The notes under the pieces were generated by a model. That model was not told where the DNA came from, did not search any database, and saw only the letters and a program-made list of their open reading frames with translations. A stretch of 64,000 nucleotides of DNA, from positions 1 to 64,000 of the forward strand of contig JAEPND010000012.1 of the NCBI GenBank assembly GCA_017643585.1. The letters are read 5' to 3'. Positions 1 through 64,000 of this stretch are shown here, one piece after another; the stretch's first letter is position 1, and each line of letters opens with the position of its first letter. A program made the position numbers and the translations under genes. The stretch comes from Maricaulis sp. (lineage in GTDB: Bacteria > Pseudomonadota > Alphaproteobacteria > Caulobacterales > Maricaulaceae).

Positions 1-2
1 CC

Positions 3-77
3 TCAAGACCCCACGCCGGTATCGGCGGCATCACTCCCTGGCAACGCGTGAACAACCTGCTTGGCAATGACAACTAG
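3..77 (+). mobile_element. Transposase/integrase C-terminal end (IS481/IS3-like), partial
   Basis: The window opens inside an ORF whose last 24 codons read RPHAGIGGITPWQRVNNLL and end at TAG (75-77). An Arg-Pro-His followed by a Gly-rich stretch, then TPxxRxNNLLG, is the usual tail of IS481-family (DDE integrase-core) transposases. The gene runs off the left edge, so I cannot tell whether the element is complete. Its stop codon overlaps the convergent stop of the next gene by two bases, so no terminal inverted repeat lies between them. This suggests the element sits tight against, or has replaced part of, the flank of that gene. Confidence 0.65.
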
Positions 78-757
78 GCCCTCGCCAGGGCCTCTTCCAG
101 CGCAAGATCAAACGCAGCCAGGCGAGGCTCGAAGCGCTGATTGACCAATCGGACAATGTTGTCGGGCGCTTTTTCTGGTGAGCCTGCATCGACGGGTGGT
201 GCGGGATCATACTCCAGTCCCAGCTGGATGGCCTGGGCAACGCCCTCGCCGGCAAGTTCCCGCACGATGGTCAGCGCAAAATCGATGCCCGCCGTCACGC
301 CTCCGCCGGTAAACAGATTCCCGTCCCGAACAACCCGCGCCGCGACCGGCGTGGCTCCGACGCGGGTCAGGGCATCGTGATAGCTCCAATGGGTGGTCGC
401 CTTCTTGTCCTGCAGCAATCCTGCCGCGCCCAGGATGAACGCCCCTGTGCATACAGAAGTGATGTACTGGGCGTGGGCGGCCTGTGAGCGCAGGAAGTCG
501 ATCAATCGTCCATCCCGCATGGCATCATCGATGCCGAATCCGCCGGGGACACAGACAAGATCCAGCTGCGGACAATCATCCAGCGTGATCGATGGCATGA
601 TGAAAGGGCCGCAATCGGTCGCAACGGGCTCGAGATCACGCGCCACAAGATGGACTTCGGCTCCGGGCAGGCGATGCAGCACCTGCAATGGTCCGGTAAA
701 GTCCAGCTGGGTCAGATTGTTGAATAGAATGAAACCAATGCGGAAGGGTGCAGTCAT
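74..757 (-). CDS. DJ-1/PfpI family protein, isonitrile-hydratase-like
   Basis: A 227-residue single-domain DJ-1/PfpI protein, the size of Pseudomonas InhA (isonitrile hydratase, which turns isonitriles into N-formamides). The nucleophile Cys103 lies in SVCTGAFILGAAG, with a following ATTHW segment and GGGVTAGIDFAL. Asp19 in TQLDFTGP matches the position of the catalytic aspartate of InhA. It has no signal peptide, so it is cytoplasmic. The start at 757 overlaps the stop of the regulator upstream by four bases (ATGA), so the two are translationally coupled; a longer ORF to 982 lies inside that gene and is not the true start. The substrate is inferred from the family, and other DJ-1 members act as amidases or deglycases. 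Confidence 0.8.
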   Translation of the reverse strand: MTAPFRIGFILFNNLTQLDFTGPLQVLHRLPGAEVHLVARDLEPVATDCGPFIMPSITLDDCPQLDLVCVPGGFGIDDAMRDGRLIDFLRSQAAHAQYITSVCTGAFILGAAGLLQDKKATTHWSYHDALTRVGATPVAARVVRDGNLFTGGGVTAGIDFALTIVRELAGEGVAQAIQLGLEYDPAPPVDAGSPEKAPDNIVRLVNQRFEPRLAAFDLALEEALARA

Positions 758-1743
758 GTCGTGTCTCCAAGGTGGGGGGTGCGAAATCGGTCCCGAAACC
801 GAACCGGGCTGACGCCTAGCTGGCGAGAGAACGCCCTCTCCAGGCGTTGGCAGGACCCGAAACCGGAACGATCGGCGATCAGCGTGATCGACCAGTCCGT
901 CTCGACGAGCGCTCGGCGTGCGGCATCCAGGCGAATACGCTCGACCAGGCCGGCGGGGGAGAGGCCCAATTCCCCGCGACACAGTCGCGCCAATGTGCGT
1001 CGCGAGGTGTTTGCATATTCACTCATATCCTCCACCGTCCAACGTGAAGCGGGCGACTGACGAATGGCCTGCCCAAGCCTGGCCAACCGGGTGCCGGGTT
1101 CGGTTTGAAGGTCCAGCTCGGTTGAGAATTGCGACTGGCCGCCCGAGCGCATGCGTGGGACGACCAGATGCCGCGCAATGGTCAGGGCGAGCGCCCGCCC
1201 ATGATCCGCTTCCACCATCGCCAGCGCCAGGTCGATACCTGCACTGACCCCGGCTGATGTCCAGATATTGCCGCTCTGGATGTGGATCGCATCAGCATCG
1301 ACCTCGATCGCCGGATGCCGGGCTGCCAGCTCCTGGCTGTTCCACCAGTGCGTGGTGGCGCGGTGACCGTCGAGTATGCCGGCGGCGGCAAGAATGAAGC
1401 TGCCTGTACACACCGAGCCCGTTCGCATTCCGGCGTCGCGGGAGCGCCTGACCCGGTCAGGCAAGGCACCGGACATCAAAGCCGTGTCGATCTCTGGCAA
1501 TTCGCCGCCAATCGCCAGCAGCGTGTGGACCACGGGGAGCGTATCCTGCCAGCTCCCGTCAGCATGCACGCTCAGCCCTGCGGAGGAGTGCACAGGCCCG
1601 ACGTGCTCTGCGAGGACCCTGAGCTCATAGGCGTTGTGTCCAAGCGCCCGGTTGGCGCCGGCAAACACACTCATCGGTCCGGCGAGGTCGAGCAGCTGAA
1701 AGCCGGGATAAATCAGGAAGGCGAGGCTGTGAGGCTCTGTCAT
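754..1743 (-). CDS. GlxA-type AraC-family regulator with DJ-1/PfpI sensor domain
   Basis: A 329-residue protein. The N-terminal ~200 residues form a DJ-1/PfpI-like domain with a cysteine in SVCTGSFILAAAG, ATTHWW and SAGVSAGIDLALAMV. The C-terminal ~100 residues are an AraC/XylS double helix-turn-helix, with the recognisable ending LIADRSGFGSCQRLERAFSRQLGVSPVRFRDRF. This is the GlxA architecture, in which the amidase-like domain senses a metabolite. The ATG at 1743 was chosen because the DJ-1 fold begins there; the ORF continues to 1953 without domain content. It is the first gene of a two-gene unit with the isonitrile-hydratase-like gene and probably controls it. Confidence 0.85.
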   Translation of the reverse strand: MTEPHSLAFLIYPGFQLLDLAGPMSVFAGANRALGHNAYELRVLAEHVGPVHSSAGLSVHADGSWQDTLPVVHTLLAIGGELPEIDTALMSGALPDRVRRSRDAGMRTGSVCTGSFILAAAGILDGHRATTHWWNSQELAARHPAIEVDADAIHIQSGNIWTSAGVSAGIDLALAMVEADHGRALALTIARHLVVPRMRSGGQSQFSTELDLQTEPGTRLARLGQAIRQSPASRWTVEDMSEYANTSRRTLARLCRGELGLSPAGLVERIRLDAARRALVETDWSITLIADRSGFGSCQRLERAFSRQLGVSPVRFRDRFRTPHLGDTT

Positions 1744-2088
1744 GTCGACAGGATAGCCAGGGGCGTGAATGGCCGAAAGTGCACTGCATAGGCAAAATGG
1801 GCCAATGTTGGCGGGTTGAGTGAGGGGCGGCCCGCTTCTTGACCGCCCCTCAATCTTGACCTGCCTGCTGCGTTCCTGGTCGATCCACGGGCAGACACCG
1901 GTCACTGGCTGCACCAGCCTTGAACCGGGAGGACAAGAGATATCGTGAGCCACGTGTGTGGCGCGACTGACAGATGGAAGCTTGCTGGGCCCGGGCTAAT
2001 CAGGTCTTAACGCTGCGCGGAAAACACCAATCTTCATGGTGTGGATGGCTGCCAGCCTTGCCCCCCAAGGCTGGCAGTCCCAGGTTCA
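1744..2088. other. Intergenic region, 345 bp
   Basis: No gene is supported here. It holds the upstream region of the leftward regulator gene and, at its right end, a hairpin after the TonB-receptor remnant. I did not find a clear -35/-10 pair. Confidence 0.5.
2049..2077 (-). terminator. Terminator-like hairpin after the TonB-receptor remnant
   Basis: A perfect 12-bp stem (CTGCCAGCCTTG and its complement) with a 5-base loop lies 12 bp past the stop of the receptor remnant. There is no clear T run on the minus strand, so termination efficiency is uncertain. Confidence 0.5.
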
Positions 2089-2565
2089 CTAGAAATCGTA
2101 ACCGATTTCCAGGCCCCAAACGCGTGGCGCGGTGATGCTGGAGAAGGAGGTGCCCAGCGTGTCGCGTGCAATGCCGTTGACGCCATTGGCGTAGCGCTGG
2201 TCGAACGCGTTGTTGACGAAGACGCTCAGCGATAATCCGGTGCTCAACGAGGACAAGTGAACACGGAAATCGGTCCGGTTCTGCGCTTCGTCTGTCGCAA
2301 AAGGCCGGGAAGCCGCTACCCGCGGGCCGTTGAACCACTGGAAGGTCTTGTCATCCTCGATATAGCGTATGCCCAGCGTAATGTTCATCCGGGCTGTTTC
2401 CGAGTAGTAGCTGGCGCCGACCAGCCAATCGACGGATCTGCCACCGCCAGCCAGTCGGCAGTCCTGGTAGAAGGGCTCATTGTCCTCGACATTATGGGTG
2501 TCGAAATACAGGTCGATACGGTTGGTTCCGTCCTCATCCTCGCGATTGCCCGTCTCGAACTCGCG
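2089..2565 (-). pseudogene. TonB-dependent receptor remnant, N-terminally truncated and internally deleted
   Basis: An open frame of 158 codons ends with a typical TonB-dependent receptor terminus: LSVFVNNAFDQRYANG, then PRVWGLEIGYDF with terminal Phe. Upstream in the same frame are other receptor-like segments (RIDLYFDTHNVED, VDWLVGASYYSE, NITLGIRYIEDDK). In intact 700-900 residue receptors these blocks are separated by 100-200 residues; here they nearly touch, so I infer several in-frame deletions. The frame is closed upstream by TGA (2566-2568), with no plug domain, TonB box or signal peptide. The only ATG (2388) lies mid-barrel. It is almost certainly non-functional. The TetR gene starts 115 bp further on, reading divergently. 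Confidence 0.8.
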
Positions 2566-2680
2566 TCAGGCGGTCAGCGATAAGCTGGTGCATCAAGCGC
2601 TCGCGATCCGGGACTTTTGTGTCACACTTGTCGAACCCGCAAGGTGGCACCAGATTGCGTGCAGCGATAAGAGGTCAAGC

Positions 2681-3322
2681 GTGAACGAGCGTGCTCCAGT
2701 AGAAGCCGTGAACCTGCAACGGCGAGCTGCACCGCAACAGAAGCGGTCCCAGCAGCGCATTCGGCAGATCGTCGACGCGACCAAGCGCTTGCTTGAACGC
2801 GGTGAGGCCGAAGCCATCACCACAAGCGCTGTGGCGGCGGAAGCGGGTGTGCCCGTCAGCTCGGTTTATCGCTATTTTCCCAATATCTATTCGATCCACC
2901 AGACCTTGTTGGAAGAGTTCAAGACTGCGACAGACGAGATTATTCGTGCCCGCCTGAATGATCCGGCAGACACCGACTGGCAGGTCAGTCTGACCGGCAT
3001 GATTTCCGGCCTGCGTCAGCTGGTGGATGATAACCCCTCCTATGGCGCGGTCTTGCGCCTGACCCTGACCACGCATGAATTGCGCTCTGTGCGAGAGGCG
3101 TGGAATCTGCGCCTGGCGGAACAGCTGGCTGGTCGCTGGCGCGACGGCGCTGACGGGTTTTCCGGCGGCGACCCGGACCTGGTCGCGCGCATGACGGTGG
3201 AGATCTACTCCGCCGCCGAAGTCTTGATGTTCGAGAACCGCGAAAACGAGAAACAGGCCGAGGCGATCTTCAACGAGACCCTCGTCGCCCTTTGGCGTTA
3301 TCTCGGAAACTATCTGGATTAG
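2681..3322 (+). CDS. TetR/AcrR family transcriptional regulator
   Basis: A 213-residue regulator. Residues ~20-75 are the TetR helix-turn-helix (RIRQIVDATKRLLERG, then AGVPVSSVYRYFPN); the rest is an all-helical ligand-binding domain without a recognisable ligand class. I chose the GTG at 2681 because AAGAGGT lies 8 bases upstream and the protein then begins just before the DNA-binding domain; the frame is open back to 2480 but that part resembles nothing. The gene diverges from the TonB-receptor remnant and may once have controlled it. Its present target is unknown. Confidence 0.85.
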   Translation: MNERAPVEAVNLQRRAAPQQKRSQQRIRQIVDATKRLLERGEAEAITTSAVAAEAGVPVSSVYRYFPNIYSIHQTLLEEFKTATDEIIRARLNDPADTDWQVSLTGMISGLRQLVDDNPSYGAVLRLTLTTHELRSVREAWNLRLAEQLAGRWRDGADGFSGGDPDLVARMTVEIYSAAEVLMFENRENEKQAEAIFNETLVALWRYLGNYLD

Positions 3323-3377
3323 ACGTTCTGCCTTGCTTCGGCACTGTCGGTGATCAGCCGAAGGGCTGATGATCGTC

Positions 3378-4523
3378 TCAGCCCTCGCAGCTGCCGGTCA
3401 TTTCCGCGATCCAGCGCTCTACCAGTTCCAGTCCTTCTGTATGGATCGTTGAACGACCGAGTTCCGGCATCATTTCATCCGGTTCCACATTGTCGATGCG
3501 ATAGACCAGGATCGAGTTTTCCGGTTCGCCGGGCACGATGTCATACGGTCGGTTTCCGGTGCCGCTGCCCGCTGCGATCGGCAGCTTGCAAACGCCCAGA
3601 CTGGGGCCGAAAGGCGTGTCCGGTTCCAGGTGCAGGCCGGACGTGTCAGCCGGCCCCACTTCGCTGTGGCAGTGCGAGCAGTTCACATCCAGATACGCTC
3701 GCGCGAGATCATCAAGGCTCGTGTCAGCATCACCCCAGGCCGCATTCTGTGGCACTGCTCCCAGATCACCCGGCAGGCCTTGCAGGAAGCCTGTCTGTTC
3801 CAACCGGCTCAACTGGTTATGAACACCATCCGCATAGGCAAAATCGCGGTTGATATGGCGCGGTTTAGGGCCGATCGGGGAAATCTCGCGGGAATTGGAG
3901 TCCGGTGCGTGACAGCCGGCGCACTGGTTCGTATTGGGCATGACATAGTTGAAGGCTTCTTCCGCCCCATCATCGGCGACCAGGGTGAGCGGGATAATCG
4001 CCCCCACCCGGTGAAGTCGAGCCTCGGTCTGGTCGTCATTCCAGCGATAGGGAAGTGCGACCCAGCCACTCTCCCGATGAACGAGAATCCGCGTCTCGAT
4101 CAGCCGGACATTGTCCAGGTCCATACGGCCATTGCTGAAGTCGGCCGACAGGTCGTCTGTCCGCGCGACACGCTCGTCCAGGGCGTTCCCGGCGCGCGGA
4201 TAGTAGAAGGTTTTGGTGATCACCGTGCCGACCGGGAAATCCAGCACATCGTCTTCGCGATAACTGGTCGTCTGTCCGTCCGGCATCCAGATCGTGCGCA
4301 GTTTGTGGGCATAATCCGTGAACAGGCCGGTATTCATGTCATACGCGACAACGTCTTGTCCCAGCACGAGATCACCGGCCGACAAGCCGACCTGCCCCCA
4401 GTCCGACAATAGCGGCGGATTGCCCTCCGCGATGTATTGCGCATCCGGCCGTTCGTCAGCGCCACAGGCCGTGAGCATCCAGGCCAGCGAAGCCGTGGCG
4501 AGGAACTGGGGGAGACGTGTCAT
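3378..4523 (-). CDS. SO2930/HNE_0200-family di-haem c-type cytochrome lipoprotein
   Basis: A 381-residue exported protein with two CxxCH haem sites (Cys201-His205 as CAGCH, Cys282-His286 as CSHCH) and a lipobox ending at Cys20 (LTAC). Size, haem spacing and the conserved TFYYPRAGNA and VLPYRW-like segments fit TIGR03806, a family of unknown function that is typically encoded next to the TIGR03805 beta-helix protein. That partner lies 9 bp upstream on the same strand, so the two are one operon. It probably sits in the periplasm on the inner or outer membrane and carries electrons; the partner reaction is not known. Upstream TAGGATTT is a weak ribosome binding site. Confidence 0.85.
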   Translation of the reverse strand: MTRLPQFLATASLAWMLTACGADERPDAQYIAEGNPPLLSDWGQVGLSAGDLVLGQDVVAYDMNTGLFTDYAHKLRTIWMPDGQTTSYREDDVLDFPVGTVITKTFYYPRAGNALDERVARTDDLSADFSNGRMDLDNVRLIETRILVHRESGWVALPYRWNDDQTEARLHRVGAIIPLTLVADDGAEEAFNYVMPNTNQCAGCHAPDSNSREISPIGPKPRHINRDFAYADGVHNQLSRLEQTGFLQGLPGDLGAVPQNAAWGDADTSLDDLARAYLDVNCSHCHSEVGPADTSGLHLEPDTPFGPSLGVCKLPIAAGSGTGNRPYDIVPGEPENSILVYRIDNVEPDEMMPELGRSTIHTEGLELVERWIAEMTGSCEG

Positions 4524-4532
4524 GGCGAAATC

Positions 4533-5765
4533 CTAGTCGAGCCAGTTGAGGTGGCTGGCGGGAAGCGGATCCAGCGTGCAGCGATAGTTCTCGGTATCAA
4601 CGGTCGGAGAGCTGAACCCATTGGGTGCGTCCGCATTCAGGACATCAACATCATCGCTGACGCAGATGCGAAGTTCCGCAGGCATTTCACCGTCAACGAA
4701 CTTGGCTTCGTCGATATAGCCGTCGAAGAGGACATCGGGCAGGCGGCCGGTCAAACCAAACATCATCACCTTGAGCGCGTTAAGGTCCAGGCCGTCGGGA
4801 GAGTTGCCGCCGCCGGAATAGATGTTGTCATGGATCCAGATACCCTCTGGGTAGGCGTCAAAGTCAGACTGAACCGCGCTATCGGCATAGCCTGTGGTGT
4901 GCAGGCTGGAGATGATGACATTGGCCGTGTTGTTGTCCGAGATCCGGTTATTGAAAATCTCGACGTGATCATTGGAATTGATCAGGATGCCTGTACCGGC
5001 CGGGACGCTGGCGACCGGTGTGCCCGCATGGCCGAAATTCTCGGTGTTGTTTTCAAAGACGTCATTGTCATACACGCGCGTCTGATAGCCTGGCTGAGGC
5101 AGGTTGGGCATGTTGAAGACGAGAATTCCACCGGTATTGTTTTTGGCGGTATTACCGTAGACATCGGCACCGATACAGTTCTCGATCTCGATGCCGGCGA
5201 CATTGTATTCCGCGCGGGAGTTGCGAACCGTGACATTGCGCGACTGGCCCACATAGATCCCTGCATCCGAGGCACCGATGGCCACGGTATCCTCCACCAG
5301 GACATTCTCCGACTGGACCGGGTAGATTCCGTACGCGCCATTGTCGGTGGAATAGCCATTGGTCCATTCGACCCGGACGCCACGGATCACGACATTGGTG
5401 CCGCCATTGACCTTCAACGCATCCCCGGAGGTGTCCTCGATCGCGAGGTTCTCCAGAGTGAAGTCGTTTGCGGTCACCAACAGGCCTTCCGCGCCAGCGA
5501 GCTGACCCTGGAAGTTGAGGATGGTTTCGTCCATGCCTGCACCGCGAATGGTCACACCGTCGACGGTCAGCATCAGTGAGGAAGTAAAGTGATAGACCCC
5601 TGCCGGAATCTCGATGACGTCTCCGGGCTGGGCGTCGATCAGCTGTTCGAGCAGGACATCCTGATAACTTGCATCGGCTGATGACACATCGCGGGCGTCC
5701 TGGCCGGAATTGCCACAAGCCGCGAGTGCGAGCGCCATCGCGCCCGTAAGAAGAAATCGTTTCAT
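4533..5765 (-). CDS. Parallel beta-helix repeat lipoprotein (TIGR03805-like)
   Basis: A 410-residue exported protein. A signal sequence ends in a lipobox (LALAAC); from about residue 40 there are right-handed parallel beta-helix rungs such as NVVIRGVRVEW, NVLVEDTVAIGA, NVTVRNSRAEYN and HVEIFNNRISDN. These folds usually bind or cleave polysaccharides, but no pectate-lyase catalytic set is obvious. The ATG at 5765 is preceded by AGGGAGGAG; the longer frame to 5858 lacks export features. It is the first gene of the pair with the di-haem protein. A carbohydrate-oxidising role for the pair is conceivable, but that is inference. Confidence 0.85.
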   Translation of the reverse strand: MKRFLLTGAMALALAACGNSGQDARDVSSADASYQDVLLEQLIDAQPGDVIEIPAGVYHFTSSLMLTVDGVTIRGAGMDETILNFQGQLAGAEGLLVTANDFTLENLAIEDTSGDALKVNGGTNVVIRGVRVEWTNGYSTDNGAYGIYPVQSENVLVEDTVAIGASDAGIYVGQSRNVTVRNSRAEYNVAGIEIENCIGADVYGNTAKNNTGGILVFNMPNLPQPGYQTRVYDNDVFENNTENFGHAGTPVASVPAGTGILINSNDHVEIFNNRISDNNTANVIISSLHTTGYADSAVQSDFDAYPEGIWIHDNIYSGGGNSPDGLDLNALKVMMFGLTGRLPDVLFDGYIDEAKFVDGEMPAELRICVSDDVDVLNADAPNGFSSPTVDTENYRCTLDPLPASHLNWLD

Positions 5766-5926
5766 GTCTGCGTGCTCCTCCCTAAGCGGCAGATATCTTG
5801 TCTTGCCAACAAGGTCACACAGACGAGCAGCCGGAACAATCAAAAAACAGAAAAGCATTCCGTTTTTCGTGAGCGCGTAAAAATATAATCCAGGACAGTA
5901 GTTTAACGTCGATAGATTTACTCGGC

Positions 5927-7111
5927 CTAGGCCCGGGAAAGCTGAAGTGGCGCAGTGGGGGCGCAGAGAACGAGCTGGACCAGTTCCGCCTGGGTGCGCA
6001 CTTCGGCCTTCTGGAACACTGCTCGAAGCTGAGTTCGCAATGTCTCCACGCTTCGTTGCGTCCGCTCAGCAATCACGGCCAGGCTATCACCAGCGGCAAT
6101 TCGAGCGGCCAGAAGCTCTTCCTGGGGCGACAGGCCATAGGTCGCAGCGATCTGTCGTGCGCGTACGGTCGTGATCGGGTCACGGTCAGACACGCAGATC
6201 ACGGCCGCTGGTCGCCGATTGGTCCAGGCGAGGGCTCCGGCATGATCCGGTGTTTCCGGCCGGGAGATGGACAGGCTCCAGGGCTTCTCGCCATCAATCC
6301 CGTACAGTTTGAGCAGCCGTGGGTCAGGGTTTTCGCGGCCGCTCAGCAAGTTCTGCAAGGCGGTCTGGACTGCCTGGTTCTCCGCAGAGTCGCAGGCATA
6401 GAGGCGCTGGTCCCGAACGACGAGAACGGTGCCGAGATCCACAAGGCGTTGTCCCGCAGCATTGGTCGACAAGACGCGCCCGGTCATGTCCAGGGTGACC
6501 AGTCCGAAGGGCAGGTGGTCCAGCAGGGCGCCACTGAGGCTGAGCTGGCTCTGGATTGTTGCCACTGTGGAGTGGGCAACCGCGGCTTGCTCGAGTGGCA
6601 GGTGCAGGCGTTGCATCATCTCCAGCGCCGTGGCGCGCTCATCCGCATCGTGCGCGTCTATATTGACCGCGAGGGCACCGTGCACACCGCCCATATCCAG
6701 CAGGGTGATGAGTGTTCCCGATGCCGGGAAGTCACCAAAGATATCGCCATCATCAAGCAGTGCGCGGCCATAGCGTTTTGAGCCGGTTTCAAGCAGGCTT
6801 ACCGCGGTTTTGGGGTGTTGGGTCTGGATGGATTTCCAGCTTGCACTCTTGTCGCGCGCCGAACGCTCGAATTGTACGGTCCCGCCGCTCGTCGGGCGTT
6901 GCCAGTCATATGTTTCGATGGCGTCCGAGGCACCATCACTCAGGCAAAGACGCAGCTGTGTCACATCCCCCAGCGCCGATGACAGGTCTCTGAGCGCGAC
7001 ACGCCAACCGCCCTCCAGAAGGGCAGCGCCAGCCAAACTACTCAGCGTTCTGGAAAACAGGACTTCGCTATCTGTAAAGCGAGACAAAACTATATCCGCT
7101 CGGTCGAACAT
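5927..7111 (-). CDS. LuxR-type helix-turn-helix regulator with PAS/GAF-like N-terminal region
   Basis: A 394-residue regulator. The last ~65 residues form a LuxR/GerE helix-turn-helix (YGLSPQEELLAARIAAG, IAERTQRSVETLRTQLRAVFQKA). Residues ~195-290 look PAS-like (LLDHLPFGLVTLDMTGRVLSTNAAGQ); the first ~190 residues have no assignable domain. There is no response-regulator receiver. It reads toward the beta-helix/di-haem pair with a 161-bp gap and is their likely regulator. A run of ten G residues forms its Shine-Dalgarno region, which could make expression phase-variable. Confidence 0.8.
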   Translation of the reverse strand: MFDRADIVLSRFTDSEVLFSRTLSSLAGAALLEGGWRVALRDLSSALGDVTQLRLCLSDGASDAIETYDWQRPTSGGTVQFERSARDKSASWKSIQTQHPKTAVSLLETGSKRYGRALLDDGDIFGDFPASGTLITLLDMGGVHGALAVNIDAHDADERATALEMMQRLHLPLEQAAVAHSTVATIQSQLSLSGALLDHLPFGLVTLDMTGRVLSTNAAGQRLVDLGTVLVVRDQRLYACDSAENQAVQTALQNLLSGRENPDPRLLKLYGIDGEKPWSLSISRPETPDHAGALAWTNRRPAAVICVSDRDPITTVRARQIAATYGLSPQEELLAARIAAGDSLAVIAERTQRSVETLRTQLRAVFQKAEVRTQAELVQLVLCAPTAPLQLSRA

Positions 7112-7122
7112 GACCGATTACT

Positions 7123-7132
7123 CCCCCCCCCC
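7123..7132 (-). repeat. Ten-base G tract in the LuxR-gene ribosome binding site
   Basis: The plus strand reads C10; on the coding strand this is G10 followed by AGTAATCGGTC and the ATG at 7111. The homopolymer forms the Shine-Dalgarno region, so slippage would change the spacing or strength of the ribosome binding site. The rest of the 237-bp gap to 7348 is comparatively AT-rich and holds no gene. Confidence 0.7.
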
Positions 7133-7348
7133 TCGCACAAAAACCAAATCACGACGCTGGGTCGCGGTGTTTTGCCCCTTGCTTTTGTGCGCCAAAAACA
7201 ACTTTCAGAAATCAGACATCGGTCATGAACAGACCGCACATCTTGATGTCCTAGAATACAAAAAATTCGCCCACAGGCTACCCCAAATAGGTGAATCGAG
7301 TCGCTTTCTAGGCGAAGAATTGCCCAAATGTTCTATTGATTCAATGTA

Positions 7349-7906
7349 TTAGCGGGGCGCTTGGAAGGCCGCGAGAACGCTTGGTGCGTGATCTTCAAGC
7401 CAACCTTCCGGTTGTTGTTCAGCTTCTGTCACAGCTTGCGCGCGGACGCTGACCGGTAGCTCGTTCCAGGTGGCCTCGACCATGGCCAGCCGCCAGCGCC
7501 GGAATTGCCATTGGCCGATCGGCATGCGCTGGTAGGATCGCCCCAAGGCGGTGGAGACTGAAAGCGGGCTGTCGCCGGCCATGAAGCGCGCATAAGCCAG
7601 GCGGGCCCAGTTCTCGCCGTCGCGATCTTCAAGCTGTAATGCCCGTTCGAAAGCGTCGACGGCAAAGGCAGGGTCATAGTTTTCGACCCGCAAAGCCCGC
7701 TCCCCAACAGCCGCGTACCAGCCTGCAGATGCTCCGTCCGGCAGCCCGCCGGCCATCCGGACGCGGAAGGCTGTATCCGACATTTCCGACATCGACGCGG
7801 CGTCACCGCGCTCAATCGCGGCCAGAGCCGCCCACCCAGCAAAGCCGAGCAGACCGAGGGCCAGGCCGCCCCGGCTGACCAGATTCAGGAGCAGGCGCGC
7901 ATTCAT
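7349..7906 (-). CDS. Small membrane-anchored TPR-like protein of the exopolysaccharide operon
   Basis: A 185-residue protein with one N-terminal membrane segment (residues ~10-30, LGLLGFAGWAALAA). A helical region follows with a TPR-like stretch (AVDAFERALQLEDRDGENWARLAYARFMAG). It is the last gene of the leftward polysaccharide operon. Its ATG overlaps the stop of the O-antigen-ligase-like gene by four bases (ATGA), so the two are coupled. Similar small TPR proteins accompany Wzy-type polymerases; a role in chain length or complex assembly is a guess. The ORF extends to 8242 in frame, but that part is the shadow of the upstream gene. Confidence 0.7.
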   Translation of the reverse strand: MNARLLLNLVSRGGLALGLLGFAGWAALAAIERGDAASMSEMSDTAFRVRMAGGLPDGASAGWYAAVGERALRVENYDPAFAVDAFERALQLEDRDGENWARLAYARFMAGDSPLSVSTALGRSYQRMPIGQWQFRRWRLAMVEATWNELPVSVRAQAVTEAEQQPEGWLEDHAPSVLAAFQAPR

Positions 7907-9183
7907 GAAGCGGTTCTCCCCTTGACGGCTAGGCCGGCCGCCAGGCCCAGCAACCAGGACAGCCACCAGGCGACCATCGGAATCTCCACTGCATAGTCGA
8001 CCATGCCATGCGCGCCAACGAGCAAGACGATGCACAAGGTCGCGCGCATATAGGTGGTCCGGCGCCTGCGTCGTCCCAGGCCCAGGAAAATCGTCAGGAC
8101 AATCGGCAGGACAACCAGACCAAGCAGGATCGTGCCCACGAGCCCTCCCTGCAGCAGCCACTGGAGATAGACATTGTGAGCCGCGCCCTGGGTCTGCAAC
8201 AGATCGGCATTGTCCGGAGTGACGATAAGGTCGTTTACCCAAGCGAAGCTTCCCAGCCCGTGGCCAAGCGCAGGTTCGAGTTCGACAGCAGACGCATAGG
8301 CCTGGAGGAGGACAATCCGCGTGTCATCTTCTGCGGCGATCGCGAGGCGATCCTGAAGCAGCTCGCCGGAGGTCAGAAAGAGCGCGCCGGCAATGATCGA
8401 TGTTACCGCACCAGCGGCACCAAGCTTGGCCAGTGACAGGGTCAATCGACCGCGCAGCAAGCGCGACAGCAATTCCCATCCCGTGAGCAGCAGCAGTCCC
8501 GCGACCGTGACAAGCAAGCCTGCGCGCGAGGCCGTCAGGATAACATTGGCGAATGCGAAAAGAAGGTAGGTTGTCGGGAACAGGCCGCGCACGACGATGC
8601 GTTCGACGGTTTTCAGCGGGTGATCTGCGGGTGCTGACAGTATCCGGATCAGTTCTGCCGCGCTCATCACCGCGATAATTCCGTAGAAGGTTGCGGCGGT
8701 GTTGGAGGAGAGGAAGGGAGCGGCCAGTCTCTCGGTGTGATAAGGGCGGGCCCGCCCGAAGCTCAGATCTGGTTCAAGGGCGAAATCGAGAAAAGCGGCG
8801 ATGGCCAGCGCTCCTCCTGCCCAGAGACTCCATTGCCAGAGCCGTTCGACCAGTCGGCCATTGTGTCCGGCGAGATAGCCGATGAGACACAGCGCGCCGC
8901 ATGCGCCCAGAGCGGCATATTCATGGGCGCCCGAGGACAACCAGCCCTGGTAACGGGCAAGTCCGACGAAGGCGACATAGAAAAACGCCCCGATCAGTGG
9001 CAGCTGCATGGGGCGTTGTGGTGAAAAAATGACGGTGATCGCAGCGAGCAGAAACGCGACTGCCGAGAGCGCCAGGGCCGCTGCCGGCGTGTCTCCGCCA
9101 TACAAGGGAATGGTTGCCAGGGGCACTGCCAATGGCGATGCCCACACAAGCGAAGCTGCAAGCGACGGAGCGCGACGCGACAT
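7903..9183 (-). CDS. O-antigen ligase/polymerase family membrane protein (Wzy_C)
   Basis: A 426-residue polytopic membrane protein with roughly 10-12 hydrophobic segments. It has two O-antigen ligase (Wzy_C) hallmarks: VILTASRAGLLVTVAGLLLL, and a periplasmic-loop segment ending in GAAHNVYLQWLLQGGLVG. It should join or transfer lipid-linked repeat units at the periplasmic face of the inner membrane. GGGGGAG precedes the ATG. It lies 23 bp after the Wza-like gene. A second polymerase-like gene sits in the same operon, so one may polymerise and the other ligate, or they may use different acceptors. Confidence 0.85.
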   Translation of the reverse strand: MSRRAPSLAASLVWASPLAVPLATIPLYGGDTPAAALALSAVAFLLAAITVIFSPQRPMQLPLIGAFFYVAFVGLARYQGWLSSGAHEYAALGACGALCLIGYLAGHNGRLVERLWQWSLWAGGALAIAAFLDFALEPDLSFGRARPYHTERLAAPFLSSNTAATFYGIIAVMSAAELIRILSAPADHPLKTVERIVVRGLFPTTYLLFAFANVILTASRAGLLVTVAGLLLLTGWELLSRLLRGRLTLSLAKLGAAGAVTSIIAGALFLTSGELLQDRLAIAAEDDTRIVLLQAYASAVELEPALGHGLGSFAWVNDLIVTPDNADLLQTQGAAHNVYLQWLLQGGLVGTILLGLVVLPIVLTIFLGLGRRRRRTTYMRATLCIVLLVGAHGMVDYAVEIPMVAWWLSWLLGLAAGLAVKGRTAS

Positions 9184-9206
9184 GAGGACTCCCCCGGGTC
9201 CGATGT

Positions 9207-9764
9207 CTAGAAGAAACGTTCTGCAATCCGGATCGTATCACCGGGCTGTACAAGTGTGGAAGCGGAAAGGCGAACCTGTTCGAAATCCTCGTCGCCCACG
9301 CGCTTTATGAACACCACATTCTGGCGGGCACGATAGGTGAAGCCGCCGGCTGTCGCGACAGCGTTCAGAACTGTGAGGCCATCGGTATAGGGATATTCGC
9401 CTGCCGTCTGGACTTCGCCAAGGATATAGTATGGGCGGTAGTTCAGAACCTGGACATTCACCCGCGGGTGATTGAGATAACCGTCCAGAAAGGCTGTTTC
9501 GATGGCGTCCTCGAATTGCGGGACGGTCAATCCCCCTGCCTGGACCTGACCGATCAAGGGCAACGATACGGCACCGGTTCCATCGATCTGGAATTGTCCG
9601 GAAAGCGAGGGTTCATCAAAAACGGTCACGCTGATCTGGTCACCGGACCCCAGCACATAGACCGGCTGGCTATCGGAGGCCTGTGCCAGTGCAGTGGGCG
9701 CGAAAATGGTTGCGGCCGCCAGGGCCAGCAAAGCGAAAACCTTCGATAAAAATGCGCGTGCCAT
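9207..9764 (-). CDS. Polysaccharide export protein, short Wza/GumB type
   Basis: A 185-residue exported protein. The signal peptide ends at ALAQA, residues ~35-120 form a Poly_export domain (YVLGSGDQISVTVFDEP), and an SLBB domain follows (YYILGEVQTAGEYPYTDGLTVLNAVATAGGFT). This is the short form seen in holdfast and xanthan-like systems (HfsD/GumB), about half the length of E. coli Wza. No lipid-attachment cysteine is visible. It forms the outer-membrane/periplasmic exit for the polymer with the Wzc-like protein at 16.6 kb. AGGGAGGGG precedes the ATG. Confidence 0.9.
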   Translation of the reverse strand: MARAFLSKVFALLALAAATIFAPTALAQASDSQPVYVLGSGDQISVTVFDEPSLSGQFQIDGTGAVSLPLIGQVQAGGLTVPQFEDAIETAFLDGYLNHPRVNVQVLNYRPYYILGEVQTAGEYPYTDGLTVLNAVATAGGFTYRARQNVVFIKRVGDEDFEQVRLSASTLVQPGDTIRIAERFF

Positions 9765-9806
9765 CTTCCCCTCCCTATATTCGGAGTCAGCGTATAGTCA
9801 AGATTA

Positions 9807-11021
9807 TCAGCCGCTTGCCTGAACCGGCAATGAATTTGTATCGGCGGCCGAAGTCTGTCTGCGCGCCTGTCTGGCTTCGACCGCGATGACCTGCATCCAT
9901 GCCAGCACCATGGCCCCGCCAAAAATGATGTTGAAGGCATTGAGGACTGGGTTGAACGCCGCGAAAATGATGAAACAGCAGGACAGCGCCGCGTAGGTCT
10001 TGCGGCCGATAGCACTCAACCCGTTCGGCGCAAGGGCGATGGATGCGATCCAGCCTCCCGCCAGGATGACCCCGGGAATGCCGAGACGGATTGCCATGTC
10101 ATAAATGGCGCTATGGGTGCTGAGGAACAGGCGGGAATCTCCTCCTTCTGACACCAGCTGCCAGTCGCCCAGTCCGAGCGCGTAGAATTGGTTTCGAATA
10201 TATTCTGTCCCGAAACCGACCCCGATGCCGTTGGATTGAACCATGGCGTCCGCCGCATCTCGCCACATGATCGCGCGCACGGCGGCATTGCGATCAAGCG
10301 ACCAGAGGTCTGCCGCAAAAACCGGCGCCAGTATCAGCATCAAAGCGATTGCGGCGGATACGCCGATCACGACCCAGTTCTCGCGCGGAGAGATGCGCAG
10401 GGCGAGAAGGGACAGGGCGAGAATCTGGTGCGAGGAGGAGGCCGCTATCAGCAGATAGACGAGGATCAGTCCCAGATCCATCCAGAGCGGCCGGCGTTCG
10501 CGGAACAAGAATATGATCAGCGTCAGCGTCGTCGCCATCGACTGGTTTTTGACGTCATACATCAGCCAGTAGAAGTCTTCGCCCCGCAAGTAGAGAATGC
10601 CCTGCTCGTAGAGGTAAAAGAAGACCGTCAAGGCAAGGGCGCGGCGCACGATCAGGTCTCGATAGCGGGTAAAAAGGCCGACAAAAAGCGTGGTGGCCAG
10701 CGCCAGGGACGGGATCGCCAGCCAGTGCCGGATCGCTGCGGCATTGTCGTGATATCGTGTCCAGGCTTCCGGCATCATGCCGGCCAGGGAGAGCAAGAGC
10801 ACAAAGCCGCTATAGGCGATGAAAACCAGATAGATCCAGTTGGTATAGAGACGCCGCATGAGCACGCTTCCGGCCAGGCAAAGGCCAAGGCAGGCGAGTA
10901 GCGGCAAAGTGCCGAGCGGGCGCAGAAGGTCGAAGCTCTTGGCGTAGAAGAAGACCGGTATGGCCATCAGCGCGACAAGACCGAGCAGGCGGCCTGAATA
11001 TCTGGGCTGTAGCGCCGTCAT
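9807..11021 (-). CDS. Wzy-type polymerase/O-antigen ligase-like membrane protein
   Basis: A 404-residue protein with about ten membrane segments and a large loop around residues 255-310 containing GIGVGFGTEYIRNQFYALG and STHSAIYDMAIRLGIPG. This resembles the ligase-type loop (H-S/N-x-hydrophobic) of bacterial polysaccharide polymerases. Sequence conservation is low across Wzy proteins, so the call rests on topology, the loop and context. Its ATG overlaps the stop of the flippase by four bases. With the other polymerase-like gene this gives two candidates in the operon, as with HfsC and HfsI of Caulobacter holdfast clusters. Confidence 0.7.
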   Translation of the reverse strand: MTALQPRYSGRLLGLVALMAIPVFFYAKSFDLLRPLGTLPLLACLGLCLAGSVLMRRLYTNWIYLVFIAYSGFVLLLSLAGMMPEAWTRYHDNAAAIRHWLAIPSLALATTLFVGLFTRYRDLIVRRALALTVFFYLYEQGILYLRGEDFYWLMYDVKNQSMATTLTLIIFLFRERRPLWMDLGLILVYLLIAASSSHQILALSLLALRISPRENWVVIGVSAAIALMLILAPVFAADLWSLDRNAAVRAIMWRDAADAMVQSNGIGVGFGTEYIRNQFYALGLGDWQLVSEGGDSRLFLSTHSAIYDMAIRLGIPGVILAGGWIASIALAPNGLSAIGRKTYAALSCCFIIFAAFNPVLNAFNIIFGGAMVLAWMQVIAVEARQARRQTSAADTNSLPVQASG

Positions 11022-12292
11022 GACGCGGCCTTCGGGCGTTTGAGTGCGCGACGATATCCGGGAAACAGTACGGCAAGGTGGATCAGGGGTACTGCGGCCA
11101 GTCCGATAATGGCGCCGGCCAGGCCGACATGCAGCAGGAGCGGATAGGCGGCGATGGCCAACACCCCGACGGCCACGACATAGCCGAGGAAGATCGCGCG
11201 CGTCTGCTCCAGAATGCGCAAGCCGAACCGGTAGATCAGATTGATGTAGTAAAAGACGTAGATCAGCCCGTACCAGCGCAGGACGTCAGCATTCTGGGTG
11301 AACTCCTCGCCGAAGACCAAGCCCAGCCAGAATTCTGGGGCGATGAAGAAAATCGCGGCGACCGCAGAAACTGCAGCCGTGCCAACAACCAGATAGGTGT
11401 TGAGCATGTCGTGCAGACCGTCCCGACCCTTGTCGCGCAGCATTTTTATGCCCCGCGCGGGCAGGAAATTGTCCAGCGCGAAAAACGGGATGTGCAGAAT
11501 GCCGAGGAGGGATTGCGCGGCCTTCAGGGCGCCTGCATAGGCGGGTCCAAGCAGCGCGCCGGACAAGAGGGTGAAAATGTTCAACGCGATCCACTGAAGC
11601 ACCGCCGTGCCCGCCATCCACTTACCGAATTCCCAGTGTTGATCATTGATGGCGTCGAAGGCGCGACCGGGCGCATCGATACGTGGCAGGTCAACCAGGG
11701 CGGCAAGACAGCTGAGACTGGCTGCCAGGGCGGTAATCCACAACGCCGTCGTCACCGAGATATTGCCGTCAGAAAAAACCAGAAACCCGATCAGGACGAT
11801 CGGCTGGCCTAGATAGCGTACGGCATCGATCATCGTGCCGACGAACGGCTTCTCGACCGTGAAATACAGACGCCGAAAGAAGTCCTGCCACTGGCATGAC
11901 GCGACACAGGCCGAAAGCGCCGCAGCCATGGCGATGCCGGGGATTTGCTGGGCCGCCATGGCGGCGACCATCGTCACGAAGGTGATCAGGGTCGAGGCGC
12001 CGGAGAAGACCAGCTGCCGGGTCATGACCGCGCCCAGCAGGACAGAGCGCTCATCGGCCTCCGCTCGAGCGCCATACGTCAGCAGGGGCGTGTTGATCAG
12101 TGCGTGCTGAAGGTTCTGGATGAAAACGGCGATAAGCCAGATCAGCGTGTAAACACCGAACCCTTCCAGGCCCAGCGCGCGCGCGATCAGAACACCGGTC
12201 AGGAAGTTCGAGCCCGACACCATGGCCTGGTCGACCAGGGACCAGTTCATGTCCCGGTATTGCCGGGCCAGGCCCCAGAGTCTTGTCAGCAC
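11018..12292 (-). CDS. Wzx-type polysaccharide flippase (MOP superfamily)
   Basis: A 424-residue protein with 12-14 hydrophobic segments of the MOP/oligosaccharide-flippase type. The first segment carries the typical SNFLTGVLIARALGLEGFGV. It would flip undecaprenyl-linked repeat units to the periplasm. The first ATG lies 42 bases downstream with no ribosome binding site; the GTG at 12292 has GAGGA about 10 bases upstream and is the likelier start. It follows the WecG-like gene by 27 bp. Confidence 0.85.
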   Translation of the reverse strand: MLTRLWGLARQYRDMNWSLVDQAMVSGSNFLTGVLIARALGLEGFGVYTLIWLIAVFIQNLQHALINTPLLTYGARAEADERSVLLGAVMTRQLVFSGASTLITFVTMVAAMAAQQIPGIAMAAALSACVASCQWQDFFRRLYFTVEKPFVGTMIDAVRYLGQPIVLIGFLVFSDGNISVTTALWITALAASLSCLAALVDLPRIDAPGRAFDAINDQHWEFGKWMAGTAVLQWIALNIFTLLSGALLGPAYAGALKAAQSLLGILHIPFFALDNFLPARGIKMLRDKGRDGLHDMLNTYLVVGTAAVSAVAAIFFIAPEFWLGLVFGEEFTQNADVLRWYGLIYVFYYINLIYRFGLRILEQTRAIFLGYVVAVGVLAIAAYPLLLHVGLAGAIIGLAAVPLIHLAVLFPGYRRALKRPKAAS

Positions 12293-12319
12293 AGTGATCT
12301 TGTCCTCACGGAGCGGTCA

Positions 12320-13153
12320 TTACGGCGCGGTCGATCTGCGCCGTCGCCAGAGCCGTGCCGCCAGAAGAGTTTCCAGTCCGGCCAGAATGACGAATCTCGG
12401 GGCCAGGATCAAATACCGACGCCACAGGCGCTTGGGTTCCGAACAGAGGCGGTGCAGCCATTCCAGCATGGATTTCTGCATCCAGCCTGGCGCGCGCGTA
12501 ACTTCTCCGGAATGAAAATCGAAGGCAGCGCCAACGCCGATCAGCGTAGCCGGAAGCTTGTCCCGATTGCGCGCCATCCAGAATTCCTGTTTCGGTGACG
12601 ACAGGCCGACCCAGACGGTGTCGGCGCCCGAGGCGACAATCCTGTCGATGGTTTCGCGTTCCTCGGCAGCGGTGGGCTTGCGGAAGGGTGGGCATTGCGT
12701 GCCTACGATCTTCACGCCGGGATATTTGGCTTCCATGCGGGATTTGAGGGTGTCGGCGACGCCCTCCTTGCCGCCATAGAAATAGTGTTTCATCCCGGTG
12801 GTCGCTGAGCGCGACATCATTAGGTCAAACAGGTCCGGACCACAGGTGCGGCGAACATCATATCCGCGCAGCCAGCCGACAAGGGCGAGCGGCGATCCGT
12901 CCGGCGTTACCAGCGCGGCCTCCTTGTGCAAGGCCATGAACTCCGGATCATCCTGGGCATGCACAAGGCTTGGCGTGTCGCGGATACAGACAAAACGACC
13001 CAGCTTGTCCCCGGCCCACCCTTCAAGGGTGTGCGCGGTGCGGTCCAGCGTCGTGGCGGCGATGGAAATGCCGAGAATATTGAAGCTCGCACCGGTCGCA
13101 TTGCGACCGCTGTTATCCGTTCCGATCGTATTGTCGAGGTAGAAATCCGCCAC
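12320..13153 (-). CDS. WecG/TagA/CpsF family glycosyltransferase
   Basis: A 277-residue membrane-associated transferase that adds the second sugar to a lipid-linked intermediate. Family motifs are clear: TPDGSPL around residue 85, YGGKEG, VGLSSPKQEFWMARN, GVGAAFDFHSGE, and the basic C-terminal anchor RAPGWMQKSMLEWLHRL. The start is GTG with AGGGCGG upstream. It is the only non-initiating glycosyltransferase visible in the locus and is first in the leftward operon. In Caulobacter, a member of this family (HfsJ) acts in holdfast synthesis. Confidence 0.9.
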   Translation of the reverse strand: MADFYLDNTIGTDNSGRNATGASFNILGISIAATTLDRTAHTLEGWAGDKLGRFVCIRDTPSLVHAQDDPEFMALHKEAALVTPDGSPLALVGWLRGYDVRRTCGPDLFDLMMSRSATTGMKHYFYGGKEGVADTLKSRMEAKYPGVKIVGTQCPPFRKPTAAEERETIDRIVASGADTVWVGLSSPKQEFWMARNRDKLPATLIGVGAAFDFHSGEVTRAPGWMQKSMLEWLHRLCSEPKRLWRRYLILAPRFVILAGLETLLAARLWRRRRSTAP

Positions 13154-13222
13154 GCCGAACCGCCCTAGTTCATTGAATTAACAGAGCGTAAAATTCTAGC
13201 AGCGTGGCTGAATGCGGTATTA

Positions 13223-13234
13223 ACCCAATTGGGT
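13223..13234. promoter_or_regulatory. Perfect palindrome ACCCAATTGGGT upstream of the leftward polysaccharide operon
   Basis: The 12-bp palindrome lies in TTAACCCAATTGGGTGA, 70 bp upstream of the WecG-like start and inside the 119-bp gap after the phosphatase gene. Almost the same sequence recurs at 14149-14160. The shared flanks (TTA before, GA after) suggest a repeated operator rather than chance. Confidence 0.5.
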
Positions 13235-13272
13235 GATTGTGTGGCAGTTAAGGCGAGATCGGGGCAGAGGTC

Positions 13273-14016
13273 CTAGCTTTGGATCAGACGGGGCCGCCCT
13301 TTTCCGATACGCAATGCTGTCAGCGTATTTGTGATGTAGGCACCGGTATCTATGCCGATCCGGTAACGCTTGCGCGTTGGTTTCTTGTCGGCCGAATGAC
13401 CGTGCACGACAAATCTTTCCAGGCGACCATTGAAGCTGAGGAAGGGTTCTCGAATCCACAGCATCGTCTTGCTGGATTGTTCCGCCAGCGGCTGATCCGG
13501 ATCTATCCCTGCATGAACGAACAGGTAGGGATTGCGATCGGCCATCACCGGCAAATTCTCCAGAAAAGCGATATGGTGCTCGGGTATGGCAGCCTTCAGG
13601 GCCTGCTGGCACGCCTCCCAATCCTCGGCGCGCGTGCGTTTCCTGGGCGGACTCACCCCATAGGAGGCGAGCGTTTCCACACCCCCATACTTGCCCCACT
13701 CGGGACCGATCGTGTGATCAGCCAGGAATGTCAGGAGTGTATGCTCGTGATTTCCTCGTAGACAGGTCAGTTTTATGGTTCCGTCAGCTGATCCCGACGC
13801 GAGCTTTTCAATGACTTCACGGGAGGATGGTCCCCGATCCACATAATCTCCCAGCAGGATGATTTCGGCGGGCTTGCCGGCCCTGTCCTTGTCGATTTTT
13901 GTCAGGAGCTTGTTCAGCAGATCCGCGCGCCCGTGTACGTCGCCAACCGCGTAAATCAGCTGGTCGTGCGTGGGCATGTTCCGGGTCTTGGATTGCAACC
14001 CTCCAAAGCCGAACAT
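13273..14016 (-). CDS. PPP-family metallophosphoesterase (serine/threonine protein phosphatase)
   Basis: A 247-residue PPP-type phosphatase with the full set of metal-binding motifs: GDVHG (~25-29), GDYVDRG (~56-62), RGNHE (~87-91), VHAG and VHGH. It is cytoplasmic. AGGGGAG precedes the ATG at 14016. The gene sits between the two arms of the polysaccharide locus and reads in the leftward direction, with a copy of the palindromic motif on each side. I see no low-molecular-weight tyrosine phosphatase (Wzb) in the locus, so this enzyme might serve signalling or counteract the autokinase; that is inference. Confidence 0.85.
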   Translation of the reverse strand: MFGFGGLQSKTRNMPTHDQLIYAVGDVHGRADLLNKLLTKIDKDRAGKPAEIILLGDYVDRGPSSREVIEKLASGSADGTIKLTCLRGNHEHTLLTFLADHTIGPEWGKYGGVETLASYGVSPPRKRTRAEDWEACQQALKAAIPEHHIAFLENLPVMADRNPYLFVHAGIDPDQPLAEQSSKTMLWIREPFLSFNGRLERFVVHGHSADKKPTRKRYRIGIDTGAYITNTLTALRIGKGRPRLIQS

Positions 14017-14148
14017 CGAATTCTCCCCTCAGGTGTATGGCGTCAAGGTGACCTGCTTTTTGAAGATGACGCAAGTCTGAACGGGTGCGTCGAAAACTCG
14101 CCCAATTCCGGTCCAATTCCGAACCCGGTTCATAGTTAACGTCCCTTA

Positions 14149-14160
14149 ACCCATTTGGGT
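14149..14160. promoter_or_regulatory. Near-palindrome ACCCATTTGGGT between the two arms of the polysaccharide locus
   Basis: It occurs in CTTAACCCATTTGGGTGA, 133 bp upstream of the phosphatase start and 128 bp upstream of the rightward arm. It differs by one base from the palindrome at 13223. The surrounding 271-bp gap also holds two close copies of CCAATTCCG (14103-14121) and a T-rich stretch near 14190. Confidence 0.5.
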
Positions 14161-14287
14161 GACGTGAAATGAACGCGTGATTGGTACTTTTTTTTAACTT
14201 TTATGGGGAGCACGGACGAGCGGGGCTTTCAGTGCTGTTCAAGTGGGGCCGGGTTTTCCTTCGGTGCCACGCTATCCGGGGGGAGGC

Positions 14288-15223
14288 ATGAGCAAGAAAT
14301 CGCACGGCAAGACAGCTCATCTGCGTCGATATCGCAGGGCCCTGTCCGCGTCCGCGGCCCTGGGCGCCGCGATGTTCTTCGCTGCTCCGGCCGTTGCAGG
14401 CGGGGTCGGGACAGTCGACTGGCTTGCAGACCGTATCAAGATCGTACTGGAACAATTGCCGCTCGACAGTGCTGAATGCGAGATCGAGGCGGCTGTCCAG
14501 CGTGTCCTCATCGAAGCGGATGTCGACGGTGAGACGGAATCGCGAGCTCTGGCCCAGGTCCAGGCCGATGGCGTCTGCGAGATGTCGGAAGAGTGCGGCA
14601 TGGTGTTCTATGACGCCTTGACCAATGTGGATTTGCTGCAGCCGGATGATGTCGACGGCTATGAATTCGACAGTGATGTCGTCACCAGTTGCGAGGCGCC
14701 GGACCCATGCACCTGGGCGCCCGATTATGTCCCCGAGCCAGAACCGCAACCTGAACCGGAGCCTGAGCCGCAAGCCGAGCCCGAGCCGGCTCCTGAGCCG
14801 GAGCCCGAGCCGCAGGTCGCGGTGATTCCTGAGCCTGTGCCTGAGCCTGTGCCGGAACCGGCCCCCGAGCCGGTTCTCGTCAGCGAGCTCCGCGGTGTCG
14901 TCGATTCCCTCGCAAGGGATGCAACCCAATGTGAATACGAGGCAGCCTTGCGCACTGCCCTTCGCGAATCCGGTGCCTCGGCACCGGAAGAGCGCCACGC
15001 GCTGACCGTGGTCCAGGCGACTGCCGCGCCGGTCGTCGCCATTCGGAACGCGCTGACGTATGTTCGGATTCATCAGCCACGGGGCGATGCTGGATACTCG
15101 CATGATACCGGACTCGGTGATGACGAGATCAATCTTTGCCGTCGCTGGCCGGATTATGAGTGGGGAGGGCGTCGTCCGCGGCCGCCGGTCCCGCCGTCCG
15201 GTGGTGGAAATTCGGACTATTGA
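14288..15223 (+). CDS. Secreted protein with duplicated cysteine-containing domain and Pro-Glu linker
   Basis: A 311-residue protein of no family I recognise. A signal peptide (residues 1-38, ending APAVAGG) is followed by two related domains. Domain A (~60-125) begins [11 protein letters not shown] and ends [16 protein letters not shown]; domain B (~211-270) begins [11 protein letters not shown] and ends [17 protein letters not shown] stiff Pro-Glu repeat of about 45 residues (148-195) joins them. The C-terminus is Pro/Arg-rich. Such linkers often span the periplasm. The ATG at 14288 has GGGGGGAGG immediately upstream. First gene of the rightward polysaccharide arm, so a structural or export role is likely but unproven. 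Confidence 0.75.
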
Positions 15224-15264
15224 GTCTCTCGGCGCCCCGCGCCTGAGATAGAGAGGTGAATGTC

Positions 15265-16548
15265 ATGAAGTATGGTTTTGTTGCAGTCGCGCTTCCCGGC
15301 GCCTTGGTCGCAGTATCGCACTCGGAAGCCGCTTTCGCGCATGATCCGACCGAGGTAGGGAATTTCTTCCGGGCCCGAAATGCCAGCGTCATGGGGCGTT
15401 CCCGTCCCGAGTTCAAATCCGAGGGCGTCCAGACCGGAGCATGGATCTGGGATCCGGAGCTCACGGTCGGTGTCGACTTTAACGACAATGTCTTTGCCGC
15501 TCCGAGCGGTGAGGAATCCGACACGATCTGGGTCATCAATCCGACGCTCGATGTCGAGACAACCTGGTCCCGCCACGGCATTCAGGGGCATCTGCTCGGC
15601 TTGAGCCGGGAGTTCAGTGACTTCTCCGATGAGAGCACCTGGACAACGGATATGGGCCTGTCCGGTCATGTGGACATTACGCGCAGCGTGCTGTTCGAAG
15701 CCGGTTTCGGCGCGGCGGAGCTGGTGGAGTCCCGGACTGCGGCCGGTGTCGCCTCGATCGCTGCCAAGCCGGTCGAGTATGATGCCAGCAACTGGTTCGT
15801 GGGTGGGCAGGCAGACTTTGGCCGCACGCGTTTGATCCTGCGTGCGGACAAGATCGACTATGATTTCGACGACGCAGAGTTGATCGGTGGTGGGTTTGCG
15901 GACCAGGATTTCCGCGATCGCGAGGAAACCATTTTCACCGCCCGCGGTGATTACGCGATCAGCCCGTTCACCTCGGTATTTGCGCGCTATCGCAAGAATG
16001 AGCGCGATTATGATCTGGCGCCGCCGGCTATCGCCAATAATCGCGATTCTGACGGCTATATGATCGATGTCGGTGCAGATTTCGATATCGGAGGAACGGC
16101 ACGTGGTGTCATCGGGATCGGCTATAACGAGCAGACCTATGATGATCCTGCCCAGGGCAAGCTGGACGGCTGGGGCCTGGACGGCCTGGTGGAGTGGTAT
16201 CCGACACAGTTGACCACGGTCACCGTGCGGGCCGCCCGCTTCATCGAAGATGCTCCGTTCGAGGCCTCTGGCGGGTTTACCTCGGAAACGGTCGCGGCGC
16301 GCGTGGACCATGAACTGTTGAGAAACCTGGTTCTGTCCGCCGAAATCGAGCGGTCAGAGCGTGATTTCCTCGGCATTGATCGTGTTGATGAGCGCTGGAC
16401 CGCATCGGCGGGAGCGACCTGGTTTGTCAACCGCAATGTCGGTGTCGAGGCATCGTTTACGCGCATGGAGCAGGAATCGGCCGGGGCCTTCCCTGGTCAG
16501 GACTTTGATCAAGACATTTTGGCGTTGAGGTTGGTTCTGCGGCCGTAG
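15265..16548 (+). CDS. Outer-membrane beta-barrel protein (putative porin, exopolysaccharide locus)
   Basis: A 427-residue exported protein. After a signal peptide it consists of alternating amphipathic strands typical of the beta-barrel porin 2/OMP_b-brl group (ELTVGVDFNDNVFA, ARGDYAISPFTSVFARYRKN, SAGATWFVNRNVGVEASFTRM) and ends in an outer-membrane-like strand LALRLVLRP. Proteins of this type are common beside Wza/Wzc genes of alphaproteobacterial exopolysaccharide loci, where they may help the polymer cross the outer membrane. GAGAGGTGAA precedes the ATG at 15265; the in-frame GTG nine bases earlier overlaps that site and is less likely. Confidence 0.8.
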   Translation: MKYGFVAVALPGALVAVSHSEAAFAHDPTEVGNFFRARNASVMGRSRPEFKSEGVQTGAWIWDPELTVGVDFNDNVFAAPSGEESDTIWVINPTLDVETTWSRHGIQGHLLGLSREFSDFSDESTWTTDMGLSGHVDITRSVLFEAGFGAAELVESRTAAGVASIAAKPVEYDASNWFVGGQADFGRTRLILRADKIDYDFDDAELIGGGFADQDFRDREETIFTARGDYAISPFTSVFARYRKNERDYDLAPPAIANNRDSDGYMIDVGADFDIGGTARGVIGIGYNEQTYDDPAQGKLDGWGLDGLVEWYPTQLTTVTVRAARFIEDAPFEASGGFTSETVAARVDHELLRNLVLSAEIERSERDFLGIDRVDERWTASAGATWFVNRNVGVEASFTRMEQESAGAFPGQDFDQDILALRLVLRP

Positions 16549-16553
16549 TTCAT

Positions 16554-16570
16554 GCTGGCTTCATGCCAGC
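16554..16570. other. Short intergenic hairpin
   Basis: GCTGGC and GCCAGC flank a 5-base loop just after the outer-membrane gene; an imperfect palindrome GTTCATCTAGGTGAAC (16574-16589) follows. There is no T run, so this is more likely an mRNA stability or processing element than a terminator. Confidence 0.35.
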
Positions 16571-16621
16571 CGTGTTCATCTAGGTGAACGATGAACGTCG
16601 CAGCGAGTATTGAGCAGTGTT

Positions 16622-18853
16622 ATGGACAGGATGTACGCAGCAGCGGATGCACAAAACGAAGATCTGGTAGATTTTCTGGGCATCATCAACATCATCAAGC
16701 GCCGCATATGGACCCTTTTGGGTGTCACGGTGCTTGTCCTGGCAGCCGTGGTGGTTTTTACCGCGCGCTCGACACCGCTCTATACTGCGACGGCTCAGGT
16801 TGCGCTGGACGTGCAGCAGGCTCAGGTCATCGATTTTGATGCCGTCATCTCGGGCAATCCGCCGGACTCTGCGACGGTCGATACCGAGGTCGAGGTTCTG
16901 CGCAGTCGTTCGCTCGCCGGGGCGGTTGTCGACCGCATGGGCTTGATGGGGGTGAGCGAGTTCAACCCCCAGCTCCAGGAGCCGGGGTTGATGGATCAGT
17001 TCCGCACATCTGTAGTGCGTCTGGCCAATGCGCTGATGCCGACCCAGGCGGTGGGTGCGGCTGCCGATGCGACCCTTGACCCCGAAATCGCGCGGGATCG
17101 CGTCATTACTGAATTGCTCAGGAGTCTGCATGTCGAGCGTAGCGGGGTGTCTTATCTGATCGATGTCAGTGTGACCTCGGCCTCACCGCGCCTGGCCCGT
17201 GAAATCGCAAATATCTATGTCGACCAGTATCTGATCGCCCAGCTCGAGGAGAAGTTTGCTGCGACCGAGCGGGCCAATGAATGGTTGAATGGGCGCGTGG
17301 AAACCTTGCGTGAGGATGTTCGCGTCAAGGAAGCTGCTGTGGCGGCGTTCCGCGAGGAGGCCGGGCTGCTTGACGCTCAGGGCGCCACCCTGACCGAGCA
17401 GCAGATCTCTGATGTGAATGCGCAACTGGTCATGCAGCGCGCGGCCTTGGCTGAGGCGCAGGCGCGGTTGCGGACCGTGCAGCAGGAAGTCAATCGCGGT
17501 GCGAGCGCCGAGACCATTTCCGAGGCACTGCAATCCGAAGTCATTCGCGATCTGCGTATCCAGCACGCTGATGCCGTTCGGCGTCGGGGTGATCTGGGAA
17601 CGCGCTATGGCCCGCGCCATCCGCAGATGCAAACGATCAACCAGGAAATCGAGGACCTGACACGTCAGATCGCGCTGGAAGTTGACCGGATTGTCGCCAG
17701 CTTGTCGAATGAAGTCGCAGTGGCACGGGGTCGGGTGAACTCGCTTGAGGGTAGTCTCGCGCGGCTGCGTGACGAGCTGGGAGACAACTATGCCTCAGTG
17801 GTGCGTTTGCAGGAGCTGGAGCGTGAAGCCGAGGCCAGTCGTACCCTGTTCCAGTCGATCCTGGCCCGGTTCCAGCAAACCTCCGAGCAGGAGTCGCTCG
17901 CTCAATCCGACGCGCGTGTGATTTCCCAAGCCGAATTGCCGGCCTCGCCCAGCTCACCGAACTTGCAGCTGAACCTGGCGCTGGGTGCAGCGATGGGTGT
18001 GGCGGCCGGCTTGGCGGTGATTTTCCTGATCGAGATGTTGACCAATGTCCTGTTTCTCGATCGTGACGTCGAGAACAAGCTGGGCCTGCCACACATCGCC
18101 TCTGTTCCGATGCTGCGGTTCAACGTCCTGTCGCCTCTGACGGTCGGTGCGCGGACACCGGGGCAATACCTGGTCAAGAAGCCGCTTTCCGGTTTTGCCG
18201 AGAGCATCCGCTCCATTCGGTCCACGATCACGCTGAGTGACGAGCCCGGCGCAAACAAGGTCGTCGCCATCACCTCCGCCGTTCCCGGGGAAGGCAAGAC
18301 AACGACCTCGGTCTGTCTCGGCCGGATCTCCGCAATGGCGGGCAGCAAGACGCTGGTTATTGATTGCGATATCCGCCGCCGGCGCCTGTCGCATGCCCTC
18401 GCCGGGCGCGCCGGCCGGGGGTGGCTCGACAGCCTGATGGGCCGCGAGGATATCAAGAAGGCCATCCACAAGGACGCCAAGACCGAGCTGGAAATCCTGC
18501 CGGCCGGAAAGTCCCGGACGACGACCAAGGACGTGTTTGGCACCCAGGCATTCGCCGATCTGATCGCCTGGGCAAAGACTGAATACGATCTGGTGGTCCT
18601 GGATTGCCCGCCAGTGCTGGCTGTGGCGGAGACCATGGTTATCGCCAGTCGTGCGGATGCTGTTGTGGTCAATGCCCTGTGGGGTGAGACGCGTGCGCCG
18701 GTCGTCAAGAATGCGATCGCCACATTGGGCAAGGCGCGCGCCAACATCCTGGGCGTGGTTCTGGCCAGTGTGAACCTGAAGAAGCAATCGCGCTATGGCG
18801 ACGCGAATTACGGCGCCTACTACCAGGCTTATCGCAAGTATTACACGGACTAA
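16622..18853 (+). CDS. Wzc-like polysaccharide co-polymerase/tyrosine autokinase
   Basis: A 743-residue fusion. A Wzz domain lies between membrane segments near residues 30-52 and 450-472, with long coiled coils (~200-430) in the periplasm. A C-terminal BY-kinase domain carries Walker A (AVPGEGKTTT, ~residue 554), Walker A' (LVIDCDIRRRRL, ~577) and Walker B (LVVLDCPPV, ~657). The last 20 residues hold a tyrosine cluster (YGDANYGAYYQAYRKYYTD) for autophosphorylation. It controls chain length and couples synthesis to export through the Wza-like protein. I use the ATG at 16622; a TTG at 16610 is also in frame. The Shine-Dalgarno is weak, so translation may depend on upstream genes. Confidence 0.92.
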   Translation: MDRMYAAADAQNEDLVDFLGIINIIKRRIWTLLGVTVLVLAAVVVFTARSTPLYTATAQVALDVQQAQVIDFDAVISGNPPDSATVDTEVEVLRSRSLAGAVVDRMGLMGVSEFNPQLQEPGLMDQFRTSVVRLANALMPTQAVGAAADATLDPEIARDRVITELLRSLHVERSGVSYLIDVSVTSASPRLAREIANIYVDQYLIAQLEEKFAATERANEWLNGRVETLREDVRVKEAAVAAFREEAGLLDAQGATLTEQQISDVNAQLVMQRAALAEAQARLRTVQQEVNRGASAETISEALQSEVIRDLRIQHADAVRRRGDLGTRYGPRHPQMQTINQEIEDLTRQIALEVDRIVASLSNEVAVARGRVNSLEGSLARLRDELGDNYASVVRLQELEREAEASRTLFQSILARFQQTSEQESLAQSDARVISQAELPASPSSPNLQLNLALGAAMGVAAGLAVIFLIEMLTNVLFLDRDVENKLGLPHIASVPMLRFNVLSPLTVGARTPGQYLVKKPLSGFAESIRSIRSTITLSDEPGANKVVAITSAVPGEGKTTTSVCLGRISAMAGSKTLVIDCDIRRRRLSHALAGRAGRGWLDSLMGREDIKKAIHKDAKTELEILPAGKSRTTTKDVFGTQAFADLIAWAKTEYDLVVLDCPPVLAVAETMVIASRADAVVVNALWGETRAPVVKNAIATLGKARANILGVVLASVNLKKQSRYGDANYGAYYQAYRKYYTD

Positions 18854-18883
18854 CAGGCCGGTTCGGCCATCATTGCACCGGAG

Positions 18884-19657
18884 ATGAAGGTGTTCGAAAT
18901 ACGAGGATCAGAGAGAGGCATGGACCGGTCGGAGGCGATCTCCGGGCGCATGTCCTATGATCTCGACATTCCCGTATTCGGTGCCGGCGCAAGCCGGGAG
19001 GTCGGCTCGGATGTTGACCGGCGTCCAGCCAACAGCCTGATCAAGCGGATCTGCGACCTCGCCATCGCAGTTCCGGCTCTGGTGCTGCTGTCTCCTGTTC
19101 TGGCGCTGATTGCCGTGTGGATCTGGTGCAGTGACGGGGGTGCGCCGGTCTTCGTGCAATCGCGTCTGGGACATACCGGCAAGGCCTTCCGCTTCTACAA
19201 ATTCCGCTCTATGCGCATTGATGCAGAAGCGCGGCTGCAACAGCTTCTGGCAGAGGATGCGACCGCTGCGCGTGAGTGGGCAGAAACGCGTAAATTGCGG
19301 GATGACCCGCGGATCACCATGTTTGGCGAATTCATCAGAACCTGGAGCATTGATGAACTGCCACAGCTGATCAATGTCATCCGCGGTGACATGTCGATTG
19401 TCGGGCCCCGCCCCATCGTTCATGCGCCGGGGACGGATCTGGATGACACCGCGCTCTATGGACGTGATATCGCCTATTACAAGATGGCCCGGCCGGGGCT
19501 GACCGGTTTGTGGCAGGTTTCAGGGCGGGCGGATACCGACTTCTCCGACCGTGTGGCTCTGGATATCGAGTATATTCGGCGCTGGTCAGCCGGGCTTGAT
19601 ATCCGGATTGCGATGAAAACCATTCCTGCCGTTCTCTTTCGTCGCGGCGCGCATTAA
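18884..19657 (+). CDS. Initiating sugar-phosphate transferase (polyisoprenyl-phosphate hexose-1-phosphate transferase)
   Basis: A 257-residue enzyme that loads the first sugar phosphate onto undecaprenyl phosphate. A short N-terminal region leads into one membrane helix (~60-85), then the catalytic domain with YKFRSM, DELPQLINVIRGDMSIVGPRP and RPGLTGLWQVSGR. It is the short WcaJ/HfsE/PssY-type form without the four-helix extension. The start is 18884, or possibly 18920, where GAGAGAGG precedes another ATG. It lies 30 bp after the autokinase gene and completes the biosynthetic set of the rightward arm. Confidence 0.92.
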   Translation: MKVFEIRGSERGMDRSEAISGRMSYDLDIPVFGAGASREVGSDVDRRPANSLIKRICDLAIAVPALVLLSPVLALIAVWIWCSDGGAPVFVQSRLGHTGKAFRFYKFRSMRIDAEARLQQLLAEDATAAREWAETRKLRDDPRITMFGEFIRTWSIDELPQLINVIRGDMSIVGPRPIVHAPGTDLDDTALYGRDIAYYKMARPGLTGLWQVSGRADTDFSDRVALDIEYIRRWSAGLDIRIAMKTIPAVLFRRGAH

Positions 19658-19805
19658 CCAGTCTGGCAAGGCCTAGGCGTGGTAGGGTGGTAGCGTCGGA
19701 CTGCAGCGGTTGTGTTGCGAAACGCATTGTTTCGATTTTGCGAAAAAGTTAACGAAAACCCTTGGTTGTTCGGGCCTCTTTGTGCTTGTATCGCAAGATG
19801 AGGGG

Positions 19806-19847
19806 GCGTCCGTCTGTTTGCGGACGCATTTATTGGCGCCTAGCGCC
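19806..19847 (+). promoter_or_regulatory. Structured leader in front of the giant autotransporter gene
   Basis: Two hairpins lie in the last 55 bp before the start: GCGTCCG/CGGACGC with an 8-base loop (19806-19827), and GGCGC/GCGCC with a 3-base loop (19835-19847). They end 3 bp before a G7 run (19851-19857) that serves as the Shine-Dalgarno. This could shelter or expose the ribosome binding site. I see no clear sigma-70 promoter in the 202-bp gap. Confidence 0.4.
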
Positions 19848-19859
19848 ATTGGGGGGGCA

Positions 19860-22800
19860 GTGTCCAAGCAATCTCGTGCCACCGTTGGTCGTGCGCGCAC
19901 ACGTGCGCGCGCCGCATCCCGACTGCTTCTGGGTTCATCCATGCACGCTATGGGGGTGGCGCTGGCCAGCTTCGGTGCGGCTGCGGTCATCGCGCCGGCC
20001 GCCCAGGCCCAGGCTGTCGGTGACACGATCACCAATCCGCTGACAGGGGCAACGGAAACGGTCCAGGCGGTGCTTGGCGACAATGTCGTCATGACGGATG
20101 CCTTCAACATCATCATCGTCGCCATGACCGTCGGCGATACTATTGTTGATCCCACGGCGACCTCCGACACCGCCGGTAGCGCCGCGACCTACACCGTTAC
20201 CGCGATCAATACCAATGGCAGTGGCGACGTCATTTCCTTTGATGTGGAAGACTCGAATGGTGACCCCTTCACCTTCGCCTCTGTTACCTCTCGCAGTGGT
20301 GATGTGTCCGGTGCCTCTTCCGGCATTACCGGTGCGCCTGGCTCTCCGGCGGCATCGGTCAACCCGACCATTCCGGCGGGCAATACAAATGTCTATTCTG
20401 ACCGCCAGCGCGGATCCAATGGTTCAGACGGCGATGACGCCTGGGGCGCGCGCATCTGCATCATCAAGTGTTTCACCATCGGTGCGAACGGCGATCCGGG
20501 CGAGGATGGCGGCGATGGTCCGGATATCGTGCACACGCTTACGGCTGGCAATAACGGCGATATCGACTCGGTCAGCAATAATCTGCCGGGCATCAGCGTG
20601 GTCTCCATCGGTGGTGATGGTGGCCAGGGCGGCGATGCCTATGGTTTTGGCTTCAAGGGTTATGAAGGCGGTGAAGGCGGCGAGGGCGGCCTGGTCGATC
20701 TGACCAGCTATGTCGATGTCACCACGTCCGGCATCAATTCTCACGGTATCTTCGCCATGAGCCGCGCGGGGCGCGGTGGTGATGGCGGTTCCGGCTTCAT
20801 CTGGTCGGATGGTGGTTCTTCGGGCGAGGCGGCCGAGGGTGGCATCGTCAATGTCACCAATCATGGCGCGATCAGCACGACGGGCGATGGCGCTGTGGGT
20901 ATCATGGCCATGTCGATGGGTGGCGCATCGGGCAATGCCGGCGACAGTTTCGGAATTGTCGGCGATGCCGACAGCGGCAGCACGGGCGGTAATGGCGCCG
21001 CGGTCACGGTCGACAATTACGGCTCCATCATCACGACCGGTGTCGGAGCTGATGGCATTTTCGCGCAGAGCCTTGGTGGCTCCGGCGGCAATTCCGGTTC
21101 CTCGGGTGGTATTGTCGCCTTTGGAGGCGGCGGTGGCGGCGCCGGCAATGGCGGCGAGGTCACGGTTACAAACCGGTCCGGCGCGACCATCACCACGCGT
21201 GGCGATGAATCCGTTGGTATCACCGCCCAGTCGATTGGTGGCGGTGGCGGCCGGAGCGGTGCGTCTGGCGGTGTTGTGGCCCTGGGCTCAAGCTCAGGCG
21301 CGGGCGGCGATGGTGATACCGTTCGTGTTTACAATTACGGCGCCATCTCGACCGGGTTCGATACCCAGGGCAATCTCGGCATTACCGGTGATCGGGCTCA
21401 CGGCATCCTGGCCCAGTCAATCGGTGGCGGCGGTGGTTCCGCACGTGGCACGGGCGGCCTTGTGGCCGTTGGTGGTGGTGGCGGCTCCGGCGGTGCGGCC
21501 AGTAATGTTTATGTTCACAATGACGGTCTGATCACCACGATGGGCGAGGGTGCGATGGCCATCCTCATTCAGTCCATCGGCGGCGGTGGCGGTAACGGTT
21601 CCAGCTCCGGCGGTATTGCGGCGATTGGCGGCACCGGCGCGGGCGGCGGTTCGGCTGCAGGCGTCTATGTCACAGGCAATGGCACGATTTCGACGACCGG
21701 CGTTGATGCGCATGGTGTCCTGGCGCAGGCGATTGGTGGCGGCGGCGGTAATGGCGGCACCAGCGGTGGTATCGTTGCCGTGGGCGGCAGCGGTGATGAT
21801 GGCGGCGACGGCGGCATCGTGAATGTTGCCATGGGCAGCGTGCTCACCGAGGGCGACCGGTCCTTTGGCATCCTCGCTCAGTCGATTGGCGGCGGCGGCG
21901 GTAATGGCGCCGCAGGCGGCGGAATTGTCGGCATTGGTGGCTCCGGCACGGGCGGCGGCCTCGGCAATACGGTCACTGTGACCACGTCAGGTCTGATCCA
22001 GACGCAGGGCTTTGGAGCAACCGGTATTGTCGCCCAGTCGATCGGTGGTGGCGGTGGTAATGGCGGCGCTGGCGGCGGTATTGTGGCTGTCGGCGGCGGC
22101 GGCGGTACGGGCAATCACTCCAATACCGTCACGGTGAATGCCAATGGCAATATCCTGACAACCGGAGAGAACTCAGGCGCGATCCTCGCCCAGTCCGTTG
22201 GTGGCGGCGGCGGTAATGGTGGCAGCGCTGTTTCCGGCGGCCTGTTTGCCAGTGTTGCCATCGGTGGCAATGGCGGCGCCGGCGGTGATGGTGGCAGGGT
22301 CTCTGTCAATACGGGTGCCGGCTCTGCAATCGAGACCCGTGAAAACGGATCGACAGGCATTTTTGGTCAGTCTGTTGGCGGTGGCGGCGGTAACGGCGGT
22401 TATTCCGTATCCGGGTCCATTGGTCTGTTCGGGTCTGTTTCCGTAGCCGTCGGTGGTGATGGCGCGACGGGTGGCGACGGCGGTGTCGTCAGCATGGATA
22501 TCGACGGGTCGGTCCTGACATTTGGTGACAATGCGCACGCCATTCTCGCCCAGTCCGTGGGTGGCGGCGGCGGTAATGGTGGCCAGAGTTTTGCCGGGTC
22601 GGTCAGTGCGGGCCTGGGGGCTTCGGCATCGGTATCCGTTGCGGTCGGCGGCGATGCCGGTTCAGGCGGCGACGGTGACCATGTCATTGTCTACACGTCC
22701 GACACGATCCAGACGAGCGGCAATAACTCCTCCGGTTTGCTGGCGCAATCTATCGGCGGCGGCGGTGGTAATGGCGGCTGGACCGGTACGGCGACGCTGG

Positions 22801-25800
22801 CCATTTCCGACGGCGCTGCCGTTGGTATAGGCGTTTCCATGGGTGGTGCCGGCGGCGGCGGTGGCTACGGAAATTCGGTTTATGTCGACTCGACCAGCAA
22901 CACGATCACGGTCGGGAACAACTCTCACGGCCTTGTCGCCCAGTCCATCGGTGGCGGCGGCGGTAATGGCGGCTTCTCCTTCTCCGGATCGCTGACTGCG
23001 GGTGGCGCAGCCGGTATCGGGGTTGATGTCGCCATGGGCGGTGATGGCGGCGCGGGCTCCTACTCGGATGCGGTGACGCTGCACAGTGATGGCATCATCC
23101 AGACCTCCGGTGACAATTCTCACGGTCTCTTTGCCCAGTCCGTCGGTGGCGGTGGTGGCAATGGTGGCTGGTCGGCGACGGGCAGTCTCTCCATCGGTGG
23201 CACCGCGGGCGTCGGTGTTGGAGTTTCCCTGGGCGGCGATGGCGGCTCTGGCGGCACGGTGCTTGCCGACGTCCTGGTCACGTCCGACGGTGGTGTCTTC
23301 ACCTTTGGTGATATTTCTCACGGCATCCTGGCCCAGTCCATCGGCGGTGGGGGCGGTAATGGCGGTTTCGCCTTCTCCGGCACGCTCGGTGTGGGTGGAA
23401 CGGCAGGTGGCGCCGTCAATGTGGCGCTTGGCGGTGACGCGGGCGCCGGCGCGTATGCCAATGACGTAACCGTTCACGCGACGGATGTGGTCGAGACGAC
23501 CGGTGACGGCTCTCACGGTATCGCAGCACAGTCCATCGGCGGCGGCGGGGGCAATGGTGGCTGGTCTGCGACCGGCAATATCACTGCAGGCGGCACAGGC
23601 GGCGTCGGTGTGGGCGTCTCGATTGGCGGCGGCGGCGGTGCCGGTTCCTATTCGGGCACGGTGACGGTCACACAGACAGAGCATGTCATCACACAAGGCA
23701 CCGAATCTCACGGTATCCTGGCGCAGTCGATCGGCGGCGGCGGCGGTAATGGCGGTTTTGCTATCGCAGCCGGTGCCGGTTTCGGCGGCACGGTCGGCGG
23801 TTCGGTCAATGTCGCCCTGGGCGGTTCTGGCGCCATTGGTGGCGATGCCAACCACGTTTACGTAACCGCTGAGGATGTCGCCACGAACGGCGACGGATCA
23901 GTTGGTGTCCTCGCGCAGTCCATCGGTGGCGGCGGCGGTAATGGCGGTTTTTCCATTGCAGCGGGCGTTGGCGGCGGCGGCACTGTAGGTGGCGCGGTGA
24001 ATGTCAGCATTGGCGGTGGCGCCGGTGATGGCGGTGTCGCGCGCAATGTCACTGTTGTTGTCGAAGATGTTGTCACCATGGGGGATGACGCGATCGGCGT
24101 TCTGGCCCAGTCGCTCGGCGGCGGTGGCGGTAATGGCGGCTTCTCCATCGCTGCTGGCGCGGGTGCTGGCGGCACGGTCGGTGGCGCGCTTGGCGTTTCC
24201 ATCGGCGGCGGCGCCGGTGATGGCGGTTCTGCGGGTGATGTCACGGTCACGACCGATGCGGTCACGACCATGGGTGACGGCTCCCATGGTATTTCCGCCC
24301 AGTCGATCGGCGGAGGCGGCGGTAATGGCGGCATGTCCATTTCCGGCGGTCTCAGCTTCGGCCAGCAAACCGCGACGATCGGAGTGACCATCGGTGGTGG
24401 CGGTGGCACCGGCGATACGCCTGGCATCGTTCGGGTGACAGCCAATGAGCAGGTTTACACCATGGGCGATGACGCCCACGGCATCATGGCCCAGTCCATC
24501 GGTGGCGGCGGTGGTGATGGCGGTCTCGCCATCTCCGGTTCGATCACCGCGGGCAGCTCGAACGCTGCCGGCATCAATGTCGCCCTGGGTGGTGATGGCG
24601 GTGGCGGTGCCAACGGCAATGACGTCTATGTCACGACTGAAGACGTTGTTTACACCGAGGGGGACCGGTCTCACGGTATCCTGGCCCAGTCCATCGGCGG
24701 CGGCGGCGGTAATGGTGGCATGTCCATCACCGGCTCGATCACCCTTGCGGGTTCCAATGGCGGTTCGATTGGTGTGTCCATCGGCGGCGGCGCAGGCGCG
24801 GCAAGCGATGCCGGCAATGTCACCACGGTGTCCAACGCCGCGGTCATGACGCTCGGCGACGAGTCGACGGGTATCTTTGCCCAGTCGATCGGTGGCGGCG
24901 GCGGTAATGGCGGCTCTTCGATCTCCGGTTCCATCAATGGCACCGGGTCCAACTCAATCGGTCTGGATCTGTCCTTCGGCGCCAGTGGCGCAATCGGCGG
25001 CAATGCCGGTTCAGTCTCGCTGACGTCTGCAGATTGGGTCTCCACGAGCGGCGATCGTTCGCACGGCATGTTCGCCCAATCCGTCGGTGGCGGCGGTGGT
25101 GCGGGTGGTTTCTCCATCTCCGGCAATGTCAACGCATCGGGCTCCCGCTCGCTTGGCGGAGCGCTGGCGCTCGGTGGTGATGGCGGCAATGGCGGCAATG
25201 CCGGTGCTGTAACGCTCAACAATTCCGGCGATTTCGTCACGACGGGTGGTGATGCTGCCCATGCCATCTTCGCGCAATCGCTGGGTGGCGGCGGCGGCGA
25301 TGCCGGATTTGCAGTCTCCGGATCAGCAACTTTCGCAGGCACGACCACCTCATTTGCTGTGCCCTACTCCATCGGCGGCAGCAGTTCTGATGGCGGTGAC
25401 GGCTCAACCGTTGGCGTCACCAACAGCTCGCTTCTGGTAACCAGTGGCGATGCCGCGATGGGCATTCTGGCCCAGTCGATCGGCGGCGGCGGCGGCAATG
25501 GCGCCTTCTCGGCAACCGGCAGCCTGGGTATCGGATCCAATGGTGTGGCCGCATCCTTCGGCATTGGTGGCCAGGACGGTGGTTCTGGCGGCGTCGCCGG
25601 TGCGGTGACGGTGAACAATACCGGTGAAATCCTGACGTTCGGCGATTCAGCGATCGCGCTCGCAGCGCAGTCGATCGGTGGCGGTGGCGGTAACGGTCAT
25701 TTTGGTCTCAGTGTTGGCCTTGCCGCAGGCACCTCGTCCTTACCGGCGATTGGTTTTGCCATGGGTGGTGATGGCGGTACCGGTGGTGCCGCATCGACTG

Positions 25801-28800
25801 TGAATGTTACCAATTCGGCGATCATCAATACCGGCGGCAACAGTGCCCATGGCATCTTCGCCCAGTCCGTCGGTGGCGGCGGTGGCAATGGCGGCTGGGC
25901 CGGCGCGGTGGCGCTGTCCGGTGGCACGAATGCCTATGCCGCGTCTGTCGCTATGGGTGGCGATGGAGGCAGCGGCGGCACCTCGGCTGGCGTAACGGTT
26001 GGCAATACGGCCGGAATCGCAACGCTCGGTGACAATGCGCATGGTATCCTGGCGCAGTCCGTCGGCGGCGGCGGCGGTAATGGCGGCTTCTCCTTCGCCG
26101 CATCCGGTTCGGCCGGCTCGACCGCAGGATCGCTTGCCCTGAGCATGGGTGGTGATGCCGGCAGCGGTAACAATGCGGGCACGGTCGACGTCACCAACAC
26201 GGCGACGATCACGACGACCGGTGTCAATGCGTCTGGCGTGGTCGCGCAGTCCGTTGGCGGCGGTGGCGGTAACGGCGGTTTCTCCGTCTCCGGTGCGATT
26301 TCCGTGGGCTCGACTGCGAACGCAGCGTCTGTCTCGCTTGGTGGCGATGGCGGTACGGGAGGTCTTGGAAACAACGTCACCGTGACCAATTCCGGCGCCA
26401 TTGGCACCACCGCGAATGGCGGTGTTGGCATTCTGGCCCAGTCTGTTGGTGGCGGTGGCGGTGCTGGCGGCTTCTCGCTTTCCGGCTCCGCAGCGGTCGC
26501 CGGTTCCAGCAGCCCGCTTTCAGCCTCTGTCTCGCTGGGCGGCAATGGTGGCGATGGCGCAACCAGTGGCACGGTCACTGTTGCGAACTCCAATATCATC
26601 ATGACCGAGGGCGACCAGGCCCAGGGCATTCTGGCCCAGTCCGTCGCGGGCGGCGGTGGTCGTGGCGGATGGTCGGGTTCGCTGGCCTTTGCTATCGGCA
26701 ATTCGACCGCGACGGCCTCTGTCAGCCTCGGCGGTGACGGCGGCAGCGGTAATGACGCGGGTGCGGTCTCGGTCACCAATTCGGCCATGATCTCGACCGT
26801 GGGCAATGATTCCACCGGTATCCAGGCTCAGTCTGTTGGCGGCGGCGGCGGTACGGGCGGCTTCTCCCTGTCCGGGTCCGGCGGTGGCGCAAGCCAGTCT
26901 GCCAATACGGCCAGCGTATCCATTGGTGGTACGGGTGGCGGCGCAGGCAATGCCGACGCTGTGACAATCGCGTCCACGGACGGAGTTGTCACGCAGGGCG
27001 ATCGGTCGCACGGCCTCTTTGGTCAATCCGTCGGCGGCGGCGGTGGTAATGGCGGCTGGTCCGGCAATCTGGCTGCGGCCTATTCCGGCTCCACGAGCCG
27101 TTCGATCGGTGTCTCGCTCGGCGGATCCGGTGGCGGTGGCGGCGATGCCGGCAATGTCTCCGTATCGCAGCAGGTCGGCGTATCGACCCAGGGCGATGCC
27201 GCGCATGGTATCTTCGCACAGTCGCTGGGCGGCGGTGGCGGTAATGGCGGCTTCTCGGTCGCCGGTTCGCTGACGGGTGGTTCCGGCAGCACGTCGCTGA
27301 ATGTGTCGCTGGGTGGTTCCGGCGGAACCGCCGGTCATGCCGGCACGGCCAGCATTACCTCGCAGGGAACGGTCACGACGGCCGGTGCGGGCTCTCACGG
27401 CCTGTTCGCCCAGTCCATCGGCGGCGGCGGCGGTAATGGCGGCTTCTCCGGAACCTTCTCCGGTGCGCTGACCTCGTCCCAGACGACCTCGCTCGGTGTC
27501 GCCATTGGCGGCAGCGGTGCGGGTGGCGGCGACGGCAACAGCGTCTCGATCTCCTCGACGACGGATATCGGCACCGTTGGCGATGCTTCCCACGGCATTT
27601 TCGCGCAGTCCATCGGCGGCGGCGGCGGTAATGGCGGCTCGACCTTCTCCGGTTCGTTCTCTCTGTCCAACTCCAACTCGCTCAACGTCTCTATCGGGGG
27701 CAGTGGCGGTATTGGTGGTTCCGGTGGTTCGGTCACGGTCAGCCAGTCCGGCGTGATCACGACCTCGGGCGCAGCCGCTTACGGCGTGTTTGCAGAATCC
27801 GTTGGCGGTGGCGGCGGACAAGGCGGCTATGCCGGCAATCTGTCCCTGACGGGCTCCAACTCCAACACGCTGGACCTGTCTATCGGTGGTGATGCCGGCG
27901 ACGGCAGCACTGGCGGTGCGGTCTCTGTCACGGCGGACGGTGTTGTCCAGACGACGGGCGAGGCCTCGCATGCGATCTTCGCTCAGTCGATCGGTGGTGG
28001 CGGCGGCCAGGGCGGCATGGTTGGTGTCGATGAAGACACGTTCGGCGCCTTCCTGACCGGTTCTACTTCCGGCAGCGCGGGGACCAATTCCAACAGCCTC
28101 AACGTCTCTATCGGCGGCTCGGGCGGTGCTGGCAACTCCGGTGGCTCGGTGACCGTCAACACGGATGCGACCATCCTGACCCTGGGTGACCAGGCGGTTG
28201 GTGTGTACGCCCAGTCCATCGGTGGCGGTGGCGGTGATGGTGGTGTCGGCTTTGCCACGTCCGGTTCCTTCGGCAAGGGCAATAACGGCAATTACGCGAT
28301 CGGCATTGGCGGATCTGGTGGTGCGGGCAGCGTCGGCGGATCTGTCGACGTGACCAATACCGGCACGATCGTCACGCTGGGTGGCGCAGCACACGGTGTC
28401 TTCGCCCAGTCTGTCGGCGGCGGCGGTGGCCGTGGCGGTGATGCCGGCGGTTTCGTAACCTCCTACAATTCCACTGACGGCGCCGGAACGCGTGATACCC
28501 AGGTATCCGTTTCCATGGGTGGCTCTGGTGGCACCGGTGGCGATGGCGGCGCAGTGACCGTTGATAACCAGGGTTCAATCGGCGTCGGCGGCGAAATGTC
28601 GAACGGTATCTTCGCCCAGTCCGTCGGTGGCGGTGGTGGTGAAGGCGGGCTGGTGTCCCAGTCCGGCGAGCTGGTCAAAACCTGGCTTGGCTTCATCTCC
28701 AACGATGAAAACCGCGCAGCGTCGATCAATATCGGTGGTTCCGGTGGCGCAGCGGGTGATGGCGGCAATGTTGTCGTCACCAATAGCGGCGTGATCCTCG

Positions 28801-31800
28801 CGGATAATGCACGCAGCGGCTACGGCATCTTCGCCCAGTCCGTTGGTGGCGGCGGTGGTGTCGGCGGTTCCGGCCTGGCTGGCAATGTCGCGGTTGGTGG
28901 TGCTGGCGGTGCAGCCGGTGACGGGGGCAATGTCACCATCGACAATAGCGGTTCGGTGACCACTTACGGATCCAATGCGCACGGTATCTTCGCCCAGTCC
29001 ATCGGTGGTGGCGGCGGCGTTGGTGGTGCAACCGATTATGATGACAGCAATGACAGCCGGACGGCTCTTGGCGCTGCAATCCAGTCGGCGGCAGACCTGA
29101 CCGAATTCTACCAGTTGCTCAACAGTTTCGAGAACCCGTCCCTGACGCTGAATATCGGTGGCCGGGGTGGCGCAGCCGGTGATGGTGGCGATATCAACAT
29201 CACCAATTCCGGCTCGATCTACACCACCGGTGACGGTGCTCACGGCATCATGGCGCAGTCGATCGGCGGCGGTGGCGGTGTCGGTGGTGCCGGTTCGGTC
29301 GGTGCCTGGGGCGATGTGACGATTTCCGGTATCGGCGGCTCGGCCGGCGATGGCGGTGATATCAACATCACCCATGTCGGTGATATCACCACGGAAGGCT
29401 TCGGTGCCTACGGTATCTTTGCACAATCCATCGGTGGTGGTGGCGGCGCAGCCGGGGACTACTCTTTCGGCTTTGGCACCTACACGACCAATGTCGGACT
29501 GAACCCGTTCTCCGGCGGCGATGGCGATGGCGGCGACATCACGATCCGTACCAACGGCCATATCAATATCCGTGGCTTTGGCGCGACGGGCATCTTTGCC
29601 CAGTCCGTTGGCGGCGGTGGTGGTCTGCTGGGTAATTTCGGCTCGCAGCTGGGATCTCTCGGCAGCTTCCTCGGTGCCGGTACGGCGGGTGAAGTGAACA
29701 TCATCCACTCCGGTGATGTGATCGTTCCGGACGTCAATGCGGTGGCTGTGCTGCTGCAGTCGGATGCACGTGACGGCACGGATGACATGAGCATCACCCT
29801 GGATAGCCATATCCGCGGTGGCTCACTGTTCGGCCTGGGCGTCTTCTTCGACGGCGGGGCGAATAACGTCCTCAACACGTCCGGTACCTTGTCTGCTGTG
29901 TCAGGCCAGGCGATCACCACGACGACCGGCAATGATACGGCGAACAATACGGGCTGGGTCGTCGGCAATATCGATATGGGTTCGGGACTGAATGCCTTTA
30001 ACAACCAGATCGGTTCAACCTATATGGCCTTCAGCACGATTGATCTGGGTGGCCCACAGCCGACGACGCCGCAAGAGCCGGTCACCCTGGTGACCAGTGA
30101 CAAGGGCCTCGTCCAGGTCCAGGACACTACAGCGGCCCCGGCGAGCACCGGTGGAGCTGTGAGTGTCCAGGTCCAGGATGCCGCTCCGGTCACGGCCCTT
30201 GAGGGCGGCAAGCCGACCTTCCAGGTCCAGGACACCGGGCTGCCGGTCCAGGTGGTTTCATCTGACATGATGACGAACGGCAAGGGCTCGGCTCCGGTTC
30301 AGGACCTCGAACTTCCCGTCCAGGCTGGTCTGTCCGACAAGGGCTCGGCTCCGGTTCAGGATCTCATCCCGATGGGGGCGTCCGCTGACAGTTTTGTGGC
30401 TCCGGTCCAGCGGGATCTCACGGCCAATATGCCGGCGATCTCCGGTGGCACCTTCACCAATGAGGGGCGCTTCCTGATGGGCCTGGCGGCGACAACCCGT
30501 CCGATCGATCTGCGCGCTGGCGAGGAGTTCTACAATCTCGATGCCGATGGCGATCCGCTCTACAACATCTTCTATGGTGCTCGGGTGGTGAACCAGGTGG
30601 CGCTGAACGGTGACTATGTCCAGACGGACGATGGCTATCTGAACTTCGATGTTGCCTTTGGCCCGTACGACTATGACCTGGTGACCATCACCGGCGATAC
30701 GACGGTCGACGGCACCGGTGATGCGACCTTCATCTGGTTATCAGACAATCGTGACCTGCCGCTGTTCACCTCGGCGAACGGTACGGCCACGGATAATGGT
30801 CTGGACATTACAGACACGCTTGCTGTTGATTTCGGCATCCGGGCCCAGGCTGGCGACATCCTGCTCACAATCGATACCGACTTTGGCGGTGTGGATGGCC
30901 TGAACCGCAATGAGAGCGCTCTGGGTGGTCACATGGACTCCAACCTGGACGTCGGTGGTGCGGAAGGCACGGGTCGTCTCCTGGCATGGCTCGGCAATCT
31001 GCAGGATCCGGATCTGTACAAGTACATCATGACGGAACTGAACCCGGAGCCGCATGTCGCGGTGCTGCAGGGCCTGACCAATACCAGCCTGTCCTTCTCT
31101 GACGATCTCATCAATTGCGGTACGCCGTCCTCGATGCGTTCGGAGGAGGAGTGCAACTGGTCACGCATGGATGTGGGTACTGCGGATCGCGATCGTTCCT
31201 TCGAGCGCTTCTCGACCCAGGCGGACACCTTCTCTGTCCGTGCCGGTTTCCAGCGTCCGATCAATGACACCTGGAATGCGGGTGCGGCGATCGGTTACGA
31301 GACGATTAACTTCCACGACATTGATGGTTCGCGTGCGGGTACCAATGGTGAGGGCGTGACGGTCGGTGCCACGGTCAATCGCGACTTCCAGGGTGGCGGT
31401 ATCTTCGCGGCGACCCTGACCGGTGGCTGGATGAAGTATGAGACGGTTCGCATGATCAACGTCTTCGAGCCTCAGATTGCCGAAAGCGAGCCTGAGGCGG
31501 GTTATCTCGATCTGCGGGTCCGTTCGGGTCTGATGACCGAGTTCGACAACGGCTTCTATCTGTTGCCGCGTGCCGACCTCAGCTTCACCAACCTGATCCA
31601 CAATGGTTTCAACGAGACCGGCGCGGATGGCATCGGCATGCGGTCCGGTGGCGATAGTGACTGGATGATCATCGGTAGCCCGGCTCTGGAAATGGGTTGG
31701 TCCCGTGAGTTCGAAGATGGTCGCGAATTCATCGCCAGCGCGACATTCGGTGGACGTTGGCATTCTGATGATTATCTCGGATTGCCGATGAGCTTTGTTG

Positions 31801-31985
31801 AGGCTCCGGCGGGCGTCATCCCGGCTCAGATCGAGACCCAGATCGATCAGGAAATGTATACGTTCGATGCTGGCTTCGAGTTCATCCAGGGTGACCGGAT
31901 GAACCTCTCCTTCGGCTATCGCGGCGAATATGGTGAAACGACCGAGAACCACCAGGCGGGCTTCCAGCTCGGTCTGCGCTTCTAG
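19860..31985 (+). CDS. Giant glycine-rich repeat autotransporter (about 4,041 residues)
   Basis: One uninterrupted 12.1-kb frame. A basic, extended signal region (~1-52, ending APAAQAQA) precedes a non-repeated ~230-residue segment. A passenger of about 48 repeats follows (~280-3263), each of ~62 residues with core HGIFAQSIGGGGGNGG. After a unique stretch and a VQVQD-rich linker (~3400-3523) comes an autotransporter-like barrel (~3780-4041) ending in QLGLRF. This is a type Va secretion layout. The passenger is probably an elongated beta-solenoid at the cell surface, acting in adhesion or matrix. The GTG at 19860 has a G7 Shine-Dalgarno; upstream in-frame codons to 19710 look non-coding. It directly follows the exopolysaccharide genes, and a strong terminator closes it. 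Confidence 0.88.
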   Translation: MSKQSRATVGRARTRARAASRLLLGSSMHAMGVALASFGAAAVIAPAAQAQAVGDTITNPLTGATETVQAVLGDNVVMTDAFNIIIVAMTVGDTIVDPTATSDTAGSAATYTVTAINTNGSGDVISFDVEDSNGDPFTFASVTSRSGDVSGASSGITGAPGSPAASVNPTIPAGNTNVYSDRQRGSNGSDGDDAWGARICIIKCFTIGANGDPGEDGGDGPDIVHTLTAGNNGDIDSVSNNLPGISVVSIGGDGGQGGDAYGFGFKGYEGGEGGEGGLVDLTSYVDVTTSGINSHGIFAMSRAGRGGDGGSGFIWSDGGSSGEAAEGGIVNVTNHGAISTTGDGAVGIMAMSMGGASGNAGDSFGIVGDADSGSTGGNGAAVTVDNYGSIITTGVGADGIFAQSLGGSGGNSGSSGGIVAFGGGGGGAGNGGEVTVTNRSGATITTRGDESVGITAQSIGGGGGRSGASGGVVALGSSSGAGGDGDTVRVYNYGAISTGFDTQGNLGITGDRAHGILAQSIGGGGGSARGTGGLVAVGGGGGSGGAASNVYVHNDGLITTMGEGAMAILIQSIGGGGGNGSSSGGIAAIGGTGAGGGSAAGVYVTGNGTISTTGVDAHGVLAQAIGGGGGNGGTSGGIVAVGGSGDDGGDGGIVNVAMGSVLTEGDRSFGILAQSIGGGGGNGAAGGGIVGIGGSGTGGGLGNTVTVTTSGLIQTQGFGATGIVAQSIGGGGGNGGAGGGIVAVGGGGGTGNHSNTVTVNANGNILTTGENSGAILAQSVGGGGGNGGSAVSGGLFASVAIGGNGGAGGDGGRVSVNTGAGSAIETRENGSTGIFGQSVGGGGGNGGYSVSGSIGLFGSVSVAVGGDGATGGDGGVVSMDIDGSVLTFGDNAHAILAQSVGGGGGNGGQSFAGSVSAGLGASASVSVAVGGDAGSGGDGDHVIVYTSDTIQTSGNNSSGLLAQSIGGGGGNGGWTGTATLAISDGAAVGIGVSMGGAGGGGGYGNSVYVDSTSNTITVGNNSHGLVAQSIGGGGGNGGFSFSGSLTAGGAAGIGVDVAMGGDGGAGSYSDAVTLHSDGIIQTSGDNSHGLFAQSVGGGGGNGGWSATGSLSIGGTAGVGVGVSLGGDGGSGGTVLADVLVTSDGGVFTFGDISHGILAQSIGGGGGNGGFAFSGTLGVGGTAGGAVNVALGGDAGAGAYANDVTVHATDVVETTGDGSHGIAAQSIGGGGGNGGWSATGNITAGGTGGVGVGVSIGGGGGAGSYSGTVTVTQTEHVITQGTESHGILAQSIGGGGGNGGFAIAAGAGFGGTVGGSVNVALGGSGAIGGDANHVYVTAEDVATNGDGSVGVLAQSIGGGGGNGGFSIAAGVGGGGTVGGAVNVSIGGGAGDGGVARNVTVVVEDVVTMGDDAIGVLAQSLGGGGGNGGFSIAAGAGAGGTVGGALGVSIGGGAGDGGSAGDVTVTTDAVTTMGDGSHGISAQSIGGGGGNGGMSISGGLSFGQQTATIGVTIGGGGGTGDTPGIVRVTANEQVYTMGDDAHGIMAQSIGGGGGDGGLAISGSITAGSSNAAGINVALGGDGGGGANGNDVYVTTEDVVYTEGDRSHGILAQSIGGGGGNGGMSITGSITLAGSNGGSIGVSIGGGAGAASDAGNVTTVSNAAVMTLGDESTGIFAQSIGGGGGNGGSSISGSINGTGSNSIGLDLSFGASGAIGGNAGSVSLTSADWVSTSGDRSHGMFAQSVGGGGGAGGFSISGNVNASGSRSLGGALALGGDGGNGGNAGAVTLNNSGDFVTTGGDAAHAIFAQSLGGGGGDAGFAVSGSATFAGTTTSFAVPYSIGGSSSDGGDGSTVGVTNSSLLVTSGDAAMGILAQSIGGGGGNGAFSATGSLGIGSNGVAASFGIGGQDGGSGGVAGAVTVNNTGEILTFGDSAIALAAQSIGGGGGNGHFGLSVGLAAGTSSLPAIGFAMGGDGGTGGAASTVNVTNSAIINTGGNSAHGIFAQSVGGGGGNGGWAGAVALSGGTNAYAASVAMGGDGGSGGTSAGVTVGNTAGIATLGDNAHGILAQSVGGGGGNGGFSFAASGSAGSTAGSLALSMGGDAGSGNNAGTVDVTNTATITTTGVNASGVVAQSVGGGGGNGGFSVSGAISVGSTANAASVSLGGDGGTGGLGNNVTVTNSGAIGTTANGGVGILAQSVGGGGGAGGFSLSGSAAVAGSSSPLSASVSLGGNGGDGATSGTVTVANSNIIMTEGDQAQGILAQSVAGGGGRGGWSGSLAFAIGNSTATASVSLGGDGGSGNDAGAVSVTNSAMISTVGNDSTGIQAQSVGGGGGTGGFSLSGSGGGASQSANTASVSIGGTGGGAGNADAVTIASTDGVVTQGDRSHGLFGQSVGGGGGNGGWSGNLAAAYSGSTSRSIGVSLGGSGGGGGDAGNVSVSQQVGVSTQGDAAHGIFAQSLGGGGGNGGFSVAGSLTGGSGSTSLNVSLGGSGGTAGHAGTASITSQGTVTTAGAGSHGLFAQSIGGGGGNGGFSGTFSGALTSSQTTSLGVAIGGSGAGGGDGNSVSISSTTDIGTVGDASHGIFAQSIGGGGGNGGSTFSGSFSLSNSNSLNVSIGGSGGIGGSGGSVTVSQSGVITTSGAAAYGVFAESVGGGGGQGGYAGNLSLTGSNSNTLDLSIGGDAGDGSTGGAVSVTADGVVQTTGEASHAIFAQSIGGGGGQGGMVGVDEDTFGAFLTGSTSGSAGTNSNSLNVSIGGSGGAGNSGGSVTVNTDATILTLGDQAVGVYAQSIGGGGGDGGVGFATSGSFGKGNNGNYAIGIGGSGGAGSVGGSVDVTNTGTIVTLGGAAHGVFAQSVGGGGGRGGDAGGFVTSYNSTDGAGTRDTQVSVSMGGSGGTGGDGGAVTVDNQGSIGVGGEMSNGIFAQSVGGGGGEGGLVSQSGELVKTWLGFISNDENRAASINIGGSGGAAGDGGNVVVTNSGVILADNARSGYGIFAQSVGGGGGVGGSGLAGNVAVGGAGGAAGDGGNVTIDNSGSVTTYGSNAHGIFAQSIGGGGGVGGATDYDDSNDSRTALGAAIQSAADLTEFYQLLNSFENPSLTLNIGGRGGAAGDGGDINITNSGSIYTTGDGAHGIMAQSIGGGGGVGGAGSVGAWGDVTISGIGGSAGDGGDINITHVGDITTEGFGAYGIFAQSIGGGGGAAGDYSFGFGTYTTNVGLNPFSGGDGDGGDITIRTNGHINIRGFGATGIFAQSVGGGGGLLGNFGSQLGSLGSFLGAGTAGEVNIIHSGDVIVPDVNAVAVLLQSDARDGTDDMSITLDSHIRGGSLFGLGVFFDGGANNVLNTSGTLSAVSGQAITTTTGNDTANNTGWVVGNIDMGSGLNAFNNQIGSTYMAFSTIDLGGPQPTTPQEPVTLVTSDKGLVQVQDTTAAPASTGGAVSVQVQDAAPVTALEGGKPTFQVQDTGLPVQVVSSDMMTNGKGSAPVQDLELPVQAGLSDKGSAPVQDLIPMGASADSFVAPVQRDLTANMPAISGGTFTNEGRFLMGLAATTRPIDLRAGEEFYNLDADGDPLYNIFYGARVVNQVALNGDYVQTDDGYLNFDVAFGPYDYDLVTITGDTTVDGTGDATFIWLSDNRDLPLFTSANGTATDNGLDITDTLAVDFGIRAQAGDILLTIDTDFGGVDGLNRNESALGGHMDSNLDVGGAEGTGRLLAWLGNLQDPDLYKYIMTELNPEPHVAVLQGLTNTSLSFSDDLINCGTPSSMRSEEECNWSRMDVGTADRDRSFERFSTQADTFSVRAGFQRPINDTWNAGAAIGYETINFHDIDGSRAGTNGEGVTVGATVNRDFQGGGIFAATLTGGWMKYETVRMINVFEPQIAESEPEAGYLDLRVRSGLMTEFDNGFYLLPRADLSFTNLIHNGFNETGADGIGMRSGGDSDWMIIGSPALEMGWSREFEDGREFIASATFGGRWHSDDYLGLPMSFVEAPAGVIPAQIETQIDQEMYTFDAGFEFIQGDRMNLSFGYRGEYGETTENHQAGFQLGLRF
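20700..29650 (+). repeat. About 48 tandem repeats of ~186 bp in the autotransporter passenger
   Basis: By hand I count 45 copies of the core (hydrophobic-x-A-Q-S-I/V/L-GGGGG), one of them AQA and one AES, plus three degenerate copies at the N-terminal end (IFAMSRAG, IMAMSMGG, IFAQSLGGSGG). The unit is core, SxSGS-type strand, GGDGGxGG turn, xVxVTNxxxI strand, then TxGDxxHGI. Central copies are most alike; the last seven lose NGG for VGG/EGG/AAG and carry insertions (for example about 40 residues near 29050). Codon use at the glycine run varies (GGC/GGT), so the DNA is less uniform than the protein. Confidence 0.9.
30060..30430 (+). repeat. VQVQD/PVQD repeat linker between passenger and barrel
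   Basis: About eight irregular copies of (V/A)(Q/P)VQD occur here, for example LVQVQDTT, SVQVQDAA, TFQVQDTG and two copies of KGSAPVQDL. It lies within the giant autotransporter, after the last glycine-rich repeat and before the region leading to the beta-barrel. Confidence 0.75.
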
Positions 31986-32003
31986 GCGTCACACCTGAAC
32001 AGC

Positions 32004-32041
32004 AAAAAGGGGCGGAAGGTTTGACCTTCCGCCCCTTTTTT
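32004..32041 (+). terminator. Strong intrinsic terminator of the autotransporter gene
   Basis: A long stem of AAAAGGGGCGGAAGGT and its complement, a 3-base loop and a T6 run, starting 19 bp after the stop codon. Flanking A and T runs make it usable on both strands. Confidence 0.9.
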
Positions 32042-32073
32042 GTGTCTGGCATGTCGGTCCAAAGATCGACAGA

Positions 32074-32106
32074 AAAAGGGCGCTGACCGGTCGTCAGCGC
32101 CCTTTT
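32074..32106 (-). terminator. Intrinsic terminator of the PPC-domain metalloprotease gene
   Basis: AAAAGGGCGCTGAC and its complement with a 5-base loop. On the minus strand it ends in a T run and lies 6 bp past the protease stop codon. Confidence 0.85.
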
Positions 32107-32111
32107 GGTTG

Positions 32112-34355
32112 TTATTCGCTGTCCGCCGCGACGGGCGGCGTGAAGTGTGCGGCGCTGAAGCTGTAGGCTGGTGACGCGATGCCAGCGCGGCTGGCACTGA
32201 TATCCAGCGAGTAACCGGCACCGGAACACTCGCCCGGCGTTTCGGGCAGGGTCCGGTTGAAAATCATCAGCGCAGTATAGTCATTGCCGGTCGTATCGAC
32301 GGTGCCGTCGCGGCCAATCGGTGTGACGTGCACCTGGTCTCCGGCATGCGCCAGGACCACGACTTCCATGTTCGCATCGCTGTCCAGCTGAACATTATAT
32401 CGACCATCCAGGCCAAACTCGATGTAGTTTGCGCCGGTCTGTTCCAGTCCGCCCTTGGTTGTCCAGCGACCCTCGCTGGCGAGCGTGTGCTGCAGGCGGA
32501 CCGTGGTATCGAAATGCGGCGCCAGGTCATAGTCGAGCGCGAAATTCTGTGCGCGCCAGCGCAGGACGGCGTCCAGGAGCGTTGTGCCGGCAGCCTCAAA
32601 CTCGGTCGCCATGGTTTCGAACCCGTCCATGTCGACCGAATTCTCCCAGAAACGCACAACCATGTTCTCGCCGTGAACATCTGCGATGGATTGCAGCAAT
32701 GTCCACTGAGCGTAGTCGAAACCGCTCTGATTGGTCGTCCAGCAGATCTCTGGCGCCTCGTAATCCGTCACCACGTAGTCGGTCGCATCCTGATCGGCGC
32801 CAACGGTTACAGTCTCGATCCAGGACGCGGTGGACTCGTAGAGCCAGCCAAGTTCTTCCTCGGAATCATACCCAAACTGGACCACGTGGTTGAACTCATG
32901 GGTCGCGGTGGCGCGCATCAGGCTGTACACGGAGGCTTCCTTGCCCAGGCCGCGGAAGTCATTCTCGATCAGGAAAACAGTCCGCGCCGCGGTGTTCTCG
33001 AGCTTGGTCGTGTTCGGATTGTCGAAAATGATCTGCACCGGATAGGTCACGCCCATCGCGCCGTCTGCGTCGGCGATAAAGGCCCGGTACATGCCATCAT
33101 CATCCCGAACCGGCTCGACCCAGCCCATGCGGTCCACCTGGATGTCGAGGACTTCCTGAAGGGCTTCGCCAACCTGAACAGCATAGGCTTCCGAGGACGC
33201 ATCCACACCGTCGAGCGTGTAATGGACGATGAAATCATCTGTTGTGATGGTGCGGGTTTCGCCGCTCAGCGTGACAACACGATCCAGCAGGTCCTGAAGC
33301 AATTGCACCACGGACGGATCGACATTGAGAATGTTGAGCTGGAACTCGCCGGAGCTGTCGCCGCTGCGATAACGCTCCATTGAAACCGTATAGGTGCCGG
33401 CCTCCGGTGCCGTGAAGGCAACTGCGGAATGGAGCGAACCGTCACCGCGGTCATCATTCAGGGCCACCGGATTGCCTTGAGGGTTCACCAGGCGGAGCAC
33501 GGTGTCGAGATCACCGCTGACGGTTTCAGCGACCGCATAGATCGTCTGGCCAGCATCGAGCTGGATCGGGTAGCTGTGAGTCTGGTTTTCGCTGTCGATA
33601 TAGCCGGTATGAGCTTCGATCAGCTCGCCCTCAATGGTCGAGAAATCGAACGGGACCGTTGCATGAGGGTCCGTGGCCAGCGACAGGATCGCATCGCCCG
33701 AGCCGGCATTGTTGAACGTGCCCAGTTCAATCTCGACCTGCATGGCGCTGTCGGCCTGGAAGACGATCTGCGAGTTAAGGGACCCGTCTCCGCGGTCATC
33801 ATTGGTCGAGATGATGTCGCCGTTCCCGGCGTAGAGCGTGAGCGTGGTATCCAGCTCCTCGGTCAGCGCATAGGTCGTCGCGACCAGAATGTCCTCTGCG
33901 GCCAGCTCGACCGGGAAGCGGGGGCTGGCACCGCGTCCCAGCGCGATGGATTGTTCGGAGATAATCGTGGCGTCGCCGGACAGGCCAAGTTCAAGCCCGT
34001 TGGTCACCTCCAGTTCGAACGAGCCCGTCGCCCCGCCATACCCGCTGACCACGGCTGTGAAATCACCTGTGGAGCGCGGCATGAAGATGATCTGCGACTG
34101 CAGGATGCCCGGCTGCATGTCGTCATTGTCGGCGAGGGGTTTTCCATCCGGCGCGAGCAGGCGAAGCATCGTGTCGTAGTTTTCTTCCGATGACGTCGTC
34201 AGCGTGACGAGCTGGCCCTCCTGCAGGGGAATTGTGAATTCCAGGCTGCCGCCTTCATCGGTGATGGTGCCGGCCATGGGCGCCTCGTCCGCCGGCTGCG
34301 CACAGGCGCTTCCGGCCATAAGGGCGAACATGGATGTGAGAACGGTGTGTCGCAT
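32112..34355 (-). CDS. Secreted PPC-domain metalloprotease
   Basis: A 747-residue exported protein. The signal peptide ends around residue 19 (GSACAQ; cleavage by signal peptidase I or, less typically, lipidation of the Cys). Three pre-peptidase C-terminal (PPC) beta-sandwich domains follow at ~28-118, ~145-228 and ~255-342, each with a D-x-x-L-x-L strand and an NDD(R/M)-type turn. A zinc-protease core has His486-Glu-Phe-Asn-His490 (HEFNHVVQ) and a likely third ligand Glu507 in YESTASWIE, similar to the MXAN_6640-like group. The ATG at 34355 has AGGGGAAAA upstream; the frame to 34526 lacks export features. It converges on the giant autotransporter. Extracellular peptidase, substrate unknown. 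Confidence 0.85.
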   Translation of the reverse strand: MRHTVLTSMFALMAGSACAQPADEAPMAGTITDEGGSLEFTIPLQEGQLVTLTTSSEENYDTMLRLLAPDGKPLADNDDMQPGILQSQIIFMPRSTGDFTAVVSGYGGATGSFELEVTNGLELGLSGDATIISEQSIALGRGASPRFPVELAAEDILVATTYALTEELDTTLTLYAGNGDIISTNDDRGDGSLNSQIVFQADSAMQVEIELGTFNNAGSGDAILSLATDPHATVPFDFSTIEGELIEAHTGYIDSENQTHSYPIQLDAGQTIYAVAETVSGDLDTVLRLVNPQGNPVALNDDRGDGSLHSAVAFTAPEAGTYTVSMERYRSGDSSGEFQLNILNVDPSVVQLLQDLLDRVVTLSGETRTITTDDFIVHYTLDGVDASSEAYAVQVGEALQEVLDIQVDRMGWVEPVRDDDGMYRAFIADADGAMGVTYPVQIIFDNPNTTKLENTAARTVFLIENDFRGLGKEASVYSLMRATATHEFNHVVQFGYDSEEELGWLYESTASWIETVTVGADQDATDYVVTDYEAPEICWTTNQSGFDYAQWTLLQSIADVHGENMVVRFWENSVDMDGFETMATEFEAAGTTLLDAVLRWRAQNFALDYDLAPHFDTTVRLQHTLASEGRWTTKGGLEQTGANYIEFGLDGRYNVQLDSDANMEVVVLAHAGDQVHVTPIGRDGTVDTTGNDYTALMIFNRTLPETPGECSGAGYSLDISASRAGIASPAYSFSAAHFTPPVAADSE

Positions 34356-34658
34356 GCGATTTTCCCCTGCTCTGTGGCCGGAAAAACCGGGCACTAACTC
34401 TGTCCCGTTTAGACGTTCAAGCCACCAACAACAAGTCGCCCGCGCGAGAAGCCGGGGTCGTGTTGCAATGGCGCAAACACGGGGCAACGACCGGTGTGTC
34501 CGGGGCGCGCAAGGCCGGGTTTCCACAACCTCAACGCGTCGTTTCCGAAAAATCCAACCTGTTTTGCTAGCGTACAGACATGGCGATGACCTTGTCAGGA
34601 GACAAAGAGCTCCGGCCCATCGTCATTTGTAGATACAGAAAGTGTGGGGAGCCAAGAA
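34356..34658. other. Intergenic region between the protease and flagellin genes, 303 bp
   Basis: It holds the divergent upstream regions of both genes and no ORF I can support. I looked for a sigma-54 (GG-N10-GC) promoter in front of flagellin and did not find a convincing one. Confidence 0.5.
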
Positions 34659-35483
34659 ATGGCGACTATCAATACCAATGCGGGTGCCATGGTGGCGCTA
34701 CAGAATCTCAATTCCACCAACCGTGACATTGAGCAGGTTCAATCTCGCATCAACACGGGTCTCGCGGTCGCATCCGCCAAGGACAATGGTGGTGTCTACG
34801 CTATCGCCCAGAAAATGCGTGCAGACGTAAAAGGTTACGAGGCTGTCGGCAATTCGCTCGACCTGGCCGCATCAACCGTCGACGTTGCACTGGCAGCGGG
34901 CGAGGCAGTCTCTGACATTCTTGTCGAGATGAAAGAGAAAGCCCTGGCTGCGTCCGACGCCTCGTTGGACAGCGCCTCGCGTACGGCCCTGAACGAGGAC
35001 TTCAAGGCCCTGCGTGACCAGGTTGGCAAGATCGTATCGAATGCCTCCTTCAACGGCACCAACATGATCAACAACTCGGTGACCTCGATCTCGGCCCTGG
35101 CCAATGCATCCGGTTCCTCCACGATTTCAGTCCAGGACGAGAACCTCTCCCTGGGTGGCGGCGTTGTGACGCTGTCGGCGACGGCATCGTTTGAGTCTGC
35201 CGGTGCCGCGAGTACGATCGCCGGTACGATCTCGACCTCGATCAACAATCTGAACTCGTCCCTGGCTCGTCTCGGTACGGCGTCCAAGTCCCTGGGCATT
35301 CACAAGGACTTCGTTGGCAAGCTGTCGGACTCCCTGGAAAAGGGTATCGGCAATCTGGTCGATGCGGACCTGGCCAAGGAGAGCGCACGCCTGCAGTCGT
35401 TGCAGGTGAAGCAACAGCTGGGCGTTCAGGCCCTGTCGATTGCCAATAGTGCTCCGGCGACGATCCTGGGTTACTTCCGCTAA
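34659..35483 (+). CDS. Flagellin
   Basis: A 274-residue flagellin of the short alphaproteobacterial type, lacking the variable D2/D3 domains. The N-terminal D0/D1 helix is typical (INTNAGAMVALQNLNSTNRD, SRINTGLAVASAKDNGG), as is the C-terminal helix (LQSLQVKQQLGVQALSIANS, ending ILGYFR). Subunits are exported through the flagellar type III apparatus without a cleaved signal. GTGGGGAG precedes the ATG at 34659. It is a monocistronic gene with its own terminator and no neighbouring FlaF/FlbT or basal-body genes, so it is probably one of several dispersed flagellin copies. Confidence 0.95.
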   Translation: MATINTNAGAMVALQNLNSTNRDIEQVQSRINTGLAVASAKDNGGVYAIAQKMRADVKGYEAVGNSLDLAASTVDVALAAGEAVSDILVEMKEKALAASDASLDSASRTALNEDFKALRDQVGKIVSNASFNGTNMINNSVTSISALANASGSSTISVQDENLSLGGGVVTLSATASFESAGAASTIAGTISTSINNLNSSLARLGTASKSLGIHKDFVGKLSDSLEKGIGNLVDADLAKESARLQSLQVKQQLGVQALSIANSAPATILGYFR

Positions 35484-35511
35484 GGCCTTCGCGGAAAACC
35501 AGATATGAGAA

Positions 35512-35543
35512 GGGCCTGAGCCGGCGACGGTTCAGACCCTTTT
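35512..35543 (+). terminator. Intrinsic terminator of the flagellin gene
   Basis: GGGCCTGAGCC pairs with GGTTCAGACCC (one mismatch, one G-U) around a short loop, followed by T4. It lies 28 bp after the stop codon. Confidence 0.8.
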
Positions 35544-35552
35544 CCTATGGCA

Positions 35553-36716
35553 TCAGGACCAGATCTCGCGATAGAGCGCGATCATGTCGGCCTGGCTGGG
35601 CTGGCGCGGATTGTTGGCTGGCGAGCCGGACGCCTCGGCTTGTTCCGCCATTGTTTCCAAAACTTGGTGATAACGCACCTTGTCCAGGCCGTATTCCGAC
35701 ATGGATGGGACGCAAAGGTCCGCATTCAGGGCGATCAGGGCGTCAACCAGCTGATCACAGGCGCTTTGATCGCTGGCGTCCGCCTCGGCGATGCCCATAA
35801 CGCGCGCGCAGTCTGCGTACCGCCCGGGGGCGCCGGAAATTGACCAGCGTGTGATGGCCGGTAGGAGCATGGCGTTTGAGAGACCGTGCGGGACATGGAA
35901 GAAGGCGCCGATGGGGCGGCTCATGCCGTGAACCAGCGCCACAGACGCGTTGGAGAAGGCCATCCCGGCCAGCATCGCCCCGGTCATCATGGCGTCGCGG
36001 GCCGCGTGATTGTCCGGTTCGTGGAAGGCCGTCCGGATATGTTTTGCGATCAGTCGCATCGCACCCAGCGCCTGCTGGTCTGAAAAGGCATTGGCCTTGC
36101 GGCTGACATAGGCCTCGATCGCATGCGTCAGGGAGTCGATACCGGTATCGGCCGTTGTTCGGGGCGGCACGGTCAGGGTCAGCTCATAGTCGACAATTGC
36201 AGCCGCCGGCATCAGGCCAGGCCCCATGCACAACATTTTCTCGTCAGTGTCGCCATCGGTGATGACCGTGACCCGCGTGACTTCGGAACCGGTCCCCGCC
36301 GTCGTGGGGATGGCGATCACGGGCGGACCGCGCCGGCTGATGACGTGCGGCACCTTCAGAGTGCCCATCGGCTGGTCATAGGCCAGCCGTGCGCTCATCG
36401 CCTTGGCCGTGTCGATGGCGCTGCCGCCACCCAGCGCCACCAACCCGTCATAGGCATCGCCGGAGAAGGCCTCGAGGCCAGCATCGACACAAGCGATGGT
36501 CGGCTCCGGTACCGTGTCCAGGAATGCGCGGGAGGTGAGGCTGGCGGTGTGCAGAACGTCCTGCACACGCGCCAGATAGCCCAGCTCTTCCATCACCCGA
36601 TCGGTGATGATGAGGACATTTCGACATCCCGCCCGCACCAGCGCGTCCGGCAGTTCAGCCAGCGCGCCGCCGCCCAGACGCAAATCCGGGGTCAGGTCGA
36701 TGCGAGCGGGCGCCAC
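35553..36716 (-). CDS. Iron-containing alcohol dehydrogenase
   Basis: A 387-residue group III (Fe-ADH) enzyme that uses NAD(P)H to interconvert an alcohol and an aldehyde or ketone. The nucleotide-binding GGGSAIDTAKA lies at ~95-105, the conserved PTTAGTGSEVT at ~137, and metal ligands lie in TGIDSLTHAIEA and in VHGMSRPIGAFFHVPHG. The start is GTG at 36716, three bases after the stop of the upstream gene, with GGAGAG as the ribosome binding site inside that gene. Coupling with the saccharopine-dehydrogenase-like gene suggests a shared pathway. The substrate cannot be told from sequence. Confidence 0.9.
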   Translation of the reverse strand: MAPARIDLTPDLRLGGGALAELPDALVRAGCRNVLIITDRVMEELGYLARVQDVLHTASLTSRAFLDTVPEPTIACVDAGLEAFSGDAYDGLVALGGGSAIDTAKAMSARLAYDQPMGTLKVPHVISRRGPPVIAIPTTAGTGSEVTRVTVITDGDTDEKMLCMGPGLMPAAAIVDYELTLTVPPRTTADTGIDSLTHAIEAYVSRKANAFSDQQALGAMRLIAKHIRTAFHEPDNHAARDAMMTGAMLAGMAFSNASVALVHGMSRPIGAFFHVPHGLSNAMLLPAITRWSISGAPGRYADCARVMGIAEADASDQSACDQLVDALIALNADLCVPSMSEYGLDKVRYHQVLETMAEQAEASGSPANNPRQPSQADMIALYREIWS

Positions 36717-36719
36717 GTC

Positions 36720-37892
36720 TCAGCTCTCCATCACGAATTTCAGACCCGCATGCTCCTGCAGGCGGGTGATCAGGGCGTCGCCCATCGCCGGGGCCGGGGT
36801 GTAGACACCTCCCGCAGTCTGCGCGCGGTCGACGTTCTGGACCAGGCAGAGCGCGGCTTCGGCGATCATCTTGGACGTGGAGCCATAGCCCGGGTCCTTG
36901 TCACCGCTGACACCGGCAGTCAGGCGGGTGCCATCCGGTGTCACGCCAGTGAACATGGCGTCGTAGAAACCCGTTTCCCGCTCTTCCTTGCTGGGGCCTT
37001 CGCCGGGTTTGGGCGGGTTTTCCGCCATCGACTTGTCGTTGGCGATCATGTTGGCGAATTGCTCACCCTGTTCACCCGGACCGGTCGAGAACATCTCGTC
37101 ATAGACAAAGTCCTCGCCATAACGATGGCCCAGCAGGGCATTGGAGCGGTGGACATTCTTGGTGTTGATCGACGCCATGATGAAGGGTGCGGACCAGGTA
37201 TTCAGATCGTCCTCGAAGATCACCTTGCTGCCAGAGGGCTGACGCGGACCGTCAAAACCGGGGACCAGGCTGAACGGATCGCGCAGGCGGTTGATCACCT
37301 CCGGTTCCTTGGCCGCGCGTGCCATGGTCTGGGCGAAGCTGGCGGCGGTCCCGCCGGAGAAAGTGCCCTTCATCTTGCGCACACGGCCCTTGATGCGGGC
37401 CAGCGGCGCGCCGGTCTGGTCGATGGCGTGGGATTGCAGAAAGTAGACGCCCAGGTCGAACGGGATAGAGTCGAAGCCGCAGGACAGCACAATTCGGGCG
37501 CCGCTGTCGCGAGCGGGTGCGTCATGGGCTGCGATGATGTCGTGCATCCAGGCCGGCTCGCCGCACAGGTCGACATAATCCGTGCCTGCATCGACGCAGG
37601 CCTTGACCAGCGCCTCGCCATACAGCTGGTACGGGCCGACCGTGGTGATCACGGCAGCCGTCTGCTCCGCCATCGCCGCCAGCGAGGCGGGGTCGGAACT
37701 GTCAGCGGCGATCAGGGGCGTGTCGGCTGGCGCGCCGATCTCGTCACGGACCAAAGCCAGCTTGTCCAGCGAGCGTCCGGCCATGGCCCAGCGCACGGCG
37801 GACCCATATTCGGCCGCAAGATATTCCGCGACAAGGCGACCGGTGAATCCGGTGGCGCCGAAGATAACGACATCATAGGTGCGCTTGGTCAT
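36720..37892 (-). CDS. Saccharopine dehydrogenase-like oxidoreductase
   Basis: A 390-residue protein with an N-terminal Rossmann fold (VVIFGATGFTGRLVAEYLA) and a YVDLCGEPAWM-type segment. This is typical of the saccharopine-dehydrogenase-like group that includes mycobacterial trans-acting enoyl reductase and animal SCCPDH. Members commonly act on lipid intermediates rather than on saccharopine. The ATG at 37892 was chosen because the Rossmann motif starts ten residues later; the frame to 38039 is not coding-like. It is the first gene of the two-gene unit with the iron alcohol dehydrogenase and diverges from the gene at 38061. Confidence 0.85.
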   Translation of the reverse strand: MTKRTYDVVIFGATGFTGRLVAEYLAAEYGSAVRWAMAGRSLDKLALVRDEIGAPADTPLIAADSSDPASLAAMAEQTAAVITTVGPYQLYGEALVKACVDAGTDYVDLCGEPAWMHDIIAAHDAPARDSGARIVLSCGFDSIPFDLGVYFLQSHAIDQTGAPLARIKGRVRKMKGTFSGGTAASFAQTMARAAKEPEVINRLRDPFSLVPGFDGPRQPSGSKVIFEDDLNTWSAPFIMASINTKNVHRSNALLGHRYGEDFVYDEMFSTGPGEQGEQFANMIANDKSMAENPPKPGEGPSKEERETGFYDAMFTGVTPDGTRLTAGVSGDKDPGYGSTSKMIAEAALCLVQNVDRAQTAGGVYTPAPAMGDALITRLQEHAGLKFVMES

Positions 37893-38060
37893 GTTCTGTC
37901 CTGACTTTTGGGAGGTGGGCGAAGCCCATCGGAAACAGCAAATTGGGGTCTTCAGAGCCACAAGTCGAGGCTTGATCGCGTTCGGCCTGCGACACAAAGC
38001 GGTCGACAGGCATCGGGCAGCCGCGCATAGTCTGTGCAAACGGTAAGCTTTCCAGAGACC

Positions 38061-38666
38061 ATGACAGTAAAATTCTTGATTGCCCTTGCCCCGGTCGCGC
38101 TTGCGTCGGCGGCTTTCGCCCAGGACGACAACTCCGCCCTTGCGCCACTGTTTGCGTGCCAGTCCATCGCGGACGCATCCGAGCGACTGGCCTGCGCCGA
38201 CGCCGCGATTTCAGGTCTGCGAACGGCGACAGAGAGCGGCGCGGTTGTGGTCGTCAATCGCCAGCAGATCGAGGCGGCGGAACAGCAATCCTATGGTCGT
38301 GATGGCGGTGGCTTCAGCCTGGCCGATGTACCGAGCATCTCCCTGCCCAGCCTGACATCGGAATCCGAAGATCTCGCCGATGCCTCCACCAGCACCAATG
38401 CCAATGTGGTGCGTGACGAGGAAGGCCAGATCAACCGCATTGAAAATCTGCCCGTGACCAGTCTGCGTACCAATCGCCGTGGCCGCTTTGTCATCGAGCT
38501 GGAAAACGGCCAGGTCTGGGTGCAAACGGATTCCTCGCGTATCTGGATCCCGCCGAGTGTCCGCAACGGCCCGATGAGTGTGACGGTCGAAAACGCCGCG
38601 CTGGGCTCCCACCGCATGCAGATCATCGGCACCAATCGCTGGTTCCGCGCCCGTCGTGAGGACTAG
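38061..38666 (+). CDS. Exported protein of unknown function
   Basis: A 201-residue protein with a cleavable signal peptide (residues 1-20, SAAFAQ). A short N-terminal module has the pattern CQSIADASERLACADAAI, a two-cysteine motif found at the start of several unrelated periplasmic proteins. A low-complexity middle leads to a C-terminal beta-rich domain (GRFVIELENGQVWVQTDSSRIWIP, with GTNRWFRARR near the end). I do not recognise a named family. It is probably periplasmic, and monocistronic. Confidence 0.75.
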   Translation: MTVKFLIALAPVALASAAFAQDDNSALAPLFACQSIADASERLACADAAISGLRTATESGAVVVVNRQQIEAAEQQSYGRDGGGFSLADVPSISLPSLTSESEDLADASTSTNANVVRDEEGQINRIENLPVTSLRTNRRGRFVIELENGQVWVQTDSSRIWIPPSVRNGPMSVTVENAALGSHRMQIIGTNRWFRARRED

Positions 38667-38690
38667 TCCCCGCGTCTCTCTCGACAGTTG

Positions 38691-38706
38691 ATGAGAGGCC
38701 TCTCAT
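38691..38706. terminator. Perfect 16-bp palindrome between convergent genes
   Basis: ATGAGAGGCCTCTCAT spans the end of the DUF1826 gene and the gap after the gene ending at 38666. Its placement suggests a bidirectional stop or mRNA 3'-end structure, but there is no T run and the loop would have to open the centre. Confidence 0.35.
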
Positions 38707-39347
38707 AGCTTGATCATGCCGTTTGGAAGCGTGTCGTGAGCCTCGTTCATGACGACCAGAAAGCGTGTAATTCCATCCCCCTCGACGGGCGGGGACCGAT
38801 GCAAAAGCACGTGATCAGACGATTGAGACCAGACCTTGCCTCTCAAAATCACGGGCATGCCTGTTGCTATGCGATTTGAGTGTGTGGGTTGTTCGCGGTC
38901 ATGGCGGACGAATGCGTATTCTGTGCCGGGGCCCTTATAGGTGCAGATCAGGCGCGCTTTGACGACATCCTTGTGAAATCGTCGGCAGGCATCATCACGA
39001 ACCGGTTCCACACGGACGAGAAGTCGCGATGCTTCCAGCAATTCCGCCATTGTGAAAGCGAGATCGCTTATATCGCTGACGAGCCAGTTCCGAGCGTTAG
39101 TCGTCAGTCCGCGCCAATCATCGAGAATGTTGCGGACATGCGATTCCACATCGCTGGGCTTGGAACAAAAGCGAACGGGTTGGGCATGCTCGATATTCCA
39201 CTGACGAAGGGCATGCGTGACCTGGCTTGGTATGTCGCGGTTCCAGATCACGCCCTCTACCCCGTCATTGCGCAGCAGGAAGATCTGCTCTCTCACCCCA
39301 GTCTCGAGCAGGGGTGTTGCAGGGGCAATGTGGCGGGTGAGTTGCAT
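38703..39347 (-). CDS. DUF1826 family protein, zinc-responsive partner of the COG0523 GTPase
   Basis: A 214-residue protein of the DUF1826 type, with a C-terminal block of conserved residues (RRFHKDVVKARLICTYKGPGTEY, HRSPPVEG, RFLVVMNEA). The His/Asp pattern suggests a cupin-like metal site, but function is not established. It starts 2 bp after the stop of the zinc GTPase, and the two are commonly paired in Zur regulons. Expression should be induced by zinc depletion through the box at 40620. Confidence 0.85.
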   Translation of the reverse strand: MQLTRHIAPATPLLETGVREQIFLLRNDGVEGVIWNRDIPSQVTHALRQWNIEHAQPVRFCSKPSDVESHVRNILDDWRGLTTNARNWLVSDISDLAFTMAELLEASRLLVRVEPVRDDACRRFHKDVVKARLICTYKGPGTEYAFVRHDREQPTHSNRIATGMPVILRGKVWSQSSDHVLLHRSPPVEGDGITRFLVVMNEAHDTLPNGMIKL

Positions 39348-39349
39348 AT

Positions 39350-40570
39350 CTATTCCGCGGCTTCGGTGAGCTGCCAGACCGGGAATGGGTCATTCATGTC
39401 CGGAACCTGGCTCGTTGAATAGGACTGGACCTCGGGTAGCAAAGCGGCGTCCAACTTCGCTTTCAATGCCGCCCAATCAATTCCGGAACCGATGAAAACC
39501 AGTTCCTGTCTTCGGTCTCCGAAGGGCTCTTGCCAGTGGTTCGCGAGGTATTCCTCCACGCCTGCCCCTTGTGGCCAGTTCTCGCGAGGGACGCTGGCCC
39601 ACCACGTTCCGATGGGTTCGACACTCGAGAGCGCGCCGGCAAGGGAGAATTCCGCGACCCAACCGGGGCGGGTTGCCAGCCAGAAATGCCCCTTGGCTCG
39701 AATGACGCCGGGCAAGGGGCCATTCAGAACAGCGTGCAGTCGCTCAGGATGAAATGGGCGCCGCGCTCGATAGACATAAGAGCTAACGCCATACTCTTCG
39801 GTTTCCGGTGTGTGGTCGGCATAGCCGTAAAGTTCCTTGGCCCACATCGGATGCTCGTGGGCTTTTTCGAAATCGAACAGACCCGTATTCAAAATGGAGC
39901 CGGTGGGCACTTGCGAATAATTGGTCTCAATGATGCGGACGTCGGCATTCAGGCTGCGGATGATTTTGCGGGCTGCGTCCACCTGATCCGGTCGCGCATC
40001 GTCGACCTTGTTGAGAATGATGATGTCCGCAAACTCGATCTGGTCTGTCAGCAAGTGTACCAGGGTCCGAGCATCCTCCTCTCCCAGCGACTCGCCGAGA
40101 TCGCGAAGGAATTCATGGCTGGAAAAATCGCGCAGAAGGTTCACGGCATCAACAACGGTGACCATTGTATCGATGCGGGCAACATCCGAGAGGCTGTCGC
40201 CCTCTTCCGTGCGAAAATCAAACGTGGCCGCGACCGGAAGAGGTTCGGAAATGCCGGTTGATTCAATCAGCAAGTAGTCAAAGCGCTGCTCTTCCGCCAG
40301 GCGGCGCACCTCTGCCAGCAAATCATCCCTCAGCGTGCAGCAAATACAGCCATTGGACATCTCCACGAGCGTTTCATCTGTTCGGCTCAGCTCCGATCCG
40401 GCGCGAACCAGATCCGCGTCGATATTGACCTCGGACATGTCGTTCACGATCACTGCGACCCGCAATCCATCCCGATTGTTGAGGACGCGATTGAGCAATG
40501 TGGTTTTGCCAGCCCCCAGGAATCCGGACAGCACGGTTACGGGGAGGCGTGCATCAGCAGAAGAGGCCAT
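39350..40570 (-). CDS. COG0523/CobW family zinc GTPase (ZigA/YciC-like metallochaperone)
   Basis: A 406-residue G3E GTPase with Walker A ([12 protein letters not shown], ~16-27), the metal-binding GCICC (74-78), [12 protein letters not shown] (switch/Walker B region) and NKVD. A CobW C-terminal domain contains [12 protein letters not shown]. It likely delivers or allocates zinc in the cytoplasm during starvation. I chose the ATG at 40570, which has GGAAGGA upstream; the frame to 40648 would run through the Zur box. First gene of the operon with the DUF1826 protein. Confidence 0.9.
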
Positions 40571-40880
40571 CTGAACTATTCCTTCCATTTCGGATCTTTG
40601 GTGAGAGCGAAGTTCGATTACGTTATAATATAACGTCATTGTGAACAATACACCGCTCGCTGTTCGGATGTGTTCAGATTCTCAGGCATAACAGGAGAAG
40701 CGGGCGGGGAGGTGTTCCGGCGAGAGCGGGTCTGTTCCGTTTGATTAAGGAAAATCAACCGGTCAGAAATGTCTTCGTTCGCCTGGGCGCTAGAAGGATA
40801 TCGACGCCACCTGGCTTCAAACAAGAATTTTCGCAACCAGGTTATAACTGAGGGGTCGAGCGGTCCACGCTCGGGAGACA
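40571..40880. other. Intergenic region with Zur box, 310 bp
   Basis: It separates the leftward zinc operon from the rightward M3 peptidase gene. The Zur-type palindrome sits 50 bp upstream of the zinc GTPase start. No further gene is supported; the region is AT-rich around 40600-40760. Confidence 0.5.
40620..40636. promoter_or_regulatory. Zur box
   Basis: ACGTTATAATATAACGT is a perfect 17-bp palindrome around one central base and matches the core GTTATANTATAAC of proteobacterial Zur sites. It lies 50 bp upstream of the zinc GTPase start, where bound Zur would block the promoter. Confidence 0.88.
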
Positions 40881-42785
40881 ATGAAAACGTTCAACAAGCT
40901 TCACCGTTCCGCCGTCAAAATGGCTGCAGCGAGCTCGCTGGTGCTGGCAGCGCTTACCGCGCCGGTATTCGCTCAAGAGGTCATGCAGGATGCTGTCGAC
41001 GAACAATATGTCTGGGATCTGACGCCGTTCTACGCGACTTATGCTGATTGGGAGGCGGAACTCGAGCGGCTCCAGGGTGAGATTGACGGCCTCGCGGCGT
41101 TTGAAGGCCGCCTCGGTGACAATGCCGAGACCTTGCTGGCTGCCCTTGATGCGCAATCGGCCTTCTACAAGGAAGTTCTGCGTGTTTGGACCTATGCGTC
41201 AAATACGCGCTCGACCAATCTGGGTGACCCGAATGGCCAGGCGATGGTGGGTCGCGTGCAGGCTCTGTTCCAGTCTGCCAGCGCTGCACAAAGCTATATG
41301 GCACCGGAAATCGTCGCCCTGGGCGAGCGCCGCATCGAGCGTTTCATTGCGCAGGAGGATGGCCTCGACAAGCATGCGTTTGGTTTGCGCAATACGATCC
41401 GCCAGGGCGCGCACGTTCTGACGCCGGAAGCGGAACAGGTTCTTTCCCTGATGGGAACAGCCCTCTCAGCCTCACAAAACGCGCGCAACCTGTTGGCAAA
41501 TGCAGAGATTGAATGGCCGACGATCACGCTCAGCGATGGAACGGAGGCGCATCTCACGCCTGCAGGTTACGGCCTCTATCGCGAAGCCTCCAATCGGGAT
41601 GACCGCGTCGCCGTCTTCGACGCATTCTGGGGGCGCTGGTCAGACTTCGAGAGCACGTTCGGCGCGACGCTGAACGGCGAGGTCCAGGCGAATGTCGCGA
41701 CGGCCCAGGCTCGCAATTACGACAATACGCTGCAGTACTTCCTGTCCGGCGACAACATCCCGGAAGACGTCTATCGCACGCTGGTCCAGGTCACGAACGA
41801 CCGGATCGATGTCCTGCACCGCTACTTCCGCCTTCGCGCACGCATGCTCGAAATCGATGATCTGGGATATCACGATATCTATCCCGCGATGGTTGAAACG
41901 GATCTGAGCTTCCCGATCGATGAGACGCGCGAGCATGTTCTGGCGTCCATGGCGCCGCTCGGCTCGTATTATACCGAGAGCTTCGCGGAGGCTTCACTGG
42001 AACGCTGGATGCATGTCTATCCGCAACCCGGCAAGGCATCCGGCGCCTATATGTCAGGCTCTGCCTATGATGTTCATCCGCTGATCCTGCTCAATCACCA
42101 GGACACCTATAACAGCGCCTCGACCTATGCCCACGAGTGGGGGCATGCGATGCACCAGGTGCTGACCAATGAGAACCAGCCATACGAACTCTCCGGCTTC
42201 TCCATTTTCACCACCGAGATCGCCGCGATCGCCCAGGAGTTGATGCTCCAGGAACACATGCTGGAACAGGCGCAGTCCGAGGAAGAACGCCTCTTCTATC
42301 TCGGTTATGCGCTGGAGCAGATGCGCGGTACGTATTTCCGCCAGGTCATGTTCTCAGAATTTGAACTGGCCATCCACGAAGCCGTCGAACGGGGTGAGGC
42401 GCTGACAGGTGCGCGCATGACTGAGATGTATGGCGAAATTCTTCGTCGGTATCACGGTCATGATGAGGGCGTGCTGGAGATCACAGAGCGCGAGATGATT
42501 GAGTGGGCTTATATCCCGCACTTCTATTTCAACTTCTATGTCTACCAGTATGCGACCTCTATTGCGGGTGCGGCCTATTTTGTGGACCAGATCGGCTCCG
42601 GCGGCGATGCAGCCCGTGAAACCTATCTCGACTTCCTGAAGGCGGGCGGGTCCGATTATCCGGTGGAAATCCTGCGTGATGCCGGGCTCGATATGACGAC
42701 TACGGATCCCTACAATGCCGTGATCGATCGCATGGACGCGGTTATGGACGAGATCGAGGCGATCCTCGACGCTCGCGAGCAATAG
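40881..42785 (+). CDS. Secreted M3-family oligoendopeptidase F
   Basis: A 634-residue zinc peptidase. It carries a signal peptide (residues 1-31, LTAPVFAQ), which is unusual because most PepF enzymes are cytoplasmic; this one should act in the periplasm or outside. The helical M3 fold surrounds the catalytic His418-Glu-Trp-Gly-His422 (TYAHEWGHAMH), with a third ligand in FTTEIAAIAQE about 25 residues on. The length fits the PepF subfamily. CGGGAG precedes the ATG at 40881. It is monocistronic, with its own terminator. Confidence 0.92.
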   Translation: MKTFNKLHRSAVKMAAASSLVLAALTAPVFAQEVMQDAVDEQYVWDLTPFYATYADWEAELERLQGEIDGLAAFEGRLGDNAETLLAALDAQSAFYKEVLRVWTYASNTRSTNLGDPNGQAMVGRVQALFQSASAAQSYMAPEIVALGERRIERFIAQEDGLDKHAFGLRNTIRQGAHVLTPEAEQVLSLMGTALSASQNARNLLANAEIEWPTITLSDGTEAHLTPAGYGLYREASNRDDRVAVFDAFWGRWSDFESTFGATLNGEVQANVATAQARNYDNTLQYFLSGDNIPEDVYRTLVQVTNDRIDVLHRYFRLRARMLEIDDLGYHDIYPAMVETDLSFPIDETREHVLASMAPLGSYYTESFAEASLERWMHVYPQPGKASGAYMSGSAYDVHPLILLNHQDTYNSASTYAHEWGHAMHQVLTNENQPYELSGFSIFTTEIAAIAQELMLQEHMLEQAQSEEERLFYLGYALEQMRGTYFRQVMFSEFELAIHEAVERGEALTGARMTEMYGEILRRYHGHDEGVLEITEREMIEWAYIPHFYFNFYVYQYATSIAGAAYFVDQIGSGGDAARETYLDFLKAGGSDYPVEILRDAGLDMTTTDPYNAVIDRMDAVMDEIEAILDAREQ

Positions 42786-42801
42786 GTCCAATCACTTCAA
42801 G

Positions 42802-42840
42802 ACGGGCGCTGTGGAGCAATCCATGGCGCCCGTTCTGTTT
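42802..42840 (+). terminator. Intrinsic terminator of the M3 peptidase gene
   Basis: ACGGGCGC and GCGCCCGT form the stem around a 16-base loop, followed by TCTGTTTT. It ends directly at the stop codon of the convergent symporter gene. Confidence 0.7.
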
Positions 42841-44559
42841 TCAGGACCGATCATCCCGGCTCGACTGTGGTCCACGCCCGGCCCATAGCCAGCAGGCGAT
42901 ATTGGCGGCAGCGAGCGCCGTCAGGGCCAGGTAGAAGCCTGGTCCGGGTGCCTCGCTGGCCAGGCCGATGGGTGAGAAGACCAGGTAGAGCAGCACCACC
43001 AGCGATAACAGGGTGAAGGCGACAGGCCTCGCATGGCGCCAGGGTGTCATGTCGACCTGGTGATTGTCTTCCAGCTTCCAGGCCTGTTGGCGCGGGGCGA
43101 ACCGCCCGGCCAGCAGCATGATGGCGACCTCGATGACAAACAGGATGGCGTAGATGTGCAGGAAGTGCAGCGTCACCCAGTCGGCGAGGGCGAACTTCAA
43201 CAGGCCATAGGTGATGACGTGGAAGATGATCACGATCTTCGCGGCCATGGCCGGCGTGTGGCGCGCGAACAGCCCGACCAGCACAATCACGACAATGGGA
43301 ATGTTGTAGAAGCCGGTAAAGATCCGGATGACTTGCCACAGGCCTTCCGGCGCGAACCACAGCAGGGGCGCCACGCAGAAGGAAAACAGCGCAATGACCA
43401 CGCTGGCGATCATCGCGATGCGCACGGTCTGTTGTTCACTCAGCGCGGTTTTGCGCATTGGCGCATAGATATCCAGCGTAAACATGGTCGCCGCGCTGTT
43501 GAGCAGCGAGTTGAACGAGGAAAACACCGCGCCGAACAGAACGGCCAGGAAAAAGCCCATCATCCAGACCGGGAAGACATCCCGGATCAGCGCCGGATAG
43601 GCCTGGTCGATACTGGCCAGCCCCGGACCGTAGAGGTGGAAGGCAATCACTCCCGGTATCATCATGAAAAACGGCACCAGGATCTTGAAGAAGCCTGACA
43701 GCAGGACGCCTTTCTGGCCCTCGGCCAGTGAGCGCGCGGCCAGGGTGCGCTGGATGACGTATTGGTTGGCACACCAGTAGAACAGGTTGGCAAAGATCAT
43801 CCCGGTGAAAATCGTCCCGAACGGGATGGGCGATTGTTCACCCCCGATCGCATTCAGCTTGTCGGGATGCTCGCTCAGCAGCGTGCGCAGACCGGAAAGC
43901 AGGTCGCCCTCGCCCAGGGCGATCAGTCCCAGCACCGGGACCAGGGCGCCGACGATCAACAGGCCCACCCCGTTGAGCGTATCCGAGACGGCAACGGCCT
44001 TCAGCCCGCCGAACACGGCGTAGACGGCGCCGATACTGCCGATGACCAGGATGGTGACCACCAGGGCCTCGAACTGGCTGATGCCGAACAATTCGGGGAT
44101 ATCGAACAGGCGGATCACGGCGATGGAGCCGGAATAGAGGATGGAGGGAATGGTCACCAGGCCATAGCCGAGCATGAACAGGATGACCGACAGGCGCTGC
44201 ACGTCCCGGTCAAAGCGACTGGCCAGGAATTCCGGCAGGGTGGTAAAGGCGCTGGCCAGGTATCGCGGCAGAAAGATCAGGGCCATGGCGATGGTGGCGA
44301 GGGCGGCGGTGACCTCCCACGCCATCGACGACATGTCGAAGCCATAGGCCGAGCCGTTCAGCCCGATCAATTGCTCGGCCGACAGATTGGTCAACAACAG
44401 CGAACCGGCAATGAACAGGCCGCCGAGATGGCGACCGGCGAGAAAATACCCGTCGCGTGTACTGACGTCCTCGCTGGCCTGGCGGAATGACCACCACGCC
44501 ACCAGCGCCATCACCACCGCACAACTGGCCAGTGCCAGCCCGATTTCGGTTATCGACAC
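42841..44559 (-). CDS. Sodium/solute symporter (SSS/SLC5 family, vSGLT-like)
   Basis: A 572-residue membrane protein with about 14 hydrophobic segments. The core resembles vSGLT-type sugar transporters: YFLAGRHLGGLFIAGSLLLTNLSAEQ in the first helices (sodium site region), LPEFLASRFDRDV, YAVFGGLKAVAVSD and FGAVFSSFNSLLNSAATMFT. The substrate is probably a sugar or polyol, inferred from the subgroup. The GTG at 44559 was chosen because GAGGGGG lies just upstream; the frame extends to 44679 without a hydrophobic or conserved start. It stands alone. Confidence 0.88.
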   Translation of the reverse strand: MSITEIGLALASCAVVMALVAWWSFRQASEDVSTRDGYFLAGRHLGGLFIAGSLLLTNLSAEQLIGLNGSAYGFDMSSMAWEVTAALATIAMALIFLPRYLASAFTTLPEFLASRFDRDVQRLSVILFMLGYGLVTIPSILYSGSIAVIRLFDIPELFGISQFEALVVTILVIGSIGAVYAVFGGLKAVAVSDTLNGVGLLIVGALVPVLGLIALGEGDLLSGLRTLLSEHPDKLNAIGGEQSPIPFGTIFTGMIFANLFYWCANQYVIQRTLAARSLAEGQKGVLLSGFFKILVPFFMMIPGVIAFHLYGPGLASIDQAYPALIRDVFPVWMMGFFLAVLFGAVFSSFNSLLNSAATMFTLDIYAPMRKTALSEQQTVRIAMIASVVIALFSFCVAPLLWFAPEGLWQVIRIFTGFYNIPIVVIVLVGLFARHTPAMAAKIVIIFHVITYGLLKFALADWVTLHFLHIYAILFVIEVAIMLLAGRFAPRQQAWKLEDNHQVDMTPWRHARPVAFTLLSLVVLLYLVFSPIGLASEAPGPGFYLALTALAAANIACWLWAGRGPQSSRDDRS

Positions 44560-44783
44560 GACGTCCCCCTCTTCCGCGACCGACAGCTTATGTCGGTTCC
44601 GGGGGGAATTTGAAGCGAAGGTTGAGGGAAGGGCAATGAACGGGTCTGGACGAGGCTGGGCCCTTGGCTGGAAACACACTCTTCTGTCGGGTCAATTCCC
44701 TTTGACTGGGCATTTGATGTGGGGTTGGGTTTCTGATCGGCGATAAAGCATGGGACCGCTGTCAGGTATATGGAGGTCGGTGA

Positions 44784-45308
44784 ATGATTGGCGAGCTGCT
44801 CTACATCGCAGAACCCGCTTCTTTCCAGAACTTACTGGGCGACGAGGTCAGATTCTTTAACTTGGTGAATGGGGAAGCCGCGCGCTGCTATGGAGGTCGG
44901 TCTGGAAGGTGTGAAACTGTCGTTGACTGTGGTGACACGCAATATTGGTGTTTGGAGTGGTCGGCGGGCATCTCGATCAGTTTGGCCCGGGAGTATTCAG
45001 ACGGGTTCCTGGCTGGATCGCAATGGAGCCATCGGGGTAGTTCGTTTCACGTCTACGCGGTAGGTGGCGGACTGACGGCGAGCGACCCTTTCACACTCAC
45101 GATGGTGAGGCACGGCGAAGACGGGTTGTCGGCTGCGTATGTCTTCAGAACGGGCTGCGGTCTGACGGCATTTGCCGAACTGGAAAGCCCCTCAGCGGAG
45201 GGCCCCAAAGATTGGCGCGCCGAGACGCTTCATTTCAACAGCAGTTGTGGTTTTCTTCAGGACTGGGTGCCGGCGCCCACACTGTCGCAGATACGTGGGC
45301 CGAACTAG
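44784..45308 (+). CDS. Hypothetical protein
   Basis: A 174-residue ORF without signal peptide, membrane segment or family I can name. It has six cysteines and a beta-rich look (FHVYAVGGGLTASDPFTLTMVRHGED). A good ribosome binding site, TGGAGGT, lies 8 bases before the ATG. The 13-base string TATGGAGGTCGGT that contains it occurs again 120 bp downstream inside the gene. Coding seems likely, but nothing in the neighbourhood suggests a role. Confidence 0.5.
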   Translation: MIGELLYIAEPASFQNLLGDEVRFFNLVNGEAARCYGGRSGRCETVVDCGDTQYWCLEWSAGISISLAREYSDGFLAGSQWSHRGSSFHVYAVGGGLTASDPFTLTMVRHGEDGLSAAYVFRTGCGLTAFAELESPSAEGPKDWRAETLHFNSSCGFLQDWVPAPTLSQIRGPN

Positions 45309-45360
45309 GCCGGAGAGCGAGGCTTGTGAGCGAGAGGAGGCCGCTCTCCGCTTGTTGGCC

Positions 45361-45573
45361 CTAGTCGGTGAAGTCCAAACGATCACAAACCGGGTAGCGC
45401 CCCTCAGGGAACAAGTGCCGGATCCGTCGATAGGTCCGAGTGAAACTGCGCTCCAGATCGTCCCGACTAAATCCATCTGCGACCGGAATATGCTCTCGTC
45501 GAAGCGCAAGTCTGCAGAACCCAGGCCTGACGAAGGGCGCCAATTCCGGATCGTGATCGGCAATCTCAGCCAT
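45361..45573 (-). CDS. Small hypothetical protein, 70 residues
   Basis: A basic, soluble ORF (SFTRTYRRIRHLFPEGRYP). Its ATG lies inside the end of the small ORF upstream (8-base overlap), which suggests coupling if both are real. No family is recognised. Confidence 0.35.
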   Translation of the reverse strand: MAEIADHDPELAPFVRPGFCRLALRREHIPVADGFSRDDLERSFTRTYRRIRHLFPEGRYPVCDRLDFTD

Positions 45574-45769
45574 CCAGGATCTTGATGTTGAGATGGTCTG
45601 CGAGCGCCGCGAAGTTGTCAGGCGTCACTTGATGTTCAATGCGCTCATAGTGCTGCACGAGAAATTCGACATCGGTTACAGCCGTAGTAAGCGCGAGAGG
45701 GCTGTGTTCCTCGCTTTCATCGCTGCCAGCTCCCAGACTCACGATGAGAAGCAGTGCAATGTGCATCAT
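45566..45769 (-). CDS. Small exported hypothetical protein, 67 residues
   Basis: It starts MMHIALLLIVSLGAG, a plausible signal peptide, followed by an acidic helical segment (TDVEFLVQHYERIEHQVTPDNFAALADHL). The Shine-Dalgarno is weak. The 223 bp between it and the gene ending at 45993 show no supportable gene. Confidence 0.35.
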   Translation of the reverse strand: MMHIALLLIVSLGAGSDESEEHSPLALTTAVTDVEFLVQHYERIEHQVTPDNFAALADHLNIKILDG

Positions 45770-45992
45770 AGTCAAAACCCGGGTTCAAAGTTTGCTTGGT
45801 GTTGAAGCGTACAAGACGCGGTGATTCAGTTGGCAATCGTCCAACAGCAATCCAAACGCGACTTTCGAACAGATCGGGCCGAAAAGCTACAGTCAGTCAA
45901 ATCGAAATGTCCCCAAAAGAGTACAATAATGGGTTGTGCGTCGCGGTTGTTCGAGTGTTTACTTGGCATGACGTGGCGATAGCGCAGCGCAA

Positions 45993-47438
45993 TCATTCGG
46001 CGGCGCCAGGCACCGCGTATTGAGGCGCCGGGCGTGCGAAGACACACAGCTCGGATTCCGCGACCGACAGCATTGCCTCAGGGGTTTCCATAAAGCGTCC
46101 GACCATCAACATGGCACATCCATCCCCACCCCATTGCTGGGTTGGACCATGCGCTTCCCCCCTCACGCTGACCACGCGGCTGTTCGCGAGGGTCTCGGCG
46201 GCGCGCAGCCCCCAGGCTGGAGGCGTCAGGGGATCGAACTCTCCCGCGACGATCAGGGTCGGCACTTCGGAAACCACCGGCGCAATGAACTCGGCGCCCA
46301 GCGGCGGCACATCCCAGGCGGCGCAAAGCTCTGGCCGGATCGCGGCGCTTTCATATCCGCCCAGTGCCGGCCCGGCTTGCGAACGCCGGCTCCGGTCACT
46401 GAAGGGCAAGGCCTCACGGCACCAGACCGACAGGCGCATGCCCCAGGCAAGATTGCTGGCCGCTCTCGGTCTGGACATCACACCGGCTATGCCTGGGTCG
46501 AGATTTGCAACGGCATCCATCCTGCCCGGAGCTGCGATGACATCGCGTCCCGAAGACAGGACAATCAGCGCGGCCAGGTCGGCCCCCGTCACAGGTTCGG
46601 CAAGACCTTCCATGCGGAACGGGGCACGTGTGGACGCTTCGATCCGATTGAAAAAGCGCGCTTCCAGGTCCGGATAGGCCGCCGCGCACGCCGGTTGCGC
46701 GGCACAATCTGTCGTGATCGCGCGCAGCGCAGCCTCGAAATTCACCGCGCTTTCATCGTCATAAATGGCGTTGGGCGGCAAGGGTGAATCAAGCACCATG
46801 GCCCGCAGGCTCGCGCTGTGATCTCGCGCATATGACAGCGCCAGCCGGGTCCCGTACGACACCGCATAGAGATTCCAACTCTCGATTTCCAACACCTGGC
46901 GCAGATCCTCGAGATCGGCAACGCTGGCCGGGCTGTGGTAGTGCTCCACGCCTATTCCCGCTGCGGTGAGGCGGTCGCGGCACTGGCGCACGGCATCGGC
47001 GAGATCGCTGCCGGAACTCACCGCATCCCGATACTCTGGGCACATCAAGGCCGGCTGTGCACTGGCAGTTCCGCGCTGACCGAAAACGATGAAATCCCGG
47101 TCTTCCAGCCAGGGGTAGGCGCCCGGATAAGCCGCCGCCGGAAGTCCTGATGCGCCAGGTCCACCGGCGAGATAAAGGACCGGTTCGCCTCCCCGTCCCG
47201 AGCGATTGTGCACGACGGCAACAGGCAGTCTGATCTCCGGGGACCGCGGATCTGTGCGATCCTCTGCGACCACCAGCCAGCCGCGGGTCGAGGCGAAGGA
47301 CGATGGCACTTGAACCGGAAAATCCTCACCCGCCGCCACCGGCTCGAACCGGGGCAATGATCGCTGTGGTTCACCGGCAGGTTGGCACGCCGCCAGCAGG
47401 ATCAGGAGCCCCAGGGACAAGACGGTCAGACGGCTCAT
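45993..47438 (-). CDS. Alpha/beta-hydrolase lipoprotein, S33-type tripeptidyl aminopeptidase-like
   Basis: A 481-residue exported hydrolase with a lipobox at residues ~16-19 (LLAAC). The fold shows the oxyanion region YLAGGPGASG, the nucleophile Ser in YAVSYGTRLALSYA, Asp in GEFDPLTPPAWG and His in GEAHGPTQQ. The C-terminal part matches the TAP-like domain of S33 peptidases. It probably removes N-terminal residues or peptides from extracytoplasmic substrates. AAGGAGAAAAAC directly precedes the ATG at 47438. Single gene, divergent from the KAS III operon. Confidence 0.88.
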   Translation of the reverse strand: MSRLTVLSLGLLILLAACQPAGEPQRSLPRFEPVAAGEDFPVQVPSSFASTRGWLVVAEDRTDPRSPEIRLPVAVVHNRSGRGGEPVLYLAGGPGASGLPAAAYPGAYPWLEDRDFIVFGQRGTASAQPALMCPEYRDAVSSGSDLADAVRQCRDRLTAAGIGVEHYHSPASVADLEDLRQVLEIESWNLYAVSYGTRLALSYARDHSASLRAMVLDSPLPPNAIYDDESAVNFEAALRAITTDCAAQPACAAAYPDLEARFFNRIEASTRAPFRMEGLAEPVTGADLAALIVLSSGRDVIAAPGRMDAVANLDPGIAGVMSRPRAASNLAWGMRLSVWCREALPFSDRSRRSQAGPALGGYESAAIRPELCAAWDVPPLGAEFIAPVVSEVPTLIVAGEFDPLTPPAWGLRAAETLANSRVVSVRGEAHGPTQQWGGDGCAMLMVGRFMETPEAMLSVAESELCVFARPAPQYAVPGAAE

Positions 47439-47759
47439 GTTTTTCTCCTTGCGACATGTCGAAAACCGCTGTGGTAAAGACGGGAAACGCACCGACAGGC
47501 TAGCTGATCGCCCTTGTAACTCAAGATTTCGAGCGCCGCAGGGTGCCACTCGCTAACAAAACACGACGAAAGCTGTCACTGACTATCTGTGAGGGCAAAT
47601 ACTAGGACGGATGGTCGAACCGGGACACAACCATCAACGATGTCCACCAATCAGGCTGATCCCACACGCCGACTGCATGTGAATCGAAATTTCATAGCCA
47701 AGCAAAAACCCAGGTTTTAGGATTCCCGTATCCCGGCAGAAGGCAATGACAGGCAGCAC
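47439..47759. other. Intergenic region between the S33 lipoprotein and the KAS III operon, 321 bp
   Basis: It holds the divergent promoters of both units. An inverted repeat lies at 47705-47718, and a five-codon frame (47746-47763) has a stop overlapping the KAS III start. I see no gene otherwise and no clear -35/-10 pair. Confidence 0.5.
47705..47718. promoter_or_regulatory. Inverted repeat AAAACC-CA-GGTTTT upstream of the KAS III operon
   Basis: A 6-bp inverted repeat with a 2-bp centre, 42 bp before the start of the six-gene operon. It could be an operator for an unlinked regulator; chance cannot be excluded. Confidence 0.35.
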
Positions 47760-48767
47760 ATGACAGCTAGCAATGGATCAGCGGCGATCACGGGCACCGG
47801 AATATTCCTGCCGGGCGCGCCGGTCAGATCGGACGAGCTGGATCAACGTCTCGGCATGCCGCGCGGCTGGCTTGAGGACAAATGCGGCGTTCAGACCCGC
47901 CATTATGCGACCGAAGCCGACAGCCAGGAAAGCATGGGCGTGGCAGCGGCCCGTGCGGCGCTTGCGGATGCGGGTATTGAACCGGATGATCTGGATCTTT
48001 TGATCTTTTGTGGTGCTGTCGGGCGACAGCCCGTGCCCGCAACCGCGCCACTGATCAAACGGGAGCTTGGACTGTCCGCCCGGGCCTTCCCGGCCTATGA
48101 CGTCAACGCGACCTGCCTGGGCACGCTGCTGGGCCTTGACCATGCCGCCATGGCGATCGCCACTGGTCGCGCCAGCACCGTGCTGGTGGTGGTCTCGGAA
48201 ATGCCTTCGCAAGCCATTCCGTGGAAACAGGATCCCACTACCGCCGGGCTGTTCGGCGACGGGGCGGCAGCGCTCGTCGTCGAGGCCGGGAGGGCGGGCG
48301 ATATGTGCCTGGGCCCCTTGCTGATGGAAACTCATGCGGACGGTTACGAATACTGCCAGGTCGGCTCCGGGGGTACGCGCTACAACCCGGTAACCGAGGC
48401 CGAGGCCTTCGAGGACAACGCCGTCTTCTCCATGGACGGGAAGGGCGTGTTCAAGCTCTCCTCGAGGACCTTCCCGCGCTTCCTCGACCAGGTGCTCGAC
48501 AGAACAGGTTGGTCATTGGGAGAGGTCGATCTTGTCGTGCCCCACCAGGCCAGTCCGCACGCCATATCCCTGATGGTCAAGCGCTGTGGCATCCGCCCCG
48601 AACAGATCTTTGATGTTGCCAAGACCATGGGCAACCAGGTTGCAGCCTCTTTGCCCATCGCCCTGCACCAGGCGCGTCTGGCCGGGCGCATCCAGTCGGG
48701 CATGAAAATCCTGATGGCCGGCACATCGGCGGGTATCTCGCTGGGTGCCATGACCGTGACGACGTGA
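47760..48767 (+). CDS. 3-oxoacyl-ACP synthase III family protein (KAS III/OleA-like)
   Basis: A 335-residue thiolase-fold condensing enzyme with a complete Cys-His-Asn triad: Cys119 (DVNATCLGTLLG), His262 (VPHQASPHAI) and Asn292 (TMGNQVAAS). It should load an acyl chain on Cys119 and condense it with a malonyl-type or second acyl unit. As first gene of a specialised operon lacking other fatty-acid synthesis genes, it is unlikely to be the housekeeping FabH. AGGCAGC is a modest ribosome binding site. Its stop TGA overlaps the next ATG (TGATG). Confidence 0.88.
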   Translation: MTASNGSAAITGTGIFLPGAPVRSDELDQRLGMPRGWLEDKCGVQTRHYATEADSQESMGVAAARAALADAGIEPDDLDLLIFCGAVGRQPVPATAPLIKRELGLSARAFPAYDVNATCLGTLLGLDHAAMAIATGRASTVLVVVSEMPSQAIPWKQDPTTAGLFGDGAAALVVEAGRAGDMCLGPLLMETHADGYEYCQVGSGGTRYNPVTEAEAFEDNAVFSMDGKGVFKLSSRTFPRFLDQVLDRTGWSLGEVDLVVPHQASPHAISLMVKRCGIRPEQIFDVAKTMGNQVAASLPIALHQARLAGRIQSGMKILMAGTSAGISLGAMTVTT

Positions 48768-49744
48768 TGATGCAGACGATCTGGGTCACCGGTGCGACCG
48801 GGTTTCTGGGCGGCCGGGTGGTCGAGGACTTGCTGGAGAGTGGCCATACGGTCATCGCCAGCGGTCGCCAGACCTATGTCCTCGATCGGTTGCAGAAAAA
48901 GGGCGCCCGGACACTCGCCTTCGATCTTGCCGATCCGACCCCGCCTGACCTGCCGGCGGTGGACGCGGTTGTGCACTGCGCCGCGCTGTCCAGTCCCTGG
49001 GGCCGTTATGCAGACTTTCACCGTGCCAATGTCATTGGCACACGATCCGCGCTGAAGCTGGCCCGGCAGGCGGGCGCGCAACGCTTCGTCCACATCTCCA
49101 CGCCCAGCGTCTATTTTCGTTTTCGCGACCAGTTGGACGTCCACGAAACACAGCCCCTGCCATCGCCGGTCAATGCCTATGCCGCCACCAAGGCCCGGGC
49201 CGAACAAGAGGTGCTGGCGCAGGAGGCGCTCGACCCGGTCATCCTGCGGCCGCGCGGGCTGTACGGGCGCGGCGACACTGCCCTGCTCCCACGCCTGATG
49301 GCGGCGGCCCGGGAACGTCCGCTGCCCCTGATGAACAAGGGTGAGACGGTCACCGATCTGACCCATGTCGACGATGTTGTTTCAGCGGTTCGCGCAGCGC
49401 TCGATCTCGCACCTGCCCCGACACAACGCCTGTTCAACATCTCGGGTGGGGAAGCCCTCAAGCTGAAATCCGTCACGGAAGAGGCGGGACGACGCGCCGG
49501 TGTCCCGGTCCGCTGGCGCCCGGTCCCCAGCTGGGCGGCGTTGACGTATGCACGCGGCCTGGAAACGATTGCTCGGATAAGTCCCGGTTACCCGGAACCG
49601 CGGATCACCGCCTATGGAGTCGGTCTGTTCGCCTACAGCCAGACGCTCGACATTTCCGCGGCGCGGGAGGTGCTGGGATGGACACCCAGGATCAACATTC
49701 AAGAGGGCCTGGGCCGCACCTTTTGCGAGGACACCGACGGATGA
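48767..49744 (+). CDS. NAD(P)-dependent epimerase/3-beta-HSD-type reductase (OleD-like)
   Basis: A 325-residue extended short-chain dehydrogenase. The Rossmann motif GATGFLGG lies at residues 9-16, the catalytic Tyr138-x-x-x-Lys142 in NAYAATK, and LYGRGDTALLPRL marks the substrate-side region of 3-beta-HSD/OleD-like members. It would reduce a beta-keto product of the condensing enzyme or oxidise a hydroxyl. It is coupled to the upstream gene by TGATG and to the downstream one by ATGA. Confidence 0.85.
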   Translation: MMQTIWVTGATGFLGGRVVEDLLESGHTVIASGRQTYVLDRLQKKGARTLAFDLADPTPPDLPAVDAVVHCAALSSPWGRYADFHRANVIGTRSALKLARQAGAQRFVHISTPSVYFRFRDQLDVHETQPLPSPVNAYAATKARAEQEVLAQEALDPVILRPRGLYGRGDTALLPRLMAAARERPLPLMNKGETVTDLTHVDDVVSAVRAALDLAPAPTQRLFNISGGEALKLKSVTEEAGRRAGVPVRWRPVPSWAALTYARGLETIARISPGYPEPRITAYGVGLFAYSQTLDISAAREVLGWTPRINIQEGLGRTFCEDTDG

Positions 49745-50511
49745 TGCCCAGCTTCCCCGACAGCGCCACGGTGCGCGCTCCAGAGCGGTTGGTGCTTCGC
49801 GGTGGTCGCTGGACAAGCCTCGACCTGACCGTGCGTTACGGGCGTTTCGAACATCCCGAGGCGGGCACTTGCCTGATCGATACGGGTTACACCTCGCGGG
49901 TGACCCGGGGCCGGCGCTCCTTCGCCCTGCGCGTCTATAACGCACTGCTCAAGCCCGAACTGTCCGCCGATGCCCTGCCTGCAGCCTGCCCAAAGGTCGA
50001 CACCATTCTGCTCAGCCACCTGCATGCCGACCATGTGTCCGGACTGCGTGATTATCCGAAGGCAAGGATCTATGCCCATGGCGGCAGTGTGGACCATTTC
50101 ATCCGGGCCAGCTGGCTGCATCGATCGACCCACGGGGTTTTTGCGGAACTGCTTCCCGATGACCTTGCAGACCGGATGATCCGGTTCGAGGACCTGCCGA
50201 TCGTTTCGGCCCCCTTGGGCCTGGGCCACGCCTACGACATCTTCGGTGATCAGAGCTTGCTGGCCGTGCCACTGCCCGGGCACATGCTCGGACATATGGG
50301 CTTTTGCTGGCCGGTGCCGGACAAGCCCATCCTCTATGCTGCCGACGCGCAATGGCTCCACCAGGCGGCAGTCGAGGGCACTCTGCCACCGCCACCCGCG
50401 CGCTGGATCCTGCATGATCCAAAAGCGGCGCTGGCCACCTCGGCGCGCATCGCCGACTTCGCACGCCAGGGCGGCCGGGTCATTTATTGCCACGATCCGG
50501 AGGCCGTGTGA
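49741..50511 (+). CDS. Metallo-beta-lactamase-fold hydrolase
   Basis: A 256-residue MBL-fold protein with the metal motif His93-x-His95-x-Asp97-His98 (LLSHLHADHVSG), further His ligands in PLPGHMLGHMG and Asp in YAADAQW. The layout resembles AHL-lactonase/thioesterase-like members. No signal peptide. A thioester, lactone or ester in the pathway is a sensible substrate, but this is inferred from fold and context only. The ATG at 49741 overlaps the preceding stop by four bases. Confidence 0.82.
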   Translation: MMPSFPDSATVRAPERLVLRGGRWTSLDLTVRYGRFEHPEAGTCLIDTGYTSRVTRGRRSFALRVYNALLKPELSADALPAACPKVDTILLSHLHADHVSGLRDYPKARIYAHGGSVDHFIRASWLHRSTHGVFAELLPDDLADRMIRFEDLPIVSAPLGLGHAYDIFGDQSLLAVPLPGHMLGHMGFCWPVPDKPILYAADAQWLHQAAVEGTLPPPPARWILHDPKAALATSARIADFARQGGRVIYCHDPEAV

Positions 50512-51794
50512 TGGCGCGGACGTCCGCCAGAATCCTGCTGGAAACCGCCCGGACCTGGCTGCAAACCCGCTGGCGTGCATCGCGCCTGGTGTCCCGCAGA
50601 GCAATCGAACAGCATCGGGAGCGACAACTCGGACGTTTCCTGAAAGAGGTCGCGCCGCGAGCAGAGGCCTTCCGTGATCTGGCCGGCCAGCCGCTGGAGG
50701 ACTTCCCGCGCATGGACAAGGCCAGGCTGATGGCCGGGTTTCATCGCTATAACCGCTTCGGGATCAGGGCCGAGGATGCCTGGGCGGCCATGGCGCGCGG
50801 CGAGACGCTGCACGGCTGCCATGTCGGCGCCAGCACAGGCACGAGCGGCAATCGCGGCCTCTACCTGGTCAACCCGATGGAGCGGGCACGCTGGCTGGGC
50901 GTGATGCTGGCCAAGACCGGTATCGATATCCTTCGCACCCGACAGCGTGTCGCCATCCTTCTGCCCACCAACAGCCAGCTCTATGAAACCGCCAATGAAA
51001 GCGGGCGGCTCCGGCTGGTCTTCTTTGATCTAAATGAGGGGGTTGCCGCTCACGCGGAGGCCCTGTCCAGCTTCGACCCGACCGTGCTGGTCGCCACACC
51101 TCACGTGCTTAGCTTGCTGGCCGAGATGGATATCGCGCTGAACCCCGAGGTGATCTTTTCCGGCGCGGAGGTACTCGACCCCACGGATCGCAGGACGATC
51201 GAAACCCGCTTCCAGCGCACCGTGCGCGAAATCTATATGGCGACCGAGGGCCTGTTCGCGGTCGCCTGTTCCCATGGCCGCCTGCATCTCACCGAGGATA
51301 TGATGGCGTTCGAATGGGACAGCCAGCCGGACCTGCCCGGACTGCTTGCCCCGGTGATCACGGACTTCTCGCGCACCTCCCAGATGATGGTGCGCTATCA
51401 GATGAATGACCTCCTGCGCCTCGCCGACACGCCCTGCCCCTGCGGATCAGCTTTGCAGGCAGTCGACGAGATTGTCGGGCGACGCGATGACATTTTCGAC
51501 CTGCCGGGCACGGTTGGCCGCATCCCGGTCACCCCGGATATCATCCGCAATGCGATCATTCGCACCAGCCCGCGCATCGAGGATTTCCGCGTCACCCAGA
51601 CCGGCGCGGCCGAGATCGCCCTGGTCCTGCCCGAGGACTGTGCGGATTTGACGGGCGATGCGGCACAGGCGCTGAACACATTGTTCGCCCGGTTGGGGGC
51701 AAACGCCGACATCACCGCACATGCCGCCCCGCTGGTCAGCCCGCAGACCCGCAAGCTCCGCCGGGTTGTGCGCGAATGGCGGGGACCGGCATGA
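50511..51794 (+). CDS. Adenylate-forming enzyme, F390-synthetase/PaaK-like (TIGR02304-like)
   Basis: A 427-residue ANL-superfamily ligase of the PaaK/coenzyme-F390-synthetase branch. The P-loop-like GASTGTSGNRGLY is at ~109-121; FSGAEVLDP and IYMATEGLFAVAC form the adenylate-binding region; CPCGSALQAVDEIVGRRDD resembles the hinge segment of PaaK enzymes; TRKLRRVVREW near the end holds the basic C-terminal residues. It should activate a carboxylate as acyl-AMP; the acceptor is unknown. The start shares one base with the preceding stop (TGATG), and its stop overlaps the next start. Confidence 0.82.
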   Translation: MARTSARILLETARTWLQTRWRASRLVSRRAIEQHRERQLGRFLKEVAPRAEAFRDLAGQPLEDFPRMDKARLMAGFHRYNRFGIRAEDAWAAMARGETLHGCHVGASTGTSGNRGLYLVNPMERARWLGVMLAKTGIDILRTRQRVAILLPTNSQLYETANESGRLRLVFFDLNEGVAAHAEALSSFDPTVLVATPHVLSLLAEMDIALNPEVIFSGAEVLDPTDRRTIETRFQRTVREIYMATEGLFAVACSHGRLHLTEDMMAFEWDSQPDLPGLLAPVITDFSRTSQMMVRYQMNDLLRLADTPCPCGSALQAVDEIVGRRDDIFDLPGTVGRIPVTPDIIRNAIIRTSPRIEDFRVTQTGAAEIALVLPEDCADLTGDAAQALNTLFARLGANADITAHAAPLVSPQTRKLRRVVREWRGPA

Positions 51795-52768
51795 AGAAAT
51801 CCGCCTGGTATCCCGTCGCTGCGACACGCGACCTGCGCGCTGGTCCCGCAAAGGCCCAGCTGTTCGGGACGCCGCTTGTCATCTGGCGAGGCGAGGACGG
51901 TTACGGCGCACTGGCCGACATCTGCCCGCACCGCGGGGCGCCGCTGTCGGAAGGGTGCGTAGACAAGGCCGCGATCACCTGCCCCTATCACGGATGGCGC
52001 TTTGGCCCTGACGGGCAGTGCGTGGCGATGCCGGCCCTGGCGGAAACACCATCCCGCATCCGCGCCCAGGCCTTTGCGGCCGCGGAACATGACGGGCTGG
52101 TCTTCGTCCAGATGGAAGCCTCGAGGCACGACTTTGCACCGCCCCCGCCGCAGCAGGACATTGCGTCTGCAACGCGCGAGGACTCGGTTACCATTCGGGC
52201 GTCGCTGGCCGACATGGCGGAGAATATCCTGGACACCACTCATACCTCTGTCGTGCACGCCGGCTATCTGCGCCAGGCCACCCGGCGTCAACTCGTCCAG
52301 CCCGAAGTGCGCTGCGGGGCGGACTGGATCGAGGTCGTCTATCCGGAAAGCGCCACGCCCAGCGGCCTGGTCTCCCGCCTGTTCGGGACGGATTGTTACG
52401 AGATCACCGACCGGTTTCGCGCCCCCGGCATTGCCGAGGTGGAATACCGGTGCAACGGTCGGATCGAATTTGCCTCGCGCTTTTACCTCTCCCCTGCCAG
52501 CGATAACGAAACCCGGATTTTCTCCAGGCTCTCCATTCGCGGAACTTCGCTGTTGTCCCAGCTGAAAGTCTCCATTGTCCGGGCCATGCTGCGCCGGGTG
52601 GTGTCCGAGGACGAGGAGATACTGGGCCTGGTGACCGACAACGTCGAACGCTTTGGACGCCGTCCCGGTCTCATCGCTCCGCAGGACTTCCTGCGTGCGG
52701 GCATCGACGCCATCCTGCGCGGTGAGGCGCCAGAGCGGCCCGACCACGTCCCGCAGATCTACGTGTGA
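51791..52768 (+). CDS. Rieske non-haem iron oxygenase
   Basis: A 325-residue single-component oxygenase alpha-subunit-like protein. The Rieske cluster is bound by Cys45-Pro-His47 (CPHRGAPLSEG) and Cys64-Pro-Tyr-His67 (CPYHGWRF). The mononuclear iron site is visible as Asp148, His151 and His156 (NILDTTHTSVVHAG). Such enzymes hydroxylate, desaturate or demethylate. No reductase or ferredoxin is encoded nearby, so electrons must come from a shared system. The ATG at 51791 overlaps the ligase stop by four bases. Confidence 0.9.
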   Translation: MKKSAWYPVAATRDLRAGPAKAQLFGTPLVIWRGEDGYGALADICPHRGAPLSEGCVDKAAITCPYHGWRFGPDGQCVAMPALAETPSRIRAQAFAAAEHDGLVFVQMEASRHDFAPPPPQQDIASATREDSVTIRASLADMAENILDTTHTSVVHAGYLRQATRRQLVQPEVRCGADWIEVVYPESATPSGLVSRLFGTDCYEITDRFRAPGIAEVEYRCNGRIEFASRFYLSPASDNETRIFSRLSIRGTSLLSQLKVSIVRAMLRRVVSEDEEILGLVTDNVERFGRRPGLIAPQDFLRAGIDAILRGEAPERPDHVPQIYV

Positions 52769-52775
52769 GACCGCG

Positions 52776-53855
52776 ATGTCATTTGCCACGAGCCTGAACT
52801 TCACCTCGTCGAATGAGGATGGCCGCACCGAGCTGGCGGCACTCGCCCTGTCACCGGATGATCGCGTGCTCTGCCTCACGGCCAGTGGCACCCGGCCGCT
52901 TGATCTCCTGTTGGGAGATCCCGGCGACATCCTCGCCATCGACATCAACCCGGCCCAGAACCATCTTCTGAGGCTCAAAATCGCGGCCTTCAAAACCCTG
53001 TCCGATGACGAGTTATATGCCTATCTGGGGCTTGAGCAGACAGCAGACCGGCTGGCCATACATGCCCGGGTCGAAACCGCATTGTCAGAGGACGCGCGCC
53101 GGTTCTGGAGCGCGAGAACGGCGGTCATCCGCAAAGGTGTCTGGAAAACCGGGCGATGGGAACGGGTCTTGCGTTTCCTGGCGGGCATACTGCGCCTGGT
53201 CAGGGGCCGCCGGCTCGATCAGCTTTTTGCGGCCCGGACGGTCGAGGAACAACATCAGATCTGGCTGGAGCATTTCGAGGATGCCTTCTGGAAATCCAGT
53301 ATTCACCTGCTCTCCAGCCGCTTCTTCTGGACCCATGTCATCGGCGAGCCGGGCGGACAATTCCTGCCTGACCGCACCGAAACCACCCGGCGCCTGACTG
53401 CGGCCTTCCACAATGCCAGCAAACATTTCCTCTTCAGCCAGTCCGATTTCGCGACCCTGATCTTTCTGGGCCAGCACACATCCAGCAGCGCTCTGCCTGT
53501 ACACCTGCAGCGCGCCAATCTCGCGCTTGTGCGCGACCGCCTGGATCGGATCCAGATCGCCGATATCGACCTCGCCGCTCTGGAGTCTGATCAGTACGGA
53601 AGCTTTTCGGCCTTTTCGCTGTCCGATTTCGGTTCCTACTGCACGCCTCAAGCCTATGCGGCGTGCTGGGATGGCGTGCTGAAAACCGCCCGACCTGGCG
53701 CGCGCTTCTGCGAACGCGCCTTCATGAACCCGCTCGCCCTGCCGACCGCGTTCGAACACCGGATATCCCTGGACAACTCCCTGTCAGACCAGCTCTCCAC
53801 CCGCGACCGAGCGATCATCTATGACATCCGCGCCGGACGGCTGGATTGCAGCTAG
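52776..53855 (+). CDS. DUF3419/BtaA-like SAM:3-amino-3-carboxypropyl transferase family protein
   Basis: A 359-residue protein. Residues ~30-75 match the SAM-binding region of BtaA (VLCLTASGTRPLDLLL, then LAIDINPAQNHLLRLKIAAF), and the C-terminal part (SFSAFSLSDFGSY, RDRAIIYDIRAGRL) also fits. BtaA moves the aminocarboxypropyl group of SAM onto diacylglycerol as the first step to betaine lipids. No BtaB methyltransferase is adjacent, so the acceptor here may be the product of the upstream genes. It starts 7 bp after the Rieske gene and is the last gene of the six-gene unit. I found no convincing terminator in the 80 bp that follow. Confidence 0.82.
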   Translation: MSFATSLNFTSSNEDGRTELAALALSPDDRVLCLTASGTRPLDLLLGDPGDILAIDINPAQNHLLRLKIAAFKTLSDDELYAYLGLEQTADRLAIHARVETALSEDARRFWSARTAVIRKGVWKTGRWERVLRFLAGILRLVRGRRLDQLFAARTVEEQHQIWLEHFEDAFWKSSIHLLSSRFFWTHVIGEPGGQFLPDRTETTRRLTAAFHNASKHFLFSQSDFATLIFLGQHTSSSALPVHLQRANLALVRDRLDRIQIADIDLAALESDQYGSFSAFSLSDFGSYCTPQAYAACWDGVLKTARPGARFCERAFMNPLALPTAFEHRISLDNSLSDQLSTRDRAIIYDIRAGRLDCS

Positions 53856-53935
53856 ATTCGAGCCTGGTGAGCGAGCTTCACGCCAATCTTCTCCAGAAGT
53901 GTTTGATATGACAGCACCTTGCAGGGCCGGCGCCA

Positions 53936-54862
53936 TCAATCCGCAAGCTGTTGATCGATGAACTCCAGCATCAGCGTCCGCGCTGGCGACGGTGCATCGG
54001 GCTCGATCATTTCGTAGTAGAGCGACGCATGGGTCTCCTCGTTGAAGGCTTCGAACCGCACGAGGTCACGCATGGAACTCGCGTCGACCAGGCTTTGGAA
54101 ATGATCGGCATAGATGACGCTCTGACCTTCGGAGATCACCAGCATCGGCGTGTCCGACTGCTCGAGATAGCTGGCCGGAGACGCGGCGGCATGGCCAGGC
54201 CGCGGACCGAAGACGCCAACGACATGGTCCTGTGCAGCCTGCGCCCCGAGACCGTCGTTGATCATGCGAAAATAATGTTCGACATCATAGGTTCCCCCGA
54301 CCGGGATCGCGCCGCGAATGGCGTCGTCGGATAATCCCTCAGCAATCAGGTACCGCTCATCGGTCGCAAGCAGAGCCGAAAGATGTCCGCCGGCGGAAAA
54401 CCCGCTGACAAACAACGTCTCTCGATCAAGACCGTGCTCGGGCGCATGGGTCCACAGCCAGGCAAAGGCGCGTGCGACATCCTCGATATGCGCCGGATGC
54501 TGGACGCCGGTGTCGGGCAGGTTTTCCGACATCCATCGCCCCGGACTCAAGCGATATGACATGACTGCAACAGCAATGCCTTCGGCTGCCAGGGCTTGCG
54601 CCAGTCCCATTTCATCCGCTCTGCCGCCAGCCGCCCAGGCGCCACCATGAATCCACAACACCGTCGCCCGCGCTGCCCCGTCCGCCGGGAGCACGAGATT
54701 TAACGCGTGACGCTCCGGGTCGGCATCCGCTCCGTCGTAGTAAGCGATGTCATTCAGAACCCGGGCTGAAGGGGCTTCCGCGGTGTCTTGCAGGGCATGC
54801 GCCATAGGTGTTGCGGTCGGGGCGGCGGTGCCCAGTGCGAACACCAACATCAGGGACTTCAT
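53936..54862 (-). CDS. Exported alpha/beta-hydrolase (BD-FAE/HSL-like esterase)
   Basis: A 308-residue hydrolase with a signal peptide (residues ~1-24). The oxyanion HGGAW is at ~71, the nucleophile Ser in VSGFSAGGHLSALLAT, and a C-terminal His in NEETHASLYYEM with Asp upstream. The HGG and GxSAGG motifs place it with hormone-sensitive-lipase/BD-FAE esterases, probably acting on small esters or acylated sugars in the periplasm. GGAAGATCC precedes the ATG at 54862. It converges on the KAS III operon but is transcribed separately. Confidence 0.85.
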   Translation of the reverse strand: MKSLMLVFALGTAAPTATPMAHALQDTAEAPSARVLNDIAYYDGADADPERHALNLVLPADGAARATVLWIHGGAWAAGGRADEMGLAQALAAEGIAVAVMSYRLSPGRWMSENLPDTGVQHPAHIEDVARAFAWLWTHAPEHGLDRETLFVSGFSAGGHLSALLATDERYLIAEGLSDDAIRGAIPVGGTYDVEHYFRMINDGLGAQAAQDHVVGVFGPRPGHAAASPASYLEQSDTPMLVISEGQSVIYADHFQSLVDASSMRDLVRFEAFNEETHASLYYEMIEPDAPSPARTLMLEFIDQQLAD

Positions 54863-55058
54863 GGATCTTCCTTCTTTGACCGGCTCTGATCAGTTGCGAT
54901 CAGACATGCACGAAAAGGAATTGCCGCGGGAAAACCTGGATTGAAGTTTTCATCAGCCCCGAGCCTTTTCCATTGACGCGCGATAACGTCCACCGGTCGT
55001 CACGCAACTCCGCTCCGCGCAGCGAAGCACGGCAAGGGTCTGATCTGTAGAAAGATAG

Positions 55059-55148
55059 TGGCGGAGAGAGAGGGATTCGAACCCTCGGAACGCTTGCGCG
55101 CTCAACGGTTTTCGAGACCGCCCCGTTCGACCACTCCGGCACCTCTCC
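55059..55148 (-). tRNA. tRNA-Ser (anticodon CGA)
   Basis: A 90-nt class II tRNA on the minus strand with encoded CCA. Acceptor GGAGAGG pairs with the 3' CTCTCC-rich strand, the anticodon loop is CTCGAAA (CGA, at 55112-55114), a long variable arm (GCGCGCAAGCG region) follows, and the T-loop is GGTTCGAATCC. It reads UCG codons. The 196 bp between it and the esterase start contain nothing else I can support. Confidence 0.95.
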
Positions 55149-55482
55149 GCGAAAACTCGCAGTCTGGAACCGGGGTCGAACCGGGCCGGGCTGGCCGGCG
55201 GCCTGCGAGGAGGCTGGCGTTTTGACGGACTGACCCGACAAAATCAAGGGGGGCACTGCCTTGCATCGCGTGATGGGCAAGCCTGCCTTGGCAATGGAAA
55301 GCGTGGGGGTCATGCATATTTCTATGCAGCGCGAGACCCCTGAGTGGTGATGTCCAGTCGGTTCGCCTAACAGGCGAGCCCTTGAAAGCTAAAAAATCGT
55401 CCTAGGATTATGTCCAAATGGTAAGTTGTTCGACAGCCAATTCCCGGCTTGCTTACCCGACTTTTTGGATTGGGAGGGGTCA
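55149..55482. other. Intergenic region after tRNA-Ser, 334 bp
   Basis: It includes the tRNA upstream region and a small hairpin (TCGCCT-AAC-AGGCGA, 55363-55377) without a T run. No gene is supported. The stretch 55380-55440 is AT-rich and may hold the promoter of the small lipoprotein-like gene. Confidence 0.45.
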
Positions 55483-55635
55483 TTGCGTACCTTGTTGAGT
55501 ATGATTATCGCAACCGTTGCTCTGGCGGATTGCGCAAGCACTGAAATGACAGACGAAGAGCGCACCGAGCGCCAGCGTGAGACGTCTGTAACGCGCACGG
55601 ATCGGGATTGCACCGGCAGCCGTCTTTGCCGCTAA
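55483..55635 (+). CDS. Small lipoprotein-like protein, 50 residues
   Basis: With the TTG at 55483, placed 3 bases after GGGAGGGG, the product is LRTLLSMIIATVALADCAS followed by a highly charged tail (EERTERQRE). It resembles tiny entericidin-like or alphaproteobacterial small lipoproteins, but Asp rather than Ala/Gly/Ser precedes the lipobox cysteine. An intrinsic terminator follows 50 bp on, which supports a short transcribed gene. Confidence 0.5.
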   Translation: MRTLLSMIIATVALADCASTEMTDEERTERQRETSVTRTDRDCTGSRLCR

Positions 55636-55684
55636 AACGCACGTGAAACTCCGATCCGGAGTTCGCTTGAGTTTGAATAGAGAG

Positions 55685-55716
55685 CGCCCCGGGCCATGGG
55701 GCCGGGGCGTCTTTTT
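55685..55716 (+). terminator. Intrinsic terminator after the small lipoprotein-like gene
   Basis: CGCCCCGGGCC pairs with GGCCGGGGCG (one bulged G) around a short loop, followed by TCTTTTT. It reaches the stop codon of the convergent DUF2891 gene. Confidence 0.82.
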
Positions 55717-56830
55717 ATTCCAGCCCGCGGCGGGTGGTCAGATAGGTTGCGAAACTGCCCAGCCAGTGGCTGCCGGAATAGTGCTCGTCGGACACGGATG
55801 CGATCCCGGTTTCGGTATGCTCGGCCGCGCTGGCCATCAGGGCGGCGCGGCGCGGGTCATCCCCGGGCAGCCCCGCAGCGATACCCTCGAGGGCCCAGGC
55901 CCGCGACAGGTTGAGACCGTCCAGGTGGACAAGCTTGCCGTCACTGGCATCGAAGACTACGCCGGGAACCAGCCAGCCCGTCGAGCCATCGGCGGGAATT
56001 TGCGGCAGGAATTCTGAAAGCCAGGCGGCGAAGTCATCCGGTGGCAGCACGCGCCGCATGAGATCGGCTTCCATCAGGCAGGGCGACAGGAAATCCTCGC
56101 CCGAGGGCTCATAGGCCAGCGGGCAGTTGATGTCGGCGAGATGGAAGTCGCGCACCTTGTTGACGATCAGATCTTCCAGCGCTGCATCCCCGACCGTTCG
56201 CGCATAGTCGATCATCAGACCGAAGGCGAAAGCGGTCTGGGCATGGGTGCCCAGCCGGATCGGATAGGCCAGGTTGGGCAGCCAGTCCTTGATCTGGTCG
56301 ACGATGGCCGTTTCCAGCGGCCGCAGCGTCTCGCGCCATTCCTGCTGCAGCGGTTGCTCGCTTTCTTCCAGTTCCGCGACCAGCTGGAGAAACCAGGCCA
56401 GGCCGTAGGGTCGCTCGAACGAGCGGCGACCCGGCTGTGTGTAATAGGCGAGCTCTCCGGCGATATTGGTCTCTGTGAAGCTGCGCCCCAAGGCTGTTTC
56501 GATGGCCGGGCGCATCGGCGTGTCCGGATCGATGGCGAGGATGCGCGTCAACAGCCAGTGCCCGTGCACCGAGGAGTGCCAGTCAAAACAACCATAAAAG
56601 GCCGGATAGAGCTCTCGCGGCGGACGCGCGTCTTCATCGCCTTGAAGGACATGGCTGATCTTGTTGGGATATTCCTGATGGACGCAGCTCAGGGCAAGGA
56701 CAGCGAAACGGTCTTCGACCACGTTTGCGCGTGGAGCGGGCCAGCTCAGGGCCTCTGCCGCTGGTGGCTCTGTTTCCGGACTGCACGCCGTCAGGCCTGC
56801 CAGGGTCAAAATCGAGATCCAAGTCCGCAT
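55715..56830 (-). CDS. DUF2891 family lipoprotein
   Basis: A 371-residue exported protein with a lipobox (LTLAGLTAC). It is an all-helical, (alpha/alpha)-barrel-like protein with DUF2891 hallmarks: YPAFYGCFDWHSSVHGHW, YEPSGEDFLSPCLMEADLM and HYSGSHWLGSFATYL. The many conserved His/Asp/Glu residues suggest an enzyme, perhaps glycoside-acting, but function is not established. The ATG at 56830 has AGGGGGT upstream; the frame to 56926 lacks export features. Confidence 0.82.
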   Translation of the reverse strand: MRTWISILTLAGLTACSPETEPPAAEALSWPAPRANVVEDRFAVLALSCVHQEYPNKISHVLQGDEDARPPRELYPAFYGCFDWHSSVHGHWLLTRILAIDPDTPMRPAIETALGRSFTETNIAGELAYYTQPGRRSFERPYGLAWFLQLVAELEESEQPLQQEWRETLRPLETAIVDQIKDWLPNLAYPIRLGTHAQTAFAFGLMIDYARTVGDAALEDLIVNKVRDFHLADINCPLAYEPSGEDFLSPCLMEADLMRRVLPPDDFAAWLSEFLPQIPADGSTGWLVPGVVFDASDGKLVHLDGLNLSRAWALEGIAAGLPGDDPRRAALMASAAEHTETGIASVSDEHYSGSHWLGSFATYLTTRRGLE

Positions 56831-56945
56831 GACGTTACCCCCTCGCGTGGAAATCTGGTTGCCGCGACGATAACGCGATGCGGGTTCGAGTAAACAAACT
56901 TCCACCGGATCGCCGTTCAGGCGCACCGCTTTGCTGTGCTTTGCG

Positions 56946-56973
56946 TTGACTCTCTCTCAGACCTGCGTATAAC
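56946..56973 (+). promoter_or_regulatory. rplU promoter: Sigma-70-type promoter of rplU-rpmA
   Basis: TTGACT (56946-56951), a 16-bp spacer and TATAAC (56968-56973). This is the best-looking -35/-10 pair in the window, as expected for ribosomal protein genes. The leader to the rplU start is about 145 nt. Confidence 0.7.
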
Positions 56974-56993
56974 GCCCGCTCTTGCTCGTACGG

Positions 56994-57016
56994 CCAGTCC
57001 GTGCGGGCTGGTTTTT
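56994..57016 (+). terminator. Terminator-like hairpin in the rplU leader (candidate attenuator)
   Basis: CCAGTCC and GGGCTGG form a 7-bp stem (one G-U) with a GTGC loop, followed by TTTTTGTT. It begins about 14-20 nt after the expected transcription start, and rplU begins 110 bp further on. An intrinsic terminator here would attenuate the operon. Confidence 0.55.
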
Positions 57017-57126
57017 GTTGGTACAACGCTCTTGTGAAAACGGAGCGAAGAAAAAGGACCTGCGGAGCTGTGTGGCCAGGGTGGCCGGCGGCGGACCGAC
57101 GGGATCGGACAAAAGGATTTATGATC

Positions 57127-57792
57127 ATGTTCGCAGTGATCAAAACAGGCGGCAAGCAATACCGTGTCGCCACCGGAGACGAGATCCGGGTTGAGAAACT
57201 TGAAGGCCAGGCTGGCGACACGCTCGACATGGGCGATGTTCTGATGCTGGGCGGTGAAGAAGGTGTCACCGTTGGTGCGCCGACGGTTGAGGGCGCGCAG
57301 GTTATCGGCGAAGTGCTGGTGACCGATCGCGACCGCAAGATCATCGTCTTCAAGAAGCGCCGTCGCCAGAACTACCGTCGCACCAAGGGCCACCGCCAGT
57401 GGGGCACCACGGTTCGCATCGCCGAGATCGTTGCACCGGGTTCCAAGGCCAAGACGAAGCTGAAAACCACGACGGCCGCTCCGGTTGTCAAGGACGCCAA
57501 GACGGAAGCGCCGAAAGCCAAGGCTGCTCCGAAGAAGGCTGAAGCCAAGAAGGCCGCGCCGAAGAAGGAAGCTGCTCCGAAAAAGGAAGCTGCTGCTCCG
57601 GCCGCCAATGATGACCTGACCCAGCTGACCGGCGTTGGCCCGGCCCTGGCGAAGAAACTGAACGAAGCAGGTGTCGTGAGCTTTGCGCAGGTCGCAGCTT
57701 GGACCGAAGCAGACATGGAAGCCCTCGGCGTAACGGCGAAAGCCGAGAAGGGTGACTGGATTGCCGCTGCCAAAGCTCTGGCAGCGAAGTAG
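57127..57792 (+). CDS. rplU: 50S ribosomal protein L21 with C-terminal extension
   Basis: Residues 1-105 are L21 ([31 protein letters not shown]). A Lys/Ala/Pro-rich linker of ~45 residues and a helix-hairpin-helix-like domain ([19 protein letters not shown]) extend it to 221 residues, about twice the E. coli length. This extended form is common in alphaproteobacteria. The ATG at 57127 has AAGGA 9 bases upstream and gives the canonical N-terminus; the ATG at 57121 is too close to it. Cotranscribed with rpmA. Confidence 0.96.
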
Positions 57793-57804
57793 GAGGACTA
57801 GTCA

Positions 57805-58074
57805 ATGGCTCACAAAAAAGCAGGCGGCTCATCCCGTAACGGACGCGACTCCGAAGGCCGGCGCCTTGGTGTCAAGAAATCCGGTGGTCAGCACGTGATC
57901 CCGGGCAACATCATCATTCGTCAGCGTGGCACCAAGGTAAATCCGGGCGCCAATGTTGGCATGGGTAAAGATCACACGCTCTTCGCACTGACCGAAGGTC
58001 GCGTGAAATTCCAGAAAAAGTCTGGCGGCAAATCCTACGTATCCGTAGAGCCGATTGCAGACGCAGCCGAATAG
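57805..58074 (+). CDS. rpmA: 50S ribosomal protein L27
   Basis: An 89-residue L27 with the normal [20 protein letters not shown] start, whose N-terminal tail reaches the peptidyl-transferase centre, and [17 protein letters not shown]. There is no cleaved N-terminal extension of the Firmicutes type. AGGAGGA precedes the ATG, 12 bp after the rplU stop. A strong terminator follows the gene. Confidence 0.98.
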
Positions 58075-58136
58075 AACGGTTCATGAGATATCGGACCGTT
58101 CGCTTGAACAGCGGGGTCCGACGAGCGCAATAGCGC

Positions 58137-58169
58137 AAAAGGGGAGACGGGCCACCGTCTCCCCTTTTT
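58137..58169 (+). terminator. Intrinsic terminator of rplU-rpmA
   Basis: A GGGGAGACGG/CCGTCTCCCC stem extended by flanking A/T, a 4-base loop and T5, 62 bp after the rpmA stop. Confidence 0.92.
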
Positions 58170-58200
58170 GTTTCTTCCCGGGTGTTTGATGGAGACGGAC

Positions 58201-58740
58201 ATGGGTCCGCAGATAAGAACCGAGAGAACGTTGTTGCGTTTGCCCGAGCTGAGGGATGCCCCGGCCTTGTCGCGCTTTGCCGGAGATATCGATGTGGCGA
58301 AGATGACCAGCCGAATCCCCTCGCCCTATCCGCTGATCTCTGCCGAGATCTGGGTGTTGCAGACGCGGGCCGGATGGGCGCCGGGTCGCAATACGTCCAT
58401 GACGGTCGAGATGGACGGTGAGCTGGCAGGTGGCGGCGGCGTGTTCCGCCGCGCGCCGGACAGCGACTGGGAGATCGGTTACTGGATCGCCAAGCCCTTC
58501 TGGGGGCAGGGGCTGGGGACCGAAATCGGCCGGGCTCTTGTGGATTTTGCGCGAACCGAACTGGGCGCAGGCCGCGTGGTCGCCGGACACTATGCTGACA
58601 ACCCCGCTTCGGGGCGCATCCTGCAGAAGCTGGGCTTTGAATATACCGGAGAGGAGCCGCACCTCTTCTCCATGGCACGAATGGGACGTTATCCCTGCAA
58701 GAGCATGACGCTGGTCGGCGAAAAGCAAACGGCAGCGTAG
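58201..58740 (+). CDS. GNAT family N-acetyltransferase (RimJ/RimL-like)
   Basis: A 179-residue GNAT with the beta1-helix start IRTERTLLRLPELRDAPAL and the acetyl-CoA loop EIGYWIAKPFWGQGLGTEI (Q/R-x-x-G-x-G/A), then NPASGRILQKLGFEYTGEE. It resembles the RimJ/RimL group that acetylates protein N-termini or small molecules. The ATG at 58201 is preceded by GGAGAC; ATG 58189 and TTG 58168 are in frame but overlap the terminator region. A GNAT gene between rpmA and obgE is a recurring alphaproteobacterial arrangement. Confidence 0.88.
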   Translation: MGPQIRTERTLLRLPELRDAPALSRFAGDIDVAKMTSRIPSPYPLISAEIWVLQTRAGWAPGRNTSMTVEMDGELAGGGGVFRRAPDSDWEIGYWIAKPFWGQGLGTEIGRALVDFARTELGAGRVVAGHYADNPASGRILQKLGFEYTGEEPHLFSMARMGRYPCKSMTLVGEKQTAA

Positions 58741-58758
58741 TGAAAAGATGGCTTTTGA

Positions 58759-60962
<2,204 letters not shown>

Positions 60963-60974
60963 CGGAGTGGTTGC

Positions 60975-62234
60975 GTGACACTAGAAAGCGAGGCTCTGGA
61001 CATGGCGCGGCGAGCCCAGGCCGCGCGCCAGGCGGCTGCTGACCGGACGGCGGCGGAGCGGTCTGCTGCCTTGTCTGCCATCGCATCGGCGATCGACGCG
61101 GCCACACCGAACATCCTGAGGGCCAATGCGCGTGACATGGTGGTGGCCCGCGAAAACGGCCGGCCAGCCGCGTTTCTGGATCGTTTGATGCTTAATGAGG
61201 CGCGGTTAAGCGCGATTGCCGCGGCTGTGAGGCAGATTGCCGCCCAGAATGACCCGCTTGGCGAAGTTATTGAGCAGTGGGATGCGCCCAGCGGCGTGAA
61301 TATCAGCCAGGTCCGCGTACCGATTGGCGTGCTGGGGGTAATTTTCGAAGCGCGGCCGAATGTAACAGCCGATGCCGCAGCGCTTGCAGTCCGGTCGGGC
61401 AATGCTGTCCTGCTGCGGTCGGGGTCGGACTCGCTGCAATCCGCCCTGGCGCTAGTCCGGGCAATCCGGTCCGGACTGGAGCAAGCCGGTTTCCCGGCCG
61501 ATCTCGTTCAGCACCCGGAGACCGCGGACCGCGCCTTCGTCGGCGCTATGCTGTCCGGGCTGGAGGGTCAACTCGATCTCGTCATACCGCGGGGTGGAAA
61601 GGCGCTGGTTGCACGGGTCCAGGCCGAGGCCCGCATTCCGGTGCTGGGGCATCTGGACGGGATTTGTCACGCCTATCTACATCCCAGCGCGGATCTGGAC
61701 ATGGCGCGCGCGATCATTCTCAACGCCAAGCTTCGTCGCACCGGTGTCTGCAATGCGCTGGAATGCCTGCTGGTGGACCGGGCTGCTCTCGATACGCACT
61801 GGCTGCCCATCGCTCGAGCACTGGCGGACGCAGGGTGTGAAATCCGTGCTGACGATACGTTGCGAACTGCGTTCCCGGACTCCGTATCGGCTCAGGACAG
61901 TGATTGGGGGCAGGAATTCCTGGACGCTATTCTCGCGGCCCGCACTGTTGATGGCTTGGAGGGCGCAATGAGCCATATCGCACGCTACGGCTCGGGCCAT
62001 ACGGATCTGGTTCTGGCGGGGGATGCCGACGTCCAGGAGAGATTTCTCAACACGGTCGACAGCGCAGTAGTCATGGCCAATGCCTCGACCGGTTTCTCCG
62101 ACGGTGGCGAGTTCGGTTTCGGAGCCGAGATCGGTATCGCGACGTCGCGCCTGCATGCGCGCGGACCTGTCGGCGCGCGTCAGCTCACGAGTTACAAATA
62201 TGTGGTTCGCGGTCAGGGCGAGCTTCGTGGCTAG
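60975..62234 (+). CDS. proA: Gamma-glutamyl phosphate reductase
   Basis: A 419-residue aldehyde-dehydrogenase-fold enzyme that reduces glutamyl-5-phosphate to the semialdehyde with NADPH, the second step of proline synthesis. Family motifs are IGVLGVIFEARPNVT, the catalytic Cys in RTGVCNALECLLVD, and STGFSDGGEFGFGAEIGIAT. The start is GTG with GGAG nine bases upstream. ProB and ProA act as a pair, which the adjacency reflects. Confidence 0.97.
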   Translation: MTLESEALDMARRAQAARQAAADRTAAERSAALSAIASAIDAATPNILRANARDMVVARENGRPAAFLDRLMLNEARLSAIAAAVRQIAAQNDPLGEVIEQWDAPSGVNISQVRVPIGVLGVIFEARPNVTADAAALAVRSGNAVLLRSGSDSLQSALALVRAIRSGLEQAGFPADLVQHPETADRAFVGAMLSGLEGQLDLVIPRGGKALVARVQAEARIPVLGHLDGICHAYLHPSADLDMARAIILNAKLRRTGVCNALECLLVDRAALDTHWLPIARALADAGCEIRADDTLRTAFPDSVSAQDSDWGQEFLDAILAARTVDGLEGAMSHIARYGSGHTDLVLAGDADVQERFLNTVDSAVVMANASTGFSDGGEFGFGAEIGIATSRLHARGPVGARQLTSYKYVVRGQGELRG

Positions 62235-62322
62235 GCGGCGATCTACACCCGTTCGCGGACGCCGCTCGGCACCTGGCAGGCGCGCGGTCAGCTCCCTGCA
62301 GGGTGAGGCGCTGTCAAGGGGC

Positions 62323-62880
62323 ATGGCCGTGGGGGTTTTCGGCGGCAGCTTCGATCCGGTCCATGCCGGACATATGCATGTCGCCATAGCCGCGATGAGG
62401 CGGCTGGGCCTCGACCGGATCTGGTGGCTGGTATCGCCCCAGAATCCCATCAAGAACCGGCGAGCCGAGGCCTATGCCGAGCGCTTTGAGCAGGTCCGTA
62501 CCCGCGTGTCGCTCCCCGGGATGGTTACCAGCGACATCGAGCTGCGTTGGCGGGTGCAGCATACGAAAGCGCTGTTGGATGAGCTGAAAAAGCGTCATCC
62601 GAACAATCACTTCGTCTGGTTGATGGGGGCTGATAATCTGCGCACCTTCCACCGCTGGTATCTCTGGAGGGAGATTCTGCAAAGCGTCCCTGTCGCCGTG
62701 ATTTCGCGTCCTCAGGACCCGGTGCGAGCGCGTCTGTCAATGGCTGCAAGTCTCTATCGCAATGCACGAATTCGTGAAAGCCAGGCGAAAATTTTGCCAC
62801 TTAAACCGGCGCCGGCATGGACCTATCTGATTGAACCGTTACAATCGGAGTCCTCAAGCGCGATCCGCGCCAAACGCTAG
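62323..62880 (+). CDS. nadD: Nicotinate-nucleotide adenylyltransferase
   Basis: A 185-residue enzyme that joins nicotinate mononucleotide and ATP to deaminated NAD. It starts with the nucleotidyltransferase motif VGVFGGSFDPVHAGHMHVA and has WWLVSPQNPIKN, VWLMGADNLRTFHRW and SSSAIRAKR (ISSSxIR-like). I use the ATG at 62323 next to AAGGGG. An in-frame GTG at 62227, overlapping the end of proA, would add an Arg-rich tail of 32 residues; N-terminal extensions of this kind exist in other alphaproteobacterial NadD proteins. Confidence 0.93.
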   Translation: MAVGVFGGSFDPVHAGHMHVAIAAMRRLGLDRIWWLVSPQNPIKNRRAEAYAERFEQVRTRVSLPGMVTSDIELRWRVQHTKALLDELKKRHPNNHFVWLMGADNLRTFHRWYLWREILQSVPVAVISRPQDPVRARLSMAASLYRNARIRESQAKILPLKPAPAWTYLIEPLQSESSSAIRAKR

Positions 62881-62917
62881 ATCCCGCCTTTTTCTCCGCA
62901 GCAGACTGGAAGTTTAC

Positions 62918-63922
62918 ATGACCGACCAAGTGATCGGCCGCAAACCTGCGCATGCCACGATCGAGTACTTTGACGATCAGCATCCGCCGCTCGGAGACTT
63001 CATGCGCGATGTGGTGGACGGGCTGTCTGCAACGCCGCGCTCCATCCCGCCGGTATATTTCTATGATCAGGCTGGCTCGGCGCTGTTCGATCAGATCACC
63101 GAACTGCCAGAATATTATGTCACGCGGACGGAGCTGGACCTGTTGGAAAGTATTTCCGATGAGCTGTCGCTGCGGGCCGGTCCGGGGGCTGTCGTGATCG
63201 AGCCAGGGTCGGGGTCCAGCGTCAAGATCCGCACATTGCTGGATGCGCTGGGCGATGCGGCGGCCTATGTGGGGCTCGATATCTCCAAACAGCATCTGGT
63301 TGAAGCGTGTGAGGAGTTGGCACGAGACTATCCCGATGTTGCCATTGGTGCGGTCTGTGCGAATTTCACGACAGGGCTCAAACTTGACCATCTTCCTCTG
63401 CCTGAAGGGCGGCGCCTGGTGTTTTTCCCGGGCTCGACGATCGGCAATTTCGAGCCTGCCGAGGCCCGCGCTGTTCTGGCCGGTTTCCGGACGGGCATGC
63501 GCAAGGGTGATGCGGTCCTGATCGGTGCTGACCGGGTCAAGGACGAGCAAATTCTCGTGGACGCCTATGATGATGCGGCAGGTGTGACGGCGGCTTTCAA
63601 TCTCAACCTGCTCAAGCGGATTCGGGCCGAGTTGGGTGCCCAGCTGAACACCGATGACTTTGCGCACAAATCGATCTGGAACCGGGATCTAGAGCGTATC
63701 GAGATGCACCTGGTCGCCAAGCGAGACACCTCGATCGAGTTGAACGGCGAGCGATATGTGTTCGAGGCGGGCGACAGCCTGCACACAGAGAATTCTCACA
63801 AGTTCACACCAGAGAGTTTCGCGACTCTGGCGAAAGATGCCGGATATACGCTGGTCAAACACTGGTCTGACCCCGCTGAACTCTTCTCGCTCTACTGGCT
63901 CGAACCCAAGTGGGAAGCGTGA
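62918..63922 (+). CDS. egtD: L-histidine N-alpha-methyltransferase (EgtD-like)
   Basis: A 334-residue SAM-dependent methyltransferase of the EgtD type, which trimethylates histidine to hercynine for ergothioneine. Marks are YFYDQAGSALFDQITELPEY with YYVTRTE, the SAM site VVIEPGSGSSVKIR (92-105), YVGLDISKQHL, FPGSTIGNF and the C-terminal HTENSHKFTPESF. GGAAG lies before the ATG at 62918, 37 bp after nadD. In many alphaproteobacteria rsfS and rlmH follow nadD, so this gene may have been inserted here. The next gene should show whether ergothioneine synthesis is encoded. Confidence 0.88.
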   Translation: MTDQVIGRKPAHATIEYFDDQHPPLGDFMRDVVDGLSATPRSIPPVYFYDQAGSALFDQITELPEYYVTRTELDLLESISDELSLRAGPGAVVIEPGSGSSVKIRTLLDALGDAAAYVGLDISKQHLVEACEELARDYPDVAIGAVCANFTTGLKLDHLPLPEGRRLVFFPGSTIGNFEPAEARAVLAGFRTGMRKGDAVLIGADRVKDEQILVDAYDDAAGVTAAFNLNLLKRIRAELGAQLNTDDFAHKSIWNRDLERIEMHLVAKRDTSIELNGERYVFEAGDSLHTENSHKFTPESFATLAKDAGYTLVKHWSDPAELFSLYWLEPKWEA

Positions 63923-63972
63923 TATAGTGGACTTTGTTGTATTGGTGGTCAGAAAGGACAACCGCCCTGTCT

Positions 63973-64000
63973 ATGGAAACAATCCGCCAGGTTGAAGGTG
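63973..64000 (+). CDS. Start of a further gene, truncated by the window edge
   Basis: The ATG at 63973 opens a frame (METIRQVEG) that continues past the end. AGAAAGGA lies rather far upstream (~15 bases). Its position directly after egtD would suit egtB (ergothioneine sulfoxide synthase), but nine codons are too few to tell. Confidence 0.3.

Follow-up and report, generated by a model that had tools for sequence, protein, structure and literature searches.

A six-gene operon of Maricaulis with a four-gene core and a DUF3419 protein in an exchanged partner position

Introduction

The Ole pathway to olefins and beta-lactones combines a KAS III enzyme with an OleD-like reductase and an adenylate-forming enzyme. 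Ligase, KAS III and MBL thioesterase classes are united in pqsABCDE as PqsA, PqsD and PqsE, respectively. Degradation operons commonly hold Rieske oxygenases, ligases, SDRs and lactonase-like enzymes. To our knowledge, BtaA represents the only described function of DUF3419 proteins. In a published paper, it is listed as an aminocarboxypropyl transferase (PMC10491745). Aminolipids, as reviewed in a second paper, carry 3-hydroxyacyl chains on an amino-acid head group and involve N-acyltransferases; the same paper covers ATP-grasp enzymes that couple a fatty acid to histidine and GNATs that N-acylate amino acids (PMC11631085). The operon described here resembles these aminolipid systems in the proposed type of product. 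In contrast to them, it has no OlsB/OlsA-type gene, and its head group would derive from SAM.

Organization of the operon

The window, i.e. the whole stretch of 64,000 nucleotides of Maricaulis DNA that was analysed, contains six plus-strand genes at 47760-53855 for a KAS III, an SDR, an MBL-fold protein, a TIGR02304 ligase, a Rieske oxygenase and a DUF3419 protein (Table 1). The five junctions read, in gene order, TGATG, ATGATG (to be taken as ATGA or TGATG), TGATG, ATGA and a 7-base gap. Coordinates and junction letters thus bear out the original prediction that six translationally coupled genes form one operon. Exactly this gene order was found in five genomes including that of the window, two from Maricaulis and three from another family. 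Protein identity to the window amounts to 90-94% in the second Maricaulis and to 35-60% in the three genomes of the other family. Since the six-gene order recurs in both, the operon is more than a chance arrangement. A contig scan with a single ligase sequence returned solely the other Maricaulis.

Table 1. Genes of the operon and a divergent neighbour in the window
Feature	Position	Strand	Remarks
KAS III-type ketosynthase, core gene 1	47760..48767	+	PF08541/PF08545
NAD(P)-dependent SDR, core gene 2	48767..49744	+	frame from 48764, ATG at 48767; PF01370
MBL-fold metallohydrolase, core gene 3	49741..50511	+	PF00753
F390-synthetase-related / PaaK-like adenylate-forming ligase, core gene 4	50511..51794	+	frame from 50508, ATG 50511; TIGR02304
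Rieske non-haem iron oxygenase, accessory	51791..52768	+	PF00355 + VanA_C
DUF3419, putative SAM 3-amino-3-carboxypropyl transferase, variable head-group position	52776..53855	+	PF11899
TAP-like alpha/beta-hydrolase, divergent, possible companion outside the transcript	45993..47444	-	Abhydrolase_4

A conserved core with an exchanged partner

KAS III, SDR, MBL and ligase genes occur together in 53 of the 56 loci found via the TIGR02304 ligase. Consequently, with the complete six-gene order in five genomes, the worry that the six genes might rarely be adjacent in relatives falls away. Most ligase loci have another gene in the place of DUF3419: An ATP-grasp gene is present in 21 loci, a glycosyltransferase gene in 15, DUF3419 in 8, PAP2/fatty acid hydroxylase/desaturase genes in 5, a sulfotransferase gene in 3 and none of these in 4. 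Two head-group types never share a locus (0/56) in a blastp search (E 1e-7) reaching up to 8 kb from the ligase, a search that remoter or more diverged genes would escape. The original prediction had missed that the operon belongs to a family whose putative decorating enzyme is exchanged. Within Maricaulis, the core is followed by the Rieske-DUF3419 pair in two genomes and by a glycosyltransferase gene in six, the locus of one of these six being incomplete because the contig ends there. A core tree, computed by a quick method and without L093, L104, L105, L117 and L134, requires at least three changes for DUF3419 and eight for all partner states together. Therefore, the partner position has been exchanged repeatedly.

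A Rieske or GNAT gene accompanies 26 of the 29 ATP-grasp/DUF3419 loci (18/21 and 8/8, respectively) vs. one of the 27 others, and that one is cut by a contig end. The corresponding Fisher p of 1e-11 ignores the relatedness of the loci and is not relied on; they are related by descent and the counts are not independent. Because both carry Rieske or GNAT genes, DUF3419 loci resemble ATP-grasp loci. Judged by the families to which they belong, the ATP-grasp, GNAT and glycosyltransferase gene products would serve the head group. One of the ATP-grasp proteins scanned exceeds a Pfam cut-off; the others either stay under it or have no match, and neither of the two NCBIfam matches reaches its cut-off. 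Among four GNAT-like proteins, one passes Pfam, and that of Rhizobium was assigned by similarity.

L069 (G138), with a TIGR02304 match (E 5e-31), was read, has no core and does not count among the 56 loci; these also exclude weaker PaaK-family matches. Genome G004 was first located via DUF3419 and later via the ligase. Of the 65 and 71 plasmid records matched, 19 were taken. For L096, our printed order has the SDR before the KAS gene, and the annotation of the record has KAS first.

The core was seen in Alpha-, Beta- and Gammaproteobacteria, in Bacillota and in one Fusobacterium record. When the order was sampled evenly, the ligase was detected in 27 of 299 genomes (E 1e-35). All 27 were read: The whole core is present in 26, and in the 27th, the locus lies at a contig end. 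Above the TIGR02304 cut-off, which misses some core members, the ligase was found in one of 385 genomes of the class and seven of 398 of the phylum. The distribution of the ligase family is patchy. Among 5,426 complete Escherichia coli genomes, 672 contain the core, CFT073 among them. This narI-purU cluster has the same four core genes in the same order; however, PAP2 and lipid enzymes of di-iron type (sterol-desaturase family, acyl-CoA desaturase) replace Rieske/DUF3419.

The core enzymes

All residues named below for KAS III, SDR, MBL, ligase and Rieske oxygenase are taken to be catalytic, as is usual for these families; they are numbered as in the extracted rows, and the ligase row begins 11 residues ahead of the ATG. 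The original prediction that the active sites are intact is corroborated for all four core enzymes, whose residues are invariant in 51 of 51 aligned loci, and for the Rieske oxygenase of the window, in which both motifs are intact.

The KAS protein has the ACP_syn_III domains (ACP_syn_III_C, 86 bits) and the Cys-His-Asn triad (C119/H262/N292) of a KAS III enzyme. Its best matches among ketosynthases in the PDB (156-167 bits) are 4ryb, which we take to be a Neisseria ketosynthase, 4v2p, presumably MxnB, and CorB (4yuc). It reaches 110 bits against 3h76, titled 'PQS biosynthetic enzyme', and 75 bits against 3row, which we assume to be OleA. The SDR (Epimerase PF01370, 125 bits; Y139/K143) has its two best NCBIfam matches to OleD (NF042422, 176.9 bits) and a Shewanella counterpart (140 bits), and the former value lies far under the OleD cut-off of 580. 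The MBL protein (Lactamase_B PF00753, 42 bits) has the metal-ligand motif HxHxDH plus H183 and D204 and thus belongs to the MBL fold. It shows weak similarity to AHL lactonases, with 44.1 bits for the AttM model NF045700, whose cut-off of 390 it does not reach. The ligase (E258/D312/R336/K427) attains 276.5 bits for TIGR02304 and hence exceeds the curated cut-off of 251.9, and the ligase of the E. coli cluster scores 755.5 bits. The name of the model conveys no reaction, only kinship to F390 synthetase.

The DUF3419 protein and the Rieske oxygenase

With 199.9 bits for PF11899 (gathering cut-off 28.2), the DUF3419 protein belongs to the same Pfam family as BtaA and, like it, has the Rossmann-type glycine and aspartate (G38 and D56). 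Both groups nevertheless separate in a tree, for which a long-branch warning applies: Eight operon DUF3419 proteins, that of the window included, form one clade (100/100) and 14 BtaA proteins another (100/97), the label BtaA being based on PF11899 scores of ~340-383 bits and a BtaB-like reading of the neighbour in at least four of six loci. Compared to 30 BtaA rows, the near-invariant LLDAQDWM is replaced by LSDFGSYC in the window protein (Q/D/W/M to G/S/Y/C). Since near-invariant BtaA residues are replaced, the reaction of the operon protein may have changed. DUF3419 adjoins the core in eight of nine operon-type loci read, and the ninth ends at a contig edge; G1023 has a Rieske-DUF3419 pair on a short contig on which the core is not visible. 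A BtaB-like query yielded no convincing BtaB in genomes G000 and G004. Its best methyltransferase matches there are weak (E 1.1e-7 and 2.4e-7) and cover the query in part, at 31-32%; the matching frames have twice the length and lie on contigs other than that of DUF3419. A sequence search of the PDB to E 1 found no chain matching DUF3419. A structure prediction for two sequences, those of the window and of L070, reached a mean pLDDT of 36.3, and the model was discarded.

The Rieske protein (88 bits in Pfam) has both CxH...CxxH and NxxDxxHxxxxH and can be assigned to the Rieske non-haem oxygenases. Among the 56 loci, its gene occurs only with ATP-grasp or DUF3419, apart from the locus cut by a contig end. 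In three sister operons (3/22 rows), all four [2Fe-2S] ligands are gone and the mononuclear-iron motif is kept.

Proposed pathway and alternatives

From the sequences, we infer the following reactions, and with them the product and its lipid-like nature. The ligase would convert a carboxylic acid into an adenylate or thioester, KAS III would elongate or condense the activated acid, and the SDR would reduce the resulting beta-keto group. Hydrolysis or cyclization of the thioester or ester by the MBL enzyme would yield an acyl scaffold with a hydroxy and/or carboxy group. In the place that other head-group enzymes take in sister loci, DUF3419 would add the aminocarboxypropyl group of SAM, and the Rieske enzyme would oxidize the amino-acid-type product. 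The compound family is probably decorated and lipid-like. We regard the odds as about even that a conserved four-gene core with an exchangeable head-group enzyme represents a family of pathways to which this operon belongs. That there is one scaffold is an assumption because gene types differ in the enterobacterial and sulfotransferase loci. A more far-reaching picture is put forward tentatively, and we lean slightly against it: A single old four-gene scaffold pathway, spread over three phyla and about one-eighth of complete E. coli genomes, might provide an undescribed acyl metabolite associated with membranes, in which the exchange of one gene alters the head group. This head group could be an amino acid (ATP-grasp), a sugar (glycosyltransferase) or sulfate; in Maricaulis and its relatives, it could be a homoserine ether or ester derived from SAM and attached by a second, non-betaine-lipid DUF3419 enzyme. 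The Rieske protein of one sister lineage would have dropped its [2Fe-2S] cluster and, should it work, would rely on another way of electron supply. In the open-access literature, no described product, core or operon-type DUF3419 was among the matches listed, and mentions of F390 in Pseudomonas and ladderane papers contained nothing usable.

The original prediction had combined a scaffold pathway, including an oxygenase and decoration from SAM, with an analogy to Ole. The former part remains the best reading, while the latter does not hold in the strict sense. A KAS III enzyme for the head-to-head condensation of two fatty acyl chains, an SDR forming a 2-alkyl-3-hydroxy acid, a ligase closing a beta-lactone or ester and decoration by DUF3419/Rieske would agree with the best SDR models (OleD and its Shewanella counterpart), with an adenylate-forming enzyme as in the Ole pathway and with the desaturases and fatty acid hydroxylase of enterobacterial loci. 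However, the SDR stays far below the OleD cut-off, the ligase belongs to the short PaaK/F390 type, and KAS resembles structures of the FabH type and CorB/4v2p more than it does 3row. Inside the operon, neither an OleC-type gene nor, as predicted, an OleB-type gene was found. Such a route is rather improbable. A small diffusible signal similar to PQS is unlikely, too. Here, ligase, KAS III and MBL thioesterase would act as PqsA, PqsD and PqsE to make a short or aromatic ketone, which the SDR reduces and an aminocarboxypropyl group from SAM caps. The enzyme classes match those of pqsABCDE, 3h76 is among the KAS matches and the MBL protein weakly resembles signal lactonases, but KAS is closer to FabH/CorB types, the Maricaulis operon has no regulator, and larger products of a membrane type are suggested by the versions with PAP2, fatty acid hydroxylase and desaturase.

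Degradation of an aromatic or lactone substrate by ligase, Rieske, SDR and MBL enzymes would fit classes frequent in catabolic operons. It is very improbable given that KAS III belongs to the core, that its partners glycosyltransferase, sulfotransferase, desaturase and DUF3419 are of biosynthetic type and that the operon has no transporter or reductase gene. The least credible view, that DUF3419 simply makes betaine lipid from diacylglycerol beside unrelated neighbours, can appeal to the PF11899 membership and the conserved glycine and aspartate. It is disfavoured by the separate clade, the different residues, the position next to KAS, SDR, MBL and ligase genes in eight of nine operon-type loci and the weak BtaB-like matches, none of which lies on the DUF3419 contig.

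If the proposed family of pathways holds true, it would link the orphan operon of a marine bacterium to the orphan cluster of the 672 E. coli genomes including CFT073, and DUF3419 enzymes would gain a second role besides betaine lipids. Because the head-group gene varies between species of Maricaulis, this genus would offer a direct route to the product: Extracts of these species should then share a scaffold. The clusterless Rieske relatives would then provide a test of whether the oxygenase fold works without the cluster.

A divergent hydrolase gene beside the operon

The hydrolase gene upstream of the operon is divergently oriented, and the start of its product reads as lipoprotein-like to us. 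No match was found in the other operon loci scanned. Altogether, two of 19 genomes of the genus contain the gene (E 1e-30), and in the other Maricaulis with the operon, a 98% identical copy is located next to it.

A four-gene core around the TIGR02304 ligase

The six open frames of the window operon (KAS III, SDR, MBL, ligase, Rieske and DUF3419) and their junctions are as given in the original prediction, and its family assignments hold; the ligase scores above the curated TIGR02304 cut-off. A second Maricaulis genome (G004) has all six genes in unchanged order, with identities of 90-94%. A comparison of 56 ligase-bearing loci comprised the window's genome, 11 genomes from searches of relatives, class and phylum, 19 plasmid records, 6 more Maricaulis genomes and 19 more members of the order. 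The whole core of KAS III, SDR, MBL and ligase lies mutually within 8 kb in 53 of them, with a deviating order or direction in eight (L094, L102, L105, L135-L139). The Pseudomonas amygdali megaplasmid pMPPla107 (L093) lacks every core gene except the ligase, which is accompanied by an ATP-grasp gene; the megaplasmid of Pseudomonas sp. Leaf58 (L104) also has these two genes, with the other core genes scattered. In the third exception, L134, the core is incomplete at a contig end.

This co-occurrence is not an artefact of how the loci were chosen, because in an even sample of the order all 27 ligase genomes (of 299) were inspected, and 26 contain the whole core. The count covers the stronger ligase relatives; weaker ones lie outside it, and the one inspected (L069) has no core. 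The ligase family is patchily distributed: class-wide, a single genome out of 385 has a protein above the TIGR02304 cut-off, and phylum-wide 7 out of 398 do. The motifs of ligase, KAS, SDR and MBL are intact, so that an active biosynthetic core is likely. One locus, otherwise whole, has an SDR gene that appears in two pieces (Table), a possible frameshift or error.

Table. Coordinates of features in the loci compared
Feature	Location	Remark
TAP-like alpha/beta-hydrolase	window 45993-47444	divergent from operon
Rieske relatives without the whole [2Fe-2S] ligand region, mononuclear iron motif kept	L122:7382-8236; L123:7791-8645; L124:7881-8735	adjoin DUF3419
Four-gene core with PAP2, sterol-desaturase-family and acyl-CoA desaturase genes	L091:7200-14081; NZ_CP051263.1:1533563-1540444	between narI and purU
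SDR gene in two pieces	L086:7482-8491	
Rieske gene in two pieces	L100:13570-14539	
Rieske-DUF3419 pair (L142)	G1023:C10:1-3159	DUF3419 cut by contig end

An exchangeable, putative head-group position

The loci probably represent a core-plus-tailoring biosynthetic family in which the exchange of one position is unusually clear. Within 8 kb of the ligase, an ATP-grasp gene was counted in 21 of the 56 loci, a glycosyltransferase with EryCIII-like C-terminal domain (by Pfam in 5, by similarity in the remainder) in 15, DUF3419 in 8, a sulfotransferase in 3, and a set of PAP2, fatty acid hydroxylase and desaturase in 5; four loci have none. Two head-group types in one locus were not found (0/56). 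Rieske genes accompany 16 of the 21 ATP-grasp and five of the eight DUF3419 loci, elsewhere only the truncated L134. GNAT-like genes are present in 15 and three of these loci, respectively, and in L134. Five genomes have exactly the order KAS-SDR-MBL-LIG-Rieske-DUF3419: the window's genome, G004 and three members of family f2 (G1002, G914, G800). Plasmids of Rhizobium sp. NIBRBAC000502774, Shinella oryzae and Rhizobium rhododendri carry core, DUF3419 and GNAT, and another Shinella oryzae plasmid has ligase and DUF3419 matches at neighbouring places. Among the open-access papers listed in the literature searches, none was found to describe the four-gene core, the exchange of head-group genes or any role for DUF3419 other than that of BtaA.

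On a concatenated-core tree of 51 loci, head-group states require 8 changes and DUF3419 at least three (quick method; long-branch warnings). Such counts cannot separate gain from loss. Since DUF3419 divergence roughly tracks that of the core, early presence followed by replacements is just as possible as repeated gain.

Upstream (5') of KAS, three loci on Paracoccus and Ketogulonicigenium plasmids (L092, L099, L101) contain a divergent sulfotransferase gene and a TetR-type regulator gene. The TAP-like hydrolase gene beside the window operon occurs in 2 of 19 Maricaulis genomes, exclusively the two DUF3419-type carriers (98% identity between them); the 17 others yielded no match at E 1e-30.

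Enterobacterial version and probable nature of the product

E. coli CFT073 carries an enterobacterial version of the core between narI and purU. Among 5,426 complete E. coli genomes, 672 match, 671 of them with a query coverage of at least 80%. The enterobacterial partners PAP2, fatty acid hydroxylase and desaturase, together with KAS III chemistry, suggest a lipid-like operon product. In a transposon screen of CFT073 during systemic infection, c1689, annotated as a putative 3-oxoacyl-ACP synthase III, had a fitness factor of 8.47 (threshold 6.41) and is the last entry in a table of the 50 most strongly impaired mutants (PMC3855560). Annotation and position indicate that c1689 is probably the KAS of this core version. 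Its defect is a lead only: the signal may be regional, because the nearby narX and ychK appear in the same table (PMC3855560).

Rieske proteins with and without the cluster region

The window Rieske protein has both iron motifs. The cluster motif is present in 19 of 22 aligned Rieske sequences. In the three others, from G1002, G914 and G800, an alignment gap spans the entire CxH...CxxH region, and ENILDTTHTSVVH is unchanged. Because the loss is common to three genomes, sequencing error is unlikely. The mononuclear motif is absent from one sequence, a fragment of a gene split over two frames (L100). This locus is otherwise whole, and the two pieces may reflect a frameshift or error.

The operon-type DUF3419 protein

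All eight operon DUF3419 proteins group together in a fully supported clade that lies at a large distance from both a third group and 14 BtaA proteins of Alphaproteobacteria. In an alignment of 5 operon and 30 BtaA sequences, the former keep the Rossmann-type glycine and aspartate, and several near-invariant BtaA positions are swapped for residues invariant in the operon clade. Neither a second DUF3419 gene in the window's genome nor a convincing BtaB there or in G004 was found. According to PMC10491745, aminocarboxypropyl transferases of small molecules include BtaA, NAT and discadenine synthase. With this precedent, the DUF3419 comparisons point to a putative aminocarboxypropyl transferase, for which the core product would be the acceptor.

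Six of the 299 genomes of the order encode an operon-type DUF3419, in five cases adjoining the core. The sixth (L142) has Rieske followed by DUF3419, 45% and 76% identical, and no core is visible on its short contig. By eye, this pair adjoins a frame resembling aspartyl-tRNA synthetase. Six further loci (L065, L068 and L143-L146) have DUF3419 proteins of a third type, which share 26-31% identity with that of the window, in a neighbourhood that by eye seems to recur; Pfam, applied to L143 and L145 only, revealed UbiA-type proteins and AMP-binding ligases nearby, and in L143 a PPDK_N protein.
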